Assembly (NCBI RefSeq): GCF_000422645.1
Contig: NZ_AUGL01000009.1
Location: 124,001 to 188,000, forward strand
Source of the DNA: Ferrimonas futtsuensis DSM 18154
Lineage (GTDB): Bacteria > Pseudomonadota > Gammaproteobacteria > Enterobacterales > Shewanellaceae
Direction of reading: 5' to 3'
DNA length: 64,000 nucleotides
Positions 1 through 64,000 of the stretch are shown piece after piece. Under the pieces are notes generated by a model. It was given only the letters and a program-made list of their open reading frames with translations, did no database searches and was not told the origin of the DNA. How positions within the stretch are numbered: the stretch's first letter is position 1; the number at the start of each line of letters is the position of its first letter. Made by a program: the position numbers and the translations under genes.

Positions 1-161
1 AGTACTTCAAAGCCTACCGTTGGAACGGCAAGGCCCTGGAGCCCCAGTTCAGCATCGACTTCCACAAAGAGAACCTCGGCAGTCCCCATCAGATGCGGTT
101 GTCCGCCTACGCGCTCTATGGTTCACCTCAAGGGGAACCCGGACCGGAGGTGATCGAATGA
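1..161 (+). CDS. 3' end of an unidentified CDS (partial)
   Basis: The frame beginning at base 3 is open and ends in TGA at 159-161, giving a C-terminal tail of 52 residues that ends EPGPEVIE. The tail is rich in alternating polar and aromatic residues, as in a beta-structured protein, but I do not recognise a family. Its stop codon overlaps the ATG of the SCO-like gene (ATGA), so the two are almost certainly co-transcribed and translationally coupled. That suggests a role connected with copper or redox-enzyme assembly, but this is inference from position only. Confidence 0.6.
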   Translation, partial: YFKAYRWNGKALEPQFSIDFHKENLGSPHQMRLSAYALYGSPQGEPGPEVIE

Positions 162-862
162 GGCTCTGGCTTTGGCTACTGATACTGGCCGCCCCCCTTT
201 GCTGGGGGGCCGATCCCCACGAAGCACACCGACGGGCCCAGCCCTCGGCCCCGGGTTACTTTCCCCTGGCCTTTGACGCCCCTCAGCCTGGCAGCTACCG
301 GCTGCCGCCCCTCGGTAATGCCGCCGATGGCCGTGTGTTGCTTGAGAATGGCGGTCGCAGCAGTCTGCACGATTTGTTTGGCGACAAACTGGTGGTGATG
401 AGCTTCATCTACACCCGCTGCCCCGATCCCAACGGCTGCCCCCTGGCGGGCCACGTGCTGGCTCGGCTGGAGAAGGCGCTGCTGCAGGACCCCAAACTCA
501 GCAAGCAGGTACAGCTACTGAGCCTGAGCTTCGATCCGCAAAACGACCGCCCCCATATCATGGCCGAATACGCCAAACGCTACCGCTCTCCCCTGGGTCG
601 CTGGCAGTTTCTGACCGCCGAATCTGCAGCAGACCTGGATCCCATTCTGAGCGCCTACAACCAGTGGGTGGTGCAGGAGAGAGACGCCCAGGGCAAGCCC
701 AGCGGCGCCCTGTCGCACCTGCTCAGGGTCTACCTGATCGATCCCCAGCTGCGCATCCGCAATATCTACTCAACTGGTTTCCTGCACCGGGATCTGCTGC
801 TGGCTGACATTCGAACCCTGCTGCTGGAACAACAGGAACAATCAGCGGATTTACAGCGCTGA
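158..862 (+). CDS. SCO1/SenC-family thioredoxin-fold protein
   Basis: This 234-residue protein belongs to the SCO1/SenC/PrrC family, which handles copper or thiol redox during assembly of periplasmic metalloenzymes such as terminal oxidases and copper nitrite or nitrous oxide reductases. A signal peptide covers about residues 1-17 (MRLWLWLLILAAPLCWG). The thioredoxin-like core includes Cys88, Cys94 and a candidate metal ligand His187 (SHLLRVYLID). The cysteines are spaced CPDPNGC, that is C-x5-C, whereas classical SCO proteins have C-x3-C. The ATG at 158 is chosen over an in-frame upstream start because GGAGG lies at 146-150 and a signal peptide follows. It overlaps the preceding gene's stop codon. 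Nothing in the window shows which metalloenzyme it serves. Confidence 0.85.
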   Translation: MRLWLWLLILAAPLCWGADPHEAHRRAQPSAPGYFPLAFDAPQPGSYRLPPLGNAADGRVLLENGGRSSLHDLFGDKLVVMSFIYTRCPDPNGCPLAGHVLARLEKALLQDPKLSKQVQLLSLSFDPQNDRPHIMAEYAKRYRSPLGRWQFLTAESAADLDPILSAYNQWVVQERDAQGKPSGALSHLLRVYLIDPQLRIRNIYSTGFLHRDLLLADIRTLLLEQQEQSADLQR

Positions 863-916
863 ATGAACACTTTATCCTAGACGGTGTTCCACCGAAGTTG
901 GCAGAGGGAGGGTGTA

Positions 917-1306
917 ATGTCGCGTTGGCAGTGGCTGTTCTGGATTGATTTGGCCGTAGCCGTCGGCACCATGATGGCGGTGATCCTTACCCCCACACCG
1001 AGCTTCGCCACCTGGACCCTGCTCAGCCTGACGGTGCTGATGATTCACCCCAGCTTTGGCTACGCCTATCAGGTACCCATCGGCAATCTGTGGCTGGCAC
1101 GTCTGAACGCCGGGCTGGTGATCCTCTGCTTTGCCTTTATCCTGCTGATGAGTGTCATCATGGTCTACCAGCACCCGGACCTGTTACATCTGCTGGAGTT
1201 TGTGTTGATCTTTGCCGCCATCCTGGTACTGATGCACCCGCCCTATCAATACGCCTTCTGCAGCCCCCACCTGTGGCAGAAGCAGGACCACGTGGTGCAC
1301 TTTTGA
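917..1306 (+). CDS. Four-helix inner-membrane protein of unknown function
   Basis: The 129-residue product has four hydrophobic segments, around residues 4-24, 34-52, 64-84 and 91-112, and is probably an inner-membrane protein. I recognise no family motif. The ATG at 917 follows a GAGGGAGG-type ribosome site and puts the first helix at the N-terminus; an upstream ATG at 884 adds 11 unlikely residues. It lies 54 bp downstream of the SCO-like gene and shares one base with the next gene (TGATG), so it is probably in the same operon. A link to respiratory copper chemistry would be guesswork from the neighbour. Confidence 0.6.
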
Positions 1307-1578
1307 TGTGGTCTCTCTATCTGGTACGCACCGCCTGTGACCGCCTCTACACCGGCATTACCACCGACGTCGAGCGCCGCTTCCAGCAACACAGCAGCGG
1401 CAGGGGCGCCAAGGCCCTCAAAGGCAAGGGACCACTGACGCTCGAGTTTCATACCCCCATAGGCGACCGCTCCCTGGCCTCCAAAGTCGAATACCGAGTC
1501 AAGCAACTGAGTCGCGCCCAGAAAGAGCGGGTGCTCAGCCAAAAGGCACTGCCAGAGCACTGCTTGGACGTGTTGTAG
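1306..1578 (+). CDS. GIY-YIG domain protein, YhbQ/UPF0213 type
   Basis: This 90-residue protein is a single GIY-YIG nuclease domain of the small YhbQ (UPF0213) type. Visible motifs are the first strand [16 protein letters not shown], corresponding to the GIY and YIG positions (Tyr5, and Tyr-Thr-Gly-Ile near residue 18), the following Arg-Arg pair (DVERRF), and a C-terminal Glu in SKVEYRVK. Members have been tied to DNA processing, but most are uncharacterised. The ATG overlaps the stop of the membrane-protein gene (TGATG), so it ends the same operon. Length matches the family (about 90-100 residues). Confidence 0.85.
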
Positions 1579-1613
1579 CCCCCCTCAACGACAATCCGCA
1601 TTCCTTCACCCAT

Positions 1614-1641
1614 AAAAAAGCGGTGCTTTCCATAGCACCGC
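1614..1641 (-). terminator. Intrinsic terminator, minus strand, repeat copy 1
   Basis: Stem GCGGTGCT at 1620-1627 pairs with AGCACCGC at 1634-1641. On the minus strand the loop is ATGGAA and the stem is followed by six T residues (A-run at 1614-1619 on the plus strand). It faces away from any annotated minus-strand gene, so the transcript it ends is unknown. Confidence 0.7.
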
Positions 1642-1721
1642 CGCGGGTAGCAAGGGTGGGATATCCGGTCAATCATCGGCAGCGACCAAACAGAGGAGCA
1701 TGCGCTTTCCCCTTCACCCAT

Positions 1722-1749
1722 AAAAAAGCGGTGCTTTCCATAGCACCGC
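1722..1749 (-). terminator. Intrinsic terminator, minus strand, repeat copy 2
   Basis: This is the same 8-bp stem (1728-1735 with 1742-1749), same ATGGAA loop and same U-tract as the copy 108 bp away. Two identical terminators in series imply either two short minus-strand RNAs or a recent duplication. Confidence 0.7.
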
Positions 1750-2036
1750 CGCGGGTAAAGGGGGATATCCGGTCAATAATCTGTATTTCCGGCGTCCTGC
1801 CTACAAAGGTTGATGAAAGCGTTTACTCGTCGCAGCACTCATCGGAGCCAGGCGCAAGGGAGGGGGCAAACAGATGAACCAGATGATCGCTAAGACGCTC
1901 CATCCAACAGGACAAAAGGTGACTCACTCCGACCTCCACGACAAAATTCCAAAAAAGTAGAAACAAATTTTACCGCCATCAGCCAAAACCTGTAGTATCA
2001 GATGTGTAGAAACAGCTTCAACCAAAAGTTGACATC

Positions 2037-2969
2037 ATGGACATTGAACTGACCCGGCACCTGCCCGCATTTATTGCCGCAGCACAGACCCACAACTTCT
2101 CCGCCGCAGCCCGACAGCTCGGGGTCACTCCGGCAGCCATCAGTAAGAACATCAAAACCCTCGAGGCTGGCCTGGATGTCAGGCTGTTTCACCGCTCCAC
2201 CCATGCCCTGTCACTCACCGACGAAGGCGCCGCCTTCTACAACCGGATCTGTCCTGTGGTCAATGAGCTCAAGGAGGTGCTGAGCACGACCCGGGATGAG
2301 AGTGGCACCCCGGCGGGTAAACTCAGGATAAGCCTGGCCTACCAATACGGTCGGCAATACGTCGTCCCCCTATTGAAGGGCTTTCTCGAGCGTTATCCGC
2401 AAATTGAGCTGGACATGAGATTTGAGGACCGGATCGTGGATCTCTTTGAAGAGGGGATCGACCTGGGCATCGGCAACCAAATTAACCAGGACGCCAGCAT
2501 CGTAGCCAGGCCCATTACCGACATCGATCTGGTTTACCTCGCCTCCCCCGAGTTCCTGAAGAAACATGGCACCCCGCAGCACCCTAACGATCTCGAGCAT
2601 TACAACTGCATCGTTTACCGCTCCCCCACCACGCTCAGACGCAAGCCCTGGCAGTTCTGTTCACCCACCGGGGAAAGGCTCGTCAAAGACAACCTGAAAT
2701 CGAGTATTTCAGTCACCAATCCGGAGCTCGGCCTGGAGTTGGCCGTCGAGGGGATAGGCATCTCACCAGGCCCGCTTTTCTACGCCAGAGAGTTGATTGA
2801 GCAGGGAAAGTTAGTCCCAATATTGACCGACTACCAAAACAAACTGCCTCCGATGATGATCTACTACCCGAGCCGCAAGCAGATTCCCGCGAAGTCCCGG
2901 GTGTTCATCGACTACCTGCTGGAACACCTGGGAGCGGACACCCATGACAACCCTGCCACCGGCCAGTAA
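2037..2969 (+). CDS. LysR-family transcriptional regulator
   Basis: The 310-residue protein is a full-length LysR-type regulator. An N-terminal winged helix-turn-helix covers about residues 1-60 (HNFSAAARQLGVTPAAISKNIKTLE), followed by the linker helix and a periplasmic-binding-protein-like effector domain from about 90 to 295. It resembles the CrgA/DmlR subgroup. The ATG at 2037 begins the canonical MDIELTRHLPAFIAAAQ. It stands alone, with the repeat region upstream and a bidirectional terminator downstream, so no target gene is apparent from the context; the effector cannot be predicted. Confidence 0.9.
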   Translation: MDIELTRHLPAFIAAAQTHNFSAAARQLGVTPAAISKNIKTLEAGLDVRLFHRSTHALSLTDEGAAFYNRICPVVNELKEVLSTTRDESGTPAGKLRISLAYQYGRQYVVPLLKGFLERYPQIELDMRFEDRIVDLFEEGIDLGIGNQINQDASIVARPITDIDLVYLASPEFLKKHGTPQHPNDLEHYNCIVYRSPTTLRRKPWQFCSPTGERLVKDNLKSSISVTNPELGLELAVEGIGISPGPLFYARELIEQGKLVPILTDYQNKLPPMMIYYPSRKQIPAKSRVFIDYLLEHLGADTHDNPATGQ

Positions 2970-3029
2970 TGGCGGCAGTGACGACTCCCTGCCTCTTTGA
3001 TCTCTGGCGCCGGTGGATCCTGGCGCATC

Positions 3030-3059
3030 AAAAAGCCGGCCTAGTGGCCGGCTTTTTTT
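3030..3059. terminator. Bidirectional intrinsic terminator
   Basis: GCCGGCC (3035-3041) pairs with GGCCGGC (3046-3052) around TAGT. It is flanked by an A-run on the left and seven T residues on the right. It sits between the convergent LysR and GNAT genes and overlaps the last codon of the GNAT gene. Confidence 0.9.
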
Positions 3060-3471
3060 AAAGAGTCTTAGTCATGTAAGCCCGACAACCGGTCAGCGGA
3101 TACGCCTGCTGCTCCCATACCGTCTGGTAGCCCTGCTCTTCGTAGAAGGGTCTGGCCTGAAATTCCAGGGTATCAAGCAGGCACCATCGGCACCCTCTCT
3201 GCTTTCCCTGGTGTTCAAACTCTTCAAGAATTTGCCTGCCCCAACCTTTCCCGCGCAGCTCAGTGTCGACCCAGAGCCAGTCCAGCTGCAGCCAGTGGCC
3301 GAAACTGCTGCCGCTGGCCCCAGCCACCAGTTCACCCTGGTCATTGTGGAGCGCCACCGCCAGAGGCTTGCGCTCCACATCGGGCCAGTTGGCACGATTC
3401 AGCGCCCGAATTTTTGAGCGCAACGATTCCACCAACTCGTCTGTTGGTATTTGAACAATATCAAGCTTCAT
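3058..3471 (-). CDS. GNAT-family N-acetyltransferase
   Basis: The 137-residue protein is a compact GNAT enzyme that would transfer an acetyl group from acetyl-CoA to an unknown amine. The acetyl-CoA pyrophosphate loop is visible as RGKGWGRQIL near residues 73-82, preceded by the strand LQLDWLWVDTELRG and followed by the C-terminal FYEEQGYQTV strand typical of the fold. The start at 3471 has a weak AAAGGG ribosome site. It is a single-gene unit; the substrate is not predictable. Confidence 0.85.
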   Translation of the reverse strand: MKLDIVQIPTDELVESLRSKIRALNRANWPDVERKPLAVALHNDQGELVAGASGSSFGHWLQLDWLWVDTELRGKGWGRQILEEFEHQGKQRGCRWCLLDTLEFQARPFYEEQGYQTVWEQQAYPLTGCRAYMTKTL

Positions 3472-3543
3472 GACCCTTTCCCTGGCTCACCTTTTCCTCG
3501 CAATTCAGTGCCTAAGTGGAACAGAAATGAATGGAAAACGGAA

Positions 3544-3888
3544 TCACTGCTGAGGCATACCCCAGGCGGTGGCCTGAACCACAATGCACTGCCTGGCATA
3601 ACCGAAGTGCCAGAGAGTCTCGTCATCAATGCTGATATCGACCAGGTAGTGGGTGCCGGGAATCACCTGCTTAGCCGCCTCCAGTGCCTGTTGGGTGGAG
3701 GGCGGTTCATCCATGGGCAGCAGATAGAGACCTTGCACCTGGCAGCTGCGCCCCTCTACCGTCCCCAGGGCGAAGGCTTGTTGGGAACCGCCCTGAAAAC
3801 TGTGGGCCGCGAAAGTGCCATGCAGCGAAGAGGTGCACCCGCCCAAAACCATCATCATAACGATCACTCGGCACATCATTTGAGCCAT
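3544..3888 (-). CDS. Small lipoprotein of unknown function
   Basis: The 114-residue product starts with a hydrophobic signal ending in the lipobox VLGGC (Cys18), so it is probably a lipoprotein. The mature part contains GTVEGRSCQVQGLYLLP and a TQQALEAAKQ helix. This glycine-cysteine then helix pattern is reminiscent of TRL-like lipoproteins, but the similarity is by eye and weak. A good AAGGAG site precedes the ATG at 3888. It lies downstream of the LuxR-type regulator on the same strand, 63 bp away. Confidence 0.6.
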   Translation of the reverse strand: MAQMMCRVIVMMMVLGGCTSSLHGTFAAHSFQGGSQQAFALGTVEGRSCQVQGLYLLPMDEPPSTQQALEAAKQVIPGTHYLVDISIDDETLWHFGYARQCIVVQATAWGMPQQ

Positions 3889-3951
3889 GGTCGCACTCCT
3901 TGCAAACCGTGTTGATTCTCAAATCAAAAATCGCCGAGAGCCGGAATAAAG

Positions 3952-4668
3952 TCAATCAATCAAACCCAATGTATGGGCCATGCTGATCAGTTGTGCCCGG
4001 TTGCGGGCATTGAGCAACTCCTTGAGCCGGTCCAGGTGATAGTTGACGCCACTCTCGGTGAGTGACAGCTGCTCCGCGACCTCTTCGCTGGAGAAACCTT
4101 CGGCGGTCAGCCTGAGGATCTGCAGGGCCAGCTGATGACCGATTTCCGCTTCATGCTCCCTCAGATTGGTGAGCAGCTCCTCTCTGGGGAGATCAGAGCA
4201 GTACACAAAGGCCGCCAGCCAGTCCGGGTGATACCGCACCGGCAGGTGCCATACACCGCGACTGCGGATGCCGTACTCCGCCAGCAACCGACCAAACTGC
4301 TCTCCCTTGGCGCCGTCGAGGCCCGGGTCTGCCCAGACACTCAGCCCCATGGGATGCTTATTGAAGTAGGCTTCATCACTGCTGGCAAAATGTTGCAGGT
4401 ATTGATGGCGAAACCTCAGAATCGCCTCGCTGGAATAGACGCCGCATTTGGCTTTGATCATCTCCTGAGGAATCCGCCGCCGCAGCTTCTTAAACTGGTG
4501 CAGACTGGGGATCATCACCTTGGTGGTAATGCCATAGAAGAACTCGGTAATCCCAAAGCGGCGAAGATACTCCCTGGCTCCTTGCACCATCTCTGGCTCA
4601 ATGTCACAAGGCTGGGTATGGGTGTTGCTCATCTTGGTCTGCTCTGTTGGGGGGATGCATCTCGCCAT
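3952..4668 (-). CDS. LuxR-family transcriptional regulator
   Basis: This 238-residue regulator has a C-terminal LuxR/GerE helix-turn-helix, about residues 180-235 (AEGFSSEEVAEQLSLTESGVNYHLDRLKEL, of which TESGVNYHL is the recognition segment). The N-terminal half, with FGITEFFYGI and a Trp in LSVWADPG, has the shape of an autoinducer-binding domain. However, the Asp-Pro pair typical of acyl-homoserine-lactone receptors is not seen at the expected place, so its ligand is uncertain. No luxI-type synthase is in the window. The ATG at 4668 has GAAGGG upstream; a second Met 12 codons later is an alternative start. It may control the adjacent lipoprotein. Confidence 0.8.
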   Translation of the reverse strand: MARCIPPTEQTKMSNTHTQPCDIEPEMVQGAREYLRRFGITEFFYGITTKVMIPSLHQFKKLRRRIPQEMIKAKCGVYSSEAILRFRHQYLQHFASSDEAYFNKHPMGLSVWADPGLDGAKGEQFGRLLAEYGIRSRGVWHLPVRYHPDWLAAFVYCSDLPREELLTNLREHEAEIGHQLALQILRLTAEGFSSEEVAEQLSLTESGVNYHLDRLKELLNARNRAQLISMAHTLGLID

Positions 4669-4962
4669 TGTATTTGCCCTTCATACAGACAGTACTGGCA
4701 TATCTAATAGTAAACGAAATTCTTGCCCAGGGTTCGGTCCAACATCCGGCAAGGCGTGATCCGGATCATGTCCATTCCTCCAAAGCAGGCGTAGGTTAAA
4801 CCTAATAAAAATGAGTGGGTTGAGCTAGCAGAGTGGTTTTCTCTCCCCTACTAGAGTGCCATCCGTTACCTGGCGCAGGAGCGGCCTGTTCGTCAGGCGG
4901 GCAAGGGCCTGACAGCGCGTTTGTAAAACCTCTCCTTCACACTTCCGCTGGTTAAGGAGAGC
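4669..4962. other. Intergenic region without a recognised gene
   Basis: The region holds the promoter side of the LuxR-type gene and the 3' flank of the cytochrome gene. A short inverted repeat TCAGGC/GCCTGA lies near 4893-4914. I see no protein or RNA gene that I can support. Confidence 0.4.
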
Positions 4963-4998
4963 AAAACTGGCCCGCAGCAGGGACGCCGCGGGCCTTTT
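4963..4998. terminator. Intrinsic terminator after the cytochrome gene
   Basis: GGCCCGC (4969-4975) pairs with GCGGGCC (4988-4994). There is a short T-run on each strand (AGTTTTG on the minus, TTTTCTT on the plus), so it could work both ways. It ends the minus-strand cytochrome transcript. Confidence 0.75.
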
Positions 4999-4999
4999 C

Positions 5000-6883
5000 T
5001 TACCCCTGATTGGGATGACAGGTCATGCAGGAATAGGGGTCGGGGAACACCCGGCTCATGTCCCAGTCGGAGTTCACCGAGCTCCACACCTTCTCATAGG
5101 GCTGATAGTTGCCCTGGGCATCCCTGGGCAGGGCGTTGAGCTCGTTGGGGTCGTTGTAGATCTTGTCGTTGCTCTTGATCTGCTCCCCTTCATACAGCCT
5201 GCGGGTGGAGGCATCACCATGATGGCTGGGGGTATTACTCTCCCCGGCATGGCACCAGAAGCAGCGGGCGGTCTCGCCATGGCCCGCAGGGGCACCGTTG
5301 CTGCCGTGACAGGTGGCGCAGTAATAGGGCTGGGTCTGATCAAAACCATCGCTGCTGTTCACCGGCCAGCTGTGGCCGCCGTGACCCCGGGGCTGTTTCT
5401 GCTCGTTGTGACACTCGGTGCAATCGGCGATGCCCCAGCCAAAGTGCCCCTCGGTCAGCAGTGGGCCCTCTTCAGGCAGGCTGAAGGTCTGCAGGGTCAT
5501 GATGTCGGAGCCATCTTCCGCCTCACTGAAGTCACGCTGGGCAGACTCCTTGCCGTTGTACTCCTCCATCCCGAACAGTTCGTAATGACTCTTGTAGACC
5601 AGCATGGTGAACTGCACCGGTTGGTTCATCACCCAGGTGTCCGACATCATGTGCATGATGTTACCGCCGAAATTGGCGTTCCAGTCCAGCCGGCAATGCT
5701 CCGGGTCCGCGACCAGGTCCATGCCGCCTGTTGCGGGCGAAGAGAAGTTGCACACGGAGGCGGGGGAGAAGTCGCCATGCACGGCCATATCACCATAGAC
5801 GGTGGCCCAGCCCCGGCCCACTTGTGAGGCGACGCCGTCGACCCGGAACAGGGCGAAGTGCTCCACCCTGGCACCGGTGGACAACGATGGCCAGTAGTTA
5901 AACGCCATATCCAGGCCGGCATCGGCGGCAGAGAGGAAGATGTCCATCTTGGTGATCACCCCGGGCTGGAAAATATCCGGCCGCATGTTGTGGGCGGTCA
6001 CCTCCAGGTTGGGGATCACCACCGGCTTGGGCTCTCCCGGTTTCATTATCTGAAGTTGGGGCAGGATCACCTTGCCGTCGCCCGCGGCCAAACGCGCCAT
6101 CTCCCGCTGCTGCACCCAATGGCGCCGCTGGGTCATCTCCGGGGAGAAGGGCTGGAAGCGGATGGTCATCCGCGGCTGCAGCCAGACCTGATCCAGCCTC
6201 TCATAGTGGGCCTCGCCCTGGGGTCCCAGGCCGGTGAGGGTGCCATTGAGCTTGATCAGCTCGCCGCCGTCATACTTGACCCGGCCGTGCCAGTGCGCCC
6301 CCTGAAAGTTGGCGTAGAGGTCGTTGTCGTTTTCATCAAACACACCGTCGCCATTACGATCCCAGGAGACCACAAAATCATGGGTATCACGGCCTGTCTG
6401 CTCCGGTCCCTGCACCTGCTCCAGCTTGAGATCGGCGCGGGTGGCCGCCAGGTAGCGCAGGGCATCGAATACCGAGTAGTGGCCGTCGACAAAGATATCA
6501 GGACGGGCACTGCCGGCGCCGAGGCCATCGGGGTTGGTGCGCAGTACTCTGTCCATCTCCGCCGCCTGAACAATGATGGGGGTCTCGTCGGGGTTGTAGA
6601 CACCGTCTAAGTGGGCGTCGCGCTCATCGATATGGCCATCGCCATTGAGATCCCGCGCACTGTCACTCTGAAGCCAGTCCTTCAGCAGGTCAGGATAGCG
6701 TCCCAGGTACACCTGGAACTGCCCCTCGAACACGGCCTGGGGGCTCACATCCACCGTCAAGTACGGGGATTGAGGGGGCTTAGGCTGGGGCTCGGGAACC
6801 ACAACATCGCCATCGTCACTGCCGCAGCCGCCCAACAGGGCAGCCAGCAGCAGCGCAGAAAGGGGGTATCTGCTCATCATCAT
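5000..6883 (-). CDS. Tetrahaem c-type cytochrome lipoprotein with EF-hand-like loops
   Basis: The 627-residue protein has a lipoprotein signal (LLAALLGGC, Cys20) and four CxxCH haem-attachment motifs packed at the C-terminus: CTECH (488), CATCH (522), CFWCH (541) and CMTCH (619). Two EF-hand/dockerin-type calcium loops are visible near residues 78-90 (DLNGDGHIDERD) and 173-187 (DRNGDGVFDEND). The long middle part, about 190-480, is beta-rich and unrecognised. It is smaller in haem number than OmcA/MtrC decahaem proteins. It is likely an electron-transfer lipoprotein of the outer membrane or periplasm, perhaps with its own substrate domain. Start: three consecutive ATGs at 6883-6875, with GAGAGAT just upstream. 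It is a single-gene unit ended by a strong hairpin. Haem count is seen; location and electron partner are inferred. Confidence 0.85.
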   Translation of the reverse strand: MMMSRYPLSALLLAALLGGCGSDDGDVVVPEPQPKPPQSPYLTVDVSPQAVFEGQFQVYLGRYPDLLKDWLQSDSARDLNGDGHIDERDAHLDGVYNPDETPIIVQAAEMDRVLRTNPDGLGAGSARPDIFVDGHYSVFDALRYLAATRADLKLEQVQGPEQTGRDTHDFVVSWDRNGDGVFDENDNDLYANFQGAHWHGRVKYDGGELIKLNGTLTGLGPQGEAHYERLDQVWLQPRMTIRFQPFSPEMTQRRHWVQQREMARLAAGDGKVILPQLQIMKPGEPKPVVIPNLEVTAHNMRPDIFQPGVITKMDIFLSAADAGLDMAFNYWPSLSTGARVEHFALFRVDGVASQVGRGWATVYGDMAVHGDFSPASVCNFSSPATGGMDLVADPEHCRLDWNANFGGNIMHMMSDTWVMNQPVQFTMLVYKSHYELFGMEEYNGKESAQRDFSEAEDGSDIMTLQTFSLPEEGPLLTEGHFGWGIADCTECHNEQKQPRGHGGHSWPVNSSDGFDQTQPYYCATCHGSNGAPAGHGETARCFWCHAGESNTPSHHGDASTRRLYEGEQIKSNDKIYNDPNELNALPRDAQGNYQPYEKVWSSVNSDWDMSRVFPDPYSCMTCHPNQG

Positions 6884-6983
6884 ATCTCTCGTTTTCCATT
6901 ATTGGCCCGATGGGGCGTCAACGAGAGTAGGCGAGCACGCCTATGGCGCTACTAAGGGATCTGCCAGTGTTTTTCAACGGGCA

Positions 6984-8024
6984 TTAGCTCTGTGATGTGC
7001 CTCGGGTTAAGCGGGTCAGCCCCTCCCGATGAGCTGAACGCCATAGGTGGGGCGACACTCCCATCCGCCGCTTGAAGGCACGGGAGAAGGCGCTGAGATC
7101 GTGATAGCCAAGGATCTCCGCCAGCAGCGTTACCTCCATGTTGCTGAATCTCAGGTGCCAACAGGCGGACTGCATGCGCAGTTCACTGAGCAGGGCCCTG
7201 AACTCCACCCCTTCCGTCTTCAGCTGTCTCTGCAGGGTGCGTCGATTCAGCCCCAGCAACCTGGCAATATGGTCAATGTTGGCCTGACCGCTGCCCAGGG
7301 TCTGCTGTATCAGGCCACTGACCTGGGCCACCCTCCCCTGCCCCGACACCTTAAGACGCTCACTGATCTGTCGGCTCAGACGCTGACTGTCCTCGGGTTG
7401 CGAAGGGTGCAGTTGACGCCTCAGAAAAGCTCCTGGGATCCACAGGGTGTCCTGGGGCTGATTGAACATCACTTCACAACCAAAGTGATCACGATAGCAG
7501 TGTCTGGAAGAGAGCGGCGCGTGGGCGAAGTCGACCCGGGCGGCACGAAAGTCAGGCCCAATCAGATCCCGACACAAGCGGAAACAGGCACTGATGGCCA
7601 GCTCCTTATAGTGGCGGGAATCGGTTTCACCGTGAAAGTTGTCGAAACGTTGGATGGCCAGCAACTGCCCCTGGAGTCGGTGGTCCCAGTACTCAGACTG
7701 GTTGTGAAACGCCATCAGACTGCGCACCGCCTTGAGGGCCTGCTCCGGCGTGTCACAGCGGCGGAGCACCATGCCCAGCTCACCCAACATGGTGAGATCC
7801 TGCAGCGCCCCCAGTTTCAGGCCAAACTCCGGACAACAGAGATCCGAGGCACAGCACTCCAGCAGCCTGGCCAGCTGCTCGATATCCATGGTCTGCTCAC
7901 TGTGAAGCTGTGCGGGCGTCAGCCTTGCCAGGGCGAGCTGCTGCTCGGCGTTGCCACCCATCGCCTCTATCAGGCGATCAATACCCACCAGGGCACTGAC
8001 CCTGATACGAAATCCTTGTGTCAT
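6984..8024 (-). CDS. AraC-family transcriptional regulator
   Basis: This 346-residue protein is an AraC/XylS-family regulator of the OruR/ArgR-like subgroup. A large N-terminal arabinose-binding-like domain (about residues 10-200) is followed by a C-terminal double helix-turn-helix (about 240-335: HIARLLGLNRRTLQRQLKTEG, then LAEILGYHDLSAFSRAFKRRMG). The ATG at 8024 is preferred because GGGAGG lies six bases upstream; the frame extends only to a TTG above it. It diverges from the amidohydrolase-SDR operon across about 117 bp and probably regulates it. Confidence 0.9.
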   Translation of the reverse strand: MTQGFRIRVSALVGIDRLIEAMGGNAEQQLALARLTPAQLHSEQTMDIEQLARLLECCASDLCCPEFGLKLGALQDLTMLGELGMVLRRCDTPEQALKAVRSLMAFHNQSEYWDHRLQGQLLAIQRFDNFHGETDSRHYKELAISACFRLCRDLIGPDFRAARVDFAHAPLSSRHCYRDHFGCEVMFNQPQDTLWIPGAFLRRQLHPSQPEDSQRLSRQISERLKVSGQGRVAQVSGLIQQTLGSGQANIDHIARLLGLNRRTLQRQLKTEGVEFRALLSELRMQSACWHLRFSNMEVTLLAEILGYHDLSAFSRAFKRRMGVSPHLWRSAHREGLTRLTRGTSQS

Positions 8025-8141
8025 GCCATTCCTCCCTGTGAACAAGTATCATCCAACCCCTGTCACCAAATGACAAGCGCCATAATGAGAATGGGAGTAG
8101 GATGCATTTCTATAGGAAAACTGCTTAAGGAACAGGCAACC

Positions 8142-9902
8142 ATGGCTGAGTACGATTTTCTGATTCGACGGGGGCGCTACTTCGACGGCAGCGCCAGCCC
8201 CTCCTTTGTCGCCGATGTCGCCATCACAGGCGGGCGCATTGCCAGGGTCAGCGCCGACCCGCTGCCCACAGAATCTGCCGCCAGGGTGTTCGAGGCAGAG
8301 GGCAAGTGGATCACCCCCGGGTTTATCGACACCCACACCCACTACGACGCCGAACTGCTGGTCAGCCCCAGCCTGTCCGAGTCGGTGCGCCACGGCGTGA
8401 CCACGGCTCTGGTGGGCAGCTGCTCCCTGAGCATGATCTGCAGCGACTACGAGGACGCTTCAGACATCTTCACCCGGGTGGAGACGGTGCCCAGGGAGAA
8501 GGTGTTGCCCATCCTCAAGGACAAGAAGTGCTGGAAGACACCGACACAGTGGCTGGCACACATCGATACCCTGCCTCTGGGGCCCAACCTGATCAGCTTC
8601 CTCGGCCACAGCGACCTGCGAGCCAGCGTCATGGGCCTGGAGCGCGCCACCGACCACAGCATCACCCCATCGGAGGCTGAGATGCAGGCGATGGAGGCAC
8701 TGCTGGAAGAGGCGCTGCAAGCGGGATTCCTCGGGCTGTCCACCATGCGATTGAAGTGGGACAAAATAGACGGTGACCGCGCCTGGTCCCGCAGCCTGCC
8801 CAGCACCTACGCCAAATGGCGGGAGATCGCCCGGCTGAACCAGCTGGTGCGCCGCTATGGCCGGGTGCACCAGGGCGCGCCAAACGCGGCCACGCCACTG
8901 CGCATCTTCGATTACGTCAAGGAGAGCCTCGGCTGGCGGCGCAAACCCCTTAAGACCACCCTCATCAGCCAGATGGATCTCAAGGGCAGCCGCTACCTGA
9001 CCAACCTCACCAAGCTCACCTCCCGTTTCACCAACCTACTCAGGGGTGACTTTCGCTGGCAGGTGCTGCCCACTCCCTTCACCGTCTATGCCGACGGCAT
9101 CGATGTGGTGTTCTTCGAGGAGTTTGGCGCCGGAGAGATGGCCCTGGACCTCAAAGACCAGGTGGAGCGCAATGCCCTGCTCAAGGACGAAACCTATCGG
9201 CGGGAGTTTCGCAAATTCTATGGCGAGAAGCTCAGTCCCAGGGTGTGGCAGCGGGATCTTGGGGACGCCACCATCATCGATTGTCCAGACACCACCCTGG
9301 TCGGCCGCAACTTCCAGGAGGTCGCTACTGACCGAGGCATCCATGTGGTGGATCTGTTCCTGGATCTGGTGGTGGAGTACGGCACCAAGCTGCGCTGGTA
9401 CACCACGGTGGCCAACCACAGGCCTCAGGTGCTGAAGAAGCTGGTGAGCGATCCCCACGCCATCATCAGCTTCAGTGACGCCGGTGCCCACATCCGCAAT
9501 ATGGCCTTCTATAACCTGCCTCTGCGCATGCTCAAACTGGTGAAGCAATCCATCGATGAGGGACAGCCGGTGATGACCCTGGAGCAGGCAGTATGGCGCC
9601 TCACCGGCGAGCAGGCCCAGTGGCTGGGGGTGGACGCCGGCAGCATCAAAGAGGGAGACAGGGCCGACCTGGTGATTCTGGATCCTGACGAGCTGAGTCA
9701 GAATCTGGAGTCGGTCAGTTGGGGCGAGATGGAGAACTTTGACCTTCAGAGGCTGGTCAATCGCAACCCCGGCATCGTCCAACAGGTGTTCATCAATGGC
9801 AAGCTGGCAGTGGACGGGGATGTGGTTCAACCCGATCTCGGCAAAACTCCAGGCTTTGGCCGCTTTATCCCCGCAGGCCAAGCTCGAGGAGAGCGATCAT
9901 GA
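8142..9902 (+). CDS. D-aminoacylase/N-acyl-D-amino-acid deacylase-like amidohydrolase
   Basis: The 586-residue enzyme is an amidohydrolase-superfamily metal hydrolase of the D-aminoacylase group. Visible features are the first metal motif TPGFIDTHTHYDAE near residue 60, the C-terminal FSDAGAHIRNMAFYN segment carrying the catalytic Asp, and the composite beta-sandwich end (GDRADLVILDPDEL). Such enzymes cleave N-acyl-D-amino acids or related amides; the true substrate is unknown. The start at 8142 has TAAGG 11 bases upstream and starts the usual MAEYDFLIRRGRYFDG strand. The frame is open for a further 1.1 kb upstream, but that part is antisense to the AraC gene. Its TGA overlaps the next ATG. 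Confidence 0.88.
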   Translation: MAEYDFLIRRGRYFDGSASPSFVADVAITGGRIARVSADPLPTESAARVFEAEGKWITPGFIDTHTHYDAELLVSPSLSESVRHGVTTALVGSCSLSMICSDYEDASDIFTRVETVPREKVLPILKDKKCWKTPTQWLAHIDTLPLGPNLISFLGHSDLRASVMGLERATDHSITPSEAEMQAMEALLEEALQAGFLGLSTMRLKWDKIDGDRAWSRSLPSTYAKWREIARLNQLVRRYGRVHQGAPNAATPLRIFDYVKESLGWRRKPLKTTLISQMDLKGSRYLTNLTKLTSRFTNLLRGDFRWQVLPTPFTVYADGIDVVFFEEFGAGEMALDLKDQVERNALLKDETYRREFRKFYGEKLSPRVWQRDLGDATIIDCPDTTLVGRNFQEVATDRGIHVVDLFLDLVVEYGTKLRWYTTVANHRPQVLKKLVSDPHAIISFSDAGAHIRNMAFYNLPLRMLKLVKQSIDEGQPVMTLEQAVWRLTGEQAQWLGVDAGSIKEGDRADLVILDPDELSQNLESVSWGEMENFDLQRLVNRNPGIVQQVFINGKLAVDGDVVQPDLGKTPGFGRFIPAGQARGERS

Positions 9903-10741
9903 GTGATATGCGACCACGACTGGTGCTGATCACCGGCGCCTCCAGCGGCATAGGGCTAGGCCTGGCCAGGGCCTACGCCGCCAAGGGCTGGAGCATTGCC
10001 CTGCTGGCCCGAAACCCCAAGAGACTGGAACGGGCACTGCTGGAGTGCCGCCATCTGGCCACCGATAACAACCAGAGCTTTGAAACCTACGAAGTCGACG
10101 TTGCCGACGCCGCTTCGGCCTACGGCCATCAGCAGCAGGTCGAAGCCAGACAGGGGGTACCGGATCTGCTGCTCCTCAGCGCCGGCATCGTCCAGAGCAT
10201 CCCCTTCATGGAACAGAGCGACGAGGAGTTCGATGCCATCCTCACCACCAACTTGCTGGGATGCCGACGCCTGGCCAAAGCCTGGCTGCCCCAGATGGTG
10301 GAACGTGGCAGCGGACAGATCTGCTTTGTCAGCTCCCTGGCCGGACTTATCGCCCCCTATGGTTACTCTGGCTACAGCGCCAGCAAGTTTGCCCTGTTGG
10401 GGATGGCTGGGGCACTGAAACAGGAGGTGCACGCCTTGGGCATCCGTGTGTCGGTGCTCTGTCCACCCGAGGTGGATACCCCGATGGTGGCCCAGGAGCG
10501 CACCTACATCAGCCCTGTGGCCAGGCTGCTGAAAGATCTTGGCGGCACGCTTCAGGTGGATGCGGTCACCCGGGCCACCCTCAAAGGGCTCGAAAAGAAA
10601 CGATTTCTGATCATCCCCGGCGTTCAGGCCAAACTCACCTATCACTTTGCCCGGCTGTGTCCCGGGCTCTTCGACTGGGCAATGCAGAGAATCGTGGACT
10701 GGGCCGGAAAGCGTCACATCCGGCAACAAAAAGTGGGATAA
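9899..10741 (+). CDS. Short-chain dehydrogenase/reductase (SDR)
   Basis: The 280-residue SDR has the NAD(P)-binding motif TGASSGIG (residues 12-19), a catalytic Ser in the SSLAGL segment and Tyr/Lys in YSASK. The C-terminal extension of about 40 residues (VQAKLTYHFARLCPGLFDWAMQRIVDW) is amphipathic and may contact the membrane, as in 3-ketosphinganine-reductase-like SDRs. It overlaps the amidohydrolase by four bases (ATGA), so the two are translationally coupled and probably act on the same lipid-like or acylated substrate. The substrate is not deducible from sequence alone. Confidence 0.88.
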   Translation: MSDMRPRLVLITGASSGIGLGLARAYAAKGWSIALLARNPKRLERALLECRHLATDNNQSFETYEVDVADAASAYGHQQQVEARQGVPDLLLLSAGIVQSIPFMEQSDEEFDAILTTNLLGCRRLAKAWLPQMVERGSGQICFVSSLAGLIAPYGYSGYSASKFALLGMAGALKQEVHALGIRVSVLCPPEVDTPMVAQERTYISPVARLLKDLGGTLQVDAVTRATLKGLEKKRFLIIPGVQAKLTYHFARLCPGLFDWAMQRIVDWAGKRHIRQQKVG

Positions 10742-10884
10742 ATGCGTCGTTACGTCACCGGCCATCTGGCCTATCCTTTGATAGGTTGATTCCCGTTCCG
10801 CAATCGTGAGCCAAGGTGGCCAATCTTTGTCAGCAAAGCAGAGACCGATGGCCACTAAATACAGAAGGACGGAGGAGACAACGT

Positions 10885-11127
10885 ATGCCTAAGTTCATCG
10901 ACACTCACCCCATGGAGCCCTTTACCGAGCAGCAGCTGAGAGATCTGCAAAACGCACCGGCGGATGAATTTGGTGTCACTCACCACGACATCCTGTTCAG
11001 CAGGAAAGACAATCTGATCTACTGCGTGCTGGAAGCCCCCAACGCCGAAGCGATTCACAAGCACCACGCCAAGGCTGGCATCTCCTGTGACTGGGTTCGT
11101 GAAGTGGAATCCACCCGCTCGAAATGA
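10885..11127 (+). CDS. DUF4242 (SCO4226-like) small protein
   Basis: The 80-residue protein matches the DUF4242 pattern: an N-terminal strand MPKFIDTHPME, the YCVLEAPNAEAIHKHHAKAG segment with conserved histidines, and a terminal WVREVE strand. A family member has been described as nickel-binding, but the role in most bacteria is unknown. The ATG at 10885 follows GGAGGAG at 10871-10877, a strong ribosome site. It stands 143 bp after the SDR and probably has its own promoter. A GC-rich inverted repeat GGCCGG/CCGGCC follows the gene, without a clear T-run. Confidence 0.8.
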   Translation: MPKFIDTHPMEPFTEQQLRDLQNAPADEFGVTHHDILFSRKDNLIYCVLEAPNAEAIHKHHAKAGISCDWVREVESTRSK

Positions 11128-11309
11128 TCGACACCCATCGGCCGGCGCCTCAACAGGCCCGGCCACTCAGTTCCCTTCGGACATTGAATATTTTTTCGAA
11201 GCACACTGTATTCTTTAGATTCTTTTAATAGTGCTTCAACCCCTGGCTACTTTAACCCTGGGGACAAGGTGCTAGGCTTGAGGTCCTACACAATGCCAAG
11301 GAGACCCCC

Positions 11310-11600
11310 ATGACCAAGCTGACCATCGTCGCCCACATCAAAGCCAATGCCGACAAGATTGAGCTGGTAAAATCGGAACTGCTCAAGCTGATCGCCACCA
11401 CCCGCGCCGAATCTGGATGCATCAACTACGACCTGCACCAGGACAATGACAACCCGGCGCACTTCCTGTTCTTCGAAAACTGGGCATCCCGGGAGGCGTG
11501 GCAAGACCATATGGCCAATGATCACCTCAAGGCGTACCTGGCAGCCGTAGAGGGCGCCGTGGAGAGCTTTACCGTTCATGAAATGACCCAGATTGGCTAA
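11310..11600 (+). CDS. Putative quinol monooxygenase (ABM family)
   Basis: This 96-residue protein is a single antibiotic-biosynthesis-monooxygenase (ABM) ferredoxin-like domain, like E. coli YgiN. Typical features are LTIVAHIKANADKIELVKSELLKLI, the ESGCINYDLHQD strand with FLFFENWASREAWQDHM, and the C-terminal FTVHEM. Such proteins act on quinols or small aromatics, or serve as reactive-species scavengers. It begins at ATG 11310 with AAGGAG upstream. The thioredoxin-like gene follows 19 bp later on the same strand, suggesting a two-gene oxidative-stress unit. The enzymatic activity is inferred from family. Confidence 0.85.
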   Translation: MTKLTIVAHIKANADKIELVKSELLKLIATTRAESGCINYDLHQDNDNPAHFLFFENWASREAWQDHMANDHLKAYLAAVEGAVESFTVHEMTQIG

Positions 11601-11619
11601 CGGCCCACAGGAGCTTGAT

Positions 11620-12168
11620 ATGCTACTGGACACCCCTGTCTGCAACTTTGGCTGGAAAGCCCCGGACTTCACCCTGAGCGACCCCCATGGCATCCCCTTT
11701 ACCCTGAGTGAGCAGTTGGGCAGCAAAGGGCTGCTGGTGATGTTCATCTGCAACCATTGCCCCTATGTAAAGCGGGTAGCCCACCGGCTAGCCGCGGACA
11801 CCAGACAGCTGATGAATGAAGGCATTAACGTGGTGGCGGTGATGTCCAACGATTACCGGGATTACCCGGAGGATGCGCCGCCCAAGATGGTGGAGTTTGC
11901 CCGGCAACACGACTTTCCCTTCCTTTACCTGGTGGATGAGGACCAGGCCGTCGGCAAAGCGTTTAACGCCATCTGTACCCCGGACTTCTTCGGCTTCAAT
12001 GCCAAAGGGGAGCTGCAGTACCGGGGGCGTCTGGATGACGCCAAAATGGGCGATGAGACCAACCGAACCACCGAGCTGCTCGACGCCATGCGGATGGTTG
12101 CCGAGACCGGAAGCGGCCCACAGGAGCAGCATCCCAGCATGGGGTGCTCCATCAAGTGGCGGAACTGA
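11620..12168 (+). CDS. Thioredoxin-like AhpC/TSA-family protein
   Basis: The 182-residue protein has the thioredoxin fold of the AhpC/TSA redoxin group. The active-site segment is CNHCPYVKR near residues 46-54, a CxxC pair of the kind seen in 'thioredoxin family' proteins with a CNHCPYV motif. The N-terminal GWKAPDFTLSDPHG strand is standard. The cis-Pro region is FNAICTPDFFGFN. It carries no signal peptide, so it is cytoplasmic. The ATG at 11620 follows AGGAG at 11609-11613, better than an upstream Met at 11593. It is probably co-transcribed with the ABM protein. Confidence 0.85.
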   Translation: MLLDTPVCNFGWKAPDFTLSDPHGIPFTLSEQLGSKGLLVMFICNHCPYVKRVAHRLAADTRQLMNEGINVVAVMSNDYRDYPEDAPPKMVEFARQHDFPFLYLVDEDQAVGKAFNAICTPDFFGFNAKGELQYRGRLDDAKMGDETNRTTELLDAMRMVAETGSGPQEQHPSMGCSIKWRN

Positions 12169-12174
12169 AACGCA

Positions 12175-12678
12175 TCAGGGGTTGACGATCAGTGGCTGCA
12201 GATCAAACCCCAGCTCAGCGGCACGCTGCCGGAACCTGGTCATGACCTCCTCGGAGACTTCAGGTGTGCGTGCCAGCAACCACAGATACTCCCGGTTGGG
12301 CCCGCTGACAAAGGCGTGTTGATACTCCGGGTCCAGCTCGAACACCACATAGGCGCCGAAGAAGGGGCCAAAGAAGGAGACCTTGAGATGGGCCACATCG
12401 GACTGGCCGACCGGGTAGGCCCGGCCGATGGCCTCGCTCATCTCTCCGGTCTTCTCATCAACACCGCGATTCACCACGTGGATGCCGCCATCCTCTCGCA
12501 TGGAGTATTCGGCGGTCACGTCTCTGAGGCCACGTTCGAAGCGGTGATCCAGCCGGGCCACCTCATACCAGGTGCCCAGGTAGCGCTCCAGCTCAAACGG
12601 CCGCACCGGCGCTATCCCCTCGGGCGCCGAGGTGCAGCCGGTCATCAACAGGGCAAAAATAAAGAACAACCGCTTCAT
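12175..12678 (-). CDS. blc: Outer-membrane lipocalin Blc
   Basis: The 167-residue product is a bacterial lipocalin. It has a lipoprotein signal with lipobox LMTGC (Cys15) and the diagnostic N-terminal motif YLGTWYEVARLDHRFERG. Other lipocalin strands follow (AEYSMREDGGIHVVNRG, LKVSFFGPFFGAYVV, YLWLLARTP). Blc proteins bind fatty acids or lysophospholipids at the outer membrane, fitting the lipid-catabolism locus beside it. It converges on the thioredoxin-like gene with 6 bp between the stops and lies just downstream of the kinase-SDR operon on the same strand. Confidence 0.92.
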   Translation of the reverse strand: MKRLFFIFALLMTGCTSAPEGIAPVRPFELERYLGTWYEVARLDHRFERGLRDVTAEYSMREDGGIHVVNRGVDEKTGEMSEAIGRAYPVGQSDVAHLKVSFFGPFFGAYVVFELDPEYQHAFVSGPNREYLWLLARTPEVSEEVMTRFRQRAAELGFDLQPLIVNP

Positions 12679-12729
12679 AACACTCTCCCTTTTTAGACCA
12701 ACGATCTACGCACACAGTCAACCCGCGGA

Positions 12730-14556
12730 TCACGCCAGATAGCCACCATCCACCGGCAACTCAATGCCGGTAATGTACGCCGCCGCATCGGACGCCAGGA
12801 ACAGGAAGGCGGGGGCAATTTCAGTGGGCTGCGCCGCCCGGCCCTGGGGGATCAGCCCCAGGATCTGCTTCAGCAGCGCCGGGTTGTCGGTCAACGCCGA
12901 CGCAAACTTGGTCTCCGTCAGGCCAGGCAGCACCGCATTGACCCGGATGTTGTAGCGGGCGCACTCCTTGGCAAAGGCTGCGGTCATGCTGTTTACCGCC
13001 GCCTTGGTGATGGAGTAGATCCCCTGCCCCGGCGCCGGAATGCGGCCATTGACCGAGGCGGTATTGATGATCACCCCGCCCCCCTGCTCACGCATCCTCA
13101 CTCCGGCCAACTGGGCAAACTGGAAGTAACCGCAAAGATTCACCTCGATGGTTTTCTCCATCGCCTCGCGGGGGGTATCCAGAATGTGGCCAAAGTAGGG
13201 GTTGGCTGCGGCATTGTTCACCAGGATGTCCAGTCGGCCATACTCGGCGTCGATGCGCTCAAACAGCTGCTGCATCTGCGCACTGTCGCCGCCATGACAA
13301 GCGATAGCCCTGGCATCGCCACCACTCTCACGGATGTCTACCGCCACCGTTTCCAGGGATCCCTGGTCGCGGCTGGAGAGGATCACCCTGGCGCCATGGG
13401 CCGCATACAGTCGGGCCACCGCCTCGCCAATGCCCCGACTGGCGCCGGTCACCAGGGCCACCCGGCCCTCAAGAGAGAGCAGCCCTGTGCCTTCGAGCTT
13501 TTGCAGCAGCGCCGGGCGCACGGCCACCTGTTCCAACTCATCAATCTCTGCCGCCGCCCTGTCCATCAATACCGCAGCCATCTCACCAAATCGTGCGAAG
13601 GCGGGGTGTTGGCGGCTGCCCTCCACATAGCGATACCAGATCTGCTGGACAATGACCGCCAGCCGGAACAGGCCAAAGACGTAGTAGTAGGCAAAACTAC
13701 TGACATCCCGGCCGGTCTGCTCACCGTAGTAGGCCACCAGTTGGCGACGGCTCCACATCCCCGGCAGGTGGGTCGGCATCTGCCTGAGCATCTTCATCTG
13801 GGGCGGGTCGCCCGCCTCCACCCAGTAGGCCATGGAACACCCTAGGTCCATAAGGGGATCGCCCAGGGTGGCCATCTCCCAGTCCAATACCGCACGGATC
13901 TCGGTGGGGTCTTCCGGGTTGAGTACCAGATTGTCGAACTTGAAATCGTTGTGGATCACCGCCTGCCCAGACTCCGGCGGCCGGTTGTCAGCCAGCCAGG
14001 TCATGATCCGCTCCGCGCCGCGGGCCCCCGGGGTCAGGGCGTTGCGATAACGCTCGCTCCAGCCTGACACCTGACGCTCGACATAGCCCAAAGGTTTACC
14101 CAGTTCCGCCAGAGGCGTGCCGTCAATGGGCAGAGCATGGAGCTTCACCAGGGTATCCATCATCGTCTGACACAAGGCAGACGCCTGGCTTTTGGCCAGC
14201 CCCAGGGTGTCCGGCAGGCTGCGCCTTAAAATGATTCCCGGCTCATAACTCATCAGGAAGAAGGGGCACCCCAGAACCTGTTCATCCTGACAGCTGTGGA
14301 GAACCTCGGGCACCAGGGAAAAACCGTCCGCCACCGCCGAGAGCATCCGCGCCTCCCGGTCCATGTCATGGGCGGTGGCCGCCTTGGTTCCCGGGGGCGG
14401 CATGCGCAGCACCAGGGTGCGTTCCGAGCACTCCAGCATAAAGCTCAGGTTGGAGGCCCCCCCTTCGAAGGGGGTCACCGACGCCAGTTCACCCAACTGG
14501 GGGAGATGCTGAGCGAGATAGGCACGCAGGGCTTCAAGGTTGAGGGATTGGGTCAT
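12730..14556 (-). CDS. Fusion of ACAD10/11-type acyl-CoA kinase domain and SDR
   Basis: This 608-residue protein joins two enzymes. Residues ~1-350 form an aminoglycoside-phosphotransferase-like kinase of the ACAD10/11 N-terminal/LvaA type, with Brenner motif VIHNDFKFDN (~200) and metal-binding LDWEMATLGDP. Residues ~360-608 form an SDR with VTGASRGIG (~369), NNAA, catalytic YSITK (~514) and C-terminal PVDGGYLA. In mammals and in the Pseudomonas levulinate pathway the kinase phosphorylates 4-hydroxyacyl-CoA; LvaD is an SDR acting before it. The fusion therefore could reduce a 4-oxoacyl-CoA and phosphorylate the product; this is inference. The ATG at 14556 has GGAGAG seven bases upstream and overlaps the TetR gene by 23 bp. 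No stop or frameshift separates the domains. Confidence 0.88.
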   Translation of the reverse strand: MTQSLNLEALRAYLAQHLPQLGELASVTPFEGGASNLSFMLECSERTLVLRMPPPGTKAATAHDMDREARMLSAVADGFSLVPEVLHSCQDEQVLGCPFFLMSYEPGIILRRSLPDTLGLAKSQASALCQTMMDTLVKLHALPIDGTPLAELGKPLGYVERQVSGWSERYRNALTPGARGAERIMTWLADNRPPESGQAVIHNDFKFDNLVLNPEDPTEIRAVLDWEMATLGDPLMDLGCSMAYWVEAGDPPQMKMLRQMPTHLPGMWSRRQLVAYYGEQTGRDVSSFAYYYVFGLFRLAVIVQQIWYRYVEGSRQHPAFARFGEMAAVLMDRAAAEIDELEQVAVRPALLQKLEGTGLLSLEGRVALVTGASRGIGEAVARLYAAHGARVILSSRDQGSLETVAVDIRESGGDARAIACHGGDSAQMQQLFERIDAEYGRLDILVNNAAANPYFGHILDTPREAMEKTIEVNLCGYFQFAQLAGVRMREQGGGVIINTASVNGRIPAPGQGIYSITKAAVNSMTAAFAKECARYNIRVNAVLPGLTETKFASALTDNPALLKQILGLIPQGRAAQPTEIAPAFLFLASDAAAYITGIELPVDGGYLA

Positions 14557-15241
14557 TGCTGGTCTCTCCATGACACAGAAGTTGAACTCGGTTAAGCAGG
14601 TAGTCGGTATAGGCATCCACGCTGACACCGGCTTTACGAAAGTGGCTGCGCCTCAGGTACCAACCCTGCAACAGATGCTTAAGCAAGCCAACGGCGATCA
14701 CCGGTTGCTCCACCTGCCCCAACTGCATCAGGCTGCGATGCAGCTCGTCATCCACCTGTTCGCTCAGGGCCAGCGCTTCCCGGCGAAGGGTGTCGCTCTG
14801 ATGGCGCGCTTCCATATAAGCGAAGTAGAACCAGGGCTGCATCAGCTCACTCAGATAGAGGTGATAGCGGCAGATCGCCTGAAGTTGCTGCTGCCGGGGC
14901 AAAGCACGAATCATCGGCAGCAGCACCTGCTCGAACTGAATCCGGATAAATCGATGAATGGAGGCGGCCAACGCCTCCTTACTGTCGAAGTAGCCGTAGA
15001 GTCCCCCAAGGCTGAGGCCGCTTGCCTCACTGAGCTGACGCAGAGTCATGGCATGAAACCCCTTGAGGTTCGCCAGTTCAAAAGTGGCGTTGATGATCGC
15101 CGCCAGCCTGGCATCGGTCCGCTTGGGGTTCTTCTGTTTCAGCTGGGGCAGGCAGTGGTGGCGAAAGCTCTGCCACAAGCCGTCTGGCTGCCACTGCAGT
15201 TGCCGCTGAAACTGCTCCAGAGAGCAGGCAATGTCAGTCAT
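14534..15241 (-). CDS. TetR-family transcriptional regulator
   Basis: The 235-residue TetR-type repressor has its helix-turn-helix at about residues 50-90 (MTLRQLSEASGLSLGGLYGYFDSKEAL), after an unusually long N-terminal extension of about 40 residues. The C-terminal ligand domain is helical. It lies inside the operon, overlapping the acyl-CoA dehydrogenase (ATGA at 15238-15241) upstream and the kinase-SDR fusion downstream, so it is made together with the enzymes. Its likely operator is the 14-bp palindrome at 17165-17178 in the operon's promoter region, which fits TetR half-sites; acyl-CoA is the probable ligand by analogy. Confidence 0.9.
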   Translation of the reverse strand: MTDIACSLEQFQRQLQWQPDGLWQSFRHHCLPQLKQKNPKRTDARLAAIINATFELANLKGFHAMTLRQLSEASGLSLGGLYGYFDSKEALAASIHRFIRIQFEQVLLPMIRALPRQQQLQAICRYHLYLSELMQPWFYFAYMEARHQSDTLRREALALSEQVDDELHRSLMQLGQVEQPVIAVGLLKHLLQGWYLRRSHFRKAGVSVDAYTDYLLNRVQLLCHGETSNDPIPQP

Positions 15242-16428
15242 CGATGCGCCCTGAGCAGGTGCTTCGCCGCAGACAGTTTGTGCACCTCATCTGGGCCATC
15301 GTAGATACGAGCGGCGCGCTCCTCCCGGTAGAGGAAGGCCAGTATGGTGTCGTCGGTGACGCCCAGCCCCCCGTGAAGCTGAACCGCGGTATCCACCACC
15401 TGCTGCAGCATGCGGGCGGTGTGGAACTTGATCATGGCGATCTCCGCCCGCACCGTGGCAAAGTCCTCCCTGTCCACCTGCCAGGCGGTGTGCAGGACGA
15501 ACCAGCGCGCCGCCCGGTGTGCCGCTGCGGCTTCCGCCAGCAACCCTTGGGCCAGGGGTTGCTCTCCCAGGGTCTTCTGAGCGGTGATCGCCCGCTGATT
15601 CAGGTAGCCAACGGTCTCATCCAGGGCCCGCTGGGCCAGTCCTAGCCAGCGCATGCAGTGGTGTATCCGCCCTGGCCCCAATCTGGCCTGAGCCAGGGCA
15701 AACCCTTGCCCTGCCTTGCCCACCAGGGCATCCGCCGGCAGTTTGACGTCGTCGAACAGCATCTCGGCATGGCTGAAGGGGCCGTGACCCTCTCCGCCCA
15801 TCACCGAGATGTTGCGGATGCGGGTGACGCCGGGGGCATCCATGGGCACCAGCAACATAGAGGCCTGCTGATGGGGGGGGGCTTCCGGGTGGGTCTTGGC
15901 CATCACTATGGCAAATTCGGCCCCTTCGGCGGCGGTGGTAAACCACTTGTGGGCATTCAGGTGCCAGCAGTCGCCATCGAACTCTGCCTCGCTGTTCATC
16001 ATCAGTGGGTTGGACCCGGCCAACTGACGTTCGGTCATGGCGAAGCAACTGCGAATTTCCCCCTTGGCCAGGGGCTCCAGGTAGCGGCTGCGCTGCTCGG
16101 CGGTGCCGCAATGGAGCAGCAACTCGGCGTTGCCCGCATCCGGCGCCTGACAGCCAAAGGCAAAGTGCCCCAGGGGGGAGTAACCCAGGACTTCAGCCAA
16201 TTGAGCAAACTCGATGAGCGACAGGCCCATCCCGCCCAGCTCGGTCGGCAGGTGCGGGGCCCACAGCCCAAGCTCGCGAACGCTCTGGCGCACCTCCTCC
16301 AGCTCGCCCATCAGAGTGGCGTAGTCATGGCTGAGCAGCAGAGGTTCGAGGGGAATCAGTTGCTCCCGAACCAGAGAGGACGCCTCGTCGCAGGCGGTTT
16401 TCAGGCCGGGTGAGAGGGAAAAATCCAT
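15238..16428 (-). CDS. Acyl-CoA dehydrogenase, ACAD10/11 (LvaC-like) type
   Basis: The 396-residue flavoenzyme has the acyl-CoA dehydrogenase fold: CFAMTE FAD-binding segment, HKWFTTAAEGAEFAIV strand and LHGGLGV near the C-terminus. Two features place it with ACAD10/11 and LvaC rather than fatty-acid ACADs: GPGRIHHCMRWLG (about 249-261) and DGPDEVHKLSAAK at the end (about 375). Members of that group process 4-phosphorylated acyl-CoAs, removing phosphate and giving enoyl- or 3-hydroxyacyl-CoA. Start: GGAGG five bases before ATG 16428, with the site lying in the end of the phosphatase gene. The stop overlaps the TetR start. Confidence 0.92.
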   Translation of the reverse strand: MDFSLSPGLKTACDEASSLVREQLIPLEPLLLSHDYATLMGELEEVRQSVRELGLWAPHLPTELGGMGLSLIEFAQLAEVLGYSPLGHFAFGCQAPDAGNAELLLHCGTAEQRSRYLEPLAKGEIRSCFAMTERQLAGSNPLMMNSEAEFDGDCWHLNAHKWFTTAAEGAEFAIVMAKTHPEAPPHQQASMLLVPMDAPGVTRIRNISVMGGEGHGPFSHAEMLFDDVKLPADALVGKAGQGFALAQARLGPGRIHHCMRWLGLAQRALDETVGYLNQRAITAQKTLGEQPLAQGLLAEAAAAHRAARWFVLHTAWQVDREDFATVRAEIAMIKFHTARMLQQVVDTAVQLHGGLGVTDDTILAFLYREERAARIYDGPDEVHKLSAAKHLLRAHR

Positions 16429-16429
16429 A

Positions 16430-17101
16430 TTACCTCCATGTCAGCATATCCTGTCGGCGCAGATGGCCATTGATGTTGAACGCCTGCAACTGCCACTGTC
16501 CACGGGCATAGCGCAGGTGGGTTATACTACAGTTATTAACTTGGTGAATAAGTTCAGCCATATGAGAGGCTTGTGCCCCTAACGCCTCGCCTGCAACCAG
16601 GCTGATGACACCGCCGCTGGTCACCGCCAGGGTGGGCTTGTTGCCCTGATGGTGCTCGGCAATGGCTTCGAGGACCCGATGTCTGAACTGACTGAAGCTC
16701 TCCCCTTCACGCTGACCATGATCTGCGATCCAGACCCTGAGGGCTTCGCTCATCAGAGGCAGGAAATAGCGCATATCCTGACTGGCTTCCTTCGGGGTCA
16801 GGGACAACCCCAGTCGCTCGCAAGCCGCCGGCCAGTAGAGGGGAATAAGCTCCATGATCTCCAGTTCATTGAACCCCGGGTCCTGCCGTTCTGTGGGGGT
16901 AAACCCTCCGCCACGGCACACCCCCTCCAGGGTCTGGCGCTGACGTTTCAGGCTGCCGCTGACCAGGGTGGCATCGGACAGGTTCCAGTCCGCCAGCTCC
17001 TCACCCAGGCAGAGAGCCTGCCGCTGGCCCAGATCGCTCAGTTGGTCGTAATCCGGACTGCCGAACATCGCCTGACCGTGACGGAGCAGATAGAGATCCA
17101 T
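16430..17101 (-). CDS. Histidine phosphatase family protein
   Basis: The 223-residue protein is a branch-1 histidine phosphatase. The catalytic motif LLRHGQA contains Arg7 and His8; the second histidine is replaced in register by TSGGVISLVAGEALG, where HGG is usual (SGG here), so activity may be altered. It is the first gene of the operon that continues with the ACAD, TetR and kinase-SDR genes, one base before the ACAD start. A phosphatase beside an acyl-CoA kinase could clear phosphorylated side products or reverse the kinase step, but no substrate can be read from the sequence. Confidence 0.88.
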   Translation of the reverse strand: MDLYLLRHGQAMFGSPDYDQLSDLGQRQALCLGEELADWNLSDATLVSGSLKRQRQTLEGVCRGGGFTPTERQDPGFNELEIMELIPLYWPAACERLGLSLTPKEASQDMRYFLPLMSEALRVWIADHGQREGESFSQFRHRVLEAIAEHHQGNKPTLAVTSGGVISLVAGEALGAQASHMAELIHQVNNCSITHLRYARGQWQLQAFNINGHLRRQDMLTWR

Positions 17102-17122
17102 AAGAAGTTTCCGAGATGAGAC

Positions 17123-17178
17123 TTGTTTTCACCCTACAAGCTGTTTAGTTTATCGTCAATAACGAACGAACGTTCGTT
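17123..17178. promoter_or_regulatory. Divergent promoters with a TetR-type palindromic operator
   Basis: AACGAACGTTCGTT at 17165-17178 is a perfect 14-bp palindrome, extended by an extra AACG upstream. On the minus strand TTGACG (17159-17154) and TAGGGT (17136-17131) are spaced 17 bp and could drive the phosphatase-ACAD-TetR-kinase operon. On the plus strand TTGTTT (17123-17128) and TAGTTT (17146-17151), also 17 bp apart, could drive the SDR and enoyl-reductase genes. The operator lies just downstream of one promoter and just upstream of the other. The palindrome is seen; the promoter assignments are inference. Confidence 0.65.
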
Positions 17179-17196
17179 TTTACCAGGAGGTATCTG

Positions 17197-17973
17197 ATGA
17201 ACAAGGAGTGGTTAATCACCGGAGCCACCGGGGGATTGGGACGCGAATTGGCCAGACTGGGCCAGGACCAGGGGGCCAGGCTGTGGCTGCTGGACCGGGA
17301 CGCCGAGGCGCTGGCTGCTCTGAAGGAGGCGTTGGGGGATCACCACCTGACTCTGGCCGGCGACCTGACCGATCCCGATTATTTTCATGCCTTGCAGTCG
17401 TTGATGGAGGAGCATCAGCCGGGCTTCGACTGGGTATTCAATAACGCCGGCATCGCCTCAGGGGGCCGCTTCGAATCCCTGCCGGACAGCGAATGGCAGC
17501 GCTGTCTGGACATCAACCTGATGGCGCCCGTTCGCCTGTGCCGCACCGTCAGCGGTGCCATGGTGCCCGGCGGTCACCTGGTGAACATCGCCTCTATGGC
17601 TGCCCTGGCCAATGCCCCCTCCATGGCCACCTATAACGTCTCCAAGGCAGCCCTGGTCAGTCTCAGTGAAACCCTGAGGCTGGAATGGCACAGCCACAAT
17701 GTGGGCGTCCATGTGGTCTGCCCCGCCTTCTTCCCCAGCCCCCTGCTCGATTCGCTCAACCCTCAGGGGGTCAACATGGCCAAGGTCGCCGGGAAATTGA
17801 TGGCACGCTCTGAACTGAGCGCCGCCGATGTGGCGGACTACATTGTTCAGCACGCCCGTAAAGGCGAGTTCCTGATTCTGCCCCACCGCAAGTCACGCCA
17901 GGCCTGGTGGCTCAAGCGGTGGCTGCCGGAACGCTTCTTCAAACTGATTTTGCGCCAGGCGCAGGGAGCCTAG
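17197..17973 (+). CDS. Short-chain dehydrogenase/reductase (SDR)
   Basis: The 258-residue SDR has the cofactor motif TGATGGLG (residues 8-15), NNAG, the catalytic Ser in ASMAAL and Tyr/Lys in YNVSK. The C-terminal ~40 residues are basic and aromatic (KSRQAWWLKRWLPERFFKLIL), which suggests membrane contact. The ATG at 17197 has AGGAGG at 17184-17189. It diverges from the kinase/ACAD operon across the palindromic operator and is directly followed by the next gene without spacing. It is probably a lipid or acyl-thioester oxidoreductase. Confidence 0.88.
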   Translation: MNKEWLITGATGGLGRELARLGQDQGARLWLLDRDAEALAALKEALGDHHLTLAGDLTDPDYFHALQSLMEEHQPGFDWVFNNAGIASGGRFESLPDSEWQRCLDINLMAPVRLCRTVSGAMVPGGHLVNIASMAALANAPSMATYNVSKAALVSLSETLRLEWHSHNVGVHVVCPAFFPSPLLDSLNPQGVNMAKVAGKLMARSELSAADVADYIVQHARKGEFLILPHRKSRQAWWLKRWLPERFFKLILRQAQGA

Positions 17974-19056
17974 ATGAGTCACTCTCAATGGATGATATAC
18001 GGAGCCAATGGCTATACCGGAGAGCTGATCGCCCGGGAAGCGGTCAAGCGGGGATTGACCCCCATACTGGCTGGCCGCAACGCCGACAAGGTTGGCCCCT
18101 TGGCCGAGGAGCTCGGCCTGGAAAGCCGCAGTTTCTCTCTGGAGTCGATCGGAGGGGATGCCTTAGGCGATATCAAACTGGTGCTGCACTGCGCCGGCCC
18201 CTTCTCCGCCACCGCCGACCCCATGATGCAGGCGTGCCTCAGGTATGGCTGCCACTATCTGGACATTACCGGTGAAATAGAGGTGTTCGAGCGCGCCGCC
18301 GCCCTGGATGACAAGGCCCGCAATGCGGGCGTGGTGCTCATTCCCGGAGTGGGGTTCGACGTCATCCCCACCGACTGCCTGGCGGCCCGGCTGAAAGCCG
18401 CACTGCCTGATGCCAATCACCTGGCCCTGGGGTTTGACAGCCGCTCCGGCTTTTCACCCGGTACCGCCAAAACCTCGGTGGAAGCGCTGGCTCAGGGCAG
18501 CATGGTTCGCCGAAACGGCAAGCTAGTGGCGACGCCACTGGCGACTTTCACCCGCACCATCGCCTTCGGGCATGAGCCGAAGATGGCAGTGGCGATCCCC
18601 TGGGGCGATGTGTCCACCGCCTGGCACAGCACCGGCATCGACAACATCGAGGTGTTTATCCCCATGTCACCGCGGAAGATCGCCCAGCTAAAACGAATGA
18701 ACTGGTTCAGAAGCATGCTGGGGTGGTCGTGGGTGCAGAGCCTGATTAAAGGCCGCATCGAGCGGGAGCTGAAAGGCCCGAGTGACGACCAGAGGAAACG
18801 CCATACCACCTGGGTCTGGGGCGAGGTGCGAAACGCCAAGGGGGATTATGTGGAAGGTCGGGTGCACACCGCCAACGGCTATGACGTCACCGTCAGCGGC
18901 GCATTGGCGGTCACCGAGCACCTGCTGTCCCAGGCGGATGCCTCAGGTTACCATACACCCTCAACCCTGATGGGCTGGGGCTTGGTAGAGCAACTGCCCG
19001 GCAGCGGCAGCGTTGAACTCTGTCCCCGAGACCAGCAGAGTCAGCCTGCGGCCTGA
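17974..19056 (+). CDS. Saccharopine-dehydrogenase-like trans-acting enoyl reductase
   Basis: The 360-residue protein has an N-terminal Rossmann motif YGANGYTGELIAREAVKRG and the layout of the saccharopine dehydrogenase NADP-binding family (CAGPFSATADPMMQACLRYGCHYLDITGE, then GVGFDVIPTDCLAARL). Members of this group include mycobacterial trans-acting enoyl reductases of lipid synthesis and mammalian SCCPDH. The ATG directly follows the SDR stop codon, so the pair is translated together. Context suggests a reduction step on a lipid or acyl-CoA. The last 16 bp overlap the convergent TM2 gene. Confidence 0.87.
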   Translation: MSHSQWMIYGANGYTGELIAREAVKRGLTPILAGRNADKVGPLAEELGLESRSFSLESIGGDALGDIKLVLHCAGPFSATADPMMQACLRYGCHYLDITGEIEVFERAAALDDKARNAGVVLIPGVGFDVIPTDCLAARLKAALPDANHLALGFDSRSGFSPGTAKTSVEALAQGSMVRRNGKLVATPLATFTRTIAFGHEPKMAVAIPWGDVSTAWHSTGIDNIEVFIPMSPRKIAQLKRMNWFRSMLGWSWVQSLIKGRIERELKGPSDDQRKRHTTWVWGEVRNAKGDYVEGRVHTANGYDVTVSGALAVTEHLLSQADASGYHTPSTLMGWGLVEQLPGSGSVELCPRDQQSQPAA

Positions 19057-19370
19057 CGCAGGCGGAACTGGAACTGCTGAGTGTTCATGCGGAAGGTGCG
19101 CACCGCTTCCATCACGCTGAGGGCGGTGGGCACCAGGGTCCAGCAGAATGCCAGATAGAGGGTGCCCTTGATGTGCTGTCCCATGTAGAACTTGTGGGCA
19201 CCCAGGCCTCCCAGCAGCAAGCTCAGCCAGGCGGCCAGCCGACGACTCTTGGGCCTGGCCAAAGGGTCCACTCCGCCGAAGGCTTCCATATGCTGACCGG
19301 CACCACATTCGCCACACACAATGTCGGACAGCTGTACTCTCTGACCACATTGACCACAACTTAATTTCAT
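19041..19370 (-). CDS. Zinc-ribbon TM2-domain membrane protein
   Basis: The 109-residue protein starts with a zinc ribbon, two CxxC pairs (CGQCGQR near residues 5-8 and CGECG near 19-22), followed by a TM2 domain of two hydrophobic helices. The linking motif GLGAHKFYMGQHIKGTLYL matches the TM2 signature G-x-H-x-F-Y-x-G. The function of bacterial TM2 proteins is largely unknown. It converges with and overlaps the enoyl-reductase-like gene by 16 bp. Confidence 0.88.
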   Translation of the reverse strand: MKLSCGQCGQRVQLSDIVCGECGAGQHMEAFGGVDPLARPKSRRLAAWLSLLLGGLGAHKFYMGQHIKGTLYLAFCWTLVPTALSVMEAVRTFRMNTQQFQFRLRQAAG

Positions 19371-19484
19371 CTTGCTAATCCCAAGCTACCGCCTTGATGA
19401 GGCCAGCATTATGCGTACATGTGTACGCCGAAAGCCAGGCTTGGGATCACAATTCCGATCTTTATTCGCATTAGATTTTGCCTC

Positions 19485-19520
19485 AAAAACAACAAAGCCC
19501 GCCAATTGGCGGGCTTTGTC
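19485..19520. terminator. Intrinsic terminator after ppiC
   Basis: GCCCGCC (19497-19503) pairs with GGCGGGC (19508-19514) around AATT. A-rich sequence on the left gives a T-rich tail on the minus strand. It ends the ppiC transcript. Confidence 0.8.
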
Positions 19521-19533
19521 TGCATAAACAGAC

Positions 19534-19812
19534 TCAGCTGCGGTAGAGGGTCTGGATCAGGTGATAGCCAAACTTGGTCTTCACCGGACCGTGCACTTCC
19601 AGCACCGGCTTCTTGAACACCACGTTATCGAACGCCTTCACCATCTGACCCGGGCCAAACTCACCCAGATCGCCCTGGCGGCGCTTGGAGGGGCACAGGG
19701 AGTGCTTCTTCGCCAGCTGGCCGAAGTCCGCGCCCTTGGCGATCATCTGCTTCAGTTTCAGGGCTTCCTGTTCTGTTTTAACCAGGATATGTCGTGCCGA
19801 GGCTCTGGCCAT
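19534..19812 (-). CDS. ppiC: Peptidyl-prolyl cis-trans isomerase PpiC (parvulin)
   Basis: The 92-residue protein is a single parvulin domain, nearly the length of E. coli PpiC (93). Family landmarks are [55 protein letters not shown] and a C-terminal [13 protein letters not shown]. It catalyses prolyl isomerisation in the cytoplasm. I chose ATG 19812 because GGAG lies six bases upstream and the product then starts [11 protein letters not shown]; a more upstream ATG at 19824 lies before that site. It is a single-gene unit with its own terminator. Confidence 0.95.
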
Positions 19813-19862
19813 GATGCGCTCCATCTAAAAAATTTGGGCGGCATTGTAGCCCAGCCCTGCAA

Positions 19863-20810
19863 CTACAGCCAGCCCTTGCGCTTAAAGAACCAGTAGGTAC
19901 CCACAGCACTGGACAGCATCAGTCCGAGGGCCAGGGGGTACCCCACCTCCCAGCGCAATTCCGGCATGGAGATAAAGTTCATTCCATAGATGGACGCAAT
20001 CAGGGTCGGTGGCAGAAACACCACGGCCGCAACCGAGAAGATTTTGATGATCTTATTCTGCTGCAAACTGGTGAAGCCCATGGCCGCGTCCAGCAGGAAG
20101 TTGATCTTGTCGAACAGGAACTGGGTGTGGGGCAGCAGGGATTCGATGTCGGAAAGCATCTCTTTGACGTCCTTCATCTCCTCCTCGTGCAGATGGCGAC
20201 GATAGTAGCGCTGCATAAAGCGCAATCCCCGCTGGGTATCCAGCAGTGCCAGACGAATCTTACCGTTTCCATCCTCCTGCAGGGTGATCTGCTTGAACAC
20301 CTCATCCAGCTTGTCGTTGTCGAACACCTCTTCGGACAGCTCATCCAGCACGGTGTAGACATCCTCCAGCTGATCCGACAGGTAATCCACCTTGAGGTTG
20401 AACAGCTCCACCAGCAGGGCTTCCGGCCGGTCCGCCTCCACCCTCCCCAGACGCAGGTAGTTTCGCATCAGCCGGATCAGGCCCACATCCTCTTCACGGA
20501 TGGTAAACAGACGACTGGGCTGGACCAGGAAAAATACGTTGATGGCCCGGACCTCATGGCCCACTCGCTGGGGGAACAGGGAGTTGATGTGCAGCCCGTC
20601 GTTATCCAGATAAAAACGCGCCGAGGCCTCAATCTCGTTGATGTCCTCTTCGTCCGGCGCCTCTTCATACAGGTAGCGCGACAGCCACTGACGCTCGTCA
20701 TCATCGGGGCGAAACAGATCGATCCACAGGGTGTGTTCAGGGATGCCATCCTCGACACCCAATTCCCGGGTTTCCCACACATCGTTGCGCAGAAGGTAGG
20801 CGGTGATCAT
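19863..20810 (-). CDS. corA: Magnesium/cobalt transporter CorA
   Basis: The 315-residue protein is a CorA-type divalent-cation channel. It has a long acidic cytoplasmic domain, the pore helix, and the hallmark YGMNF after the first transmembrane segment (about residue 274), then a second hydrophobic helix and the basic tail FFKRKGWL. The homopentamer conducts Mg2+ and Co2+ in the inner membrane. ATG 20810 has AAGGAG eight bases upstream; the upstream in-frame GTG overlaps that site. It is a monocistronic gene between ppiC and an unknown membrane protein. Confidence 0.95.
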   Translation of the reverse strand: MITAYLLRNDVWETRELGVEDGIPEHTLWIDLFRPDDDERQWLSRYLYEEAPDEEDINEIEASARFYLDNDGLHINSLFPQRVGHEVRAINVFFLVQPSRLFTIREEDVGLIRLMRNYLRLGRVEADRPEALLVELFNLKVDYLSDQLEDVYTVLDELSEEVFDNDKLDEVFKQITLQEDGNGKIRLALLDTQRGLRFMQRYYRRHLHEEEMKDVKEMLSDIESLLPHTQFLFDKINFLLDAAMGFTSLQQNKIIKIFSVAAVVFLPPTLIASIYGMNFISMPELRWEVGYPLALGLMLSSAVGTYWFFKRKGWL

Positions 20811-20868
20811 TGGGAGCACTCCTTGGAGATCGTTTTTGTTCTTTGGCGAAGATAATACAGACTTGTTG

Positions 20869-20903
20869 CCAAAATAAAACGGGGCAACGTAAACCGTTGC
20901 CCC
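20869..20903 (-). terminator. Intrinsic terminator, minus strand
   Basis: GGGGCAACG (20881-20889) pairs with CGTTGCCCC (20895-20903). On the minus strand it is followed by a T-rich GTTTTATTTTGG. It ends the unknown membrane-protein gene just upstream of corA. Confidence 0.85.
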
Positions 20904-20923
20904 GTAAGTATAATGATCGACCT

Positions 20924-21283
20924 TTATTCGATATGGGAAATTTCCATCCGCTCGGTACTGCCCAGCTCCACGTACAGGCCATCACGGGTGGTAAACTGTC
21001 TTCCGTCCAGGTCCTTTCGAAACACTTCGTAGAGGGTTTCACTCTGGTGCTCTGCATCTATAACCCGCACCTGCAGAATCTGCTGTCCCTGGTACCACTG
21101 CCAACCGGAGAAAGCCGCCGCCACCAGCATCACCACTCCGGCGATGGCGGGTGCCAGAAAGCGCAACCAGCTCGATGCCATGGAGGGGAGCTCGGCGTCC
21201 TGCTTGCGCTCAGGGGCGCGTCTCTTGGTGCTCATCAGCACCACGGTAATCACCAGCAGGGTGACCAGAATCTTGGTCAGCAT
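20924..21283 (-). CDS. Conserved-looking membrane protein of unknown function
   Basis: The 119-residue product has a hydrophobic N-terminus (MLTKILVTLLVITVVLM), a basic linker and a second hydrophobic stretch around residues 43-62. After this comes a polar domain of about 55 residues with IDAEHQSETLYEVFRKDLDGRQFTT. I do not recognise the family. The ATG at 21283 has GGAG about ten bases upstream. It has its own terminator and no obvious operon partner; asd lies upstream on the same strand, about 120 bp away. Confidence 0.65.
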   Translation of the reverse strand: MLTKILVTLLVITVVLMSTKRRAPERKQDAELPSMASSWLRFLAPAIAGVVMLVAAAFSGWQWYQGQQILQVRVIDAEHQSETLYEVFRKDLDGRQFTTRDGLYVELGSTERMEISHIE

Positions 21284-21406
21284 CGATACTCTACTCCAGC
21301 AAAAGGGCCCACCCAGGATTGAAGGTCGGCCCCATAATCAATGCCGGGCAGTATAGCCCGGCCTACCGGCTCACCGCGACAGTAATCCGGCAAAATATGC
21401 GCTGGA

Positions 21407-22519
21407 TCAGGCCTGTCTGGCCACCAGTATGGTCAACATGCGTCGCAATGGCTCCGCGGCCCCCCACAGCAGCTGATCGCCGACGGTGAACGCCGACAGG
21501 TACTCTGGCCCCATAGCCAGCTTACGCAACCGGCCCACGGGCACCGACAGGGTTCCGGTGACTGCGGTAGGCGTCAACTGCTCACGGCTGGCCTCTGGCG
21601 TGTTGGGCACCAACTGCACCCAGTCATTGTGCTGGGCTATCAGCCGTTCAATCTCCTCCAGGGGCAAGTCTCGCTTGAGCTTGATGGTCAGCGCCTGACT
21701 GTGGCACCGCAGCGCTCCCACCCGGACACAGAGTCCGTCGATGGCTATGGGCCGCTGATCACTGCCGAGGATCTTATTGGCCTCCACCTGGGCCTTCCAC
21801 TCCTCGCGGCTCTGCCCCGATTGCAGCGGCGAATCTATCCAGGGGATCAGGCTGCCTGCCAGGGGCACACCGAACTGAGTGGCGTCCAGAGAGCCGGAGT
21901 TCATCTTGGCGGTCACCGCCCGTTCGATCTCCAGAATGGCCGAGGCTGGATTCGACAGTTCGCTGGCCACCTCCTGGTGCAACGCCCCCATCTGTGCCAG
22001 CAACTCCTTCATGTGACGGGCGCCGCCACCTGAGGCAGCCTGATAAGTCATGGGGCTTATCCACTCCACCAAATCCGCTTCCAGCAGGCCACCGATGGCC
22101 ATCAGCATCAGAGAGACGGTGCAGTTACCGCCAACGAAGGTGGTCTTGCCCTCATCCAGTGCCCGGTCAATGACATCGCGATTGACCGGGTCCAGCACTA
22201 TGGTGGCCTCATCGTCCATTCTCAGGTTGGAAGCGGCATCAATCCAGTACCCCTGCCAGCCTGACTGGCGCAGCTTCGGGTAGACCTCCCTGGTGTAGTC
22301 CGAACCCTGACAGGAGATGATCGCCTCCATCTGCTCCAGGCGAGCCAGGTCGAAGGCATCCGCCAGAGTAGGCTCACTGGCTCCTTTCGGTGCAGGCTGA
22401 CCCGACTGGGAGGTTGTGAAGAAGGTGGCTTTAATGGCGTCGAAATCCTGCTGCTGGTGCATACGCTCCACCAGCACCGAGCCCACCATACCTCGCCAAC
22501 CGACTATTCCGACTTTCAT
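21407..22519 (-). CDS. asd: Aspartate-semialdehyde dehydrogenase
   Basis: The 370-residue enzyme reduces aspartyl phosphate to aspartate semialdehyde, feeding lysine/diaminopimelate, threonine and methionine synthesis. The Rossmann start [20 protein letters not shown], catalytic Cys in [16 protein letters not shown] (about residue 130) and the [17 protein letters not shown] segment match the gammaproteobacterial Asd (E. coli 367 residues). ATG 22519 follows GGGAGAG by four bases; the frame extends upstream, but the extra 24 residues are not Asd-like. A short inverted repeat GGACG/CGTCC lies in its upstream region near 22571-22586. Confidence 0.96.
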
Positions 22520-22667
22520 ACCACTCTCCCTCAACAGGCCATAAAACACACTGTGGTCGACGTTAGCATTTGGACGGCTAAACGTCCACACGCGATTCTC
22601 CGGCCCACCGGGTTACCTAAGTGTTTTTTCTGATAGAATGGCCAAAGGTTATGAGTCAGGGCAGCGA

Positions 22668-23771
22668 ATGAAAGCAAAACCTATTTGGGCATTGATGGCA
22701 GTTTTGGCCGGCTTCTGGTGTTTTCACCAGGGCAGCGCCATGCCGTCTGATCGCCTGATGAAGTTGCTGAACCTGCACTCTGGCCCTGACACCGGCACCC
22801 ACAAAGAGCAGGGGCAACCGCTTCTGACCCAAGCAGATTCTGCCAGCATGACCGCAGCCGCCGTGGTGGCTGGCCCGGTGGCGGTGGCCGCCGGTTCTCA
22901 GGGAAGCAGCACCGTCTCTGCCGACTCAGAAGCCGACCCGGTGCCCCCTCATTTTGGACTGTTTCGCTCCTCACCTAGCAGTACGGTCCCCGCCGAAGTC
23001 AGTGCCCCCAATACCCCCAGTTACGCCAGGCTGATTCAGCCGGGCTCGCCCGATTACGACACATTGGTGGCGATGCTTGAACCGGGTAAGACCAGCCTGG
23101 TGGTGAGGGATACGCTGCTGATTCCGCAAATGGTGGATGGCAAGCTGATCTTCTCCGAGTACAGCCTGGCGGAAGCCCGGTTTATCTATGATCATCCGGA
23201 AAAATACGTGGATGGCCAGTTGGCCATGTTCATGGCGGACAAAATGATGGGGCCCTGGAGTGAAAACTGGGGGCTGGCTCCAGGTCAGGGCGTCGAACCC
23301 GTCTACCACTTCTGCCGTCAGGCTGGCTGCATATTCCGTGGCAGCTATGAGACCACCGCTCAGGCCGAAGCCTACCTCGATGCCTTTCGCCGGGCCAACC
23401 CCGGCTTGCTGGTGGACCCCATTAGCTGGGAAGGCAACCTGGTGGTCACCTACCTGAACCCGGAAACCGCCGTAGCCCTGTTTGATGGCAATGGCCGCCC
23501 TGCCATTCCTGAGTTTGGGCCCGATGGCCGCCCAAGGCATCCTCTCTATGATCGCGAGGGCAACCCGGTAGACATCGAACTCCCCTTCCCAGCAGATTTG
23601 GCCACTGGCCCTCATCCGCCGCCAGGCCCCCATCACCCCGGTGGCCCTGATGTGGTGATGCCTCCCATCCATCTGCTGGATGAGCTGATTGGCGATGACC
23701 CCCCCTTCCTTCCGGTGGTCCCGCCTGCGGGTCAACGAGGCGACAGCAGCTTCAGTGCTGATGCCACCTGA
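22668..23771 (+). CDS. Exported proline-rich protein of unknown function
   Basis: The 367-residue protein begins with a plausible signal peptide (MKAKPIWALMAVLAGFWCFHQGSA). A low-complexity Ala/Ser/Pro segment follows, then a more structured part of about 110-290 (YDTLVAMLEPGKTSLVVRDTLL, FIYDHPEKYVDGQLAMFMADKMM) with two Cys in HFCRQAGCIF, and a Pro/His/Gly-rich tail. I do not recognise a family. Start: the ATG at 22668 directly precedes the signal sequence, but its ribosome site is weak; an ATG at 22638 is possible. Its last 40 bp overlap the convergent LysR gene. Confidence 0.6.
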   Translation: MKAKPIWALMAVLAGFWCFHQGSAMPSDRLMKLLNLHSGPDTGTHKEQGQPLLTQADSASMTAAAVVAGPVAVAAGSQGSSTVSADSEADPVPPHFGLFRSSPSSTVPAEVSAPNTPSYARLIQPGSPDYDTLVAMLEPGKTSLVVRDTLLIPQMVDGKLIFSEYSLAEARFIYDHPEKYVDGQLAMFMADKMMGPWSENWGLAPGQGVEPVYHFCRQAGCIFRGSYETTAQAEAYLDAFRRANPGLLVDPISWEGNLVVTYLNPETAVALFDGNGRPAIPEFGPDGRPRHPLYDREGNPVDIELPFPADLATGPHPPPGPHHPGGPDVVMPPIHLLDELIGDDPPFLPVVPPAGQRGDSSFSADAT

Positions 23772-24604
23772 GGAAGGGCTCGGTTACCCTCGCCCCACAC
23801 CAGATAGAGTCTGCGGTAGATAGGCTCAGGTAACTCAACCTGACTGACCACTCTTCGTGCAAGGCCATCGTCACAGGCCAGACGAGACACCAAGGCACAC
23901 CCCAGTCCCGCCTGCACCGATCGTACCACCGCCTCCAGGCTGCCCAACTCCAATGTTCTGATGACAGGCTTGAGTCTGGGCCCCAGGTACCGGTCAAACT
24001 GTTCGCGACTGCCTGATTGACGCTCTCTGAGCACCCAGGTCTCTTCAGAAAGCCGCTCCCAGTCAGCCACTTTTCCTGAGAGCGGATGATCGACAGGCGC
24101 AATCATTACCATCTCATCATCCCGCCAGTGGCGCCTCTCCAACCCCGGCTCCAGAATCTCACTTTCGATCAGCCCCAAATCCAGTTGATACGCCACCAGG
24201 GCCCTCTGAATCTCTGCACTGTTGGCCAGCCGAATTTCGCCATCAAGAGGAATGCCACCAAACTCTCCGCCAAGGAGCGTTGGCAACAGATAGTTGCCTA
24301 TGGTCAGGCTGGCGCCAAGACGCAGGGGCGCCTGAGATCCTCCCGGCTCAAACAGTGCCAGGATGTTTTCCTGACGGTTGAGCATCTGCTGAGCCAATGG
24401 CAACAGCAGGTGGCCTCGGGCATTGAGGTGCAGCCTCTGAGCCTGGCGTTCGAACAGAGACACGCCCAACCGGGACTCCAGCGCCTTGATCCCCTGGCTG
24501 ACTGCGCCACGGGTCAGAAACAACTGTTCGGCGGTGATGCCAAGATTGCCCGTCCGGGCAACGGAGCAGAACAGCCGTAGCTGCTTGAGAGAAAGGTCAA
24601 CCAT
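23732..24604 (-). CDS. LysR-family transcriptional regulator
   Basis: This 290-residue LysR regulator has an N-terminal winged helix (NLGITAEQLFLTRGAVSQGIKALESRLG) and an effector domain from about residue 90. The overall sequence resembles the CysB/YeiE-type group. A GAGGAG site precedes the ATG at 24604. It diverges from the TDT transporter gene across a 95-bp AT-rich spacer with GCGATATATTCGATATTAT, in which CGATAT occurs twice; this is where it probably binds. The ligand is unknown, perhaps an anion carried by the transporter. Confidence 0.9.
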   Translation of the reverse strand: MVDLSLKQLRLFCSVARTGNLGITAEQLFLTRGAVSQGIKALESRLGVSLFERQAQRLHLNARGHLLLPLAQQMLNRQENILALFEPGGSQAPLRLGASLTIGNYLLPTLLGGEFGGIPLDGEIRLANSAEIQRALVAYQLDLGLIESEILEPGLERRHWRDDEMVMIAPVDHPLSGKVADWERLSEETWVLRERQSGSREQFDRYLGPRLKPVIRTLELGSLEAVVRSVQAGLGCALVSRLACDDGLARRVVSQVELPEPIYRRLYLVWGEGNRALPQVASALKLLSPR

Positions 24605-24699
24605 ATAGCTCCTCTAAACAATTATTGCGATATATTCGATATTATTAAATGAAGGAACGAGGGACAATAGCCACATCTAGACGATCCTGAGGTTTCTCA

Positions 24700-25653
24700 A
24701 TGAGTACTGTCCTACATCGAACATCCCAACATCTGCCCACCCCAATGGCGGGACTGGCGCTGGGCATCGCCAGCCTGGGACTGTGCCTGGAGCAAAGGCT
24801 GGACGCAGGATTGTGGATTCAGGTCACCCTGGCCACCATTGCGGCAGTACTCTTGCTGATGTTGACCGTGAAGTTCGTGATGCACCCGGCTCTGCTGCGC
24901 AGGGAAGTCGCCTGCCCTCTGGTGGGCAGTGTGATGCCCACCTACACCATGGGCGCCATGATCCTCTCCAAAACTCTGGGACTGTATCTGCCCACGGCTG
25001 CCACCCTGCTTTGGAGTGGTGCGGTAACCATGCACTTGATTCTGATGACTCTGTTTCTTTACCACAGATTGAAAGAGCCCAAACTCTCCACCATGTTACC
25101 CAGCTGGTTTGTGCCACCTGTGGGGATCATCGTCGCCGCCCTGTCCTACCCCAGTGACACCCTCTATCCAGTGGCAAAGGCCATGATGTGGTTGGGGCTG
25201 GGCAACTACGCCCTACTGCTGCCGGTGATGATCTACCGGCTGATATATCGCCGCTGGGACGATCCCAAAGGTTACCCCACCTTTGCCATTATGGCGGCAC
25301 CGGCCAGTCTGGCACTGACCGGATACCTGGCGGTAATTCGCCAGCCTGACACCGTCGTCATCCATACCTTGCTTCCCCTTGCGCTGCTTATGACGACCCT
25401 GGTGTATCTGGCCATGTTTCGCCTGCTGCGCCTGCCTTTCAGTCCAGGATACGCGGCTTTCACCTTCCCCCTGGTGATCTCAGCCACCGCCCTCTACCAG
25501 GTGCTGGATAAGGCAGCCAGTGGCACCTCGGAGCTGACGGCGCTGCTCCGGCCGCTGGCGGATCTGGAACTGGTGCTGGCCAGCCTGATGGTGGGCTATG
25601 TCGCGCTTCGCTATGCCCTGCACTTCTGGCCCAATCGCCAGGCAAGCCAATAA
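24700..25653 (+). CDS. TDT-family (TehA/SLAC1-like) membrane transporter
   Basis: The 317-residue protein has about ten hydrophobic helices and belongs to the TDT family of anion channels/transporters that includes TehA and plant SLAC1. Segments typical of the fold include MAGLALGIASLGL, CPLVGSVMPTYTMGAMILSK, and LPSWFVPPVGIIVAALSYP. Such proteins move anions such as sulfite, dicarboxylates or chloride; the substrate here is unknown. GAGG lies nine bases before ATG 24700. It is transcribed divergently from the LysR gene, its likely regulator. Confidence 0.88.
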   Translation: MSTVLHRTSQHLPTPMAGLALGIASLGLCLEQRLDAGLWIQVTLATIAAVLLLMLTVKFVMHPALLRREVACPLVGSVMPTYTMGAMILSKTLGLYLPTAATLLWSGAVTMHLILMTLFLYHRLKEPKLSTMLPSWFVPPVGIIVAALSYPSDTLYPVAKAMMWLGLGNYALLLPVMIYRLIYRRWDDPKGYPTFAIMAAPASLALTGYLAVIRQPDTVVIHTLLPLALLMTTLVYLAMFRLLRLPFSPGYAAFTFPLVISATALYQVLDKAASGTSELTALLRPLADLELVLASLMVGYVALRYALHFWPNRQASQ

Positions 25654-25702
25654 CCCTCCCTCCCGGCCCCAAGATCATGGCAGTCCGGAAGCCCAAATCC
25701 TG

Positions 25703-25753
25703 AAAAAAACACATCTGGCTCACTGCGCAAAACAGCGCCAAGGTGAGCCAGAT
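25703..25753 (-). terminator. Long hairpin terminator, minus strand
   Basis: ATCTGGCTCAC (25713-25723) pairs perfectly with GTGAGCCAGAT (25743-25753), with an inner GCGC/GCGC stem. The only T-run is on the minus strand (TGTTTTTTTC). No minus-strand gene lies upstream of it on that strand, so the transcript is unknown. Confidence 0.55.
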
Positions 25754-25759
25754 CACCTT
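25740..25759. promoter_or_regulatory. CRP/FNR-like palindrome overlapping the hairpin
   Basis: AAGGTGA-N6-TCACCTT is a perfect 7+7 inverted repeat whose GTGA...TCAC core and six-base spacer match a CRP-type half-site arrangement. It overlaps the 3' arm of the 25713-25753 hairpin. The next plus-strand gene starts 410 bp downstream, so a target is not obvious. Confidence 0.3.
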
Positions 25760-26168
25760 CCAATGGCGCCACTTTTCGGTATCAGAGAGAAGAAACTCTC
25801 GATTTCTGGCGCTTCACCACAGATTTTTGCCCGGCCACCACCCGATATGCAGGATTATATCCTGCTGCAAAACGGGGTTTTTGCAGCCTTTTATAGATCG
25901 ATCGATCCCACAGAAACACAATATCTTTCATTAGGACAGAGTGACCAAGAAGAATCACCTTAATCAATATTCCTGAATCCACTCCCACTTTCCCAGTCGA
26001 CAAGTGATTCACACTACCCCGCTCTATCAAGCAAGTTGAATCTACTTATCAATGTAATGCCAATAGGAGATCCACTTAACACTTATTTTCTTAAGTTATG
26101 GGTCAGTAAAGGATTTCTGTGTTTATATAAATTTCAAGATTAAGGCCACACAAATAGCAGAGGTTAAT
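25760..26168. other. AT-rich intergenic region with two short hairpins
   Basis: The stretch is clearly more AT-rich than its surroundings. It has two short adjacent hairpins, GCAGGA-TTATA-TCCTGC (about 25849-25865) and TGCAAAA-CGGGG-TTTTTGCA nearby. Reading frames on either strand are short and have no credible ribosome sites. It may contain the promoter and leader of the small gene at 26169. Confidence 0.4.
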
Positions 26169-26402
26169 ATGGAAGTATTAGAACTCGTAGGCAGCAGTCT
26201 AGTGTTATTCGCATGTTTGTGTATTACAGGGATGGCGTTGTTTTATCTTGCCTCTCTGGTCGTCGCAGCACTGGTCTTTGTTTCCGGACTCTATCGTAAG
26301 GAACGCGGTAGCCGAAACCCGATAGTCATAGCGTGGGAGCAGAACCGAGACCGGCGCTGGCCCCGCAGCCCCAGGACCTGGGAGCAGCGCAGCATCGGGT
26401 GA
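26169..26402 (+). CDS. Small membrane protein of unknown function
   Basis: The 77-residue product has one or two hydrophobic segments over residues 6-42 (LVGSSLVLFACLCITGMALFYL and LVVAALVFVSGL), then a strongly basic, Arg/Trp-rich tail (RDRRWPRSPRTWEQR). AGAGG precedes the ATG at 26169. I recognise no family. Its upstream region is AT-rich and atypical of the chromosome around it, so it may be an acquired or orphan gene. It could also be a spurious frame; the membrane segment and ribosome site favour a real gene. Confidence 0.5.
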   Translation: MEVLELVGSSLVLFACLCITGMALFYLASLVVAALVFVSGLYRKERGSRNPIVIAWEQNRDRRWPRSPRTWEQRSIG

Positions 26403-26586
26403 TACCGCCTTAGTCGAAGTGGTGAGGGTTGTGCAGTGTTTAATTACTCTAACAGCTCTTAAAAGGCGCTAATTAATACCTTCCATTATTCATAAAGAAT
26501 ATTAGTGCGGGGAGCACAATTGGAATAATTAGCGTCACTAATCTTATGTTCACAGATTGACGAAAAAAAATAAAAGGGAGTCAATA

Positions 26587-26883
26587 ATGGACCAAAAAGT
26601 AAAACTGATCGATCTGGTGCACCAAGTTGGTTGGGTTTACGACTCTACGGCCGTTACCCAAGAGCCGGACGGTAAACTGGTGTTCTGGAAAATTCCTCTC
26701 CATGAAGTGCTGGCCCTGCGCAGCATTCATCACTCCAAATCATTGCGTAAAGAGTTGGGCAAGGATTTCGAGCGCTACGTAATGAACACCGAAAGTCGCA
26801 AGCTGAAACTGGCTATCGACTGGCATCATGGGGTGATCAGTGCCCTTAATTACATCGATGCCGAAAGAGCCATGGCCTCATAA
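26587..26883 (+). CDS. Small cytosolic protein of unknown function
   Basis: The 98-residue protein MDQKVKLIDLVHQVGWVYDS... has no signal or membrane segment. It is charged, with a Trp-rich start (VGWVYDSTAV, LVFWKIPLHEV) and a basic middle (HHSKSLRKELGKDFERYV). I do not recognise a family. AAGGGAG six bases before the ATG at 26587 is a strong ribosome site, and coding-type base use supports a real gene. It is directly followed by two hairpin terminators with the same loop, so its mRNA may give rise to 3'-end small RNAs. Confidence 0.65.
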   Translation: MDQKVKLIDLVHQVGWVYDSTAVTQEPDGKLVFWKIPLHEVLALRSIHHSKSLRKELGKDFERYVMNTESRKLKLAIDWHHGVISALNYIDAERAMAS

Positions 26884-26893
26884 CCCGTTTTTT

Positions 26894-26953
26894 GGCGGGC
26901 TGCAGTCCTCGACAGTCACTACCTCTCGCTGCAGCCCTGCCTCTTTTATTTTT
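26894..26953 (+). terminator. Hairpin terminator / candidate sRNA 1
   Basis: GGGCTGCAG (26897-26905) pairs perfectly with CTGCAGCCC (26929-26937), extended by GGC/GCC around one bulged T, and followed by TCTTTTATTTTT. The 23-nt loop contains CTACCTCTCGC at 26919-26929, repeated exactly in the next hairpin. It ends the transcript of the gene at 26587 and may be a processed small RNA. Confidence 0.8.
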
Positions 26954-27007
26954 GGACGGTCGCGGGTCCCAACCTGCGCTACCTCTCGCCGCGACCAGTC
27001 CTTTTTT
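26954..27007 (+). terminator. Hairpin terminator / candidate sRNA 2
   Basis: GGAC plus GGTCGCGG (26954-26965) pairs with CCGCGACC plus GTCC (26989-27001, one bulged A), followed by six T residues. The loop carries the same CTACCTCTCGC (26979-26989) as the hairpin 60 bp upstream, although the stems differ. CCUC in an exposed loop could pair with Shine-Dalgarno sequences. Confidence 0.8.
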
Positions 27008-27175
27008 CTCCCCTCTGCCTTCACACTCCCAAAAACCGGCCCTTTGTCGTTTTTACCGGACATTCATCAGCTTAAGCTATTGGATTTGAATAAATTTGCC
27101 GCTAAATTGAAGTTAGGCAGACCATGAAAGAACCAATGTGGAAGCCGTTTCGGCGAGAAACTGGAGCCAACCGCG

Positions 27176-29083
27176 ATGACCCACACAATCACTGCGCCAA
27201 TCAACTTGGATGTTCTTGGTATCAGCGGCCTTCAATGGGTGCTGCTCGATGCCGACCTCAATGTGCACCAAGCCAGTCAAGCGTTCCTTGTCCACTTCTG
27301 TCCAACGCGGAGTCTTCCGATTCCTCTGTGCAAGCTTCTGCCCACACTGACCCCAGATCAACAGATGAGCCTGCGCTTTCTGCAGCAACGTAGCCAGTTC
27401 CAGTGTGTTTCCCACCAAGGGAAAGGGCTGCACTGCATTGCCTCACCAACGGGCAATGCCCAGCTGCCCGTCTGCCTGGCGCTGATGGAGTTCGATCTGG
27501 ATAACCGCTGGCTGATGGAGCTGCACCCCAACTACAACCACGCGCTGTACTCCAGTGACCAGTGGATAGGCCACCTCGAGACGGTGATCAAAAGCGCGCC
27601 TGAGGAAACGCTAAACCAGTTGGTGAGCCGTGCAGTACACATCTCACAGTCTCAGGATGGCTACCTGATGCACTACAACTCGGGCAAACGTGAACTCAGC
27701 CTGGCCGCCCGACACCAGAGCCGGGGCATCGACCCCGAGTCGTTTTCCATCGACGACTGCCCCAGCCTGGCGCTGTGCATCGAAGAATCATCCGCCTACA
27801 TCTGCAATGATATCGACGATGAGCCCCTGCCTTGTCTGGCTGGCCAGAGCGTAAACAATCACCTGAGCGTACCGATAACCTATCGAGGCGCCATTGTCGG
27901 GCTGGTCGGGGTCTTTAACAGGGATAAGCCCTACACCGAGGTGGATGCCAAGAGCCTGATGGTCTACGGCACCATTGTCTGGCATGCCATTCAACTGCCC
28001 AAGACTCTCAAGGTTGTAGCCGAGCAATCCCGTGTTATTCGGCAGCAGAAGCAACAACTTAATCACTCTCTGGTTCAGCTGGTTGGTGCCATTGCCGACG
28101 CTCTTGAAGTGAACGACCCCTACACCGCAGGCCATCAGCGCTCGGTGGCCAAGCTGGCCCATCGCATTGGCCGCCGCATGGGACTGAACCATCACCAACT
28201 GGAAGGGCTGAAGCTCGGTGGCCTGATCCATGATATCGGCAAGCTGGCGATCCCCACCCAGCTGTTGACCAAACCCTCCCGATTGAGCGAAGAGGAGTTT
28301 GATCTCATTAAAACTCACTCGGAGCGGGGCGCGGCCATCATCAAGGATGTGGAGTTCCCCTGGCCCATTCGGGACATGATCCTGCAACACCACGAGCGTC
28401 TCGACGGGTCAGGCTACCCCTTTGGCCTGAAAGAGCCACAGATACTCATCGAGTCCCAGATTCTGGCGGTTGCCGACGTATCCGATTCCATCCTGTCCCA
28501 CCGTCCCTATCGGCCAGCCCTGGGCTTCGAAAAACTCAGGGAGGTGCTGCTGGAGGGGCGGGGAACTCAGTTCAACAGTGAAGCCGTGGACATCTGCCTG
28601 GAGTTCCTCTGTGAAGAGCGAACCCAATCTGTGGAGTGCATTGACGCCCTCTCTCTGGGCAAGGTGCTGAAGCTGGATCTTGATACCACTCTGGCTCAGG
28701 CCGAGGAGACGATGAACCGGGCCGACCTCAGTGTGGCCCTGGTAATGGATGAGGATGGCCATACGGTACGAGGGTACATCACCAACGCCATGCTCACGTT
28801 CTGGCACAGTCCTCTGCTGGATACCGCTGCGGAGCGAACCCTGGACCGGGAACTGCAGCACCGCAAACTGCATCAGGTGATGAAACATGGGGTGCCCAGC
28901 ATCGAGCGTTGCGCTTCTTTGGAAAACGCATCCTCTCAACTGCAGGCCTCGCACGAGCACTTCCTAGTGGTCACCGACACCAACAACGAACCCGTGGGCA
29001 TACTGACCTGGCCCCCTCTGGCCCAGGCCCTTCAGGAGAAGCTGGCCCGCACCCGCGGACTCACCCCTGCCGCCCCTCAATAG
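27176..29083 (+). CDS. GAF/HD-GYP/CBS c-di-GMP phosphodiesterase-like protein
   Basis: The 635-residue protein has an N-terminal PAS-like segment (about 1-100), a GAF-type domain (about 130-280), a short coiled coil, then an HD-GYP domain with HDIGKLAIP (352) and HHERLDGSGYP (405). The C-terminal 140 residues look like a pair of CBS modules (TLAQAEETMNRADLSVALVMD; VMKHGVPSIER...HEHFLVVTD). HD-GYP domains hydrolyse c-di-GMP; GAF and CBS domains usually bind small ligands such as nucleotides, so activity is probably ligand-controlled. No signal or membrane segment is seen, so it is cytoplasmic. It is a single gene ended by a symmetric terminator. Confidence 0.88.
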   Translation: MTHTITAPINLDVLGISGLQWVLLDADLNVHQASQAFLVHFCPTRSLPIPLCKLLPTLTPDQQMSLRFLQQRSQFQCVSHQGKGLHCIASPTGNAQLPVCLALMEFDLDNRWLMELHPNYNHALYSSDQWIGHLETVIKSAPEETLNQLVSRAVHISQSQDGYLMHYNSGKRELSLAARHQSRGIDPESFSIDDCPSLALCIEESSAYICNDIDDEPLPCLAGQSVNNHLSVPITYRGAIVGLVGVFNRDKPYTEVDAKSLMVYGTIVWHAIQLPKTLKVVAEQSRVIRQQKQQLNHSLVQLVGAIADALEVNDPYTAGHQRSVAKLAHRIGRRMGLNHHQLEGLKLGGLIHDIGKLAIPTQLLTKPSRLSEEEFDLIKTHSERGAAIIKDVEFPWPIRDMILQHHERLDGSGYPFGLKEPQILIESQILAVADVSDSILSHRPYRPALGFEKLREVLLEGRGTQFNSEAVDICLEFLCEERTQSVECIDALSLGKVLKLDLDTTLAQAEETMNRADLSVALVMDEDGHTVRGYITNAMLTFWHSPLLDTAAERTLDRELQHRKLHQVMKHGVPSIERCASLENASSQLQASHEHFLVVTDTNNEPVGILTWPPLAQALQEKLARTRGLTPAAPQ

Positions 29084-29108
29084 CCTGAACTCACTCAGCC
29101 GAACAGGC

Positions 29109-29138
29109 AAAAAAGCCGGGGGTACCCGGCTTTTTTTT
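29109..29138. terminator. Bidirectional intrinsic terminator
   Basis: GCCGGG (29115-29120) pairs with CCCGGC (29125-29130) around GGTA, with a run of A on the left and eight T on the right. It serves the convergent HD-GYP and TIGR03503 genes. Confidence 0.9.
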
Positions 29139-30396
29139 ATCTGTCGCTGTCTGTCGTGAGATCGATCTTGTCCGGCTCAATCTCCGGCTCTGCCACCAGA
29201 GGCACCGCCTCCAGCTGCTCCATCAACCGCATGCGCTTGCGCCAGAACAGCAGGACACCCAGGCCAAACAGCAGCAGCACCCCATTGGCCCCGACCACTA
29301 TGCTGATGACCCTAAACCGTGCCGCGTCCTCTTTCTCCTGCATCTGCTCCTGAACCATGGCTGCCCGCTCGGTGGGGCTGAGACTGGGGGGCGGCGGCGG
29401 AGACACATAGAAGTTGAGCTCGGGCAGGTTAAGGAAAAACTCCTCCCCTGACGCCGTGGTGCCCACGGCGGTACCTTTAATCAGGTAACTGCCCATCTCC
29501 ATCACCATGGGCAGAGAATAACTCTGCACCTCCTCCTCAGGCGTGACGGTCAACTCCCCCATCATGCCCGACGGAGCTCGAACCTGGATAACCAGGTGCA
29601 ATTCGCCTGGCATCAGATCCTGCTGGTCGACGTTGACCTGCACCCGATACTCACCGGGATCCGTTCCGGGCTTCTGCGGCACCGACAGCCTAAACGGTTG
29701 GGGGATGATCTCAAGGTCCTGGTCAACAGTGCGGTTAAATACCTCATTGCCCACCTCCAGCCGCAAGCCATAGAGGCCGGAGGGCTGATCGAAATCCAGG
29801 GAGGAGGTGAAGTGACCATCGTTGGGACGCTCATCCAGCTTGGTGCCATCGTCTTCGAAACCACCGATCTTTTTCACGCCGGCGGCGTAATTTTCATCGC
29901 CACGTCGGTTGGCGCTCACCAGATTCACCTTCCACTTGAGCATCTTATGGAAGTCGCGAATGGAGAGAGTATTGTTGTCGCCTTCAATGCTGGCGTGGAG
30001 CTTAATCCGCTCGCCGCGGAACACCGTCTTCGGCAGAGGATCCAGCATCAGCTGAATGTCACTGATAAGCAGGATTTTACTGTTTTCGCTGACCTGACCA
30101 ATCAATTGCCAGGGGCCGGGCATGGGATTGGCCACCCGGATCATGTCACCGGCAGGACCCTCGCTCCAGCTGACATTCTGGGGGTGGCGGTGGGAGTACC
30201 ACTTGCTGCCATCCGGGAGTACCACGATGACCGGAGAGCTGTGCTCCTTGCGCTGCACCAGCATGGTGATGGCTTCAATTCCATAATCCACCCGAAAGCG
30301 GTTATCCAGCAGTTTCAACGCCTGTGGCGACAGCGCCCAGGCGCGTGTCCCCGCCAGCAGCAGGAACAACAGAAACACCGCCTTCCATCGACTCAT
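29137..30396 (-). CDS. TIGR03503-family exported protein
   Basis: The 419-residue protein has a signal peptide (MSRWKAVFLLFLLLAGTRAWA), a large beta-rich extracytoplasmic region, and a C-terminal transmembrane helix (ISIVVGANGVLLLFGLGVLLFW) with a short acidic cytoplasmic tail. The sequence pattern and the place next to dnaQ match TIGR03503, a family found in Vibrio and Shewanella relatives with unknown function. It starts three bases after the dnaQ stop with AGAGGG upstream, so it is in the dnaQ operon. Confidence 0.85.
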   Translation of the reverse strand: MSRWKAVFLLFLLLAGTRAWALSPQALKLLDNRFRVDYGIEAITMLVQRKEHSSPVIVVLPDGSKWYSHRHPQNVSWSEGPAGDMIRVANPMPGPWQLIGQVSENSKILLISDIQLMLDPLPKTVFRGERIKLHASIEGDNNTLSIRDFHKMLKWKVNLVSANRRGDENYAAGVKKIGGFEDDGTKLDERPNDGHFTSSLDFDQPSGLYGLRLEVGNEVFNRTVDQDLEIIPQPFRLSVPQKPGTDPGEYRVQVNVDQQDLMPGELHLVIQVRAPSGMMGELTVTPEEEVQSYSLPMVMEMGSYLIKGTAVGTTASGEEFFLNLPELNFYVSPPPPPSLSPTERAAMVQEQMQEKEDAARFRVISIVVGANGVLLLFGLGVLLFWRKRMRLMEQLEAVPLVAEPEIEPDKIDLTTDSDR

Positions 30397-30399
30397 CCT

Positions 30400-31128
30400 C
30401 TACCCTCTCAGCCAGATTGGCTCGCTGACCAATCCAAGTCGCTCCTCGTGTCTACTGATATCATCGGCCGAACAGGCGATCACTTTAAGGGGCGGGCGGT
30501 CACTTTTCAGGCGAACGATGCCTCCGCCTTCTCCATCGGCACCGGAAGCCAGTTCCAGGGCCTTCTGGCCACCGGTCATAAACAGGTACACATCCGCCAG
30601 GATCTCGGAGTCAAGCAAGGCTCCGTGCAAGGTGCGGTGGCTGTTGTCGATGCCATAGAAGCGACACAGGGCATCCAGATTCAGGTTCCCCTGAATCTCC
30701 CCTTTGCTCTTCTTCTCTCTGGCCAATTGCAGGCTGTCGACCACTGAGCAGTGATCCTGCAGCTTGCCGTATCGACCCAGCATCCCGAACTCATAGTCGA
30801 TGAAGCCGATATCGAACTGGGCATTGTGTGCAATCAGCTCGGCACCGCGAACAAACTCCATGAAGCCGTCCACCACCTCATGAAACAGCGGCTTATCCGC
30901 CAGAAACTCATCGGTGATGCCGTGCACCTGAATCGCCTCTTCATCCACCGGACGATTCGGCTTGATGTAGACGTGAAAAGTACGGCCGGTCAACTTACGA
31001 TTGACCATCTCCACACAGCCTATCTCGATCAGGCGGTGCCCCTCGTAGTGCGGGCCCCCGTCCTGGTTCATACCTGTGGTTTCCGTATCGAATACGATCT
31101 GGCGTACTGGGGTATTGATGTCTGTCAT
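30400..31128 (-). CDS. dnaQ: DNA polymerase III epsilon subunit
   Basis: The 242-residue protein is the 3'-5' proofreading exonuclease of the replicative polymerase. The ExoI motif FDTETTG holds Asp14 and Glu16, ExoII is HNAQFDIGFIDYE, and ExoIII is HGALLDSEILADVYL. The C-terminal tail binds the alpha subunit. ATG 31128 has CAGGA upstream; the open frame extends further, but the extra residues are not DnaQ-like. It diverges from rnhA, the classic arrangement in enterobacteria, with the two promoters in the 66-bp spacer (a -10-like TATACT at 31154-31159 for rnhA). Confidence 0.97.
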   Translation of the reverse strand: MTDINTPVRQIVFDTETTGMNQDGGPHYEGHRLIEIGCVEMVNRKLTGRTFHVYIKPNRPVDEEAIQVHGITDEFLADKPLFHEVVDGFMEFVRGAELIAHNAQFDIGFIDYEFGMLGRYGKLQDHCSVVDSLQLAREKKSKGEIQGNLNLDALCRFYGIDNSHRTLHGALLDSEILADVYLFMTGGQKALELASGADGEGGGIVRLKSDRPPLKVIACSADDISRHEERLGLVSEPIWLRG

Positions 31129-31194
31129 AATCCTGATTTGCAACAAGTTGCGGTATACTGCACCGCTTAGGCTCCGGCTATGGTACCAATTTAA

Positions 31195-31665
31195 ATGACT
31201 CAACTAAAATCTGTCACCCTCTACACCGATGGCTCCTGCCTGGGCAACCCAGGTCCTGGAGGCTATGGTGTGCTGCTGCGTTATCGCCAGCACACCAGGG
31301 AGATGAGCGAAGGCTATCGCCTGACCACCAATAACCGCATGGAGATGCTGGCAGCCATTATTGGGCTGGAAAGCCTGAAGGAGCCCTGCGTAGTAGACCT
31401 GCACACGGACAGCCAGTATCTGCGCCAGGGCATCACCCAATGGATTCATGGCTGGAAACGCAAGGGGTGGAAAACCGCCAGCAAGCAGCCGGTCAAGAAC
31501 GTGGATCTTTGGAAACGGCTCGACGAAGTCACCCAAAAGCATCAGATTGAGTGGCACTGGGTGAAGGGGCACTCCGGCCAACCTGAAAACGAACGGGTGG
31601 ACGACCTGGCCAGAGAGGCCGCCTCTGGCAACGAGCTTAAAGAGGATACGGGCTACCAGCCTTAA
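31195..31665 (+). CDS. rnhA: Ribonuclease HI
   Basis: The 156-residue enzyme degrades RNA in RNA-DNA hybrids. Catalytic carboxylates are visible: Asp12 in [16 protein letters not shown], Glu50 in NRMEML and Asp72 in HTDSQYL, with the final Asp in [13 protein letters not shown]. The basic handle [13 protein letters not shown] is also present. Length matches E. coli RNase HI (155). It is divergent from dnaQ, as in many gammaproteobacteria, and ends at a bidirectional terminator. Confidence 0.97.
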
Positions 31666-31673
31666 CACCGCAG

Positions 31674-31698
31674 AAAGGGCCCGATGGGCCCTTTTCCA
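31674..31698. terminator. Bidirectional intrinsic terminator
   Basis: AAAGGGCCC (31674-31682) pairs with GGGCCCTTT (31686-31694) around GAT. It lies between convergent rnhA and the methyltransferase gene. Confidence 0.85.
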
Positions 31699-31728
31699 AA
31701 TCCTTCGCCGGTAGTCTCGATAAAAAAT

Positions 31729-32466
31729 CTAACGATGACGCCTCTCGGCCGCCGTCCGGCCAACGGCGGCCGGTGAAGTAATCAAACGTTTTCTCGGCCG
31801 CCATCTGGGCCGGACTGGGGTCATGGGTACCGCCACCTTTCTGGCCACCAACATATACACAGAAGCCAATGAGGGCGTTTGCTGGGCCATCCACTGCTGC
31901 GGCCAGACAAAACGATCCGGGGACCACAGCAAAGAACTGAACGCCAGCGGCTCCTGAGCCACCAGCTGATACCCCAATACGCCGAGCCAGTCCCTGACCC
32001 GGTTCGGGGTGAACATTCTCCCTTTCCAGGGGTAGCGTTTGCGCGAACTGGGAGAGAGCATTCCCAGGCCTGCGGGGCTCAGCGGGTTAAACCCGATGAT
32101 CACCAGGTGTCCCCCCTCCACAAGAACCCGATCAGCCTCACGAATCACTCCGTGGGGATCCTGATGAAAGTCGAGCACCATCGGCATGATGCAGGCATCG
32201 ACACTGCGACAGCGCAGCGGCAGATCATCGACCTCGCCCCAGGCGTCTCCACCGTCGGCATGGATGGCAACCTGATGACGAATAGAACAGAGACCGGAGT
32301 TGAGGTCTGCGGCCAGAGGCCCCAGTTTGATGAGGTGATAGCCAAACAGCCTGGGCCACCAGTTATCCAATCCGGCAGACACCTGTTGTTGCAGCCAGTC
32401 GCCCCAGGGGAGCTGGGACCAGTTGGCCGGAGGTGCGATGGAATCGAAGCTGTAGGCTGGACGCAT
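31729..32466 (-). CDS. Class I SAM-dependent methyltransferase, YafS-like
   Basis: The 245-residue protein is a class I methyltransferase of the YafS type. LPLRCRSVDACIMPMVLDFHQDPHGVIREADRVLVEGGHLVIIGFNP is the post-motif strand pattern. Motif I is weak, so the SAM pocket is atypical. The C-terminal tail is very basic. Its place, divergent from gloB and beside rnhA/dnaQ, reproduces the E. coli yafS-gloB-rnhA-dnaQ order. The substrate is unknown. Confidence 0.85.
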   Translation of the reverse strand: MRPAYSFDSIAPPANWSQLPWGDWLQQQVSAGLDNWWPRLFGYHLIKLGPLAADLNSGLCSIRHQVAIHADGGDAWGEVDDLPLRCRSVDACIMPMVLDFHQDPHGVIREADRVLVEGGHLVIIGFNPLSPAGLGMLSPSSRKRYPWKGRMFTPNRVRDWLGVLGYQLVAQEPLAFSSLLWSPDRFVWPQQWMAQQTPSLASVYMLVARKVAVPMTPVRPRWRPRKRLITSPAAVGRTAAERRHR

Positions 32467-32636
32467 TAATCACCATTTTCCAGGTACATTACGCAGTAAA
32501 GATAACTGACAATAGGCATTGAGCGCCAGTACCTTAGGGCCGCAACAACTCCCACCAACCGACTGTATCAAGTTTTGCTTCCCCACCACCCTGTTCCCCC
32601 ATACACTGGTGGCTCACTCCCTGTGGAAGTACCGCC

Positions 32637-33404
32637 ATGCTGAGCATTACCCCCATCCCCGCGTTCGACGATAACTACATCTGGTGCCTGCACATAGGCG
32701 ACCACGCCTGGGTGGTGGACCCCGGGGACGGTGATGCGGCCGCCGCCTACTTGCTGGAGCAGGGCCTGGAGCTCAACGGCATACTGATCACCCACCACCA
32801 CCACGATCATGTGGGCGGTGTTGCCTCTCTGCGAGGCCACTGGCCAGAGGTGGAAGTGGTGGTGCCCGCCAACTCGGCGTTTGACGGGGGCACTCAGGTG
32901 GCCAACGAAGGCAGCCAGATACTGCTGGAGGGGCTGAATCAGATCGCCAAGGTCACCTTGTGCCCGGGTCACACCCTGGATCACTGTGCCTACCAGGTGG
33001 GACACCACCTGTTTTGTGGCGACACCCTGTTCAGCGGCGGTTGCGGGCGCCTGTTCGAGGGCAGCGCCGAGCAGATGTATCACTCCCTGCAAAAGTTGCG
33101 ACACCTGGGGGCCTCCACCCTGCTCTACCCCGCCCACGAGTATACCCTGACCAATCTGGACTTCGCCCTGGCCGTGGAGCCGGACAATCAGCAACTTCAG
33201 GCCTATCAGCACCGCTGTAGCAAACTGCGTCAGGACAAGATCCCCACCCTGCCCACCAGCATGGCCAACGAGCTGACCATCAACCCCTTCCTTCGCAGTC
33301 ACCTGCCCCAGATTCAGGCGGCAGCGGAACAGCACAGCGGTCAACCCTGTGGCGACAGCGTGGCCTGCTTTGCACAGCTGAGAGCCTGGAAAGACAAATT
33401 CTGA
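32637..33404 (+). CDS. gloB: Hydroxyacylglutathione hydrolase (glyoxalase II)
   Basis: The 255-residue metallo-beta-lactamase-fold enzyme hydrolyses S-lactoylglutathione to lactate and glutathione, the second step of methylglyoxal detoxification. The metal-binding THHHHDHVGG (about 53-62), GHTLDHCAY and CGDTLFSGGCGRLFEG motifs and the C-terminal substrate-binding helices (ANELTINPFLRS) are present. It diverges from the YafS-like gene, as in E. coli, and is followed by mltD. Confidence 0.96.
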   Translation: MLSITPIPAFDDNYIWCLHIGDHAWVVDPGDGDAAAAYLLEQGLELNGILITHHHHDHVGGVASLRGHWPEVEVVVPANSAFDGGTQVANEGSQILLEGLNQIAKVTLCPGHTLDHCAYQVGHHLFCGDTLFSGGCGRLFEGSAEQMYHSLQKLRHLGASTLLYPAHEYTLTNLDFALAVEPDNQQLQAYQHRCSKLRQDKIPTLPTSMANELTINPFLRSHLPQIQAAAEQHSGQPCGDSVACFAQLRAWKDKF

Positions 33405-33489
33405 TAAAGAGGGTACAATCCCGAACCACTATTGCCTGGCGCAAACTGATTTTTGCGCCGCAACCCAGGCCGATAATGGTAAATAATTG

Positions 33490-35070
33490 ATGAAAAAGAG
33501 CCTTTCTGCTTTGTCCCTGGCTTTGTTGCTGGCGGGATGCCAATCCCTCGGCGGCGGTGAGCCAGAACAGGACAACCCAGTAACCAACGCCGAAGCGCCC
33601 CTGGCTGCAGCGCCTGCCGACCAGGGCAACGACAACGACGAGCAGGAAGCTCAGGAAGTGGTCCCCGCCCCCGCCAAAGATGTGTGGGAGCGGATAGCAC
33701 GCCAGATGACACTGGAAGTGCCGGATAACAAGCGCGTCAATAAGTTTCGCAAGTGGTACAAAGCCAATCCCCGCCACATGGAGATCATCTCCGAGCGTGC
33801 CGATCCCTACCTCTATCTGATCGTCGAAGAGGTGGAGAAACGGGGCCTGCCCATCGAACTGGCGCTGCTGCCGGTGGTGGAGAGCTCTTTTGACGCCTTC
33901 GCCTACAGCCACGGTGCTGCCGCAGGCCTGTGGCAGTTTACCAGCCCCATGGGCAAACATTTCGGACTCCAGCAAAACTGGTGGTACGACGGCCGCCGGG
34001 ACGTGGCCGCCTCAACCCGGGCCGCCATGGACATGATGGAGTACCTCTACAACAAGCTTGACCACAACTGGCTTTACGCCCTGGCGGCCTACAACACCGG
34101 CGAAGGTCGGGTGTTCCGCGCCATTAAGCGCAACAAGGCCAAGGGCAAACCCACAGATTTCTGGTCTTTGGATCTGCCCAGTGAAACCGAGCGCTACGTG
34201 CCCCAGCTGCTGGCGGTGGCCGACGTGATTCGCAACGCTGAAGAGTATGGCCTCGATCTCAAGCCTGTGGCCAATGCGCCACAGCTCAAGGAGATCGACG
34301 CCGGCAGCCAGATCGATCTCGCCCTGGCAGCGGATATGGCCGACATGTCTGTAGCCGACCTGCACAAGCTGAACCCAGGCTACAACCGATGGGCCACGGC
34401 TCCGGATGGGCCCCACACCCTGTTGCTTCCTCTGGACAAGGCGGACGGCTTTATCGGTGCCCTGGCGGATACCGCCTCCACCGAGCGGGTAAACTGGCTG
34501 CGCTACAAGATTAAGCCCGGTGATTCCCTGGGCGTGATTGCCAAGAAATTTCATACCCGCATTGGCATCATTCAATCGGTCAATGACATCGACGGCAATA
34601 TGATCCGCGCCGGACAGCATCTGCTGATCCCGGTCGCGGCCAAGGACCCCGAGCTCTACCCCTTCAGTGCCGAGCAGCGCCTGGCCAGAAAGCAGTCCAA
34701 GAAGCGCGCCAACTACAAGATCGAGCACACGGTCAAATCCGGCGACTCTCTCTGGACCATTGCCCGGGCCAACAAGGTCAAGGTGTCTCAGCTGGCATCC
34801 TGGAACTCGCTGGCCCCCAAGGACACCATCCGTCCCGGCCAGAAACTGGTGGTCTGGGTTAACCGCATCAGCAAAAACGAGGACAAGACCTCGGTAATGC
34901 GCCAGATCAGCTACAAGGTTCGCAGCGGTGACTCCCTGGCCCGAATCGCCAAGAAGTTCAACGTCACCGTGACCGATCTGGTGCGCTGGAATCAACTGGA
35001 TGCCAAGAAGTATCTGCAGCCGGGGCAGAAGATGACCCTGTACGTGGACGTCACCAAGATCAGCAGTTAG
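33490..35070 (+). CDS. mltD: Membrane-bound lytic murein transglycosylase D
   Basis: The 526-residue lipoprotein (lipobox LLLAGC, Cys17) has a family-1 lytic transglycosylase domain (about 110-260) with catalytic Glu in VESSFDAFAYSHGAAAGLWQF, then three LysM peptidoglycan-binding repeats. They begin YKIKPGDSLGVIAKKF, HTVKSGDSLWTIARAN and YKVRSGDSLARIAKKF. It cleaves glycan strands to 1,6-anhydro muropeptides. The ATG at 33490 is preferred over the in-frame TTG before it, though its ribosome site is weak. Position after gloB is the usual gammaproteobacterial order. Confidence 0.95.
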   Translation: MKKSLSALSLALLLAGCQSLGGGEPEQDNPVTNAEAPLAAAPADQGNDNDEQEAQEVVPAPAKDVWERIARQMTLEVPDNKRVNKFRKWYKANPRHMEIISERADPYLYLIVEEVEKRGLPIELALLPVVESSFDAFAYSHGAAAGLWQFTSPMGKHFGLQQNWWYDGRRDVAASTRAAMDMMEYLYNKLDHNWLYALAAYNTGEGRVFRAIKRNKAKGKPTDFWSLDLPSETERYVPQLLAVADVIRNAEEYGLDLKPVANAPQLKEIDAGSQIDLALAADMADMSVADLHKLNPGYNRWATAPDGPHTLLLPLDKADGFIGALADTASTERVNWLRYKIKPGDSLGVIAKKFHTRIGIIQSVNDIDGNMIRAGQHLLIPVAAKDPELYPFSAEQRLARKQSKKRANYKIEHTVKSGDSLWTIARANKVKVSQLASWNSLAPKDTIRPGQKLVVWVNRISKNEDKTSVMRQISYKVRSGDSLARIAKKFNVTVTDLVRWNQLDAKKYLQPGQKMTLYVDVTKISS

Positions 35071-35093
35071 AAGGTCAAGCCAGCGAACAGTTC

Positions 35094-35122
35094 AAAAGGG
35101 CCGCATCAAAGCGGCCCTTTTT
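35094..35122. terminator. Bidirectional intrinsic terminator
   Basis: AAAAGGGCCGC (35094-35104) pairs with GCGGCCCTTTT (35111-35121), with runs of A and T outside. It lies between mltD and the ABC permease gene, which converge. Confidence 0.9.
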
Positions 35123-35144
35123 GATCACCCGCGCGCTCCTGGCT

Positions 35145-36338
35145 CTAGCGAAACAGCACAGATTCCCGGCTGAACCACTGGACACAGCACCAGAGCAGAA
35201 GGGTTGAGAGAATCAGGTTGGATGCAAACACCGCAGCCAGATCATGGTAGGCAAAGGTTCCTTTCAGCAGCTCCTTGATGGCCAGGGAGATGTTGAAAAT
35301 GGGGTACCAGGCATTGGAGGAGGTCAGCTCTGCCCCGGGCATGGTGGCCACCATGGCAGGAACCAGCACCGCCACCTGTAATCCCCCCATGTAGTTCTGC
35401 CCCTCCTTGAAACTGGTGGCAAAGATGGAAACCGCCAGCAGGATCGCCGAGAACACTCCGGAGATGGGCAGCAGCAGGGCCAGCAACAGCAGCAGGTCCA
35501 AAGGATTCACCATCTTCGCCAGGGTGACAAACACGCCAAGATCCAGCAGGGTGCCAACCGCAGCCAGCCAGACCAGGGCACTGACTATGGTGAGCAGGGT
35601 TAGGGTCATTGACGTGGTTACAATCACCAGGAACTTACCAAGAACCAGGGTCGTACGCGGCTGGGGTACCATCAGCAGTGTCTCCAGGGTCCCCCGCTCC
35701 TTCTCTCCGGCCCCAATATCCAGAGCCGGCAGCATCGCCCCCATCATGCACAGGAACAGCAAAATATAGGGAAGGACGCTGCCCACCCTTTCGCCGATAT
35801 CCTGCCTCGCCTGGGCGGTCCCCACGTGCTCCAGCATCAGGGGCGTGTGCAGCCTGCCCTGTACCTCCTGGGACACTCCGTGGTAGGCCATAAAGCGTCC
35901 CAGCCACTGGGTGCTCAGCGCCTCGAGGCGCTGCTCAACAGGGCGAAACTGGCCGTGATTCTGAGTCTGGTCATACAGCAGCTGCCAGCGATTCTGACTG
36001 GAGATCACCGGGTCAAAACCGGGCAGCAGTGAGACCACCAACTGTAATCTGCCGCTGTTTATCTGCTCAGGCAGGGGCGTGCTGCTGTCATACCCGGTCA
36101 ACTTGAGGTGAGGCACCTGCTTCAGGGTGTCGACCACCTCTTCCCGCCAAGGGGACTCCCCCACCACGGCAAAGTGGATCGCCTCCTGCTGTTTGCTCAT
36201 CAGCATCTGATAACCCAACACCCCCACCACCAGGATGAGTGCAGGCAACAAAACGGTGGGGAACAGGACCACGAAAGTCATGGTTTTTCGGTCCCGCAGC
36301 ACCTCCTTCAGCTCTTTAAGCCAAACCTTACCGACCAT
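35145..36338 (-). CDS. ABC-2 type transporter permease (NatB-like)
   Basis: The 397-residue permease has an N-terminal transmembrane helix (MTFVVLFPTVLLPALILVVGVLG), a periplasmic domain of about 150 residues, and five to six C-terminal helices. The GAGEKERGTLETLLMVPQPRT segment is typical of ABC-2 permeases of the NatB sodium-export type. It overlaps the ATPase gene by one base (TGATG at 36336-36340), so they form one exporter. I chose the internal Met at 36338 because the frame upstream is inside the ATPase gene. Confidence 0.88.
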   Translation of the reverse strand: MVGKVWLKELKEVLRDRKTMTFVVLFPTVLLPALILVVGVLGYQMLMSKQQEAIHFAVVGESPWREEVVDTLKQVPHLKLTGYDSSTPLPEQINSGRLQLVVSLLPGFDPVISSQNRWQLLYDQTQNHGQFRPVEQRLEALSTQWLGRFMAYHGVSQEVQGRLHTPLMLEHVGTAQARQDIGERVGSVLPYILLFLCMMGAMLPALDIGAGEKERGTLETLLMVPQPRTTLVLGKFLVIVTTSMTLTLLTIVSALVWLAAVGTLLDLGVFVTLAKMVNPLDLLLLLALLLPISGVFSAILLAVSIFATSFKEGQNYMGGLQVAVLVPAMVATMPGAELTSSNAWYPIFNISLAIKELLKGTFAYHDLAAVFASNLILSTLLLWCCVQWFSRESVLFR

Positions 36339-37153
36339 CAAGCCACCCCCCTGGTATGCCCCTGGGGGGACTGACTCAGTCTCTGCTGGCACCCGACGAA
36401 GGCTTCTCGAAGCGCATTGGGGTCACGACTGCCGGCAAACTCGGTCAGGGAGCCTTCAAACACACACAACCCCTGCATCACCACGGCAATACGATCGCAC
36501 AGCAGACTCACCTCCTCGAGTCGGTGAGTTGAAAAAATAACTGGCCTATTCTGTTGTTTTTGACTATGAATAAAGTCAAGCACCGCTTGGGCGGACATGA
36601 TATCCAGTCCGGTCGTAGGTTCATCGAGAACTATGACTTCGGGTTGGTGAATGACCGCCCTGGCGATGCCCGCCCTCTGCTTCATCCCCAGCGACAACTC
36701 CACCACCTTGCGTTGCAGAAATGGCGCCAGCTCGAGCTGGCTGGACAAGGTATCGATCCGGTTGGTGATCTGTGCGGGAGAGAGGCCATAAAGCTGACCG
36801 AAGTAGACAAGATTTTCCTCGACACTGAGGCGTTCATAGAGAGAGGTGGAGGCAGACAGAAACCCAATCTGGCGCCTCATCCGCTCAGGCTGCTTGTGCC
36901 ACTGATGGCCGTTGATCTCGATGCTGCCCCTGTCCGGGGTCAGAACCCCTGAGAGCATTCTCAGTACCGTGGTCTTTCCTGCACCATTGGGGCCGAGCAA
37001 CCCCAGCACCTCGCCAGGGCGGGCGCGGAAGCTGACCGATTGCACCGAATTGAAGAAGCCATCCTGCAGCCTGGGATCCAGGCGCTTACACTGGGTCATC
37101 TCCCCGGACTTGGGTATTGCGAAACGCTTGGCCAACCCCTCGACAATGATCAC
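36338..37153 (-). CDS. ABC transporter ATP-binding protein (NatA-like)
   Basis: The 271-residue ATPase has Walker A GPNGAGKT, the signature LSLGMKQRAGIARA, Walker B VIVLDEPTTGLD and the switch His in FSTHRLEE. The LSxGMKQ signature is characteristic of NatA-type sodium or peptide exporters. It pairs with the permease through a one-base overlap. The start is uncertain: GTG 37153 has six G residues upstream, TTG 37168 is an alternative; there is no ATG. Confidence 0.88.
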   Translation of the reverse strand: MIIVEGLAKRFAIPKSGEMTQCKRLDPRLQDGFFNSVQSVSFRARPGEVLGLLGPNGAGKTTVLRMLSGVLTPDRGSIEINGHQWHKQPERMRRQIGFLSASTSLYERLSVEENLVYFGQLYGLSPAQITNRIDTLSSQLELAPFLQRKVVELSLGMKQRAGIARAVIHQPEVIVLDEPTTGLDIMSAQAVLDFIHSQKQQNRPVIFSTHRLEEVSLLCDRIAVVMQGLCVFEGSLTEFAGSRDPNALREAFVGCQQRLSQSPQGHTRGVA

Positions 37154-37230
37154 CGCAACGCCCCCCAAAACGCACCTGAACCTTAACTATAGTTCAAGCA
37201 AATTAGATAGCTGCGAATCGAGAGCATGGA

Positions 37231-37266
37231 AGGAAAAGAAAGCGCCCCGGTAAAAACCGGGGCGCT
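37231..37266 (-). terminator. Intrinsic terminator, minus strand
   Basis: AGCGCCCCGG (37241-37250) pairs with CCGGGGCGCT (37257-37266) around TAAAAA. The flanking A-rich sequence gives a T-rich tail on the minus strand. It ends the AsmA-BsuPI operon. Confidence 0.85.
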
Positions 37267-37272
37267 CAGAGA

Positions 37273-37809
37273 CTATTCCAGGGTGATCTCTACCCTGGCA
37301 CTGCGGGGTTTGTCTAGGGTGTTGAGCTCTACCTGCAAGTTGTACTCGCCAGGCTCCAGGGCCGACAGGACGTCGCTGCTGATGGTGAAGGTCAGCGCCT
37401 TGTGCTCCCCAGCCTCCAGGGTCCAGGGCCGCAGGGCCTGGGTGAACATGCGCTCATGGCTGAACTGCCAGACCGGCTGCTTTCCCTGGGACAAGATGAG
37501 GTCAGCGGTCATGCCTGACAGCAGGGTCAGCTCCATGGCGTGAGCCGTGGTATTTTCAACCCTGGCCGCCACATCCAGGGAGGACTGCCGCGACCATTGA
37601 CTGTCGGGCAGCGCCAGGGAGAGGCTGGGCTGAATCATCCGCACTTCAGGATCCAGTTGCTTCATCACCGACTCCTGCTCCTTGAGAGGCTCTGCCTCCA
37701 CTTTGACCGGTTTGGGTGCCGGCGCCGGATCCTGAGTCTGTACCGGCTCCTGCTGCTGATTGCAGCCCATCAGGGCGATGGCCGCACATAGGGTAGCAAC
37801 TCGTAACAT
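37273..37809 (-). CDS. BsuPI-domain lipoprotein
   Basis: The 178-residue protein has a lipobox (ALMGC, Cys16) and a Pro/Gln-rich linker, then a BsuPI-type (intracellular proteinase inhibitor) beta-sandwich. The diagnostic SGMTADLILSQGKQPVWQFSHERMFTQAL segment is present, followed by WTLEAGEHKALTFTI. The proteinase-inhibitor label is historical; the role in Gram-negative envelopes is unknown. Its GGAGG site lies at the end of the AsmA gene, with two bases between, so the two are one operon. Confidence 0.85.
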   Translation of the reverse strand: MLRVATLCAAIALMGCNQQQEPVQTQDPAPAPKPVKVEAEPLKEQESVMKQLDPEVRMIQPSLSLALPDSQWSRQSSLDVAARVENTTAHAMELTLLSGMTADLILSQGKQPVWQFSHERMFTQALRPWTLEAGEHKALTFTISSDVLSALEPGEYNLQVELNTLDKPRSARVEITLE

Positions 37810-37811
37810 GG

Positions 37812-39659
37812 TTAACCTCCAAAGCCTTTGAACAGCTTATCCTTAAGCTTTTCTTCCATTTTTTTCTTCAGCTTGTCCCCCTCCTGATCCACCTTGTTCT
37901 TCAGCAGCTGATCCGTGTCAATGCTGAAGCTGGGGTCAGTGAAACTGCCCCCGATACTCAGGGGGATGGTCAGCCCCTTGAGCTTATCCAGAGATTCGCC
38001 GCCCTGGCCTTCGAGGGAACCCACGACGGAGACCTCCATTGCGTAATCCATCTCCTGCTTAACCAGGTTGGCCTGACCCTCGCCATCGACACGCAGCAGA
38101 GGAGAAGCAAGATTCAGTGCCGGGGTCGTCACCACCCCCTTGTCCATGGAGAACTCGGTGACAAAGCTGGAGAAGTCGGTTTTTTGTACCTCTGCAGCCT
38201 GCTCAATGCTGTCACCGGACAATTTGGCTTCCACCTCACGAATTTTCTGGGCCACGTTGATGCCGTACAGGGCGCCATCGTCCAGAGCCAGACGACCATT
38301 GGCCACCAGGTTCTTAAGCACCGCATCCGGCGCCAGACTTGCGCCTTTACCTTGGACAGAAAGCTGTCCCCGACCCGCCAGCACCCCTTGATTTACCGCG
38401 GCCTCGAGCAGAGGCTGAATAGACAGGCCATCAAGTGTGGCATCGAAATCATAGGCAACGGGCTCAATGCGGCTGTCCAACTTGGCCTTGGCCACCAAGG
38501 TGCCCTCGAAGGCAGTGGCTTTCATCTGCTTCAGGGTGAAGAGACCATCCACCAGACTGAGATCCAGGCTGGGCTTGGTCACCAACCACTGTTTCGCCTT
38601 GATGGACTCCAGTCCCATCCGTGCGTACAGATCAAACTGACGCAGAACCGACAGGTCCGGCTCCCCCTCCGCAGGCGCCGAAGGTGCGGTCTCCTTCTCC
38701 TCTGCGGCGGCTTGTGAGGATTCTGGCATCCAGGGGTCCAACACCAGGTCATTACCGGACAGCTCCAGGTTCAATACGGGACGCTTCTTGGTCAAATCCA
38801 CACTGCCCGCGCCTTTAAGCTGGAATTCACCCTGAAGAAGATCCAGGTTGGTCAGGGCAAACTGCTGGCTTGCCAGATTCACGTCGGCGTCAAAACCCAC
38901 CTTGGCATCCAGCTTGCCACCGTTGGGGATCTGGTCACCGACTATGGAGATGCTCTGGTTCCACTTATCCAGTTGAATGCGGGAAAAGTCCTTGGCAACG
39001 GTCAACAGCGCAGACGCAGAGGTGTTCAGGGTCATCTGGGGATCCACCGCCTTAACCACCATCTCGAAGGGCGCGGCACGGCCGGGTTCAAACTCTGTCA
39101 GGGTCAGAGACTCAACCGCCAGAGTGCGGCTGACGCCGGTCTGCCTGTTATCACTGCTGAAATTCAGCTTCTTCAGGGAGAGGCTGCCCAGCTTCCAACC
39201 CGCGGGAGTCATCTGACCCGGTTGCCCGGAGGGCGCCGGTGTTTGGGGGCTCTCGGCTGCGCTGCTTTCACCTCCCAGGCCATCGAGGCTGGTGCGACCA
39301 TCTTTCAGGGTCACCAGGTTGAGATCCACGCCAGTCAGCGCCACCTCTTCAATCTCCACCTCCCGGGTCAGCAGAGGCATCAGATTCACGCCCACCACAG
39401 CCTGCTCTACCGACAGCAGAGGCGGCAGAGACTCGCCGGGCAGATTTCCAAGGGTCAGCCCCCCAATCTCGAGACCCACCCTGGGAAACAGGCTCCAGCC
39501 AATCTCACCGTCGATGTTAAGGGTTCGCCCGGTAGCCTCTTGAACCTTGGCACTCAATTGAGGCTTAAAGGCATTGGGATCAAGGAAGACGCCGATGTAG
39601 ACTGCCAGCATTAACACTAGGGTCGCAAAGACGATAAGAAACCATTTGATCGCTTTCAT
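37812..39659 (-). CDS. AsmA-family envelope protein
   Basis: The 615-residue protein has a single N-terminal transmembrane anchor (FLIVFATLVLMLAVYIGVFLDPNAFK) and a long periplasmic AsmA domain: repeated beta-strands such as LNIDGEIGWSLFPRVGLEIGGLTLGN at the start and LTIPLSIGGSFTDPSFSIDTDQLL at the end. AsmA-like proteins are bridge-type lipid-transfer factors between the membranes. A low-complexity Pro/Ala/Glu stretch interrupts it around 315-335. The C-terminus is lysine-rich. It is the first gene of a two-gene operon. Confidence 0.92.
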   Translation of the reverse strand: MKAIKWFLIVFATLVLMLAVYIGVFLDPNAFKPQLSAKVQEATGRTLNIDGEIGWSLFPRVGLEIGGLTLGNLPGESLPPLLSVEQAVVGVNLMPLLTREVEIEEVALTGVDLNLVTLKDGRTSLDGLGGESSAAESPQTPAPSGQPGQMTPAGWKLGSLSLKKLNFSSDNRQTGVSRTLAVESLTLTEFEPGRAAPFEMVVKAVDPQMTLNTSASALLTVAKDFSRIQLDKWNQSISIVGDQIPNGGKLDAKVGFDADVNLASQQFALTNLDLLQGEFQLKGAGSVDLTKKRPVLNLELSGNDLVLDPWMPESSQAAAEEKETAPSAPAEGEPDLSVLRQFDLYARMGLESIKAKQWLVTKPSLDLSLVDGLFTLKQMKATAFEGTLVAKAKLDSRIEPVAYDFDATLDGLSIQPLLEAAVNQGVLAGRGQLSVQGKGASLAPDAVLKNLVANGRLALDDGALYGINVAQKIREVEAKLSGDSIEQAAEVQKTDFSSFVTEFSMDKGVVTTPALNLASPLLRVDGEGQANLVKQEMDYAMEVSVVGSLEGQGGESLDKLKGLTIPLSIGGSFTDPSFSIDTDQLLKNKVDQEGDKLKKKMEEKLKDKLFKGFGG

Positions 39660-39743
39660 TGTGCATCCATTGAATCTGTTTCAGGTTGAGACCACCAAAA
39701 GGCGGCAAGAGTTCTTCTATTTTAACTCAAATATCTCAGGTGG

Positions 39744-40235
39744 TTATGATAAAGAAACCGGCAATTGGCGGTCGGCGATCACCACACCATTGTCATCGGC
39801 ATAAAGATACTGGCCAGGTCTGATGCTGCGCCCCTGAATCTCAACCGCCACCTGCTCTTCACCCAGGCCACGTTTTTCAGTCTTGACCGGCATGGCACCC
39901 AGCGCCTGCACCCCCAGGGGCAAAGTTCTCAATGTGGCCGCGTCCCTGACATAGCCATACACCACGATGCCAGACCAGCCATTGTCCACCGCCAGCTTGG
40001 CCAGGTTGTCTCCAAGCAGGGCACGTCGGTCACAGCCGCCGCCATCCACCACCAGCACCCGTCCCTCACCAGGCTGAGACACCCAGTGACGAACCAAGGA
40101 GTTGTCCTCCGGACAACGGATGGTCACCACAAGACCATAAAAGACAGATTGGCCGCCAAACTGACGAAAGATGGGGGGAAGAACTGTCAATTCAGACAGA
40201 TAGTCATCACACAGATCCGGTAGAAGATCCAACAC
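39744..40235 (-). CDS. RraA-like protein (RNase E inhibitor/aldolase family)
   Basis: The 163-residue protein resembles E. coli RraA (161 residues): LCDDYLSELTVLPPIFRQFGG, GRVLVVDGGGCDRRALLGDNLAKLA and LYADDNGVVIADRQL align throughout. It could be an RNase E regulator or a 4-hydroxy-4-methyl-2-oxoglutarate aldolase paralogue. I chose the GTG at 40235, with TGGAG eight bases upstream, because it aligns residue for residue with the E. coli start; the ATG at 40271 adds 12 residues and has a poor ribosome site. Confidence 0.82.
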   Translation of the reverse strand: MLDLLPDLCDDYLSELTVLPPIFRQFGGQSVFYGLVVTIRCPEDNSLVRHWVSQPGEGRVLVVDGGGCDRRALLGDNLAKLAVDNGWSGIVVYGYVRDAATLRTLPLGVQALGAMPVKTEKRGLGEEQVAVEIQGRSIRPGQYLYADDNGVVIADRQLPVSLS

Positions 40236-40409
40236 TGTTCTCACTCCATTGAGGTTGGTAAGTGATCCCATCCTGACCAATCAGCGTAAGGATGACAAGG
40301 TTTACCACCACCGGGCCCGATGTCCTTGCGGGGACTCCTAGGCGTTCTACACTAGGATCAGGAGCCAAAAGACGGCCATCGCACTCACAGAGGCTTGAGG
40401 GGAGAAGTT

Positions 40410-40625
40410 ATGAACCTGTTTTCCGAAAAGTACCTGCCGCTGAGCAAGTGGACCGCGACCACCGCCATCAACAACGACACCCATTTTCTGGTTACCTACA
40501 CCTACACAGACACCCACGGGCACGTGACCCGCGTCGGGCTTCAGGGGGTCAATAACCGAATCCCTGTTGAGATGTCCAAGGAAGACCTTCAGGACTCTGA
40601 CCGTTGGCATATGGGCTGGGTCTGA
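40410..40625 (+). CDS. TIGR02450-family tryptophan-rich small protein
   Basis: The 71-residue protein matches the TIGR02450 pattern: LPLSKWTATTAINNDTHFLVT, then GLQGVNNRIPVEMSKEDLQDSDRWHMGWV. Its function is unknown. GAGGGGAG precedes the ATG at 40410 by six bases. A possible promoter is TTGCGG (about 40326) and TACACT (about 40348), 16 bp apart. It diverges from the RraA-like gene. Confidence 0.85.
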   Translation: MNLFSEKYLPLSKWTATTAINNDTHFLVTYTYTDTHGHVTRVGLQGVNNRIPVEMSKEDLQDSDRWHMGWV

Positions 40626-40796
40626 CACTGTCCCCCGGGCGCTGCCGCAACTTTTGCCAGTAAATCTCCATTTTTCAACCAATACGGCTAAAAGCAGCGC
40701 AACCGAACTCATTTCGGCCTAAAGCCGCTTGACCCGTACACCTGCGATCCGTAAAGTACGCCCCGTCCTGTTGGCCAAGGCCCGGCGGAGACAGAC

Positions 40797-40822
40797 AATA
40801 TGGTGAGGTGTCCGAGTGGCTG
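40797..40822 (+). repeat. Duplicated 5' fragment of tRNA-Ser
   Basis: These 26 bases are identical to 40911-40936, which are the five bases before and the first 21 bases of the tRNA-Ser gene. After the shared part the match decays: the D-stem partner GGA is GCA here, and no anticodon arm or T-arm can be built. It is a pseudo-tRNA fragment, not a functional gene. Confidence 0.8.
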
Positions 40823-40915
40823 CAGCAGCGCAGCATAACCACGCCCCAGGCGGGGTTCTCAGCCACCAACCCACAGAGCATGATTTGAGCTCGAAAAACA
40901 ACAAATCCAAAATAT

Positions 40916-41003
40916 GGTGAGGTGTCCGAGTGGCTGAAGGAGCACGCCTGGAAAGTGTGTATACGGCAACGTATCGAGAGTTCGAATCTCTCCCTAACCG
41001 CCA
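40916..41003 (+). tRNA. tRNA-Ser (anticodon GGA)
   Basis: The 88-nt sequence folds as a class II tRNA with D-arm, anticodon loop CTGGAAA (anticodon GGA, reading UCC/UCU), a long variable arm (TATACGG-CAA-CGTATC), T-arm GAGAG-TTCGAAT-CTCTC and encoded CCA. It closely follows E. coli tRNA-Ser(GGA). The acceptor stem GGTGAGG faces CCTAACC, leaving one G4-A69 mismatch. A terminator follows eleven bases after the CCA. Confidence 0.95.
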
Positions 41004-41013
41004 TATAAACAGA

Positions 41014-41045
41014 AAGCCCCTGCACGAAGTGCGGGGGCTTTTTGT
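41014..41045 (+). terminator. Intrinsic terminator after tRNA-Ser
   Basis: A 12-bp stem (41014-41025 with 41029-41040, one G-T pair) around GAA ends in TTTTTG. It directly follows the tRNA gene. Confidence 0.9.
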
Positions 41046-41248
41046 TTATGCGCGTTACGGGAGGACTTGGTTCGAGCTCTCCAGTTCGCAACGGAGCGAA
41101 GAATGAGCGGAGTAACGCCGAAGGCGATCATCTCTCCCTAGTTTGATCGCACAACGCAGTTTCAAATCCCCAAGTCTCTGCCCTGCCCTTTTAGGCCAGC
41201 CATCACCTTTCTTAAGCAGGAGATGGCCCGCCATTTGACCATTGACAT

Positions 41249-41488
41249 CTATGCCCGTTGCAGGCGCCGGTAGAGAGCGTCTTTTAGCTCCGCCCTGTCA
41301 TGTTTGAGCTGATGCATAGAGGCATCATCTATGGGGGCGTTTCTCAGCTCCAGTTGGCGAATCTCCTCATCGAGTGCATGATATCTGTTGGCATCCGCTT
41401 TAAAAGACGCATCAGATAACATTATCGATTCTAACTTCGCCCTGTACTCCGGAAACTCAACCAATAATGCATGGCTCTCTCCGAGCAT
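41249..41488 (-). CDS. DUF465 (YdcH-like) small protein
   Basis: The 79-residue protein is a helical hairpin of the DUF465/YdcH family: MLGESHALLVEFPEYRAKLESIM, FKADANRYHALDEEIRQLE and LKHDRAELKDALYRRL. The family has no settled function. GGAGG four bases before the ATG at 41488 fixes the start. It is a single gene. The 245 bp between it and the tRNA gene contain repeats of short GCGNAG-type words but no gene that I can support. Confidence 0.88.
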   Translation of the reverse strand: MLGESHALLVEFPEYRAKLESIMLSDASFKADANRYHALDEEIRQLELRNAPIDDASMHQLKHDRAELKDALYRRLQRA

Positions 41489-41612
41489 AATACCTCCGAA
41501 TTTGTACAACACATTTTGCAAATAACCAGTCAGCTTGAAAATGTACAGCTGTAAATTTAACTGAATGGCTTCAAATAAGGGTTAAACCACAGCAGACAAG
41601 ATGCAGAGGCGA

Positions 41613-42458
41613 TCAATTAATCTCCTGTACCTTCATCACCAGGTCATTCCAATTGCGCTGATTATCCAGGTCATACTCCAGCCCCTTCTCATCCGCTATT
41701 TGAAAACGTTTGATGGCCGGTGTTTTACTGGTCGCTTGGTAGAGCCAGTACGCTTCGGCTTTCAACGCTTCATCAATGGGCTTGTCGATGGATTCATACA
41801 CGGCTTGCTTACACGCATTGATGGACTCTGCCGGGAACGCAGCGATACGTTTGGCCAAGTTGTCTACGTACTCGCCAATCTCTTCCGGATCCAACGCCTT
41901 GTTGATGGTTCCATAGGCTTGTGCTTCATCGGCGGTGAAGTCGCGAGCGCTGAGAATGATCTCCAACGCCCGGCCCAGGCCGGTTTGACGGGCCATCCTG
42001 GACGCTCCGCCGCCGCAGGGAAGAATCCCCATCCCCACTTCCATCTGCATAAACTTAAATTTCCCTCGTGCCGCAAACCGCATGTCGCACGCCAGAGCAA
42101 ACTCATGACCTCCGCCGCGGGCCACCCCTTCAAGCTTGGCAATGGTCGCCTGAGGCAGCTTGCTGATTCTCTCCAGTACCGCCTGCAGATCCAGCAGTTT
42201 AGCCTCTGAACGCGAGACGGCGTCTGCGGACATATCCTTCAGCAAATTGGTGTCGTAATGGCACACCCAGATTTCCGGGTTAGCCGACTGAAACACCACC
42301 ACTTTGACGCTGCGGTCTCGCTCCAGACGCATGGCCAGACCCATCAGATCTTCAAGCATCTCCTGACCCTGTACATTCACCGGACCAAAATCAAAAGTGA
42401 CAGTTAATACGCCGCCATCTTGTTCGGCACTGAATGTGGTATATCCTTGATAAGCCAT
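41613..42458 (-). CDS. Enoyl-CoA hydratase/isomerase (crotonase) family protein
   Basis: The 281-residue protein is a crotonase-fold enzyme. Both glutamates used by enoyl-CoA hydratases are in place: GGGHEFALACD and FMQMEVGMGILPCGGG. The oxyanion-hole strand is near IWVCHYDTNLL. The C-terminus has about 30 extra residues. It may hydrate or isomerise an acyl-CoA; the substrate is unknown. The ATG at 42458 has GGAGAG six bases upstream. It stands alone. Confidence 0.88.
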   Translation of the reverse strand: MAYQGYTTFSAEQDGGVLTVTFDFGPVNVQGQEMLEDLMGLAMRLERDRSVKVVVFQSANPEIWVCHYDTNLLKDMSADAVSRSEAKLLDLQAVLERISKLPQATIAKLEGVARGGGHEFALACDMRFAARGKFKFMQMEVGMGILPCGGGASRMARQTGLGRALEIILSARDFTADEAQAYGTINKALDPEEIGEYVDNLAKRIAAFPAESINACKQAVYESIDKPIDEALKAEAYWLYQATSKTPAIKRFQIADEKGLEYDLDNQRNWNDLVMKVQEIN

Positions 42459-42768
42459 TATGTCTCTCCAAATAAACACAAAATAAATGGTGACCTGAAA
42501 ATTCTTCCAAGCGTGTTTAAAAAGGTTAGCAAGGCTTTGTCAGCTCGATAATTGAGCTGATGTTGGAAAGAGTTTAAATAATATGTATATAGTTACATTG
42601 GAATTCAGGCGTTAGAAAGACAGCTGAATGGATGTCGGCACAGTTTAGGTTTGATAAACCCTGCCACTCCAAACCGGCAAGCTGTATTTTCCTGGTCAAT
42701 CAGCTCACCCAGTGAGTGCAATAATCGGCAATGAGGCCCCAACGATACTCAACTGGTGCTGGCTAATC
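42459..42768. other. AT-rich intergenic region
   Basis: About 310 bp, more AT-rich than the flanking genes and including the promoter region of the crotonase gene. The short palindrome CAGCTCGATAATTGAGCTG lies near 42541-42559. I see no protein or RNA gene in it. Confidence 0.4.
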
Positions 42769-44130
42769 TCAGGCCGACTCAGAGCATCGCCCGGAATTTG
42801 CCACAGCAAACCGGGATGCACTCTGCATCTGCTCAAAGCAGCCCCGGTACAAGACCCAGCTCATGATGCCGGCGGCAAAGTTGCCAATCATGGCCCCGAT
42901 AAACAGACCCTGTTCGCCTCCCAGCTCGGCTCCCAGCCACAGGCCGGGCAAGTAGCACCCCAGCAACCTCAGCGCAGAGATCAGCAGTGCCCGGGCCGGC
43001 TTCCCCAGGGCATTGGCCACGGACACCAACACCATGCAGATCCCCAACGCCCCAAAGCTCAGCGGCACCCAGTTCAGATAGCTGGCCAGGATCACCGCCA
43101 CCTGGGGGTCATTGGCCATCAGCAGGCTGATGGGGAAGGAGAGCATCACGCCAGCCAGGGCCACCAACAGCTGCCAGAGGGCAACAAAGGCCATGGACAG
43201 GTTGACCAGCAGGCGAATTTTGTGGAACTCCCCCCGTCCCCTGAGCCTGCCCACCATGGGGGGCAGCGCCATGGTCAGGGCCAGCACCACCACGATGGAG
43301 AACAGCTCGATTCGGGATCCCAGCCCCCAGGCCGCCACCACATTTTCCCCAAACCCCGCCACCAGCGCCGTAGCCGCCATGGCCGCCACCGGCGGAATGA
43401 ACTGGCTGGTGGTCGCCGGCAGCATCACCCGGGTCAGCTGAGACGCATTGGCCAGACTGTCGCCCAGGCTGAGCCTTATGCTCAGCCAGCCATTGGCGAT
43501 GATCCCCCTGAAGATGATGATGCAGCCTACGCCCAGGGCACAGATGGTTGCCCAAGCGGCACCGGCAATCCCCATATCCAGGGTGAAGATGAACAGGGGA
43601 TCCAGCACCAGGTTCAGCACACTGGTCAACACCATCACCGCCCCGGGCCGTTTTGTCTGACCGTAGGAGCGGTAGAGGCTGTCACCAAAGTAGAGCATGG
43701 CGCCTATCCAGGCACTCATCAGCCAGGGCAACCAGTAAGCCTTGAGCACAGGAAACAGCTCAGGCTGAGCCCCCAGCAAACCATACATGGCCTCCTGGCC
43801 AACCCAGATGGCGATACACAGCGCCAGTATGGTCAGGGCCCCCAACGCCAACACCAGGGTGGCGATCTCTTTGGCCCGCGACTCATCGCCTTCCCCCAGC
43901 ACTCGAGAGCTCACTGCGGTGGTGGCGATGCCCACACCCACCTGGATGCCGATGATCAGCTGGTACACCGGAATGGTGAACCCCAGGGCAGCCAGAGGCT
44001 GAACACCGAGGCGGCCGATGAACACACTGTCCACCAGCTGATAGCTCATGATCGACAAAACCCCGACAATCATCGGCAGGGTCATGCGGAACAGTTGGCT
44101 GGCCAATGAGCGGCTGAGAGGAGTGAGCAA
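42769..44130 (-). CDS. MATE-family multidrug/Na+ antiporter
   Basis: The 453-residue protein has twelve hydrophobic helices in two related halves and begins LTLPMIVGVLSIMSYQLVDSVFIGRLG-like, typical of NorM/MATE exporters. These exchange organic cations or drugs for Na+ or H+ across the inner membrane. The start is uncertain: TTG 44130 has AGGGG-type bases upstream and gives the usual N-terminal extension; ATG 44085 is the first Met. It is a single gene. Confidence 0.9.
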   Translation of the reverse strand: MLTPLSRSLASQLFRMTLPMIVGVLSIMSYQLVDSVFIGRLGVQPLAALGFTIPVYQLIIGIQVGVGIATTAVSSRVLGEGDESRAKEIATLVLALGALTILALCIAIWVGQEAMYGLLGAQPELFPVLKAYWLPWLMSAWIGAMLYFGDSLYRSYGQTKRPGAVMVLTSVLNLVLDPLFIFTLDMGIAGAAWATICALGVGCIIIFRGIIANGWLSIRLSLGDSLANASQLTRVMLPATTSQFIPPVAAMAATALVAGFGENVVAAWGLGSRIELFSIVVVLALTMALPPMVGRLRGRGEFHKIRLLVNLSMAFVALWQLLVALAGVMLSFPISLLMANDPQVAVILASYLNWVPLSFGALGICMVLVSVANALGKPARALLISALRLLGCYLPGLWLGAELGGEQGLFIGAMIGNFAAGIMSWVLYRGCFEQMQSASRFAVANSGRCSESA

Positions 44131-44297
44131 GCTGGATTACCCCTGAGTAGTTGGAAACGGCAAAGAGGTGCCCTTGAAGAGCGACATGGTAAAGATCCGG
44201 CCAGCCGACTTACATCAGCCAGCCCTTGAAACTTTTTCAACCAAAAGTAAACGGCAGCCCCAACCCATTGATTGTCATCGGTTGAGGCCATCCTGGC

Positions 44298-45191
44298 CTA
44301 GGCATCCCAGTAGGGCGGCATGCCGTAGTACTGGGCAAAGTAGTCGATAAAGGCGCGAACCTTGGGGGCCAGCAGCCGAGAGCTGGGATAGACGGCCCAG
44401 ATGGCGGTGTCCGACACCAGGGGATATTCTTTAAGAATCTCCACCAGTTCTCCCCGCTTAAGATGCTCATAGGCTATCCAGGTGGCACACAGGGCGATGC
44501 CCATGCCGTTGGCGCAGGCATCTCGCACCGCCTCGCCGTGATCGGTCCTCAGGTTACCCTTGGCCTTGATGCTCACCTGCCCCTCTGGGGCATCAAACAC
44601 CCAGTTCTCCAGCCCCGTGAGGTTGACGCAGTTGTGATTACGTAGCTCCTCCGGATGACTGGGCTCCCCATGCTGTTCCAGGTACTGTGGCGACGCGCAG
44701 AGAACCCTTCTGTCCGGAGCCAGCTGGCGGGCGATCAGACTGGAGTCTTTGAGCAGGGCATTGCGAATGGCGATGTCGAAGCCCCCCTCCACCAGATCCA
44801 CAATGGAGTCGGTCAGCCGCAGATCGATGGACAGCTCAGGGTACTGAGCCATAAACCCCTTGAGTGCCGGCATCATGTGCATCCGCCCAAAGGAGGCGGG
44901 AGCGGTAACTCTCAAGGTCCCGGAAGGGCTCGCCTTGCCGGCGCCCACCGAGGCCCTGGCGGCATCCACGGTGGAAAGCACCTCTTCGGCGTGCGGCAAA
45001 AAGGCCTCCCCCTCCTCGGTCAGCGACACTTTTCGGGTGGTGCGGTGCACCAGACGCACGCCCAAGCTGGCTTCCAGTTTACTGATGTGTGCGCTGGCCA
45101 CCGCCGGGGATAAACCCAGTTCGTTGCCCGCCTGACTGATGTTGTGAGTGGAAGCCACACGCACAAACAACCTAAGGTATTCAATGTTCAT
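44298..45191 (-). CDS. LysR-family transcriptional regulator
   Basis: The 297-residue LysR regulator has its winged helix at residues 1-60 (NISQAGNELGLSPAVASAHISKLEASLG) and an effector domain of the CrgA/DmlR type. GGTGGA precedes ATG 45191. It diverges from the oxidoreductase gene at 45357 across 165 bp and probably regulates it, as is common for LysR/quinone-oxidoreductase pairs; the inducer is unknown. Confidence 0.9.
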   Translation of the reverse strand: MNIEYLRLFVRVASTHNISQAGNELGLSPAVASAHISKLEASLGVRLVHRTTRKVSLTEEGEAFLPHAEEVLSTVDAARASVGAGKASPSGTLRVTAPASFGRMHMMPALKGFMAQYPELSIDLRLTDSIVDLVEGGFDIAIRNALLKDSSLIARQLAPDRRVLCASPQYLEQHGEPSHPEELRNHNCVNLTGLENWVFDAPEGQVSIKAKGNLRTDHGEAVRDACANGMGIALCATWIAYEHLKRGELVEILKEYPLVSDTAIWAVYPSSRLLAPKVRAFIDYFAQYYGMPPYWDA

Positions 45192-45356
45192 TGTTATCCA
45201 CCTCACTCGCCGATACTCACACTATACCCGGAACATTTTCATCAAAAACTAAAAACTGATTCGCACTGAAGGGTAATTATCAATGAGTGGGTGGGGAAAT
45301 ATGATTTGCTTCATCAATCGACCACTGCCGATTCCGGCGTATCAAGGACCACCAAG

Positions 45357-46343
45357 ATGAAAGCATCCATTATCAACAGCTACGGCGACGTTGACGTATT
45401 CGAACTGGCGGAGATCGCCAAACCAGAACTGAAGCCAGGACACGTACTGGTGCGGGTCGCCGCCACCAGCGTCAATACCGTTGACACCATGATTCGCCAG
45501 ATGGGTGAAGCACTGCCACTCTCTCCTGCCCTGCCCGCAGTGCTGGGTATGGACTTTGCCGGCACCATTGAAGCGATTGGCGATGGCGTCACCAATTTTG
45601 CCGTGGGCGATGAGGTCTATGGGTGTGCCGGGGGATTGGCGGATCTGCAGGGCACACTGGCCGAGTACATACTGGCGGATGCCAGACTCATTGCCCGCAA
45701 GCCGAAAAACCTCTCCATGAAAGAGGCCGCCGCCATCCCACTGGTGGGCATTACCGCCTTTGAGGGCCTTATCCGCGCTGGCGCCCATGCGGGTCAAACA
45801 GTGCTGGTCCACGGCGGGGCCGGCGGCGTAGGCCACATCGCTCTGCAACTGGCCAGCTACCTGGGCGCCGATGTGTATGCCACAGCCACAGGTGCCGATA
45901 AGCTGGCTCTGGTTGAAAAACTGGGCGCCACTCCCATCGACTACATTCAGGAACCCGTCGCCGATTATGTCGCCAAACACACCAACGGTGTTGGCTTTGA
46001 TGTGGTGTTCGACTCCGTCGGCGGCGCCAATATGGAGAACTCCTTCCAGGCGTCCAGGCTCAATGGCCAGGTGGCATCCACCGTCAGCCTGGTGGAGATG
46101 GACCTGTCCACCGCCCACTTCAAGGGGCTGTCTCTGCACGTAGTCTTCATGCTGATCCCCATGCTCCATGACGTCCAGCGGGAAGTACATGGCGAGATCC
46201 TGGCCAAATTGGCCGAGATCGCCGAGGCGGGCAAACTGACGCCCGTCATCGATGAGCCCAGCTTTACCCTGGCCCAGGTGGGGCAAGCACACGCTCGTCT
46301 GGCCAGCGGTCAGTCCAAGGGCAAGGTGGTCATCGAGATCTAA
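45357..46343 (+). CDS. NADP-dependent quinone oxidoreductase-like MDR protein
   Basis: The 328-residue protein is a medium-chain dehydrogenase/reductase of the quinone oxidoreductase type: the GroES-like half (VGDEVYGCAGG) and the cofactor strand GQTVLVHGGAGGVGHIALQLASYLGADVYATA are clear. The catalytic zinc ligands of alcohol dehydrogenases are absent. The enzyme probably reduces enones or quinones with NADPH. AAGGA lies nine bases before ATG 45357. It ends near a GC-rich hairpin GAGGGGCC/GGCCCCTC (46348-46372) that lacks a T-run. Confidence 0.88.
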   Translation: MKASIINSYGDVDVFELAEIAKPELKPGHVLVRVAATSVNTVDTMIRQMGEALPLSPALPAVLGMDFAGTIEAIGDGVTNFAVGDEVYGCAGGLADLQGTLAEYILADARLIARKPKNLSMKEAAAIPLVGITAFEGLIRAGAHAGQTVLVHGGAGGVGHIALQLASYLGADVYATATGADKLALVEKLGATPIDYIQEPVADYVAKHTNGVGFDVVFDSVGGANMENSFQASRLNGQVASTVSLVEMDLSTAHFKGLSLHVVFMLIPMLHDVQREVHGEILAKLAEIAEAGKLTPVIDEPSFTLAQVGQAHARLASGQSKGKVVIEI

Positions 46344-46589
46344 CCCTTGAGGGGCCGCAACCGTGGCCCCTCCCCGAGCGCCACTAAGACCATCGGCAGC
46401 AACCGCCGTCATCAGGATCACTGCGCACAATAGCGCGGTATTCCGACCCCGGGCAAACCCAACGAGGTGCTCACTCGAAAAGGATCTCCCTGATTATCCG
46501 AGCAGTTCGCTGGGTTAAACCTGTCCTAGCTCTCACTTCCCCCCTCCGCGCCGGAGTATACTGGGGCAAATTCACCAGTGATTGACACC

Positions 46590-47387
46590 ATGAACTCTGT
46601 CTATCAGCGCATCATTGGCGCACTGCACAGCAACGACACTCCCAGGGTCAAGGCCATTCATATTATGAATGAGGGGCTCGACAGCAACCCAAACGCCAAG
46701 TTTGGTGCCATTGAGCTGGACGACGGCACCCTAGGCCTGACCTACACCAAGTTGGGGGGAGCCCTGGAACGGCTTCAGGATGACACCCTCTATCAGCAAT
46801 TCCTGGGTCAGCCAGTCACCGAACTGGCGAAACTGTATCTTGAGCCCTCCCCCTGGCAACAAGTCCTGGGCTCGGGTGCGTTGAATGCCATCAGTCAGAA
46901 GCTGCTCAAAGAGCGTGGATTCGAGTACAGCAAAGCACAGGACACGCTGGACCTGCTGAAACTGACCCCTGACGACAGAGTGGGTATGGTGGGCTTCTTC
47001 CCTCCCCTTATCGACTCTCTCAAGGCGCAGGGAATTGCAGTGACGGTGATTGAACTCAAACAAGAGCTGGCCCGTGAAGAGGAGAAGCTACTGGTCACCA
47101 CGGATCCTCAGGCCCTGACACACTGCAATAAGATACTGATCACCGGCACCACGGTGATCAACCACACCCTCAACACTCTGCTGCCACTGGTACAAGACGC
47201 CGATGAGGTGGCGCTGATTGGCCCTTCCGTCGGCCTGCTGCCTGAGGTGCTGTTCGAGCTGGGGGTCACCTCTGTGGGCGGCCGGGTCATCTTGGATGGC
47301 GAGGCGTTCCTGAAACGGTGGAAAGCGGGAGAGAAGTGGAAAAGCTCCGCTCTTCGTTACTCACTGCATAACAGTCAGTATCAATAA
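46590..47387 (+). CDS. DUF364 family protein
   Basis: The 265-residue protein resembles DUF364 proteins: an enolase-N-terminal-like first half (FGAIELDDGTLGLTYTKLG, GSGALNAISQKLL) and a Rossmann-like second half with DRVGMVGFFPPLIDSL and ITGTTVINHTLNTLL, VALIGPSVGLLPEVLF. A role in heavy-metal chelation has been proposed for the family. ATG 46590 is chosen over GTG 46578; neither has a strong ribosome site. It is a single gene. Confidence 0.82.
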   Translation: MNSVYQRIIGALHSNDTPRVKAIHIMNEGLDSNPNAKFGAIELDDGTLGLTYTKLGGALERLQDDTLYQQFLGQPVTELAKLYLEPSPWQQVLGSGALNAISQKLLKERGFEYSKAQDTLDLLKLTPDDRVGMVGFFPPLIDSLKAQGIAVTVIELKQELAREEEKLLVTTDPQALTHCNKILITGTTVINHTLNTLLPLVQDADEVALIGPSVGLLPEVLFELGVTSVGGRVILDGEAFLKRWKAGEKWKSSALRYSLHNSQYQ

Positions 47388-47392
47388 CCGCA

Positions 47393-47415
47393 AAGGGGCG
47401 CTGTAGGCGCCCCTT
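47393..47415. terminator. Hairpin between convergent genes
   Basis: AAGGGGCGC (47393-47401) pairs with GCGCCCCTT (47407-47415). The T-run is poor on both sides, so it is a weak terminator for the DUF364 and sulfatase genes. Confidence 0.55.
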
Positions 47416-47431
47416 CCGCTTATGTGTGATC

Positions 47432-49444
47432 CTAGGGAGCGGCTAGCCCCTGGGGCAATTTGGCACCGGACTCCTGCCTGGCTACCCTGGCCTGCTTCTC
47501 TACTCCGGGGTACAAGCCCTGGTAATAGGCCAAAGAACCCCACAGCGCGTTGGCCAGGGCGGTTCGCTCCATCTCCCTGGGCAGTGCCATAGGGGTGAGG
47601 CAGCTGGTCTCAGGGTCATAGCGAAAACCCATCGCCTGTCTCTCCGGGGTGTAGATCACCACCTCGTTGTCCTCGTTCATCCAGGCAAAGTTCTTATAGA
47701 ACTGCATCATTGCCCTGAGCTTCTGCCGTGGCACCTCTCGGGTCAGATCATGACCAATCATCGGGTGCTGATCGCTGATGCCCATCAACGACAACAGAGT
47801 GGGCGCCAGATCCACCTGGCTGGCCAGGCGGTCATCCTGCCTGGGCTCAATGCCCTCTCCAACAATCACCGCCGGAATACGGAAATGGCTGATGGGCACC
47901 AGCTTGTCCCCATAGGTGCGCGAATCGTGGTCCGCCACCACCAGGAACAGGGTGTCCTTCCAATACTCAGACTCCCGCGCTTTGGTCATAAACTGCCCCA
48001 GCGCCCAATCGGAGTACTTGGCGGCATTTTCCCGGGTCTGATCTGGCTGGTTGTAGGGCTGAATGCGTCCTTTGGGATAATCGAAGGGGCTGTGGTTGGA
48101 TGAGGTGAACACCAGGCTGAAGAAGGGCTTCCCCTCATCGTGCAGCTTGGTGAACTGTTGGTGCGCCTTGATGTAGAGATCCTCATCCGACGCCCCCCAG
48201 GCGCCTTTAAAGTTCAGGGGCTCGAAGGTGGGAAAGTCCTGCATATCCACGAAGCCGTTCCCCAGGAAGAAGCTCTTCATGTTATCGAAATGACTTTCGC
48301 CGCCATAGATGAACTGGGTGTGGTAGCCGTGGCTGCGCAGCAGATCGGCGATGGAGAAGAAGTTGCGCTGGCTGTCATTGAGTTTGACCACCGCACGGGC
48401 CGGTGTCGGAGAGAACCCGGTGGTCACCGCCTCAATGCCTCGTACCGAACGAGTGCCGGTGGCATACATGCGGTTGAAATTCCAACCCTGTTCAATCAGC
48501 TTGTCCAGGTTCGGGGTCAGTGGCAGGCCGCCCAGCCCCCCCACATAGCGAGCCCCCAGGCTCTCCTGAAGCAGGATCACCAGATTCTTTGGCTTCCCCC
48601 GAAAGCTGGCCCGGTGGTTGGCCAGGGTGGGAAAGGCGCCCGAGACAAATTCGGACGAATCCAGGCTGACGGCAGCGCGGACCCGGCGGATGATCTCCTG
48701 ACGCCCCATATTGGGGTAATAATCAAAGGCGCTGTCTTCCGATTCCGCCTGCTTCAACGCAAACGCCATGGAGTAGGCGGAGTTGAGCACCAGATCGTTC
48801 ATCAAGGGGTCGGTAGTGTAGGCCACCAGGGCCGGATTGAGGGGCCGATGCCCCAGGGAGGAACGGGCGCCGCCGACACCGATGATCACCACCAACAGGG
48901 CCAGCAGGGGCCGCCAGTACCAACGAGGCGTTTTGAGGTTTTCAATCCAGTTGCCACTCCAGACCCAGGCAAGCCACAGGGTCAGGTTGCTGACCACAAA
49001 GCCAATGAAAAGCTCAAGCTTATAGCCGCTCCAGAGCATGCCAAACACCTCCTGAGGATAGTTGAGGTATTCGTAGAAGAGGCGGTTGGGCCGAACATCG
49101 TACTCCAGGATAAAGCTGGGGGTCGCCAGCTCCATAAACACCACAAACCAGAGCGCCACCACCAGAAACAGTCGCAAACACTGAAGGATGCGCCGACCGA
49201 CAGTGCCACTACCGGCAAAGAGCACGGTAACAAGTGCAGGAAGGATAAACAGGTAGCTCAGGGCAGACAGGTCCACCCGCAAGCCGCTGAGAAACAGGGT
49301 GCTCCACCCCTCAGCTGCGGTTACTCGATCCGATTGCCACAGGGCCAGGCCGGCCCGTGACAGGGTCATCACCAGTAGCGCCACCCCCATTGCGGAAACT
49401 ATGGGATACAGTAATCCCGTCCGCCGGCGCAGATTATCAAACAT
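47432..49444 (-). CDS. LtaS-like membrane sulfatase/phosphoethanolamine-type transferase
   Basis: The 670-residue protein has five N-terminal transmembrane helices (about residues 1-190) and a periplasmic alkaline-phosphatase-fold domain (about 270-640). Motifs are VILLQESLGARYVGGLGG (metal site), MYATGTRSVRGIEA with the probable nucleophile Thr, FSLVFTSSNHSPFDYP, and LVVADHDSRTYG. Such enzymes move a glycerol-phosphate or phosphoethanolamine group from a phospholipid. It follows dgkA with 25 bp between. This fits transfer from phosphatidylglycerol that leaves diacylglycerol, which DgkA recycles. The start M at 49444 follows GGATGG; a Met at 49456 is also possible. Confidence 0.88.
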   Translation of the reverse strand: MFDNLRRRTGLLYPIVSAMGVALLVMTLSRAGLALWQSDRVTAAEGWSTLFLSGLRVDLSALSYLFILPALVTVLFAGSGTVGRRILQCLRLFLVVALWFVVFMELATPSFILEYDVRPNRLFYEYLNYPQEVFGMLWSGYKLELFIGFVVSNLTLWLAWVWSGNWIENLKTPRWYWRPLLALLVVIIGVGGARSSLGHRPLNPALVAYTTDPLMNDLVLNSAYSMAFALKQAESEDSAFDYYPNMGRQEIIRRVRAAVSLDSSEFVSGAFPTLANHRASFRGKPKNLVILLQESLGARYVGGLGGLPLTPNLDKLIEQGWNFNRMYATGTRSVRGIEAVTTGFSPTPARAVVKLNDSQRNFFSIADLLRSHGYHTQFIYGGESHFDNMKSFFLGNGFVDMQDFPTFEPLNFKGAWGASDEDLYIKAHQQFTKLHDEGKPFFSLVFTSSNHSPFDYPKGRIQPYNQPDQTRENAAKYSDWALGQFMTKARESEYWKDTLFLVVADHDSRTYGDKLVPISHFRIPAVIVGEGIEPRQDDRLASQVDLAPTLLSLMGISDQHPMIGHDLTREVPRQKLRAMMQFYKNFAWMNEDNEVVIYTPERQAMGFRYDPETSCLTPMALPREMERTALANALWGSLAYYQGLYPGVEKQARVARQESGAKLPQGLAAP

Positions 49445-49469
49445 ATTGCCATCCAAAAGTTATTGTTTT

Positions 49470-49838
49470 TTATAAGTAGTTGGAGAACAACACGTAGACC
49501 CAGGTGGCTGTGGCCATCAGCAGGGCCAGCAGCACAGCCGCCGAGCCCATGTCTTTCGCCTGACCTGAAAGGGGGTGGAATTCGTCTCCGATGCGATCAA
49601 CCACCGCCTCGACGGCAGAGTTGAGCAGCTCAACGATGATCACCGCCACCAGCGAACCGATCAGCAACAGCTTCTCAAGTCCGCTGACAGGCAACCACAG
49701 AGCCAGAGGCATCAGCACCAGAAAACCCACCAGTTCCTGTCGGAATGCTGCCTCGCTGATCCAGGCGGCTTTGAGGCCCAGCCAGGAGTAACGAGTTGCA
49801 TAGATAAGTCTTACAAAACCGGTTTGATTGGATTTCAC
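49470..49838 (-). CDS. dgkA: Diacylglycerol kinase
   Basis: The 122-residue inner-membrane enzyme phosphorylates diacylglycerol. It has an amphipathic N-terminus, three helices and the conserved ELLNSAVEAVVDRIGDE segment with catalytic Glu. Length matches E. coli DgkA (122). It starts at GTG 49838 with AGGG seven bases upstream. Position directly before the LtaS-like gene suggests recycling of the diacylglycerol that enzyme releases. Confidence 0.95.
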   Translation of the reverse strand: MKSNQTGFVRLIYATRYSWLGLKAAWISEAAFRQELVGFLVLMPLALWLPVSGLEKLLLIGSLVAVIIVELLNSAVEAVVDRIGDEFHPLSGQAKDMGSAAVLLALLMATATWVYVLFSNYL

Positions 49839-49946
49839 ACTGCTGCCCTAGATTGCGTTGTCTCAAGGCGGAGTTGTAACAAAGGTGAGATGGAAATTTT
49901 GTAAACGGCTGTCACCGAACACGGGCTGAAACGAGTTGAAAGCCCA

Positions 49947-49982
49947 TAAAAAAACAAAAGGCTCCCTATGATTGGAAGCCTT
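49947..49982 (-). terminator. Intrinsic terminator, minus strand
   Basis: AAGGCTCCC (49958-49966) pairs with GGAAGCCTT (49974-49982) with one mismatch; on the minus strand a TTTTGTTTTTTT run follows. It ends a minus-strand transcript coming from 49983 or beyond, where no protein gene is visible. Confidence 0.7.
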
Positions 49983-50250
49983 CTGCTGCGTGAAATATCT
50001 TGTTCGCGACGGTCAGTCACGTGGTGGTGCAATCCTTGCGAGCCAGAGTGTGCCCGCACCGAATGCTCTGTTCCAGAAAAACAACCAATTAGCAACCAGA
50101 AGCGTGTTTAGCTTCACATCCCATCAAAGAGTGAGATCTCTGGTCAAAGTTCCCCACCGACGGTAAGCAAAGATTTGAACCTGATTACAACCATTTACAG
50201 ACCGTAACCAGCTCATCGGGCCATCGGGGACAAACACAACAGCCAGCGAT
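49983..50250. other. Gene-free stretch with FMN-riboswitch-like words
   Basis: The plus strand contains TTCCCCACCGACGGTAA (50148-50164), close to the conserved RFN/FMN-riboswitch segment TTCCCCACCGGCGGTAA. Other RFN-like words (GTGGTGCAATCC, GCGAGC, AGATCTCTGGT) occur in the preceding 140 bp, but I could not build the full six-stem fold, and no riboflavin gene follows. A minus-strand terminator stands at its left edge, so a minus-strand small RNA is another possibility. Confidence 0.3.
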
Positions 50251-50251
50251 C

Positions 50252-50278
50252 AAAAAAGGCCTCGGATGGAGGCCTTTT
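50252..50278. terminator. Intrinsic terminator after ggt
   Basis: AAAAGGCCTC (50254-50263) pairs with GAGGCCTTTT (50269-50278) around GGATG. The minus strand has a six-T tail. It ends the GNAT-ggt operon. Confidence 0.85.
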
Positions 50279-50362
50279 CTCTGCTTAGGGCGTAATTTCG
50301 ACACATCGAGACCTTAATGGCCGGGTGCTGGCGAAAAAACACACAGCAAAGGTCAACACGCC

Positions 50363-52096
50363 CTAGTAACCCAGGGTGGCCGCGCCCATCCGTCTGGGAT
50401 CGGAGGCGCCCATCAGCCCCTCATCCGTGACCATGATGGACTGGGTGCTGCCCATGGAGGACTTCACCTTCACCTTGTGCCCCATGGACTCCAGTATCCG
50501 CTTGGTGTCCGGGTTGATGCTCTTCTCTGCACGAATCTCATCCGGGTACCACTGATGGTGCACCCGGGATGCCGCGGTCGCCTCCGCCACATTCATGCCG
50601 TGATCCACCACATTCATGATCACCTGCAGGGTGGTGCTGATGATCCGTGAGCCCCCGGGACTGCCGGTCACCAGGAAAGGCTTGCCCTCCTTCATCACTA
50701 TGGTTGGGCTCATGGAGCTCAGGGGGCGCTTACCGGGCTGAACTTCGTTGGCCTCTCCCCCAATCAGGCCATAGCCATTGGGGGACCCAGGCTTGGCGGA
50801 GAAGTCGTCCATCTCGTTGTTAAGCAGGATGCCTGTGCCCGCGGCCACCAGGCCGGAGCCATAGCTGAAGTTCAGGGTGTAGGTGTTGGATACCGCATTG
50901 CCCCACTTGTCCACCACGGAGTAGTGGGTGGTCTGGTCGCTCTCATAGGGGATGGGGTTGCCCGGCTTGATCTCGCTCGACGGAGTGGCTTTTTTCGGAT
51001 CAATCCCCTTGAGCAATTGCGCCGCATAGGCGGGATCGGTCAGGCCGGCCACGGGCACCTTGGTGAAATCCGGGTCCCCCAGGTACTCGCTGCGATCGGC
51101 GTAGGCACGGCGCATGGTTTCCGCCATCCAATGGATGCTCTGAGCACTGCCGGCGCCCATCTCTCCGATGGGCTGATGCGCCAGCATGTTGAGCATCTGA
51201 ATGATGTGCACACCACCAGAGGAGGGCGGCGGCATGGAGATCACCTCATATCCGCGATATTCACCGCGCACCGGCTGACGCTCCACCGCCCGGTAATTGG
51301 CCAGGTCCGCCTCACTCATCACCCCACCGGCCTGTTGTACCGCCTTGGCGATGAGACGCGCGGTCTCCCCTTTGTAGAAGCCGTCACTGCCGTTGTCGGC
51401 GATGCGCTTGAGCGAATCGGCCAAATCTTGCTGCACCAGCAAGTCGCCGGGAGCATACAGGCCACCATCGGCCTTATAGAATACCTTCTGGGTACTGGGC
51501 CAGCGACCCAGGCGCTTTTGCAAACCCTCGAGGCTGTTGGCCAGATCCGGGGTCACCTTGATCCCCTTCTGTGCCAGCGCGATGGCCGGGGCCATCACCT
51601 GCTTCAGGCTCATGGTGCCGTACTTGGACAGGGCCAGTTCCAGTCCGCGAACCGTGCCGGGCACCCCAACCGCCAGCCCGTGGAAGCGGGACAGGTCGGA
51701 CACCGCGTCCCCCTCTTCGTTGAGGAACATGTCCCTGTGCGCCAGGCCTGGGGCCATCTCACGATAGTCGATGGCGATGTCCTTGTCGGATTCGGCCAGG
51801 TGGACCACCATGAAACCGCCGCCACCCAGGTTGCCGGCTCTGGGCAGAGTCACCGCCAGGGCAAAGCCCACGGCGACGGCGGCATCGACGGCATTGCCGC
51901 CCTGGCGAAGGATCGCCACCCCCACCTCACTGGCCAGCCGCTCCTGGCTGGCCACCATGCCGTGCTCAGCCCAGACCGGGTGGGTGATGTCCATGTGGCT
52001 GTAGATGGAGGGTTGATTGGCCCGTGCCGGGGAGGCACCGATGAACAACGACAGCGCAACCAGCGCCGCCATCAAAGGTTTTCCAGTGGTGCTCAC
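50363..52096 (-). CDS. ggt: Gamma-glutamyltransferase
   Basis: The 577-residue periplasmic enzyme hydrolyses glutathione and transfers its gamma-glutamyl group. It has a signal peptide (MAALVALSLFIGASPARA) and self-cleaves to two subunits; the N-terminal nucleophile Thr lies in SDQTTHYSVVDKWGNAVS (about 385). The oxyanion-hole GSPGGSRI is also present. The start is GTG 52096, right after the stop of the upstream GNAT gene; ATG 52072 is an alternative. It is the second gene of a two-gene operon. Confidence 0.95.
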   Translation of the reverse strand: MSTTGKPLMAALVALSLFIGASPARANQPSIYSHMDITHPVWAEHGMVASQERLASEVGVAILRQGGNAVDAAVAVGFALAVTLPRAGNLGGGGFMVVHLAESDKDIAIDYREMAPGLAHRDMFLNEEGDAVSDLSRFHGLAVGVPGTVRGLELALSKYGTMSLKQVMAPAIALAQKGIKVTPDLANSLEGLQKRLGRWPSTQKVFYKADGGLYAPGDLLVQQDLADSLKRIADNGSDGFYKGETARLIAKAVQQAGGVMSEADLANYRAVERQPVRGEYRGYEVISMPPPSSGGVHIIQMLNMLAHQPIGEMGAGSAQSIHWMAETMRRAYADRSEYLGDPDFTKVPVAGLTDPAYAAQLLKGIDPKKATPSSEIKPGNPIPYESDQTTHYSVVDKWGNAVSNTYTLNFSYGSGLVAAGTGILLNNEMDDFSAKPGSPNGYGLIGGEANEVQPGKRPLSSMSPTIVMKEGKPFLVTGSPGGSRIISTTLQVIMNVVDHGMNVAEATAASRVHHQWYPDEIRAEKSINPDTKRILESMGHKVKVKSSMGSTQSIMVTDEGLMGASDPRRMGAATLGY

Positions 52097-52603
52097 TTAG
52101 GAGTTTCCTTGCTTATAAAATCTGACTTGCTCGCCCCAGTACTCCACCATGCCGTCCTGCTCGAAGCCCAGCTTCAGCAGCACCCGGTGAGAGGCATCGT
52201 TTTCAGGGTCGGTCATGGCCACCACAGGACCTGTGTCCCAGTGCTTGCTGGCGTAATCGAGCATGGCCCGGCCACACTCGGTGGCGATCCCCTTGCCCCA
52301 GAATTCAGGAATGAAGCGATAACCGAAGTCGGTCTGCTTCACCTCGGGCAAATACTTAAGCCCGCAGAAACCGATGACCTGGCCGGTCTCCTTCCACACC
52401 ACGGCCCAACGGCCATAACCATAGGTGGCGTAATCCTGAAAGAACACCTTGGCGATGATCTCACTGGCGTCCTCCAGCGTCTTCACCCGGTCACCGTCAC
52501 CTGTATAGCGGGTTACCCTTGGGTCTGCGCTTAGGGCAAACACGGCTTCGGCGTCCTCACACTCAAAGGGCCTGAGCAATACACGTTCCGTCTCTATCAT
52601 CAC
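52097..52603 (-). CDS. RimJ/RimL-type GNAT acetyltransferase
   Basis: The 168-residue protein is a RimJ/RimL-type GNAT. MIETERVLLRPFECEDAEAVF is the usual first strand, WGKGIATECGRAMLDYA is the acetyl-CoA loop, and ENDASHRVLLKLGFEQDG is the conserved Asn-Ser-x-x segment. GGGAGAG lies five bases before ATG 52603. It is directly followed by ggt without spacing. Substrate unknown. Confidence 0.9.
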   Translation of the reverse strand: MMIETERVLLRPFECEDAEAVFALSADPRVTRYTGDGDRVKTLEDASEIIAKVFFQDYATYGYGRWAVVWKETGQVIGFCGLKYLPEVKQTDFGYRFIPEFWGKGIATECGRAMLDYASKHWDTGPVVAMTDPENDASHRVLLKLGFEQDGMVEYWGEQVRFYKQGNS

Positions 52604-52736
52604 TGCTCTCCCTTTGCTGTCCCAAAGTCGGATCGCTCATAGTATCGAATTCACACCAGAATAACAGACGTTTTTCCCCCCTTGCCAAAGTGGGAGCTGG
52701 GTGGCTACCCTGAATCTTTGCCCAAGCCAGAGACAG

Positions 52737-53246
52737 ATGATGCTACCGCTGACCACAGAACGACTGACCATTCGCGAACTGACCCTAGATGACGCACCTT
52801 TCTACCTGAAGCTCCTGAACGAGCAGGCGTTTATCGACGGGATTCACGACAAGGGGGTGCGGACTCTGGAGCAGGCACGCCATCATATGGAGTCAGGCCC
52901 CATCGCCAGCTATCAGCAGCATGGCTATGGTATGTATCACCTGAGCCTGACCCAGAGTGGCGCAGACGTGGGCATCGCCGGTCTGGTAAAGCGGGAGGAG
53001 CTGCCCTATCCGGACATCGGCTACGCCATCAGTGAAGCCTACTTTGGCCTGGGTCTGGCCACCGAAGCCTGCCAGGCGGTGATGCACCACGCCAGGGAGA
53101 CCCTGGCCCTGCCCACCGTGGTCGGCATCGTCTCGGAGCACAACCTGGCGTCACGACGAGTGCTTCAGAAGCTGGGGATGGAGGCGGACGGCACCGTGGA
53201 ACTCGGCGCCGGGGAGCATGTCATGCTTTACCGGGCCGCACGCTAG
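52737..53246 (+). CDS. GNAT acetyltransferase
   Basis: The 169-residue protein is another RimJ/RimL-type GNAT: LTTERLTIRELTLDDAPFYLKLL, FGLGLATEACQAVMHHA and EHNLASRRVLQKLGMEADG. It is divergent from the first GNAT gene. ATG 52737 starts at the canonical TTERLTIREL; GTG 52701, with GGGAG nearby, adds 12 residues. Its 3' end overlaps the convergent GtrA gene by 26 bp. Confidence 0.88.
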   Translation: MMLPLTTERLTIRELTLDDAPFYLKLLNEQAFIDGIHDKGVRTLEQARHHMESGPIASYQQHGYGMYHLSLTQSGADVGIAGLVKREELPYPDIGYAISEAYFGLGLATEACQAVMHHARETLALPTVVGIVSEHNLASRRVLQKLGMEADGTVELGAGEHVMLYRAAR

Positions 53247-53628
53247 TGGTTTCGGCAAACACCCAACGGCTGCTAAGCAGGTAATTGGACACCGTGCCTG
53301 CGGCGATGCCTGCTACCAGGGCCAGCTGCGGCCCTGGCCAGCTCTCGCCCACCAGCTTGAGGGTGAGCCAGAACAGGGCGAAGTTGGGCAGGGCCGACGT
53401 CAAAGCGGCCGTCAGGGCCCGGAACCACTGCCGCCCCGCCCTGCCCTGGCTGCGATCGCGGAAGGTAAAGCAGCGATTGCCCGCCCAGGTGGTGGACGCC
53501 GCCGCCAAAAATGCCAATCCCCTGGCCTCCATCGGGGCCAGCCCAGCCAGGTGCAGGGAGGTGAATACCATCATATCCACCACAAACCCTGTGCCCCCCA
53601 CCAGGGCAAACTTAATCCAGTGCGACAT
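53221..53628 (-). CDS. GtrA-family membrane protein
   Basis: The 135-residue protein has four hydrophobic helices and the GtrA pattern: FALVGGTGFVVDMMVF, AFLAAASTTWAGNRCFTFRD with conserved Asn-Arg, and VAGIAAGTVSNYLLSSRWVF. GtrA-type proteins move polyprenyl-phosphate-linked sugars across the inner membrane. It begins at 53628 inside the end of the ArnT-like gene (17-bp overlap). A longer frame upstream is antisense-like shadow of that gene. It works with the two transferases next to it. Confidence 0.9.
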   Translation of the reverse strand: MSHWIKFALVGGTGFVVDMMVFTSLHLAGLAPMEARGLAFLAAASTTWAGNRCFTFRDRSQGRAGRQWFRALTAALTSALPNFALFWLTLKLVGESWPGPQLALVAGIAAGTVSNYLLSSRWVFAETTSVRPGKA

Positions 53629-55006
53629 TGGCCCGGCACTCCAGCAAGCTGCGCTTTCGGGCAGAAGCCAACTGCACGCAGTGGCGGTTCTCCAGCCCAA
53701 GATCCCGCCAGTTGCGCCCTGACGGCAGCACCAGGAAGTAGTCCCCGGACTTGAGTGCCAGTTCATCGGCATCGGCCACCAGCTCGGCGCGGCCGCCGGA
53801 GTAGTATTGCCCGGAGAAGGTGCGCTTACCCAGATAATAGAGGGGCTGATCCCAGCCCGGAGCCTGGGCCAACAGCGCCTTGTCGCTGCGCTCCTCCCCC
53901 ACCTTGACGTGCATAACCAGGGTGGCCACACCAAGCAGCAGCGGAAGCACCATGCCGGTGGCGGACAACCAGCGCCGGTCCTTCTCCTCTGCCAGGCTGG
54001 CCACCAGCAGGGCCAGGGCCGGCACACCGGGCAACACATAGGCAGGCAGGATGTTTCCGGCGAAGGTAAACAGCGCCATGGGCGACACCATCCAGCACAA
54101 CGCAAACACCTGCAGCGGGGTCAGAGCACGGCGGCCTCTGCGCCACCACAACCCCGGCAGCACCAGGGACCAGGGCAGCGCCGACATCAGCCAGTATACC
54201 CAGATGGTGCCCCTGGGCTGATCATGGGCACTGCCATAGAGATCCCCTTGCCAGCCGCTCTCCACAAAGCGCAGGAAGTGTTCGCCCACCAGGAAATAGT
54301 TCAGAAAGCCGGGCGTGGCCTGCTCCGCAGCCAGGTACCAGGGCGCGGCGATCACCAACATGGCCACCGTACCGCCCACCAGGGGAAAGCGCTGCCACAG
54401 CACCTGGAGAAAACTGAGGCGATGCTGCCAGATAAGAAAGGGCACCACGGCCAGGCCAACCAGCACGATCACCAGGGGGCCCTTGGCCAGCAGTCCCACC
54501 GCCAGGCCAACAAAACCCAGGTAGCCGGCGCGGTAACGCCCCTGCCAACCAAGATAGAAGCCCACCATGGCCAGGGTCATCCCCAGGGTCAGGGCAATGT
54601 CGGTCATGACTGCGCCCGCAGCGATGGCAAAGATCACGCAAGTGGCCAGCACCATGGCACACACCAGGCCGCTGAGTCCCTGTCGTCTGGCGAACAGGGC
54701 CATCAAGGCCAGTACCGCCACTCCCGCCAGCCAGTGGGGCAACCTCAGGGCAAACTCACTCATCCCCAGGGTGGCGGCCGACCCGGCGCTCATCCAGGTG
54801 TGAAGCGGCGGCTTGCCCCAGAAAGGTACGCCGAGATCAAACTGCGGCGTCAGCCAGTTGCCGGTGTCCACCATCAACCGGGCCATGTTGCCGTAGCGTG
54901 CTTCGGTGGTATCCATCAGCGGGTAGGCACCGAGGGAGATCAGACGGACCGCCAGGGCGAGGAACAACACCCACCCCAGGGGCGAACGAAGCGCGCGCGC
55001 GATCAT
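53612..55006 (-). CDS. ArnT-like glycosyltransferase (GT39/GT83)
   Basis: The 464-residue membrane protein resembles ArnT/PMT transferases. The first extracytoplasmic loop YPLMDTTEARYGNMARLM has the acidic Asp-x-x-Glu-x-Arg site. About eleven helices follow, then a soluble C-terminal tail. Such enzymes transfer a sugar from undecaprenyl phosphate to lipid A or another envelope acceptor. Its ATG overlaps the GT2 stop (ATGA at 55003-55006), so it is co-translated with its presumed sugar supplier. Confidence 0.9.
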   Translation of the reverse strand: MIARALRSPLGWVLFLALAVRLISLGAYPLMDTTEARYGNMARLMVDTGNWLTPQFDLGVPFWGKPPLHTWMSAGSAATLGMSEFALRLPHWLAGVAVLALMALFARRQGLSGLVCAMVLATCVIFAIAAGAVMTDIALTLGMTLAMVGFYLGWQGRYRAGYLGFVGLAVGLLAKGPLVIVLVGLAVVPFLIWQHRLSFLQVLWQRFPLVGGTVAMLVIAAPWYLAAEQATPGFLNYFLVGEHFLRFVESGWQGDLYGSAHDQPRGTIWVYWLMSALPWSLVLPGLWWRRGRRALTPLQVFALCWMVSPMALFTFAGNILPAYVLPGVPALALLVASLAEEKDRRWLSATGMVLPLLLGVATLVMHVKVGEERSDKALLAQAPGWDQPLYYLGKRTFSGQYYSGGRAELVADADELALKSGDYFLVLPSGRNWRDLGLENRHCVQLASARKRSLLECRANVALD

Positions 55007-56007
55007 CGGCGGGCCTCCAGGGCCACCAGGGTATCCACGCCATCATTGTGAGACGCTTCGCGGATCAGGTATTGAGGACGCTGTTTCACCTCCATCACCA
55101 CCCGCCCCAGATACTCACCGATCAGGCCCAGGGCCAACAGCTGGATGCCGCCGAGCAACAGCTGCACCACCATCATCGACGGGTAGCCACTGACCACTTC
55201 GCCAAAGACCAGGGTTTTGACCACCACTGCCATGCCGTAGACAAAGGCGCTGAAAGCGGTCAGCAAACCACACCAGGTGGCCAGTCGCAGCGGCCGTATG
55301 CTGAAGGAGGCGATGCCGTCCATGGCAAAGCCGAACAGTTTGCCGTAGTTCCACTTGGTTACGCCGACGGCCCTGGGGTCCCGGTCGAACTCCAGGGTGA
55401 CCTGCTTGAAACCGGGCCAGGCAAACAGTCCCTTCATATAGCGATTGCGTTCCGGCAACTGATTGATGTGGTCCACCACCTGACGACTCATCAGCCTGAA
55501 GTCGCCCACGTTCTCCGGAATGGGCACGTCGGAAGCCCAGTTCATCACCTTGTAGAAGGCCCCGGCCGTCAGCTTCTTGAACCAGCTCTCCCCCAGGCGG
55601 GCCCGACGCTTCATGTTGACCACATCCGCCCCTTCCCGCCAGGCGTCCAGCATCCGGGGAATCAGCTCCGGCGGATCCTGCAGATCCGCATCCAGCAGGA
55701 TCACCGCCTGGCCCCGCACATGGGACAAACCGGCGCTCATGGCCGCCTCCTTGCCAAAGTTGCGGCTGAGGCTCAACCCCACATGGTCGCTGGATGAGCC
55801 GGGGAGGCTCTGCACCAAGCACCAGCTGTCATCCTTGCTGCCGTCATCGACATAGATGATTTCACACCGGTCCGGCAGCGCATCCAGCACCCGGGTGACC
55901 CTCTGATGGGTCAGCGCCAGGCCCTCGCCTTCATTGAAGACGGGAATGATCACCGACAGGGTAATGGGACGCTCTCTGCGATGGGGCTGAGGATTGGTTT
56001 TCAGCAT
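55003..56007 (-). CDS. GT2 polyprenyl-phosphate glycosyltransferase (DPM1/ArnC-like)
   Basis: The 334-residue enzyme has the GT-A fold: TLSVIIPVFNEGEGLALTHQR, YVDDGSKDDSW and LLDADLQDPPELIPRML (DxD). Two C-terminal transmembrane helices anchor it. It attaches a nucleotide sugar to undecaprenyl phosphate on the cytoplasmic side. GGTGACCC precedes ATG 56007. It starts a three-gene operon (GT2, ArnT-like, GtrA) that makes, flips and transfers a lipid-linked sugar; it diverges from the two-component genes. Confidence 0.9.
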   Translation of the reverse strand: MLKTNPQPHRRERPITLSVIIPVFNEGEGLALTHQRVTRVLDALPDRCEIIYVDDGSKDDSWCLVQSLPGSSSDHVGLSLSRNFGKEAAMSAGLSHVRGQAVILLDADLQDPPELIPRMLDAWREGADVVNMKRRARLGESWFKKLTAGAFYKVMNWASDVPIPENVGDFRLMSRQVVDHINQLPERNRYMKGLFAWPGFKQVTLEFDRDPRAVGVTKWNYGKLFGFAMDGIASFSIRPLRLATWCGLLTAFSAFVYGMAVVVKTLVFGEVVSGYPSMMVVQLLLGGIQLLALGLIGEYLGRVVMEVKQRPQYLIREASHNDGVDTLVALEARR

Positions 56008-56081
56008 GGGTCACCTTCCAAATAAAACGCTGTGCACGGGCACCGGCCCGCCAATGGAGCGCAGTATTCAATACCGGCCGT

Positions 56082-56105
56082 GAAAATCTTGTCATCGACA
56101 TTTTC
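56082..56105. promoter_or_regulatory. Inverted repeat between the GT2 and OmpR-type genes
   Basis: GAAAAT (56082-56087) and ATTTTC (56100-56105) form an inverted repeat with a 12-bp spacer in the 149-bp divergent region. It could be an operator of the neighbouring response regulator; this is a guess from position. Confidence 0.3.
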
Positions 56106-56156
56106 TTCACAAGGAGGGCATCATAATGGCCATACTGATTGAGATCCGGGTAACTG

Positions 56157-56849
56157 ATGGACAGCCTGAAACACACCAAACTGCTGCTGGTTGAGGACAA
56201 TCGCGAGATCGCCGGTATCCTCTTTGATTTTTTCGAAGCCAAAGAGGTGGAGCTGGACTACGCCGACAACGGCGAGTTGGGACTCAAGCTGGCCCTGGAA
56301 AGCAGTTTCGACGCCATCATCCTGGACCTGATGCTGCCACGCATGGACGGTTTCGAAGTGTGTCAGGCCCTTCGCAACCAGGGCAGGGACACCCCGGTAC
56401 TGATGCTCACCGCCCTGGACAACCGCCAGGACACCCTGCACGGTTTTAAGCAGGGCACCGACGACTACCTGACCAAACCTTTCGACCTGGAGATTCTCGA
56501 AGCCCGGCTGCTGGCGCTGATCAGCCGCTACCGCGGCACCATGGCCAGCGGCAAGGTACAGGTGGGCGAGTTGGAGATCGACACCAAGACCCGCCAGGCC
56601 TGGCGCCAGGGGCAGAAGCTGTCACTCAACCCCACCACCTTCAAGATCCTGTCGGTGCTGGCTCAGGCCGCTCCGGACGTGGTCAGCCGCGACCAGCTGA
56701 CCGACGCCATCTGGGGCGATCAGCCCCCCAGCAACGATGTGTTGCGCAGTCATGTGTATCAGTTGCGTAATCAGCTGGATAAGCCCTTCGCCCAGCCGAT
56801 GCTGGTCACCGTGCCCAAGGTGGGCTTCAGGCTGGAGCTCAATCCGTGA
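56157..56849 (+). CDS. OmpR-family response regulator
   Basis: The 230-residue response regulator has a receiver domain (LLLVEDN, phosphoacceptor Asp57 in IILDLMLPRMDG, Lys in LTKPFD) and a C-terminal winged helix of the OmpR/PhoB type (LTDAIWGDQPPSNDVLRSHVYQLRNQL). It is the first gene of a pair with the histidine kinase, overlapping it by four bases. It probably controls the divergent glycosylation operon, by analogy with PmrA-type systems. Confidence 0.93.
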   Translation: MDSLKHTKLLLVEDNREIAGILFDFFEAKEVELDYADNGELGLKLALESSFDAIILDLMLPRMDGFEVCQALRNQGRDTPVLMLTALDNRQDTLHGFKQGTDDYLTKPFDLEILEARLLALISRYRGTMASGKVQVGELEIDTKTRQAWRQGQKLSLNPTTFKILSVLAQAAPDVVSRDQLTDAIWGDQPPSNDVLRSHVYQLRNQLDKPFAQPMLVTVPKVGFRLELNP

Positions 56850-58105
56850 TTCGCCGCCGCCTCTCCAATGTTCGCACCATGACCGCCCGGCTGCTGCTGG
56901 TGTTTGGTGCTCTGGCCATCGCCATCGGCATGGCAATGGTGGCCCTGTTCAACACCGCCCTGCATTGGGGTGAGGACGGAGTCAACGAACGCTCGCTGAT
57001 GATCTCCAAGGAGGTGGCGGTGGCCCGCTACCTCACTGGTGCATCGGGCCCGTTAGAGATTGACCGCATCACCTATGCCTACGACAATCCGGCGGATGTC
57101 CCCGAATTTGTGCCGAAACACCTGCTGGGACAACACTTCATCATTGAAGAGCTGCACCTGGAACTGGGCTCGGTCTATGTTTTGGTGACCGAGTTTCAAA
57201 AGCGTGGAAAAAACCAGCCTCTGGTGCTGGTGGCCGAGACCGAGGCGGTGGAGGTCTCCGACAGGGAAACCGTGCTGCTGAACCTGATGATCGGCAGCGC
57301 CGCCGTGGGCATCATGATGATCGTCGGCGTGGTGGTCTACCTGCTTTCGGTGCGGCTGATTCAGCCGGTGAAGGAGCTGGGGGATCAGTTGGCCAACCTA
57401 AAAAGCGATACCCGCACCCCCCTCTATATGGCGGACTCCGCCGCCCAGGAGTTCGTCCAGCTTACCGATGCCTTTAATCAACACAGAGAGGAGCTGGACA
57501 GCCTGATTCGCCGGGAGCAGGCCTTTGCCCGCTACGCCAGCCATGAACTGCGTACGCCGTTGACCATAGTCCGCGGCGCCGCCAACCTGCTGGCACACTC
57601 CACCAAGCCCGAGTTTGTCGACCGACAGAGGCAACGCATCCTGGGGGCGACCGAGGAGATGCAGACCATGGTGGACGCCCTGCTCTCTCTGGTGCGCTAC
57701 GAAAAGAGTGAGCACTCCGTGGAGCCACGGCCTTTGAGCACCGATGAACTTCAGGGGATCGTCGATCTCGAACAGAGCGGAGCCGACAACAAAGAGGTGG
57801 GGCTGACCCTGGCGGTCAGCGGTACGCCTCAGATAGAGGCCGAACCTGCGGTGGTGAAGATGATCGTCGGCAACCTGCTGCGCAACGCCATCGCCGCCAC
57901 CGGCAAGGGCGAAGTGCGGGTCGCCATGGACGACCACAGCCTGACCATACTGGACCAGGGACCGGGACTCGACGGCATCGAATGCGGCGGCCATGGCCTG
58001 GGCCTGTTGATTGTTGAGGATCTGTGCCAGCGATACCGATGGCAGTTTGAACTAAAGAACCGGGACACACAGGGATGCGTTGCCCGCATCCGTTTTACCC
58101 ACTGA
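56846..58105 (+). CDS. Sensor histidine kinase
   Basis: The 419-residue kinase has two transmembrane helices (about 13-31 and 149-171) around a periplasmic sensor domain of about 115 residues, a HAMP domain, the H-box FARYASHELRTPLTIVRGA with His233, and an ATPase domain (ILDQGPGLDG, GGHGLGLLIVEDL). It starts at GTG 56846, overlapping the regulator's stop (GTGA). The sensed signal is unknown. Its 3' end overlaps the convergent HD-GYP gene by 11 bp. Confidence 0.93.
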   Translation: MIRRRLSNVRTMTARLLLVFGALAIAIGMAMVALFNTALHWGEDGVNERSLMISKEVAVARYLTGASGPLEIDRITYAYDNPADVPEFVPKHLLGQHFIIEELHLELGSVYVLVTEFQKRGKNQPLVLVAETEAVEVSDRETVLLNLMIGSAAVGIMMIVGVVVYLLSVRLIQPVKELGDQLANLKSDTRTPLYMADSAAQEFVQLTDAFNQHREELDSLIRREQAFARYASHELRTPLTIVRGAANLLAHSTKPEFVDRQRQRILGATEEMQTMVDALLSLVRYEKSEHSVEPRPLSTDELQGIVDLEQSGADNKEVGLTLAVSGTPQIEAEPAVVKMIVGNLLRNAIAATGKGEVRVAMDDHSLTILDQGPGLDGIECGGHGLGLLIVEDLCQRYRWQFELKNRDTQGCVARIRFTH

Positions 58106-59111
58106 ACTGCTCCCTGACTTCCAGGATCTGGGGCAGGCACTGATGAAAAATGTCCACCAGGGCCGGGTCAAAGTGGATGTTGGCGTGTTTGTCGATGAAG
58201 GCGACCGCCTCCTCCACGCTCCAGGCCGGTTTGTAGGGGCGCTCCGAAGTCAGGGCATCGAACACATCGGCAATGGCCACGATGCGCGCCGACAGGGGGA
58301 TCTCCCCCCCTTTCAGTCCCTTCGGGTAGCCGGTGCCATCCCACTTCTCATGATGAGCCAGGGCGATCTCCCTGGCCATAGTCAGCAGTTCGGAGTCGTG
58401 GCCGCTGAGGATATCGGCGCCATACTCTGAGTGGCGTTTCATCTCCACCCACTCCTCCCCCTCAAGCCGGCCCGGCTTTTTCAAGATGGCGTCGACGATG
58501 CCGATTTTGCCGATGTCATGCATGGGTGAGGCGTTAAACAGCAGGTCTATCCACTCTTCGCTCACATCCAGTTGCTGAGCAATCAACTTGGAGTAGTAGC
58601 TCATGCGGATGACGTGCATGCCGGTTTCATTGTCCTTGTACTCCGCCGCCCGGCCCAGGGTCTGGATCACCCTAAGGCGGGTATGGGCCAGCTCCTCGGT
58701 CTTTTGCGCTACCTGGCGGGACAGCTCCCGGTTTTGATCGGACAGGGCAAGGTGGGTCTTGACCCGGGCTTTCACCAGGGTGGGATTGATGGGTTTGGTG
58801 ATGTAATCCACGGCGCCGATGTTCAGCCCCCGGGTCTCATCCTCCACGGCGATCTTGGCGGTGACGAAGATCACCGGTATGTAGGCGGTGGTGGGATCCG
58901 CCTTGAGACGTTCACACACCTCATACCCATCCATCTCCGGCATCATCACATCCAGCAGGATCATGTCGGGACGAGGCTGTCTGGAGGCGATCTCCAGCGC
59001 CCGTGCTCCTGAGGTGGCGGCCTTCACCTTGTAGTCGTGGCGCAACACGGTACTCAGCAAATTGATGTTCTCCGGGTTATCGTCCACCACCAAGATTGCT
59101 GCGTTCTGCAC
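58095..59111 (-). CDS. Response regulator with HD-GYP domain (RpfG-like)
   Basis: The 338-residue protein joins a receiver domain (ILVVDDNPENINLL; Asp in ILLDVMMPEMDG, about residue 54; ITKPIN) to an HD-GYP c-di-GMP phosphodiesterase with HDIGKIGI and HHEKWDGTGYPKGL. It starts at GTG 59111 with GGAGG five bases upstream, the base after the stop of the giant hybrid kinase. It is therefore the likely output of that kinase: phosphorylation would turn c-di-GMP breakdown on or off. Confidence 0.94.
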   Translation of the reverse strand: MQNAAILVVDDNPENINLLSTVLRHDYKVKAATSGARALEIASRQPRPDMILLDVMMPEMDGYEVCERLKADPTTAYIPVIFVTAKIAVEDETRGLNIGAVDYITKPINPTLVKARVKTHLALSDQNRELSRQVAQKTEELAHTRLRVIQTLGRAAEYKDNETGMHVIRMSYYSKLIAQQLDVSEEWIDLLFNASPMHDIGKIGIVDAILKKPGRLEGEEWVEMKRHSEYGADILSGHDSELLTMAREIALAHHEKWDGTGYPKGLKGGEIPLSARIVAIADVFDALTSERPYKPAWSVEEAVAFIDKHANIHFDPALVDIFHQCLPQILEVREQFSG

Positions 59112-62100
59112 CTAGCCCTCCTTAAGGGTCCACCCCTGTGATTCCGCCAGTTGATCAAGCAGGGTCAGTGCCTGCTGGAAATCAAACTGCTCCACCGCCT
59201 GGGCAATTTTTCCCAGCCGCCGGCGAATCCCAGGTTCCCGGGCGTGGGCCAGAAGCTCATCCAAGAGCTCAACCGCCTCGGTGTCATCATCCAGAAGCAG
59301 CCGCCGCAAAGACTCCAGTTGCTGCAGGCGGGCCTGGGGATCGCACTCCTTCATTGTAGTCGGCCCCTGAGCCTCCGGACCCAAATAACCCGCAATGGCA
59401 AGACGCACTGGCTGCAGTTGTTTCTCCACCTCCTCGGCCATCACCATCAGCTCTGCGTCGCTTTTGGGGATCTGGCAGGCGCTCTCCAGGGCTTCTGCAG
59501 CCTGGTACACCTCACTGGCCCCCAGGTTGCCCGCCACCCCCTTGAGGGTATGAGCCAGCCGGGTGGCATCCTGATTGCCGGTCTTCAGCCTCAGGGCAAA
59601 GCTCTCGGCAAACGCCAGATGATCGGCGGCAAAATGGCGCAGCAGCTTGTCTATCAAACCGTAGTTTCCCTGGGTGACGGCCGTCAGATGGTCAACCTGT
59701 ATGTGGGGAGACAAGGCCTCCAGCCTCTCCAGTGCCACCTCCTCCTTCAGGACCACCTCAGACTCTCCCTTGTCCACCCAGCGGGCCAGGGTGGCAAACA
59801 TCTCCTCCACGTCGATGGGCTTGCCAATGTGGTCATTCATGCCCACCTCGCGGGCCCTATCGATGTCCCGGCTCATCACATTGGCCGTCATGGCGATGAT
59901 GGGCAGAGCCGCCATCTTTGGCATGGCCCGAATCGCCTGGGTGGCCTGGTAACCATCCATCACCGGCATCTGCACGTCCATCAACACAGCATCGTACTCC
60001 TGGCCCCGGTTGAGACGGTCTACCGCCTGCTGGCCATCTCCGGCCACCTCAACCGTCAAACCATTTTGCTCCAGCAGCTCCCTGGCCAGGTCCTGATTGA
60101 ACTCGTTGTCCTCAACCAGCAGCAGATGGGCCCCCTGCAACTGGCTCAGGGAACGTTTCATCATGCTGCGCTTATCCAACTTGCGATTGGTGCGCACCAC
60201 GGCTTCGCCTCGGGCTTCACCGATGGCATCGAGCAGGGTCGAGGGCGTAATGGGTTTGCTCAGCACCCCGTGAAGCAGTTGGCCATTGTCCATCCCTTCC
60301 TGCATCGCCTCCTCCCGGCCGTAGGCGGTCACCATGATCACCTTGGGCTCCCGCTCCAGCTTGAAGTTACGCATGGCACGAAGGCAGCCAAACCCGTCCA
60401 GGTCGGGCATCTTCCAGTCGATAAACAGCAGGTCATAGCGTCCCGAGGGCAGCAAGGCCAGACCTCGCTCCCCGCCTTCCGCACTGTCGGTGTGAATACC
60501 AAAATTCTCCAGCATGCTCACCAAAATCGTCCGGGCAGAGGGGTTATCATCCACCACCAGCGCCGTCAGCTGCGAGAGCCGCTCGGCGTCAAACTGGGTG
60601 CGAGGCTCGGCGTTCTCCTGCATCTCCACCCAGGCGGTAAAGTTAAAGGCACTGCCCTCTCCGGGTTTGCTCTCCACCCAGATCTCTCCCCCCATCAGCT
60701 CAGTCAGGGTTTTGCTGATGGTCAACCCCAGCCCGGTGCCGCCGTACTTGCGGGTGGTGGAACTGTCCGCCTGACTGAAGGCCCGGAACAGCCTCTGACG
60801 CTGCTCCCGGTTCATGCCGATGCCGGTATCGCGGACACTGAACAGCAACTGAGCCCGGTTGTTGTGGCGCTCCTGCAACCGAATGGAGATAACTATCTCC
60901 CCCTTCTCGGTAAACTTGATGGCGTTATTGCCCAGGTTGGTGAGGATCTGCCCCAGGCGCAAGGGATCGCCAATCAGGGCCTGGGGCACGTCGGACTCTA
61001 CGTTAAACAGCAATTCCAGCCCCTTCTCCTCCGCTTTCAGGGCGATGAGATTGCTCAGGTTGCTCAGCACGTCATCCAGGTAGAAGGGGGTCTGCTCCAG
61101 GGTCATCTTGCCCGCTTCAATCTTGGAGAAATCGAGGATGTCGTTGATGATCCCCAGCAGCGCCTTGGCGGAGCGGTGGACCTTGTCGATGAAGGAGCGC
61201 TGTTTGCGATCCAGGTTGGTCTCCAGTGCCAGGTAGGACATGCCGATGATGGCGTTCATCGGCGTGCGGATCTCATGGCTCATGTTGGCCAGAAACTCAC
61301 TCTTGGCCTCCGAGGCCTGCTCCGCCTCCTGCTTGGCCTGGGCCAGATCCCGGGCCATGGTTTTACGCTGGGTGATGTCGCTGAAGACCACGACCGCCCC
61401 GACGATCTCCTCCTCTTTGACCACAGGATGGGTGGCATACTCTGCGGAGAAGCTCTGACCGCTGCGCCGCTTGAGCAGCACATCATCCAACTGCTCCTTG
61501 GATCCACGGCTCAGGGTCAGCTCCAGAGAACTTGGCCTGGGAGGCCCATCCCGGTCAGGTTCCAGCATCAGCAGCGGCTCCAGGGCCCGGCCCACCATCG
61601 CCTCCTCCTGGTACCCCAGCATCGCCAGCGCCGCCGGATTGACGAAATTTATCCGCCCCTCCACATCGGTCCCAATGATCCCCTGACCGACGGATCCCAG
61701 CAGCAACCGAACCTTCTCTTCGGAAAGGGAGAGTTCCAGAGTGCGCTGACGCACCCGCTTGTCGAGAGAGGCCTTGGCCCGAGACAGTCGACGGTTGGCG
61801 TTCTTGCCCAGACTCAGGGTGAAGAGGATCGCCACCACGGCAAAAAACAGGGTTACGCCCAGCACCAGAGAGAGAGTCGACTTGAGCGTGGTATAGGAGA
61901 GCATCGCTTCGGTCTCATCCATCTCGGTGGCCAGGCCGATCCCCAGGAGTTCACTCCACTCCCACACCCCCACCACTGGCACACCACGATAGTCCCGGTA
62001 GGGCTCCAGTGAGGAGCCACTCTGCCCCAATGAGATGGACTGGGCCATCTTGGTCAGGGGCCGCTGGCCTGACTCCGGGATGAAGCCCTGAGTCAGATCT

Positions 62101-63803
62101 CCGCCCGGGTCGCGCACCTCGATGGCCCGGACGCTCGGCACCCCAGCCGGAATCTGTCCAATCTGCACCAGGATATCTTCGAAGCGGCTGCTGGAGAGCA
62201 GCAGCCCTTTGCGATCCAGCGCATAGGTTTCCCCTGTCTCTCCGACCCGTCCGGCCCCAATGATGGCATTGAAATCCTTATGGGGGTCCAACCGCTCCGC
62301 CAGCACGGCGATCACCTTGCCATAGCGGTTGAACACGGGAATGGCCACAAACATGGTGAAGCCGGTATCGGCAATGTCAGAGGGCAAAGGCGGGATAAAC
62401 AGGCTCTGTCCGGACAGCAGTTGGATAAACTCCCCGGGACGGGCAGCCGCTATCAGGTTGCGCTCACCTATGGCCATATCCCGCGCCGAAGCCAGGGTGG
62501 TGCCATCGGGGGCAATGACGAAGAAACCCAGGTCACCCAGTATGGAGTTGAGGGAAGCCAGTTCGCGGCGCAGCGCCTGCTGCTCATCGGAATTGATCAA
62601 CAGCTGCGGATGGCGGGGGATCTCCAGCAGGCTCTCCACCAAACCGATGAAGTCCGGCTTTTGCGCCACCAGGGCGAGTGCCTGCTTGCGCCCCTCCACC
62701 ATGGATTCCAGGCTTTCGAGCACCGAAGTGGCGATCACCTCCATGGAGATCTGGTTGCGCTCCTCCAGCACCCGCCGGTTGTAATCCATCATCAGCAGGC
62801 TCATGGCGATGACGAAGGTAACGAACACCGCCAGACCGGTGACCACCAGATAACTGAACCTGGGGCTGCCAAACTGCAGTTCGGCCCGCTCCGAGTGGGC
62901 AAAACGCTGCATCAGTTTGCCCATGACAAACAGGGCGGTGATGATCGCCACCAGCAAGGCAGTGAGCCAACGCAGGCTCTCGTAGGTGGCGAACTCGGGC
63001 TCCACATCGCCGGCCGCGGAATGCAGCCAGCGTCCCATGATCGCCCGCTTCTCCTCGGCGCTGACGGTATCCAGTCCCTTTTGCAGTATCGAGGCCAGCT
63101 CCGGCGCACTTTTTCGGACAAGCATCCGCAGCGGGATATCCTCGAAGGCGTTTTGAGGCATCCCTTTGAGGCCACCAATCAGAGAGGCATTGAGAGTGTG
63201 CTCCACCGCAACCTGAGCCTCGAAGGTGGCATCGGCCTCGCCGTTGAGCACCAGGTTGATCGCCTCTATCAGGGTGTCGGCGGGCACCAGTTCAATATCG
63301 GGAAAGGCGGCCTCCACCCGGTTCCAGCTGGTATAACCCCGAATCAGGGCCAGACGCTTGCCCCTCAGATCCTCGAAGCTGCTGATCTGGGTATTGCCCG
63401 ACTTCACATAGAGAAACTCCTTCACCATAAAGTAGGAGTTGGTGAAGATGCCGTAGGTCTCTCGCTCAGGCAGGTGGAACAAAGCCGGAATGATGTCCAG
63501 CTCCTCATCCTTGACACCTTGAAGGATCGCCAGCCAGGGCCTGGATTCGTAGCGAAACCTCAGACCGGTTCTCTTGGCAATGATATCGAGAAAGCCGGCG
63601 GAGAGTCCCCCGGCCTGGCCATTGGGCTGCTCAAAGGTGATGGGAGGCCAGTCCTCCACCGCCACGGTGACGACGGGGTTTTGCGCCAACCAGGCGCGCT
63701 CCGCCATGGTCAGGGCCACCCGCCCATTGGTTTCTGGCACCGCATACGCGGACGGCAGCCAGACACAGAGAATCATCAGACAGAGTCGTACCATTACTTC
63801 CAT
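59112..63803 (-). CDS. BvgS-like hybrid sensor histidine kinase
   Basis: The 1563-residue kinase has a signal peptide, a periplasmic-binding-protein (SBP_bac_3) sensor (about 30-275), transmembrane helices near 290 and 325, a Cache-like sensor (about 345-640), a helix near 655, PAS (705-810), HisKA with [15 protein letters not shown] (about 842), HATPase (about 960-1075), two receiver domains (Asp in [11 protein letters not shown] about 1126; [11 protein letters not shown] about 1276), and Hpt with [11 protein letters not shown] (about 1416). The second receiver has a more complete VEDNEFNQ acidic pocket. The multi-step relay ends in Hpt, which would pass phosphate to the HD-GYP regulator that starts at the next base. 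It begins with GAGGG at 63803, just after the OMP gene's stop. Confidence 0.94.
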
Positions 63804-63811
63804 GCCGGCCC

Positions 63812-64000
63812 TCAGCGGAATCGGTACAAGAGTGTCAGACTGGCACCGAAAAGATCAGAGTCGTAGAACTCTACTCTCGCATCGGATTCAAAATAGAGCA
63901 ATCCCAATCTAATATCCCATTGATTCAATCCCATAGGTTTGTGCCAGAACAGGTTGGCGCCCAATCCGTACTCGTCGGCATCCGGCGGCTCATCAAAGAC
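63812..64000 (-). CDS. C-terminal end of a YfaZ-like outer-membrane protein (partial)
   Basis: The last 62 codons of a minus-strand gene, whose start lies beyond the window, end in TGA at 63814-63812. The peptide alternates polar and hydrophobic residues ([44 protein letters not shown]), the pattern of a beta-barrel with a terminal aromatic-basic strand, as in YfaZ-type outer-membrane proteins. The stop lies eight bases before the kinase start, so the barrel gene is upstream in the same operon as the kinase and HD-GYP regulator. Confidence 0.7.

Follow-up and report, generated by a model that had tools for sequence, protein, structure and literature searches.

The 64,000-nucleotide stretch of Ferrimonas futtsuensis DSM 18154 DNA analysed here (the window) carries one gene that joins a kinase domain, which we class as ACAD10/11-type, to an SDR domain, in an operon that also encodes an ACAD10/11-type acyl-CoA dehydrogenase (ACAD). 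4-Hydroxy acids block ordinary beta-oxidation, and on balance we think it probable that the fusion serves the breakdown of 4-hydroxy fatty acids as a bifunctional enzyme, with the ACAD, a divergent SDR (SDR3) and a TetR-family regulator acting in the roles proposed below.

The fusion gene and its operon

The minus-strand frame at 12730–14628 is open throughout (632 aa) and in Pfam searches holds, in that numbering, an APH domain (PF01636, 6e-48, residues 51–285) and an SDR domain (PF13561, 2.7e-62, residues 395–630). This bears out the sequence-only reading, which had placed a kinase and an SDR in one unbroken frame, and the motifs it quoted (HNDFKFDN, LDWEMATLGDP, TGASRGIG and YSITK) are all found in the fusion. 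Because the upstream GTG falls within the TetR gene, the ATG at 14556, giving a protein of 608 aa, is the likelier start (Table 1). A structure model of the fusion (pLDDT 76.5, pTM 0.56) is too weak for judging how the two domains face each other; a fold search with it confirmed the kinase and SDR folds and nothing beyond.

The fusion, TetR, ACAD and HPase genes form an operon whose promoter is common to the divergent SDR3 and SacDH genes. The TetR gene lies inside the interval that the sequence-only reading described, and was not mentioned there. No acyl-CoA synthetase was found among ten neighbouring proteins scanned. An oleate hydratase that would supply 10-hydroxy acids from within the cell was considered and dropped, as PF06100 has no match in the genome.

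Table 1. Genes and candidate operator of the fusion operon and the divergent unit
Feature	Position	Strand	Remarks
KIN::SDRf fusion, 608 aa	12730..14556	-	kinase ~1-335, short linker, SDR ~359-608
TetR-family regulator	14534..15241	-	within operon; few-base overlap with both adjoining genes
ACAD10/11-type acyl-CoA dehydrogenase	15238..16428	-	R249, R254, H257, R260, D377 kept
Histidine-phosphatase-family (HPase) protein	16430..17101	-	RHG present; second His replaced by Ser (S162)
Palindrome AACGAACGAACGTTCGTT, candidate TetR operator	17161..17178	.	in divergent promoter
SDR3, divergent SDR	17197..17973	+	Asp at end of beta-2 (predicted NAD(H) type)
SacDH, saccharopine-dehydrogenase-like protein	17974..19056	+	in divergent unit with SDR3

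Conserved residues in the kinase, ACAD, SDR and HPase

In the ACAD11 kinase D220 and N225 are catalytic and R86 and R176 contact CoA (PMC12440821; the papers cited here by PMC number were available in part and are cited for those parts), and our alignment finds equivalents of all four in the fusion kinase. Across 130 rows, 57 of them from Pseudomonas-type loci, the catalytic D204 and N209 and the metal-binding D225 are invariant, and the CoA-contact arginines R67 and R161 are kept in 129; the sole exception is the LvaA compared, which is 26% identical to the fusion kinase and has Q and L in their place. The LvaB family (DUF6285, PF19802) has no match in the window's own genome at E 0.001. Since both CoA-contact arginines are kept, that LvaA is without them and the LvaB family was not found, we call the kinase ACAD10/11-type rather than LvaA-type; of its earlier description as LvaA/ACAD11-type, the ACAD11 part stands and the LvaA part does not. 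With catalytic and CoA-contact residues in place, phosphorylation of 4-hydroxyacyl-CoA by the fusion kinase is a well-supported prediction.

The ACAD is nearer to the ACAD10/11–LvaC subgroup than to other solved ACADs, its closest chains in a PDB comparison being 4hr3 (246 bits) and ACAD11 (234, 232 and 229 bits), with the next at 152 bits. Residues R626, R631, H634, R637 and D753 of ACAD11 serve as phosphate-contact, substrate-positioning and catalytic residues (PMC12440821). Their equivalents are kept in all 66 rows of our alignment (the window, 64 loci and one LvaC), namely R249, H257 and R260 for the phosphate contacts R626, H634 and R637, R254 for R631, and D377, in the DGPDEVH motif, for the catalytic D753. 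The sequence-only reading had recognised an ACAD10/11-type dehydrogenase by GRIHHCMR and DGPDEVH, and both motifs are indeed present. Phosphate elimination by the operon ACAD would thus be well supported by these residues, and together with those of the kinase they favour the pathway already proposed in that reading, in which 4-hydroxyacyl-CoA is phosphorylated and the phosphate then removed.

The fused SDR is a classical SDR with a Gly-rich motif and the tetrad N473, S501, Y514 and K518; the N-S-Y-K tetrad and an NADP-type Arg are kept in all 89 rows aligned, of which 57 are Pseudomonas-type. In SDRs such an Arg marks the NADP-type, and an Asp at the end of beta-2 the NAD-type. SDRs of predicted NAD-type and NADP-type occur together at 45 of 56 kinase loci, a pairing that looks new. 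Sequence and fold comparisons make the fused SDR FabG/DHRS4-like. A specific likeness to LvaD is not borne out, for LvaD (38% identity, 133 bits) is no distinguishably nearer to it than two other, ordinary SDRs of the host genome (137 and 124 bits). LvaD itself reportedly accepts either NADH or NADPH (PMC6692424), and the cofactor type of an SDR therefore leaves the direction of its reaction unfixed.

In the HPase, Ser stands for the second His in 88 of 88 rows, at a position set by alignment with three host HPases that keep that His; this pattern also looks new, and the HPase, its catalytic His being replaced, offers a parallel to the HAD domain of ACAD10. Searched against the PDB, the window HPase gave no match at E 0.01, and the four alignments shown for the PA7 HPase did not extend to the second His.

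Fused and split pairs across genomes

Searching for fusions of the same domain order and mapping their neighbours, as the sequence-only reading had suggested, yielded 15 distinct loci. Among 14 Ferrimonas genomes, six have the fusion, seven a separate kinase (in all seven cases in another cluster type), one neither and none both; in the five fusion-bearing genomes besides our own the frame is intact at 71–93% identity. An assembly or frame artefact is ruled out as the origin of the fusion by the frame being open in six of the 14 genomes and by the 15 loci. Kinase and SDR share a frame or adjoin at 74 of 80 kept loci, eight of them fused, in a set whose ranking favours such pairs. The fusion is rare, whereas the split kinase–SDR pair is common, for instance in Pseudomonas, so that the refuting outcome named earlier, a widespread fusion with a known assignment, is not borne out for the fused form. 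The literature searched contained no description of the fusion, no functional assignment of the split pair and no measured activity for proteins of the window's cluster type.

Within 7 kb of 56 kinase loci drawn from whole-genome searches there was an SDR at all 56, an ACAD at 52 and an HPase at 47, the neighbours being taken from a profile search; simple gene picking misses genes in low-GC loci. For the HPase the chance expectation is ~2.6% per 16 kb, by arithmetic from the seven genes with PF00300 in the 4.30 Mb genome (eight matches, as the HPase gene of the window accounts for two).

We note that the fusion might alternatively be a neutral stop-loss event, functionally meaningless, with its domains independent of one another. 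Fused and split forms are mixed on trees, the junctions of four loci (L052, L071, L074 and L075) have an ATG preceded by a purine-rich stretch, which is what the loss of a stop would produce, and that of F. aestuarii (L051) has a Met. On the other hand, the linkers of L047–L050 lack Met and the window junction (residues 332–365) has no ATG and offers only TTG and GTG codons that no clear ribosome site precedes. The SDR of the window therefore seems to rely on the fused frame, which all six fusion-bearing Ferrimonas genomes keep open. We consider a meaningless fusion unlikely, though it merits some weight.

Proposed pathway and relation to known systems

In the bifunctional enzyme that we favour, the SDR domain would reduce 4-oxoacyl-CoA with NADPH to 4-hydroxyacyl-CoA, the kinase domain would phosphorylate the 4-hydroxyl at the expense of ATP, and the operon ACAD would eliminate the phosphate to give a 2-enoyl-CoA for beta-oxidation; the conserved residues support the latter two steps well. 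The reductive step is plausible because the SDR is kinase-adjacent in many genomes, is repeatedly fused or split, and is of predicted NADP(H) type. Fusion would keep the producer and the consumer of the hydroxyl together. SDR3 would probably oxidise 4-hydroxyacyl-CoA, perhaps its less favoured enantiomer, to 4-oxoacyl-CoA, and TetR probably controls the operon and the divergent unit via their common palindrome. Likely substrates would be medium or long 4-hydroxy and 4-oxo acyl-CoAs from stalled beta-oxidation of hydroxy fatty acids. As a counterpoint, these parts occur without fusion in many bacteria.

Alternatively, the SDR might act after the ACAD, as a 3-hydroxyacyl-CoA dehydrogenase or 3-oxoacyl-CoA reductase on its enoyl- or 3-hydroxyacyl-CoA products, the fusion merely co-locating two enzymes of one pathway. 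The FabG/DHRS4 likeness would suit this role, 3-hydroxyacyl-CoA is also formed in ACAD10/11 reactions (PMC11342911), and at L069 and L138 the fusion is followed by the ACAD. The loci mapped, however, include no SDR–ACAD fusion, as against the 15 distinct loci with the SDR–kinase fusion, and by the cofactor rule given above the conserved NADP-type Arg is more in keeping with a reductase than with an NAD+-linked dehydrogenase of catabolism; we give this alternative a minority share of our confidence, equal to that of the stop-loss event.

More speculatively, and in our view doubtfully, the bifunctional enzyme might belong to a module that admits 4-hydroxy fatty acids to breakdown and corrects their stereochemistry, in which the NAD-type SDR oxidises the disfavoured enantiomer to the 4-oxo form and the fused NADP-type SDR reduces this to the favoured one and passes it directly to the kinase. 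The HPase without its second catalytic His would then regulate the kinase as its partner, much as the degenerate HAD domain may restrain the ACAD10 kinase, of which it would be the bacterial equivalent. Strict R-specificity is weakened, as a roughly fourfold preference with S activity still detectable is given in PMC11342911.

ACAD10 and ACAD11 were assigned as mammalian enzymes clearing 4-hydroxy acids in 2024–2025 (PMC11342911, PMC12440821), and the available parts of both papers do not treat the step before phosphorylation. The natural kinase–SDR fusion points to that step, connects ACAD10/11-type kinases with reductases in many bacteria, and offers a single-protein system for asking whether 4-oxo and 4-hydroxy acyl-CoAs interconvert before phosphorylation. 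The mammalian proteins have the same key kinase and ACAD residues as the proteins described here, but their kinase is joined to the ACAD (with an additional HAD domain in ACAD10), whereas here its fusion partner is the SDR and the ACAD has a gene of its own. From Burkholderia, the LvaA and LvaC orthologues could each stand in for the corresponding portion of ACAD10 (PMC11342911).

The lva operon of Pseudomonas putida (LvaA, LvaB, LvaC, LvaD and LvaE) likewise unites kinase, ACAD and SDR, and the LvaC compared keeps the ACAD key residues; its kinase and SDR are separate, however, the LvaA compared lacks both CoA-contact arginines, its LvaB family was not found in the Ferrimonas genome, and the window SDR is not specifically LvaD-like. 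The levulinate cluster of P. citronellolis LA18T lists kinase and SDR as separate genes, with LvaA, LvaC and LvaD homologues, an HPase-family gene and, in that region, no LvaB homologue (PMC6692424). A module for short 4-oxo acids such as levulinate, to which the shared Pfam families of kinase, ACAD and SDR in the lva-type operon L166 might point, is very unlikely given the ACAD10/11-type CoA-contact residues, the lack of an LvaB-family match in the genome and of a synthetase among the ten neighbours, and the SCP2 lipid-carrier gene that 38 of 57 Pseudomonas-type relatives have in their clusters.

Those relatives are a further close comparison for the fusion. Their adjacent kinase (~43–48% identical) and SDR (~54–59%) match the fusion domains and are unfused at all 57 loci, 37 of which have an HPase. 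Counting against the favoured reading, an ACAD of the window kind lies within 7 kb at none of them; one lies elsewhere in the genome in all six Pseudomonas and Stutzerimonas genomes checked. PA1829 of P. aeruginosa is, by gene numbering, presumably the counterpart of the PA7 kinase. This putative aminoglycoside phosphotransferase is placed among oxylipin-regulated effector genes, the direction of the response not being given in the available text (PMC6377657).

A kinase and an SDR in one frame

As the sequence-only reading had proposed, an APH-type kinase and an SDR are encoded as one protein in a single frame, whose likely start codon, an ATG at 14556, makes the protein 608 aa long. The genes upstream on the same strand follow closely, each neighbouring pair overlapping or abutting, and SDR3, a divergent SDR, adjoins a conserved saccharopine-dehydrogenase-like gene (SacDH) that is found in many loci of the window's arrangement (type I, below).

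Features of the fusion locus and its surroundings in the window
Feature	Position	Strand	Remark
Lipoprotein-like protein	5000-6883		four CxxCH haem motifs
Amidohydrolase gene, then SDR gene	6984-10741		next to a QhpR-like AraC regulator (score below its cut-off)
Kinase-SDR fusion frame	12730-14628	minus	
TetR gene	14534-15241	minus	upstream of fusion
ACAD (acyl-CoA dehydrogenase) gene	15238-16428	minus	upstream of fusion
HPase (histidine-phosphatase-family) gene	16430-17101	minus	upstream of fusion
Palindrome	17161-17178		candidate TetR operator
SDR3	17197-17973		divergent to fusion operon
SacDH	17974-19056		divergent to fusion operon

The palindrome occurs within the window at the divergent promoter only, with three overlapping matches at up to three mismatches where 0.01 would be expected. 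Of the six Ferrimonas loci, five keep its arms with no more than one mismatch; in F. aestuarii the arms are degraded. A similar palindrome stands at the same place in G396, a genome from the genus of Kangiella sp. HZ709. Separately, an amidohydrolase and an SDR also lie close to the block in three other loci (L047, L048 and L049).

Distribution and origin of the fusion

The fusion is rare. Both domains share one open frame in 6 of the 14 Ferrimonas genomes; across the order this holds for 8 of 394 genomes, and in the class sample for 1 of 369, this last being the window's own genome. Among the best 80 of 584 relatives in a scan of named genomes, 74 carry the kinase-SDR pair and 8 have it fused, including MAG loci labelled Acidobacteria (L138), Ectothiorhodospiraceae (L075) and “bacterium” (L069). 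In line with the suspicion that this exact fusion is undescribed, searches of a collection of open-access papers for the fusion or its pathway turned up no description of a kinase-SDR fusion.

Trees were built with 15 distinct fused loci, namely six from Ferrimonas, six from the family of Kangiella sp. HZ709 and the three MAG loci. The fused label needs five changes on the kinase tree and six on the SDR tree, gains and losses counted together, and at least three changes are forced by well-supported branches. At several fusion junctions a purine-rich stretch with an old ATG behind it remains, which is what loss of a stop would leave; the window junction has none, and among the other Ferrimonas fusions only that of F. 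aestuarii has a Met there.

Cluster types, paired SDRs and possible substrates

Kinase clusters recur in three arrangements. The window has type I. Type II, ordered ACAD-SDR3-kinase-HPase-SDR, is present in the seven other kinase-bearing Ferrimonas genomes (the last SDR missing in one) and in many relatives, and its last SDR differs from the fused one. Six Ferrimonas genomes carry type I, seven type II, one neither and none both (Fisher p 0.005, ancestry ignored), and this failure to occur together suggests that the two types serve the same job. Type III, found in Pseudomonas, has the kinase gene side by side with that for SDRf (our term for the fused SDR or its split counterpart). None of 57 such loci is fused; 37 have an HPase gene, and 38 an SCP2 lipid-carrier gene, which hints at long-chain substrates. 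No ACAD of this kind lies within 7 kb in any of the 57, and an ACAD10/11-like gene stands elsewhere in all six type III genomes checked. One Pseudomonas gene pair of this sort, with no adjoining ACAD, spans 8619-11824 of locus L117.

Whole-genome searches gave 56 kinase loci, with two low-scoring loci left out and four low-identity matches not included. Within 7 kb an ACAD is present in 52, an HPase in 47, an SDR in 56 and all three in 44; 12 of the 56 are fused. An Arg at the end of the SDR beta-2 strand is typical of NADP(H) use, and an Asp there of NAD(H) use. SDRf keeps the catalytic tetrad and the Arg in 89/89 aligned sequences (57 of them from mutually related Pseudomonas), and SDR3 has the Asp in 49/49. 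At 45 of the 56 loci the surrounding 7 kb hold a predicted NAD-type as well as a predicted NADP-type SDR; nine loci have the NADP type only and two the NAD type only. From this pairing we infer that the two SDRs may together carry out a stereo-inversion. The need for strict inversion is weakened by the kinase of ACAD10, which prefers R about fourfold and still accepts S (PMC11342911).

The fused SDR had been proposed as the counterpart of LvaD of the levulinate pathway, to which its sequence is not specifically close; it falls near PRK07035 (350 bits, below the cut-off of 373), FabG and DHRS4. We therefore infer its role from context, and the step assigned to it is a likely one.

By gene numbering, we take PA1829 to be the counterpart of the type III kinase of PA7, a P. 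aeruginosa genome. A 10-hydroxy C18 acid, when shortened, yields a 4-hydroxyacyl-CoA. PA1829, a putative aminoglycoside phosphotransferase, appears among the effector genes of P. aeruginosa oxylipin signalling, the direction not being given in the relevant extract (PMC6377657). This oxylipin link of the kinase fits such a shortening, as a clue rather than proof. No match to oleate hydratase was found in the window's own Ferrimonas genome.

Comparison with ACAD10/11 and the levulinate clusters

The operon's dehydrogenase is of the ACAD10/11 type, as had been read from its motifs: against the PDB it scores far higher with the ACAD11 group than with other ACADs. ACAD11 residues R626, R631, H634, R637 and D753, which are reported to contact the phosphate, position the substrate or take part in catalysis (PMC12440821), correspond to R249, R254, H257, R260 and D377 of the window ACAD, and all five are kept in 66/66 rows (the window, 64 loci and one LvaC). 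The predicted kinase-ACAD chemistry is well supported.

The kinase matches 9o56 in the PDB at 264 bits, and ACAD11 and 3dxp at 162 bits each. It keeps D204 and N209, together with the CoA-contact arginines equivalent to ACAD11 R86 and R176. In contrast, LvaA from a P. peradeniyensis lva-type operon, picked by gene order and Pfam families, is the only one of 130 kinase rows without these arginines, although at 26% identity its column may be misaligned. Because the key residues are kept, the LvaA compared lacks both arginines and the LvaB family has no match in the window's own genome, the kinase is, judged by its residues, of the ACAD10/11 type; of the earlier LvaA/ACAD11 assignment, the LvaA half falls away.

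The kinase-linked HPases have the RHG motif in 87 of 88 rows, the remaining row being a gap. At the second catalytic His position a Ser is present in 88/88 (the window and 87 other loci), but 37 of these are Pseudomonas relatives, so the 88 are not all independent cases; three host HPases aligned alongside retain the His. A levulinate cluster that lacks an LvaB homologue has an HPase-family gene, for which phosphate removal was proposed in the section cited (PMC6692424). The HAD domain of ACAD10 has an incomplete DxD motif, shows hardly any phosphatase activity and keeps the kinase in check (PMC11342911). Where ACAD10 has this HAD domain, the window cluster has an HPase with its second His replaced by Ser, and by analogy, as a parallel and not a result, the HPase may have a regulatory role.
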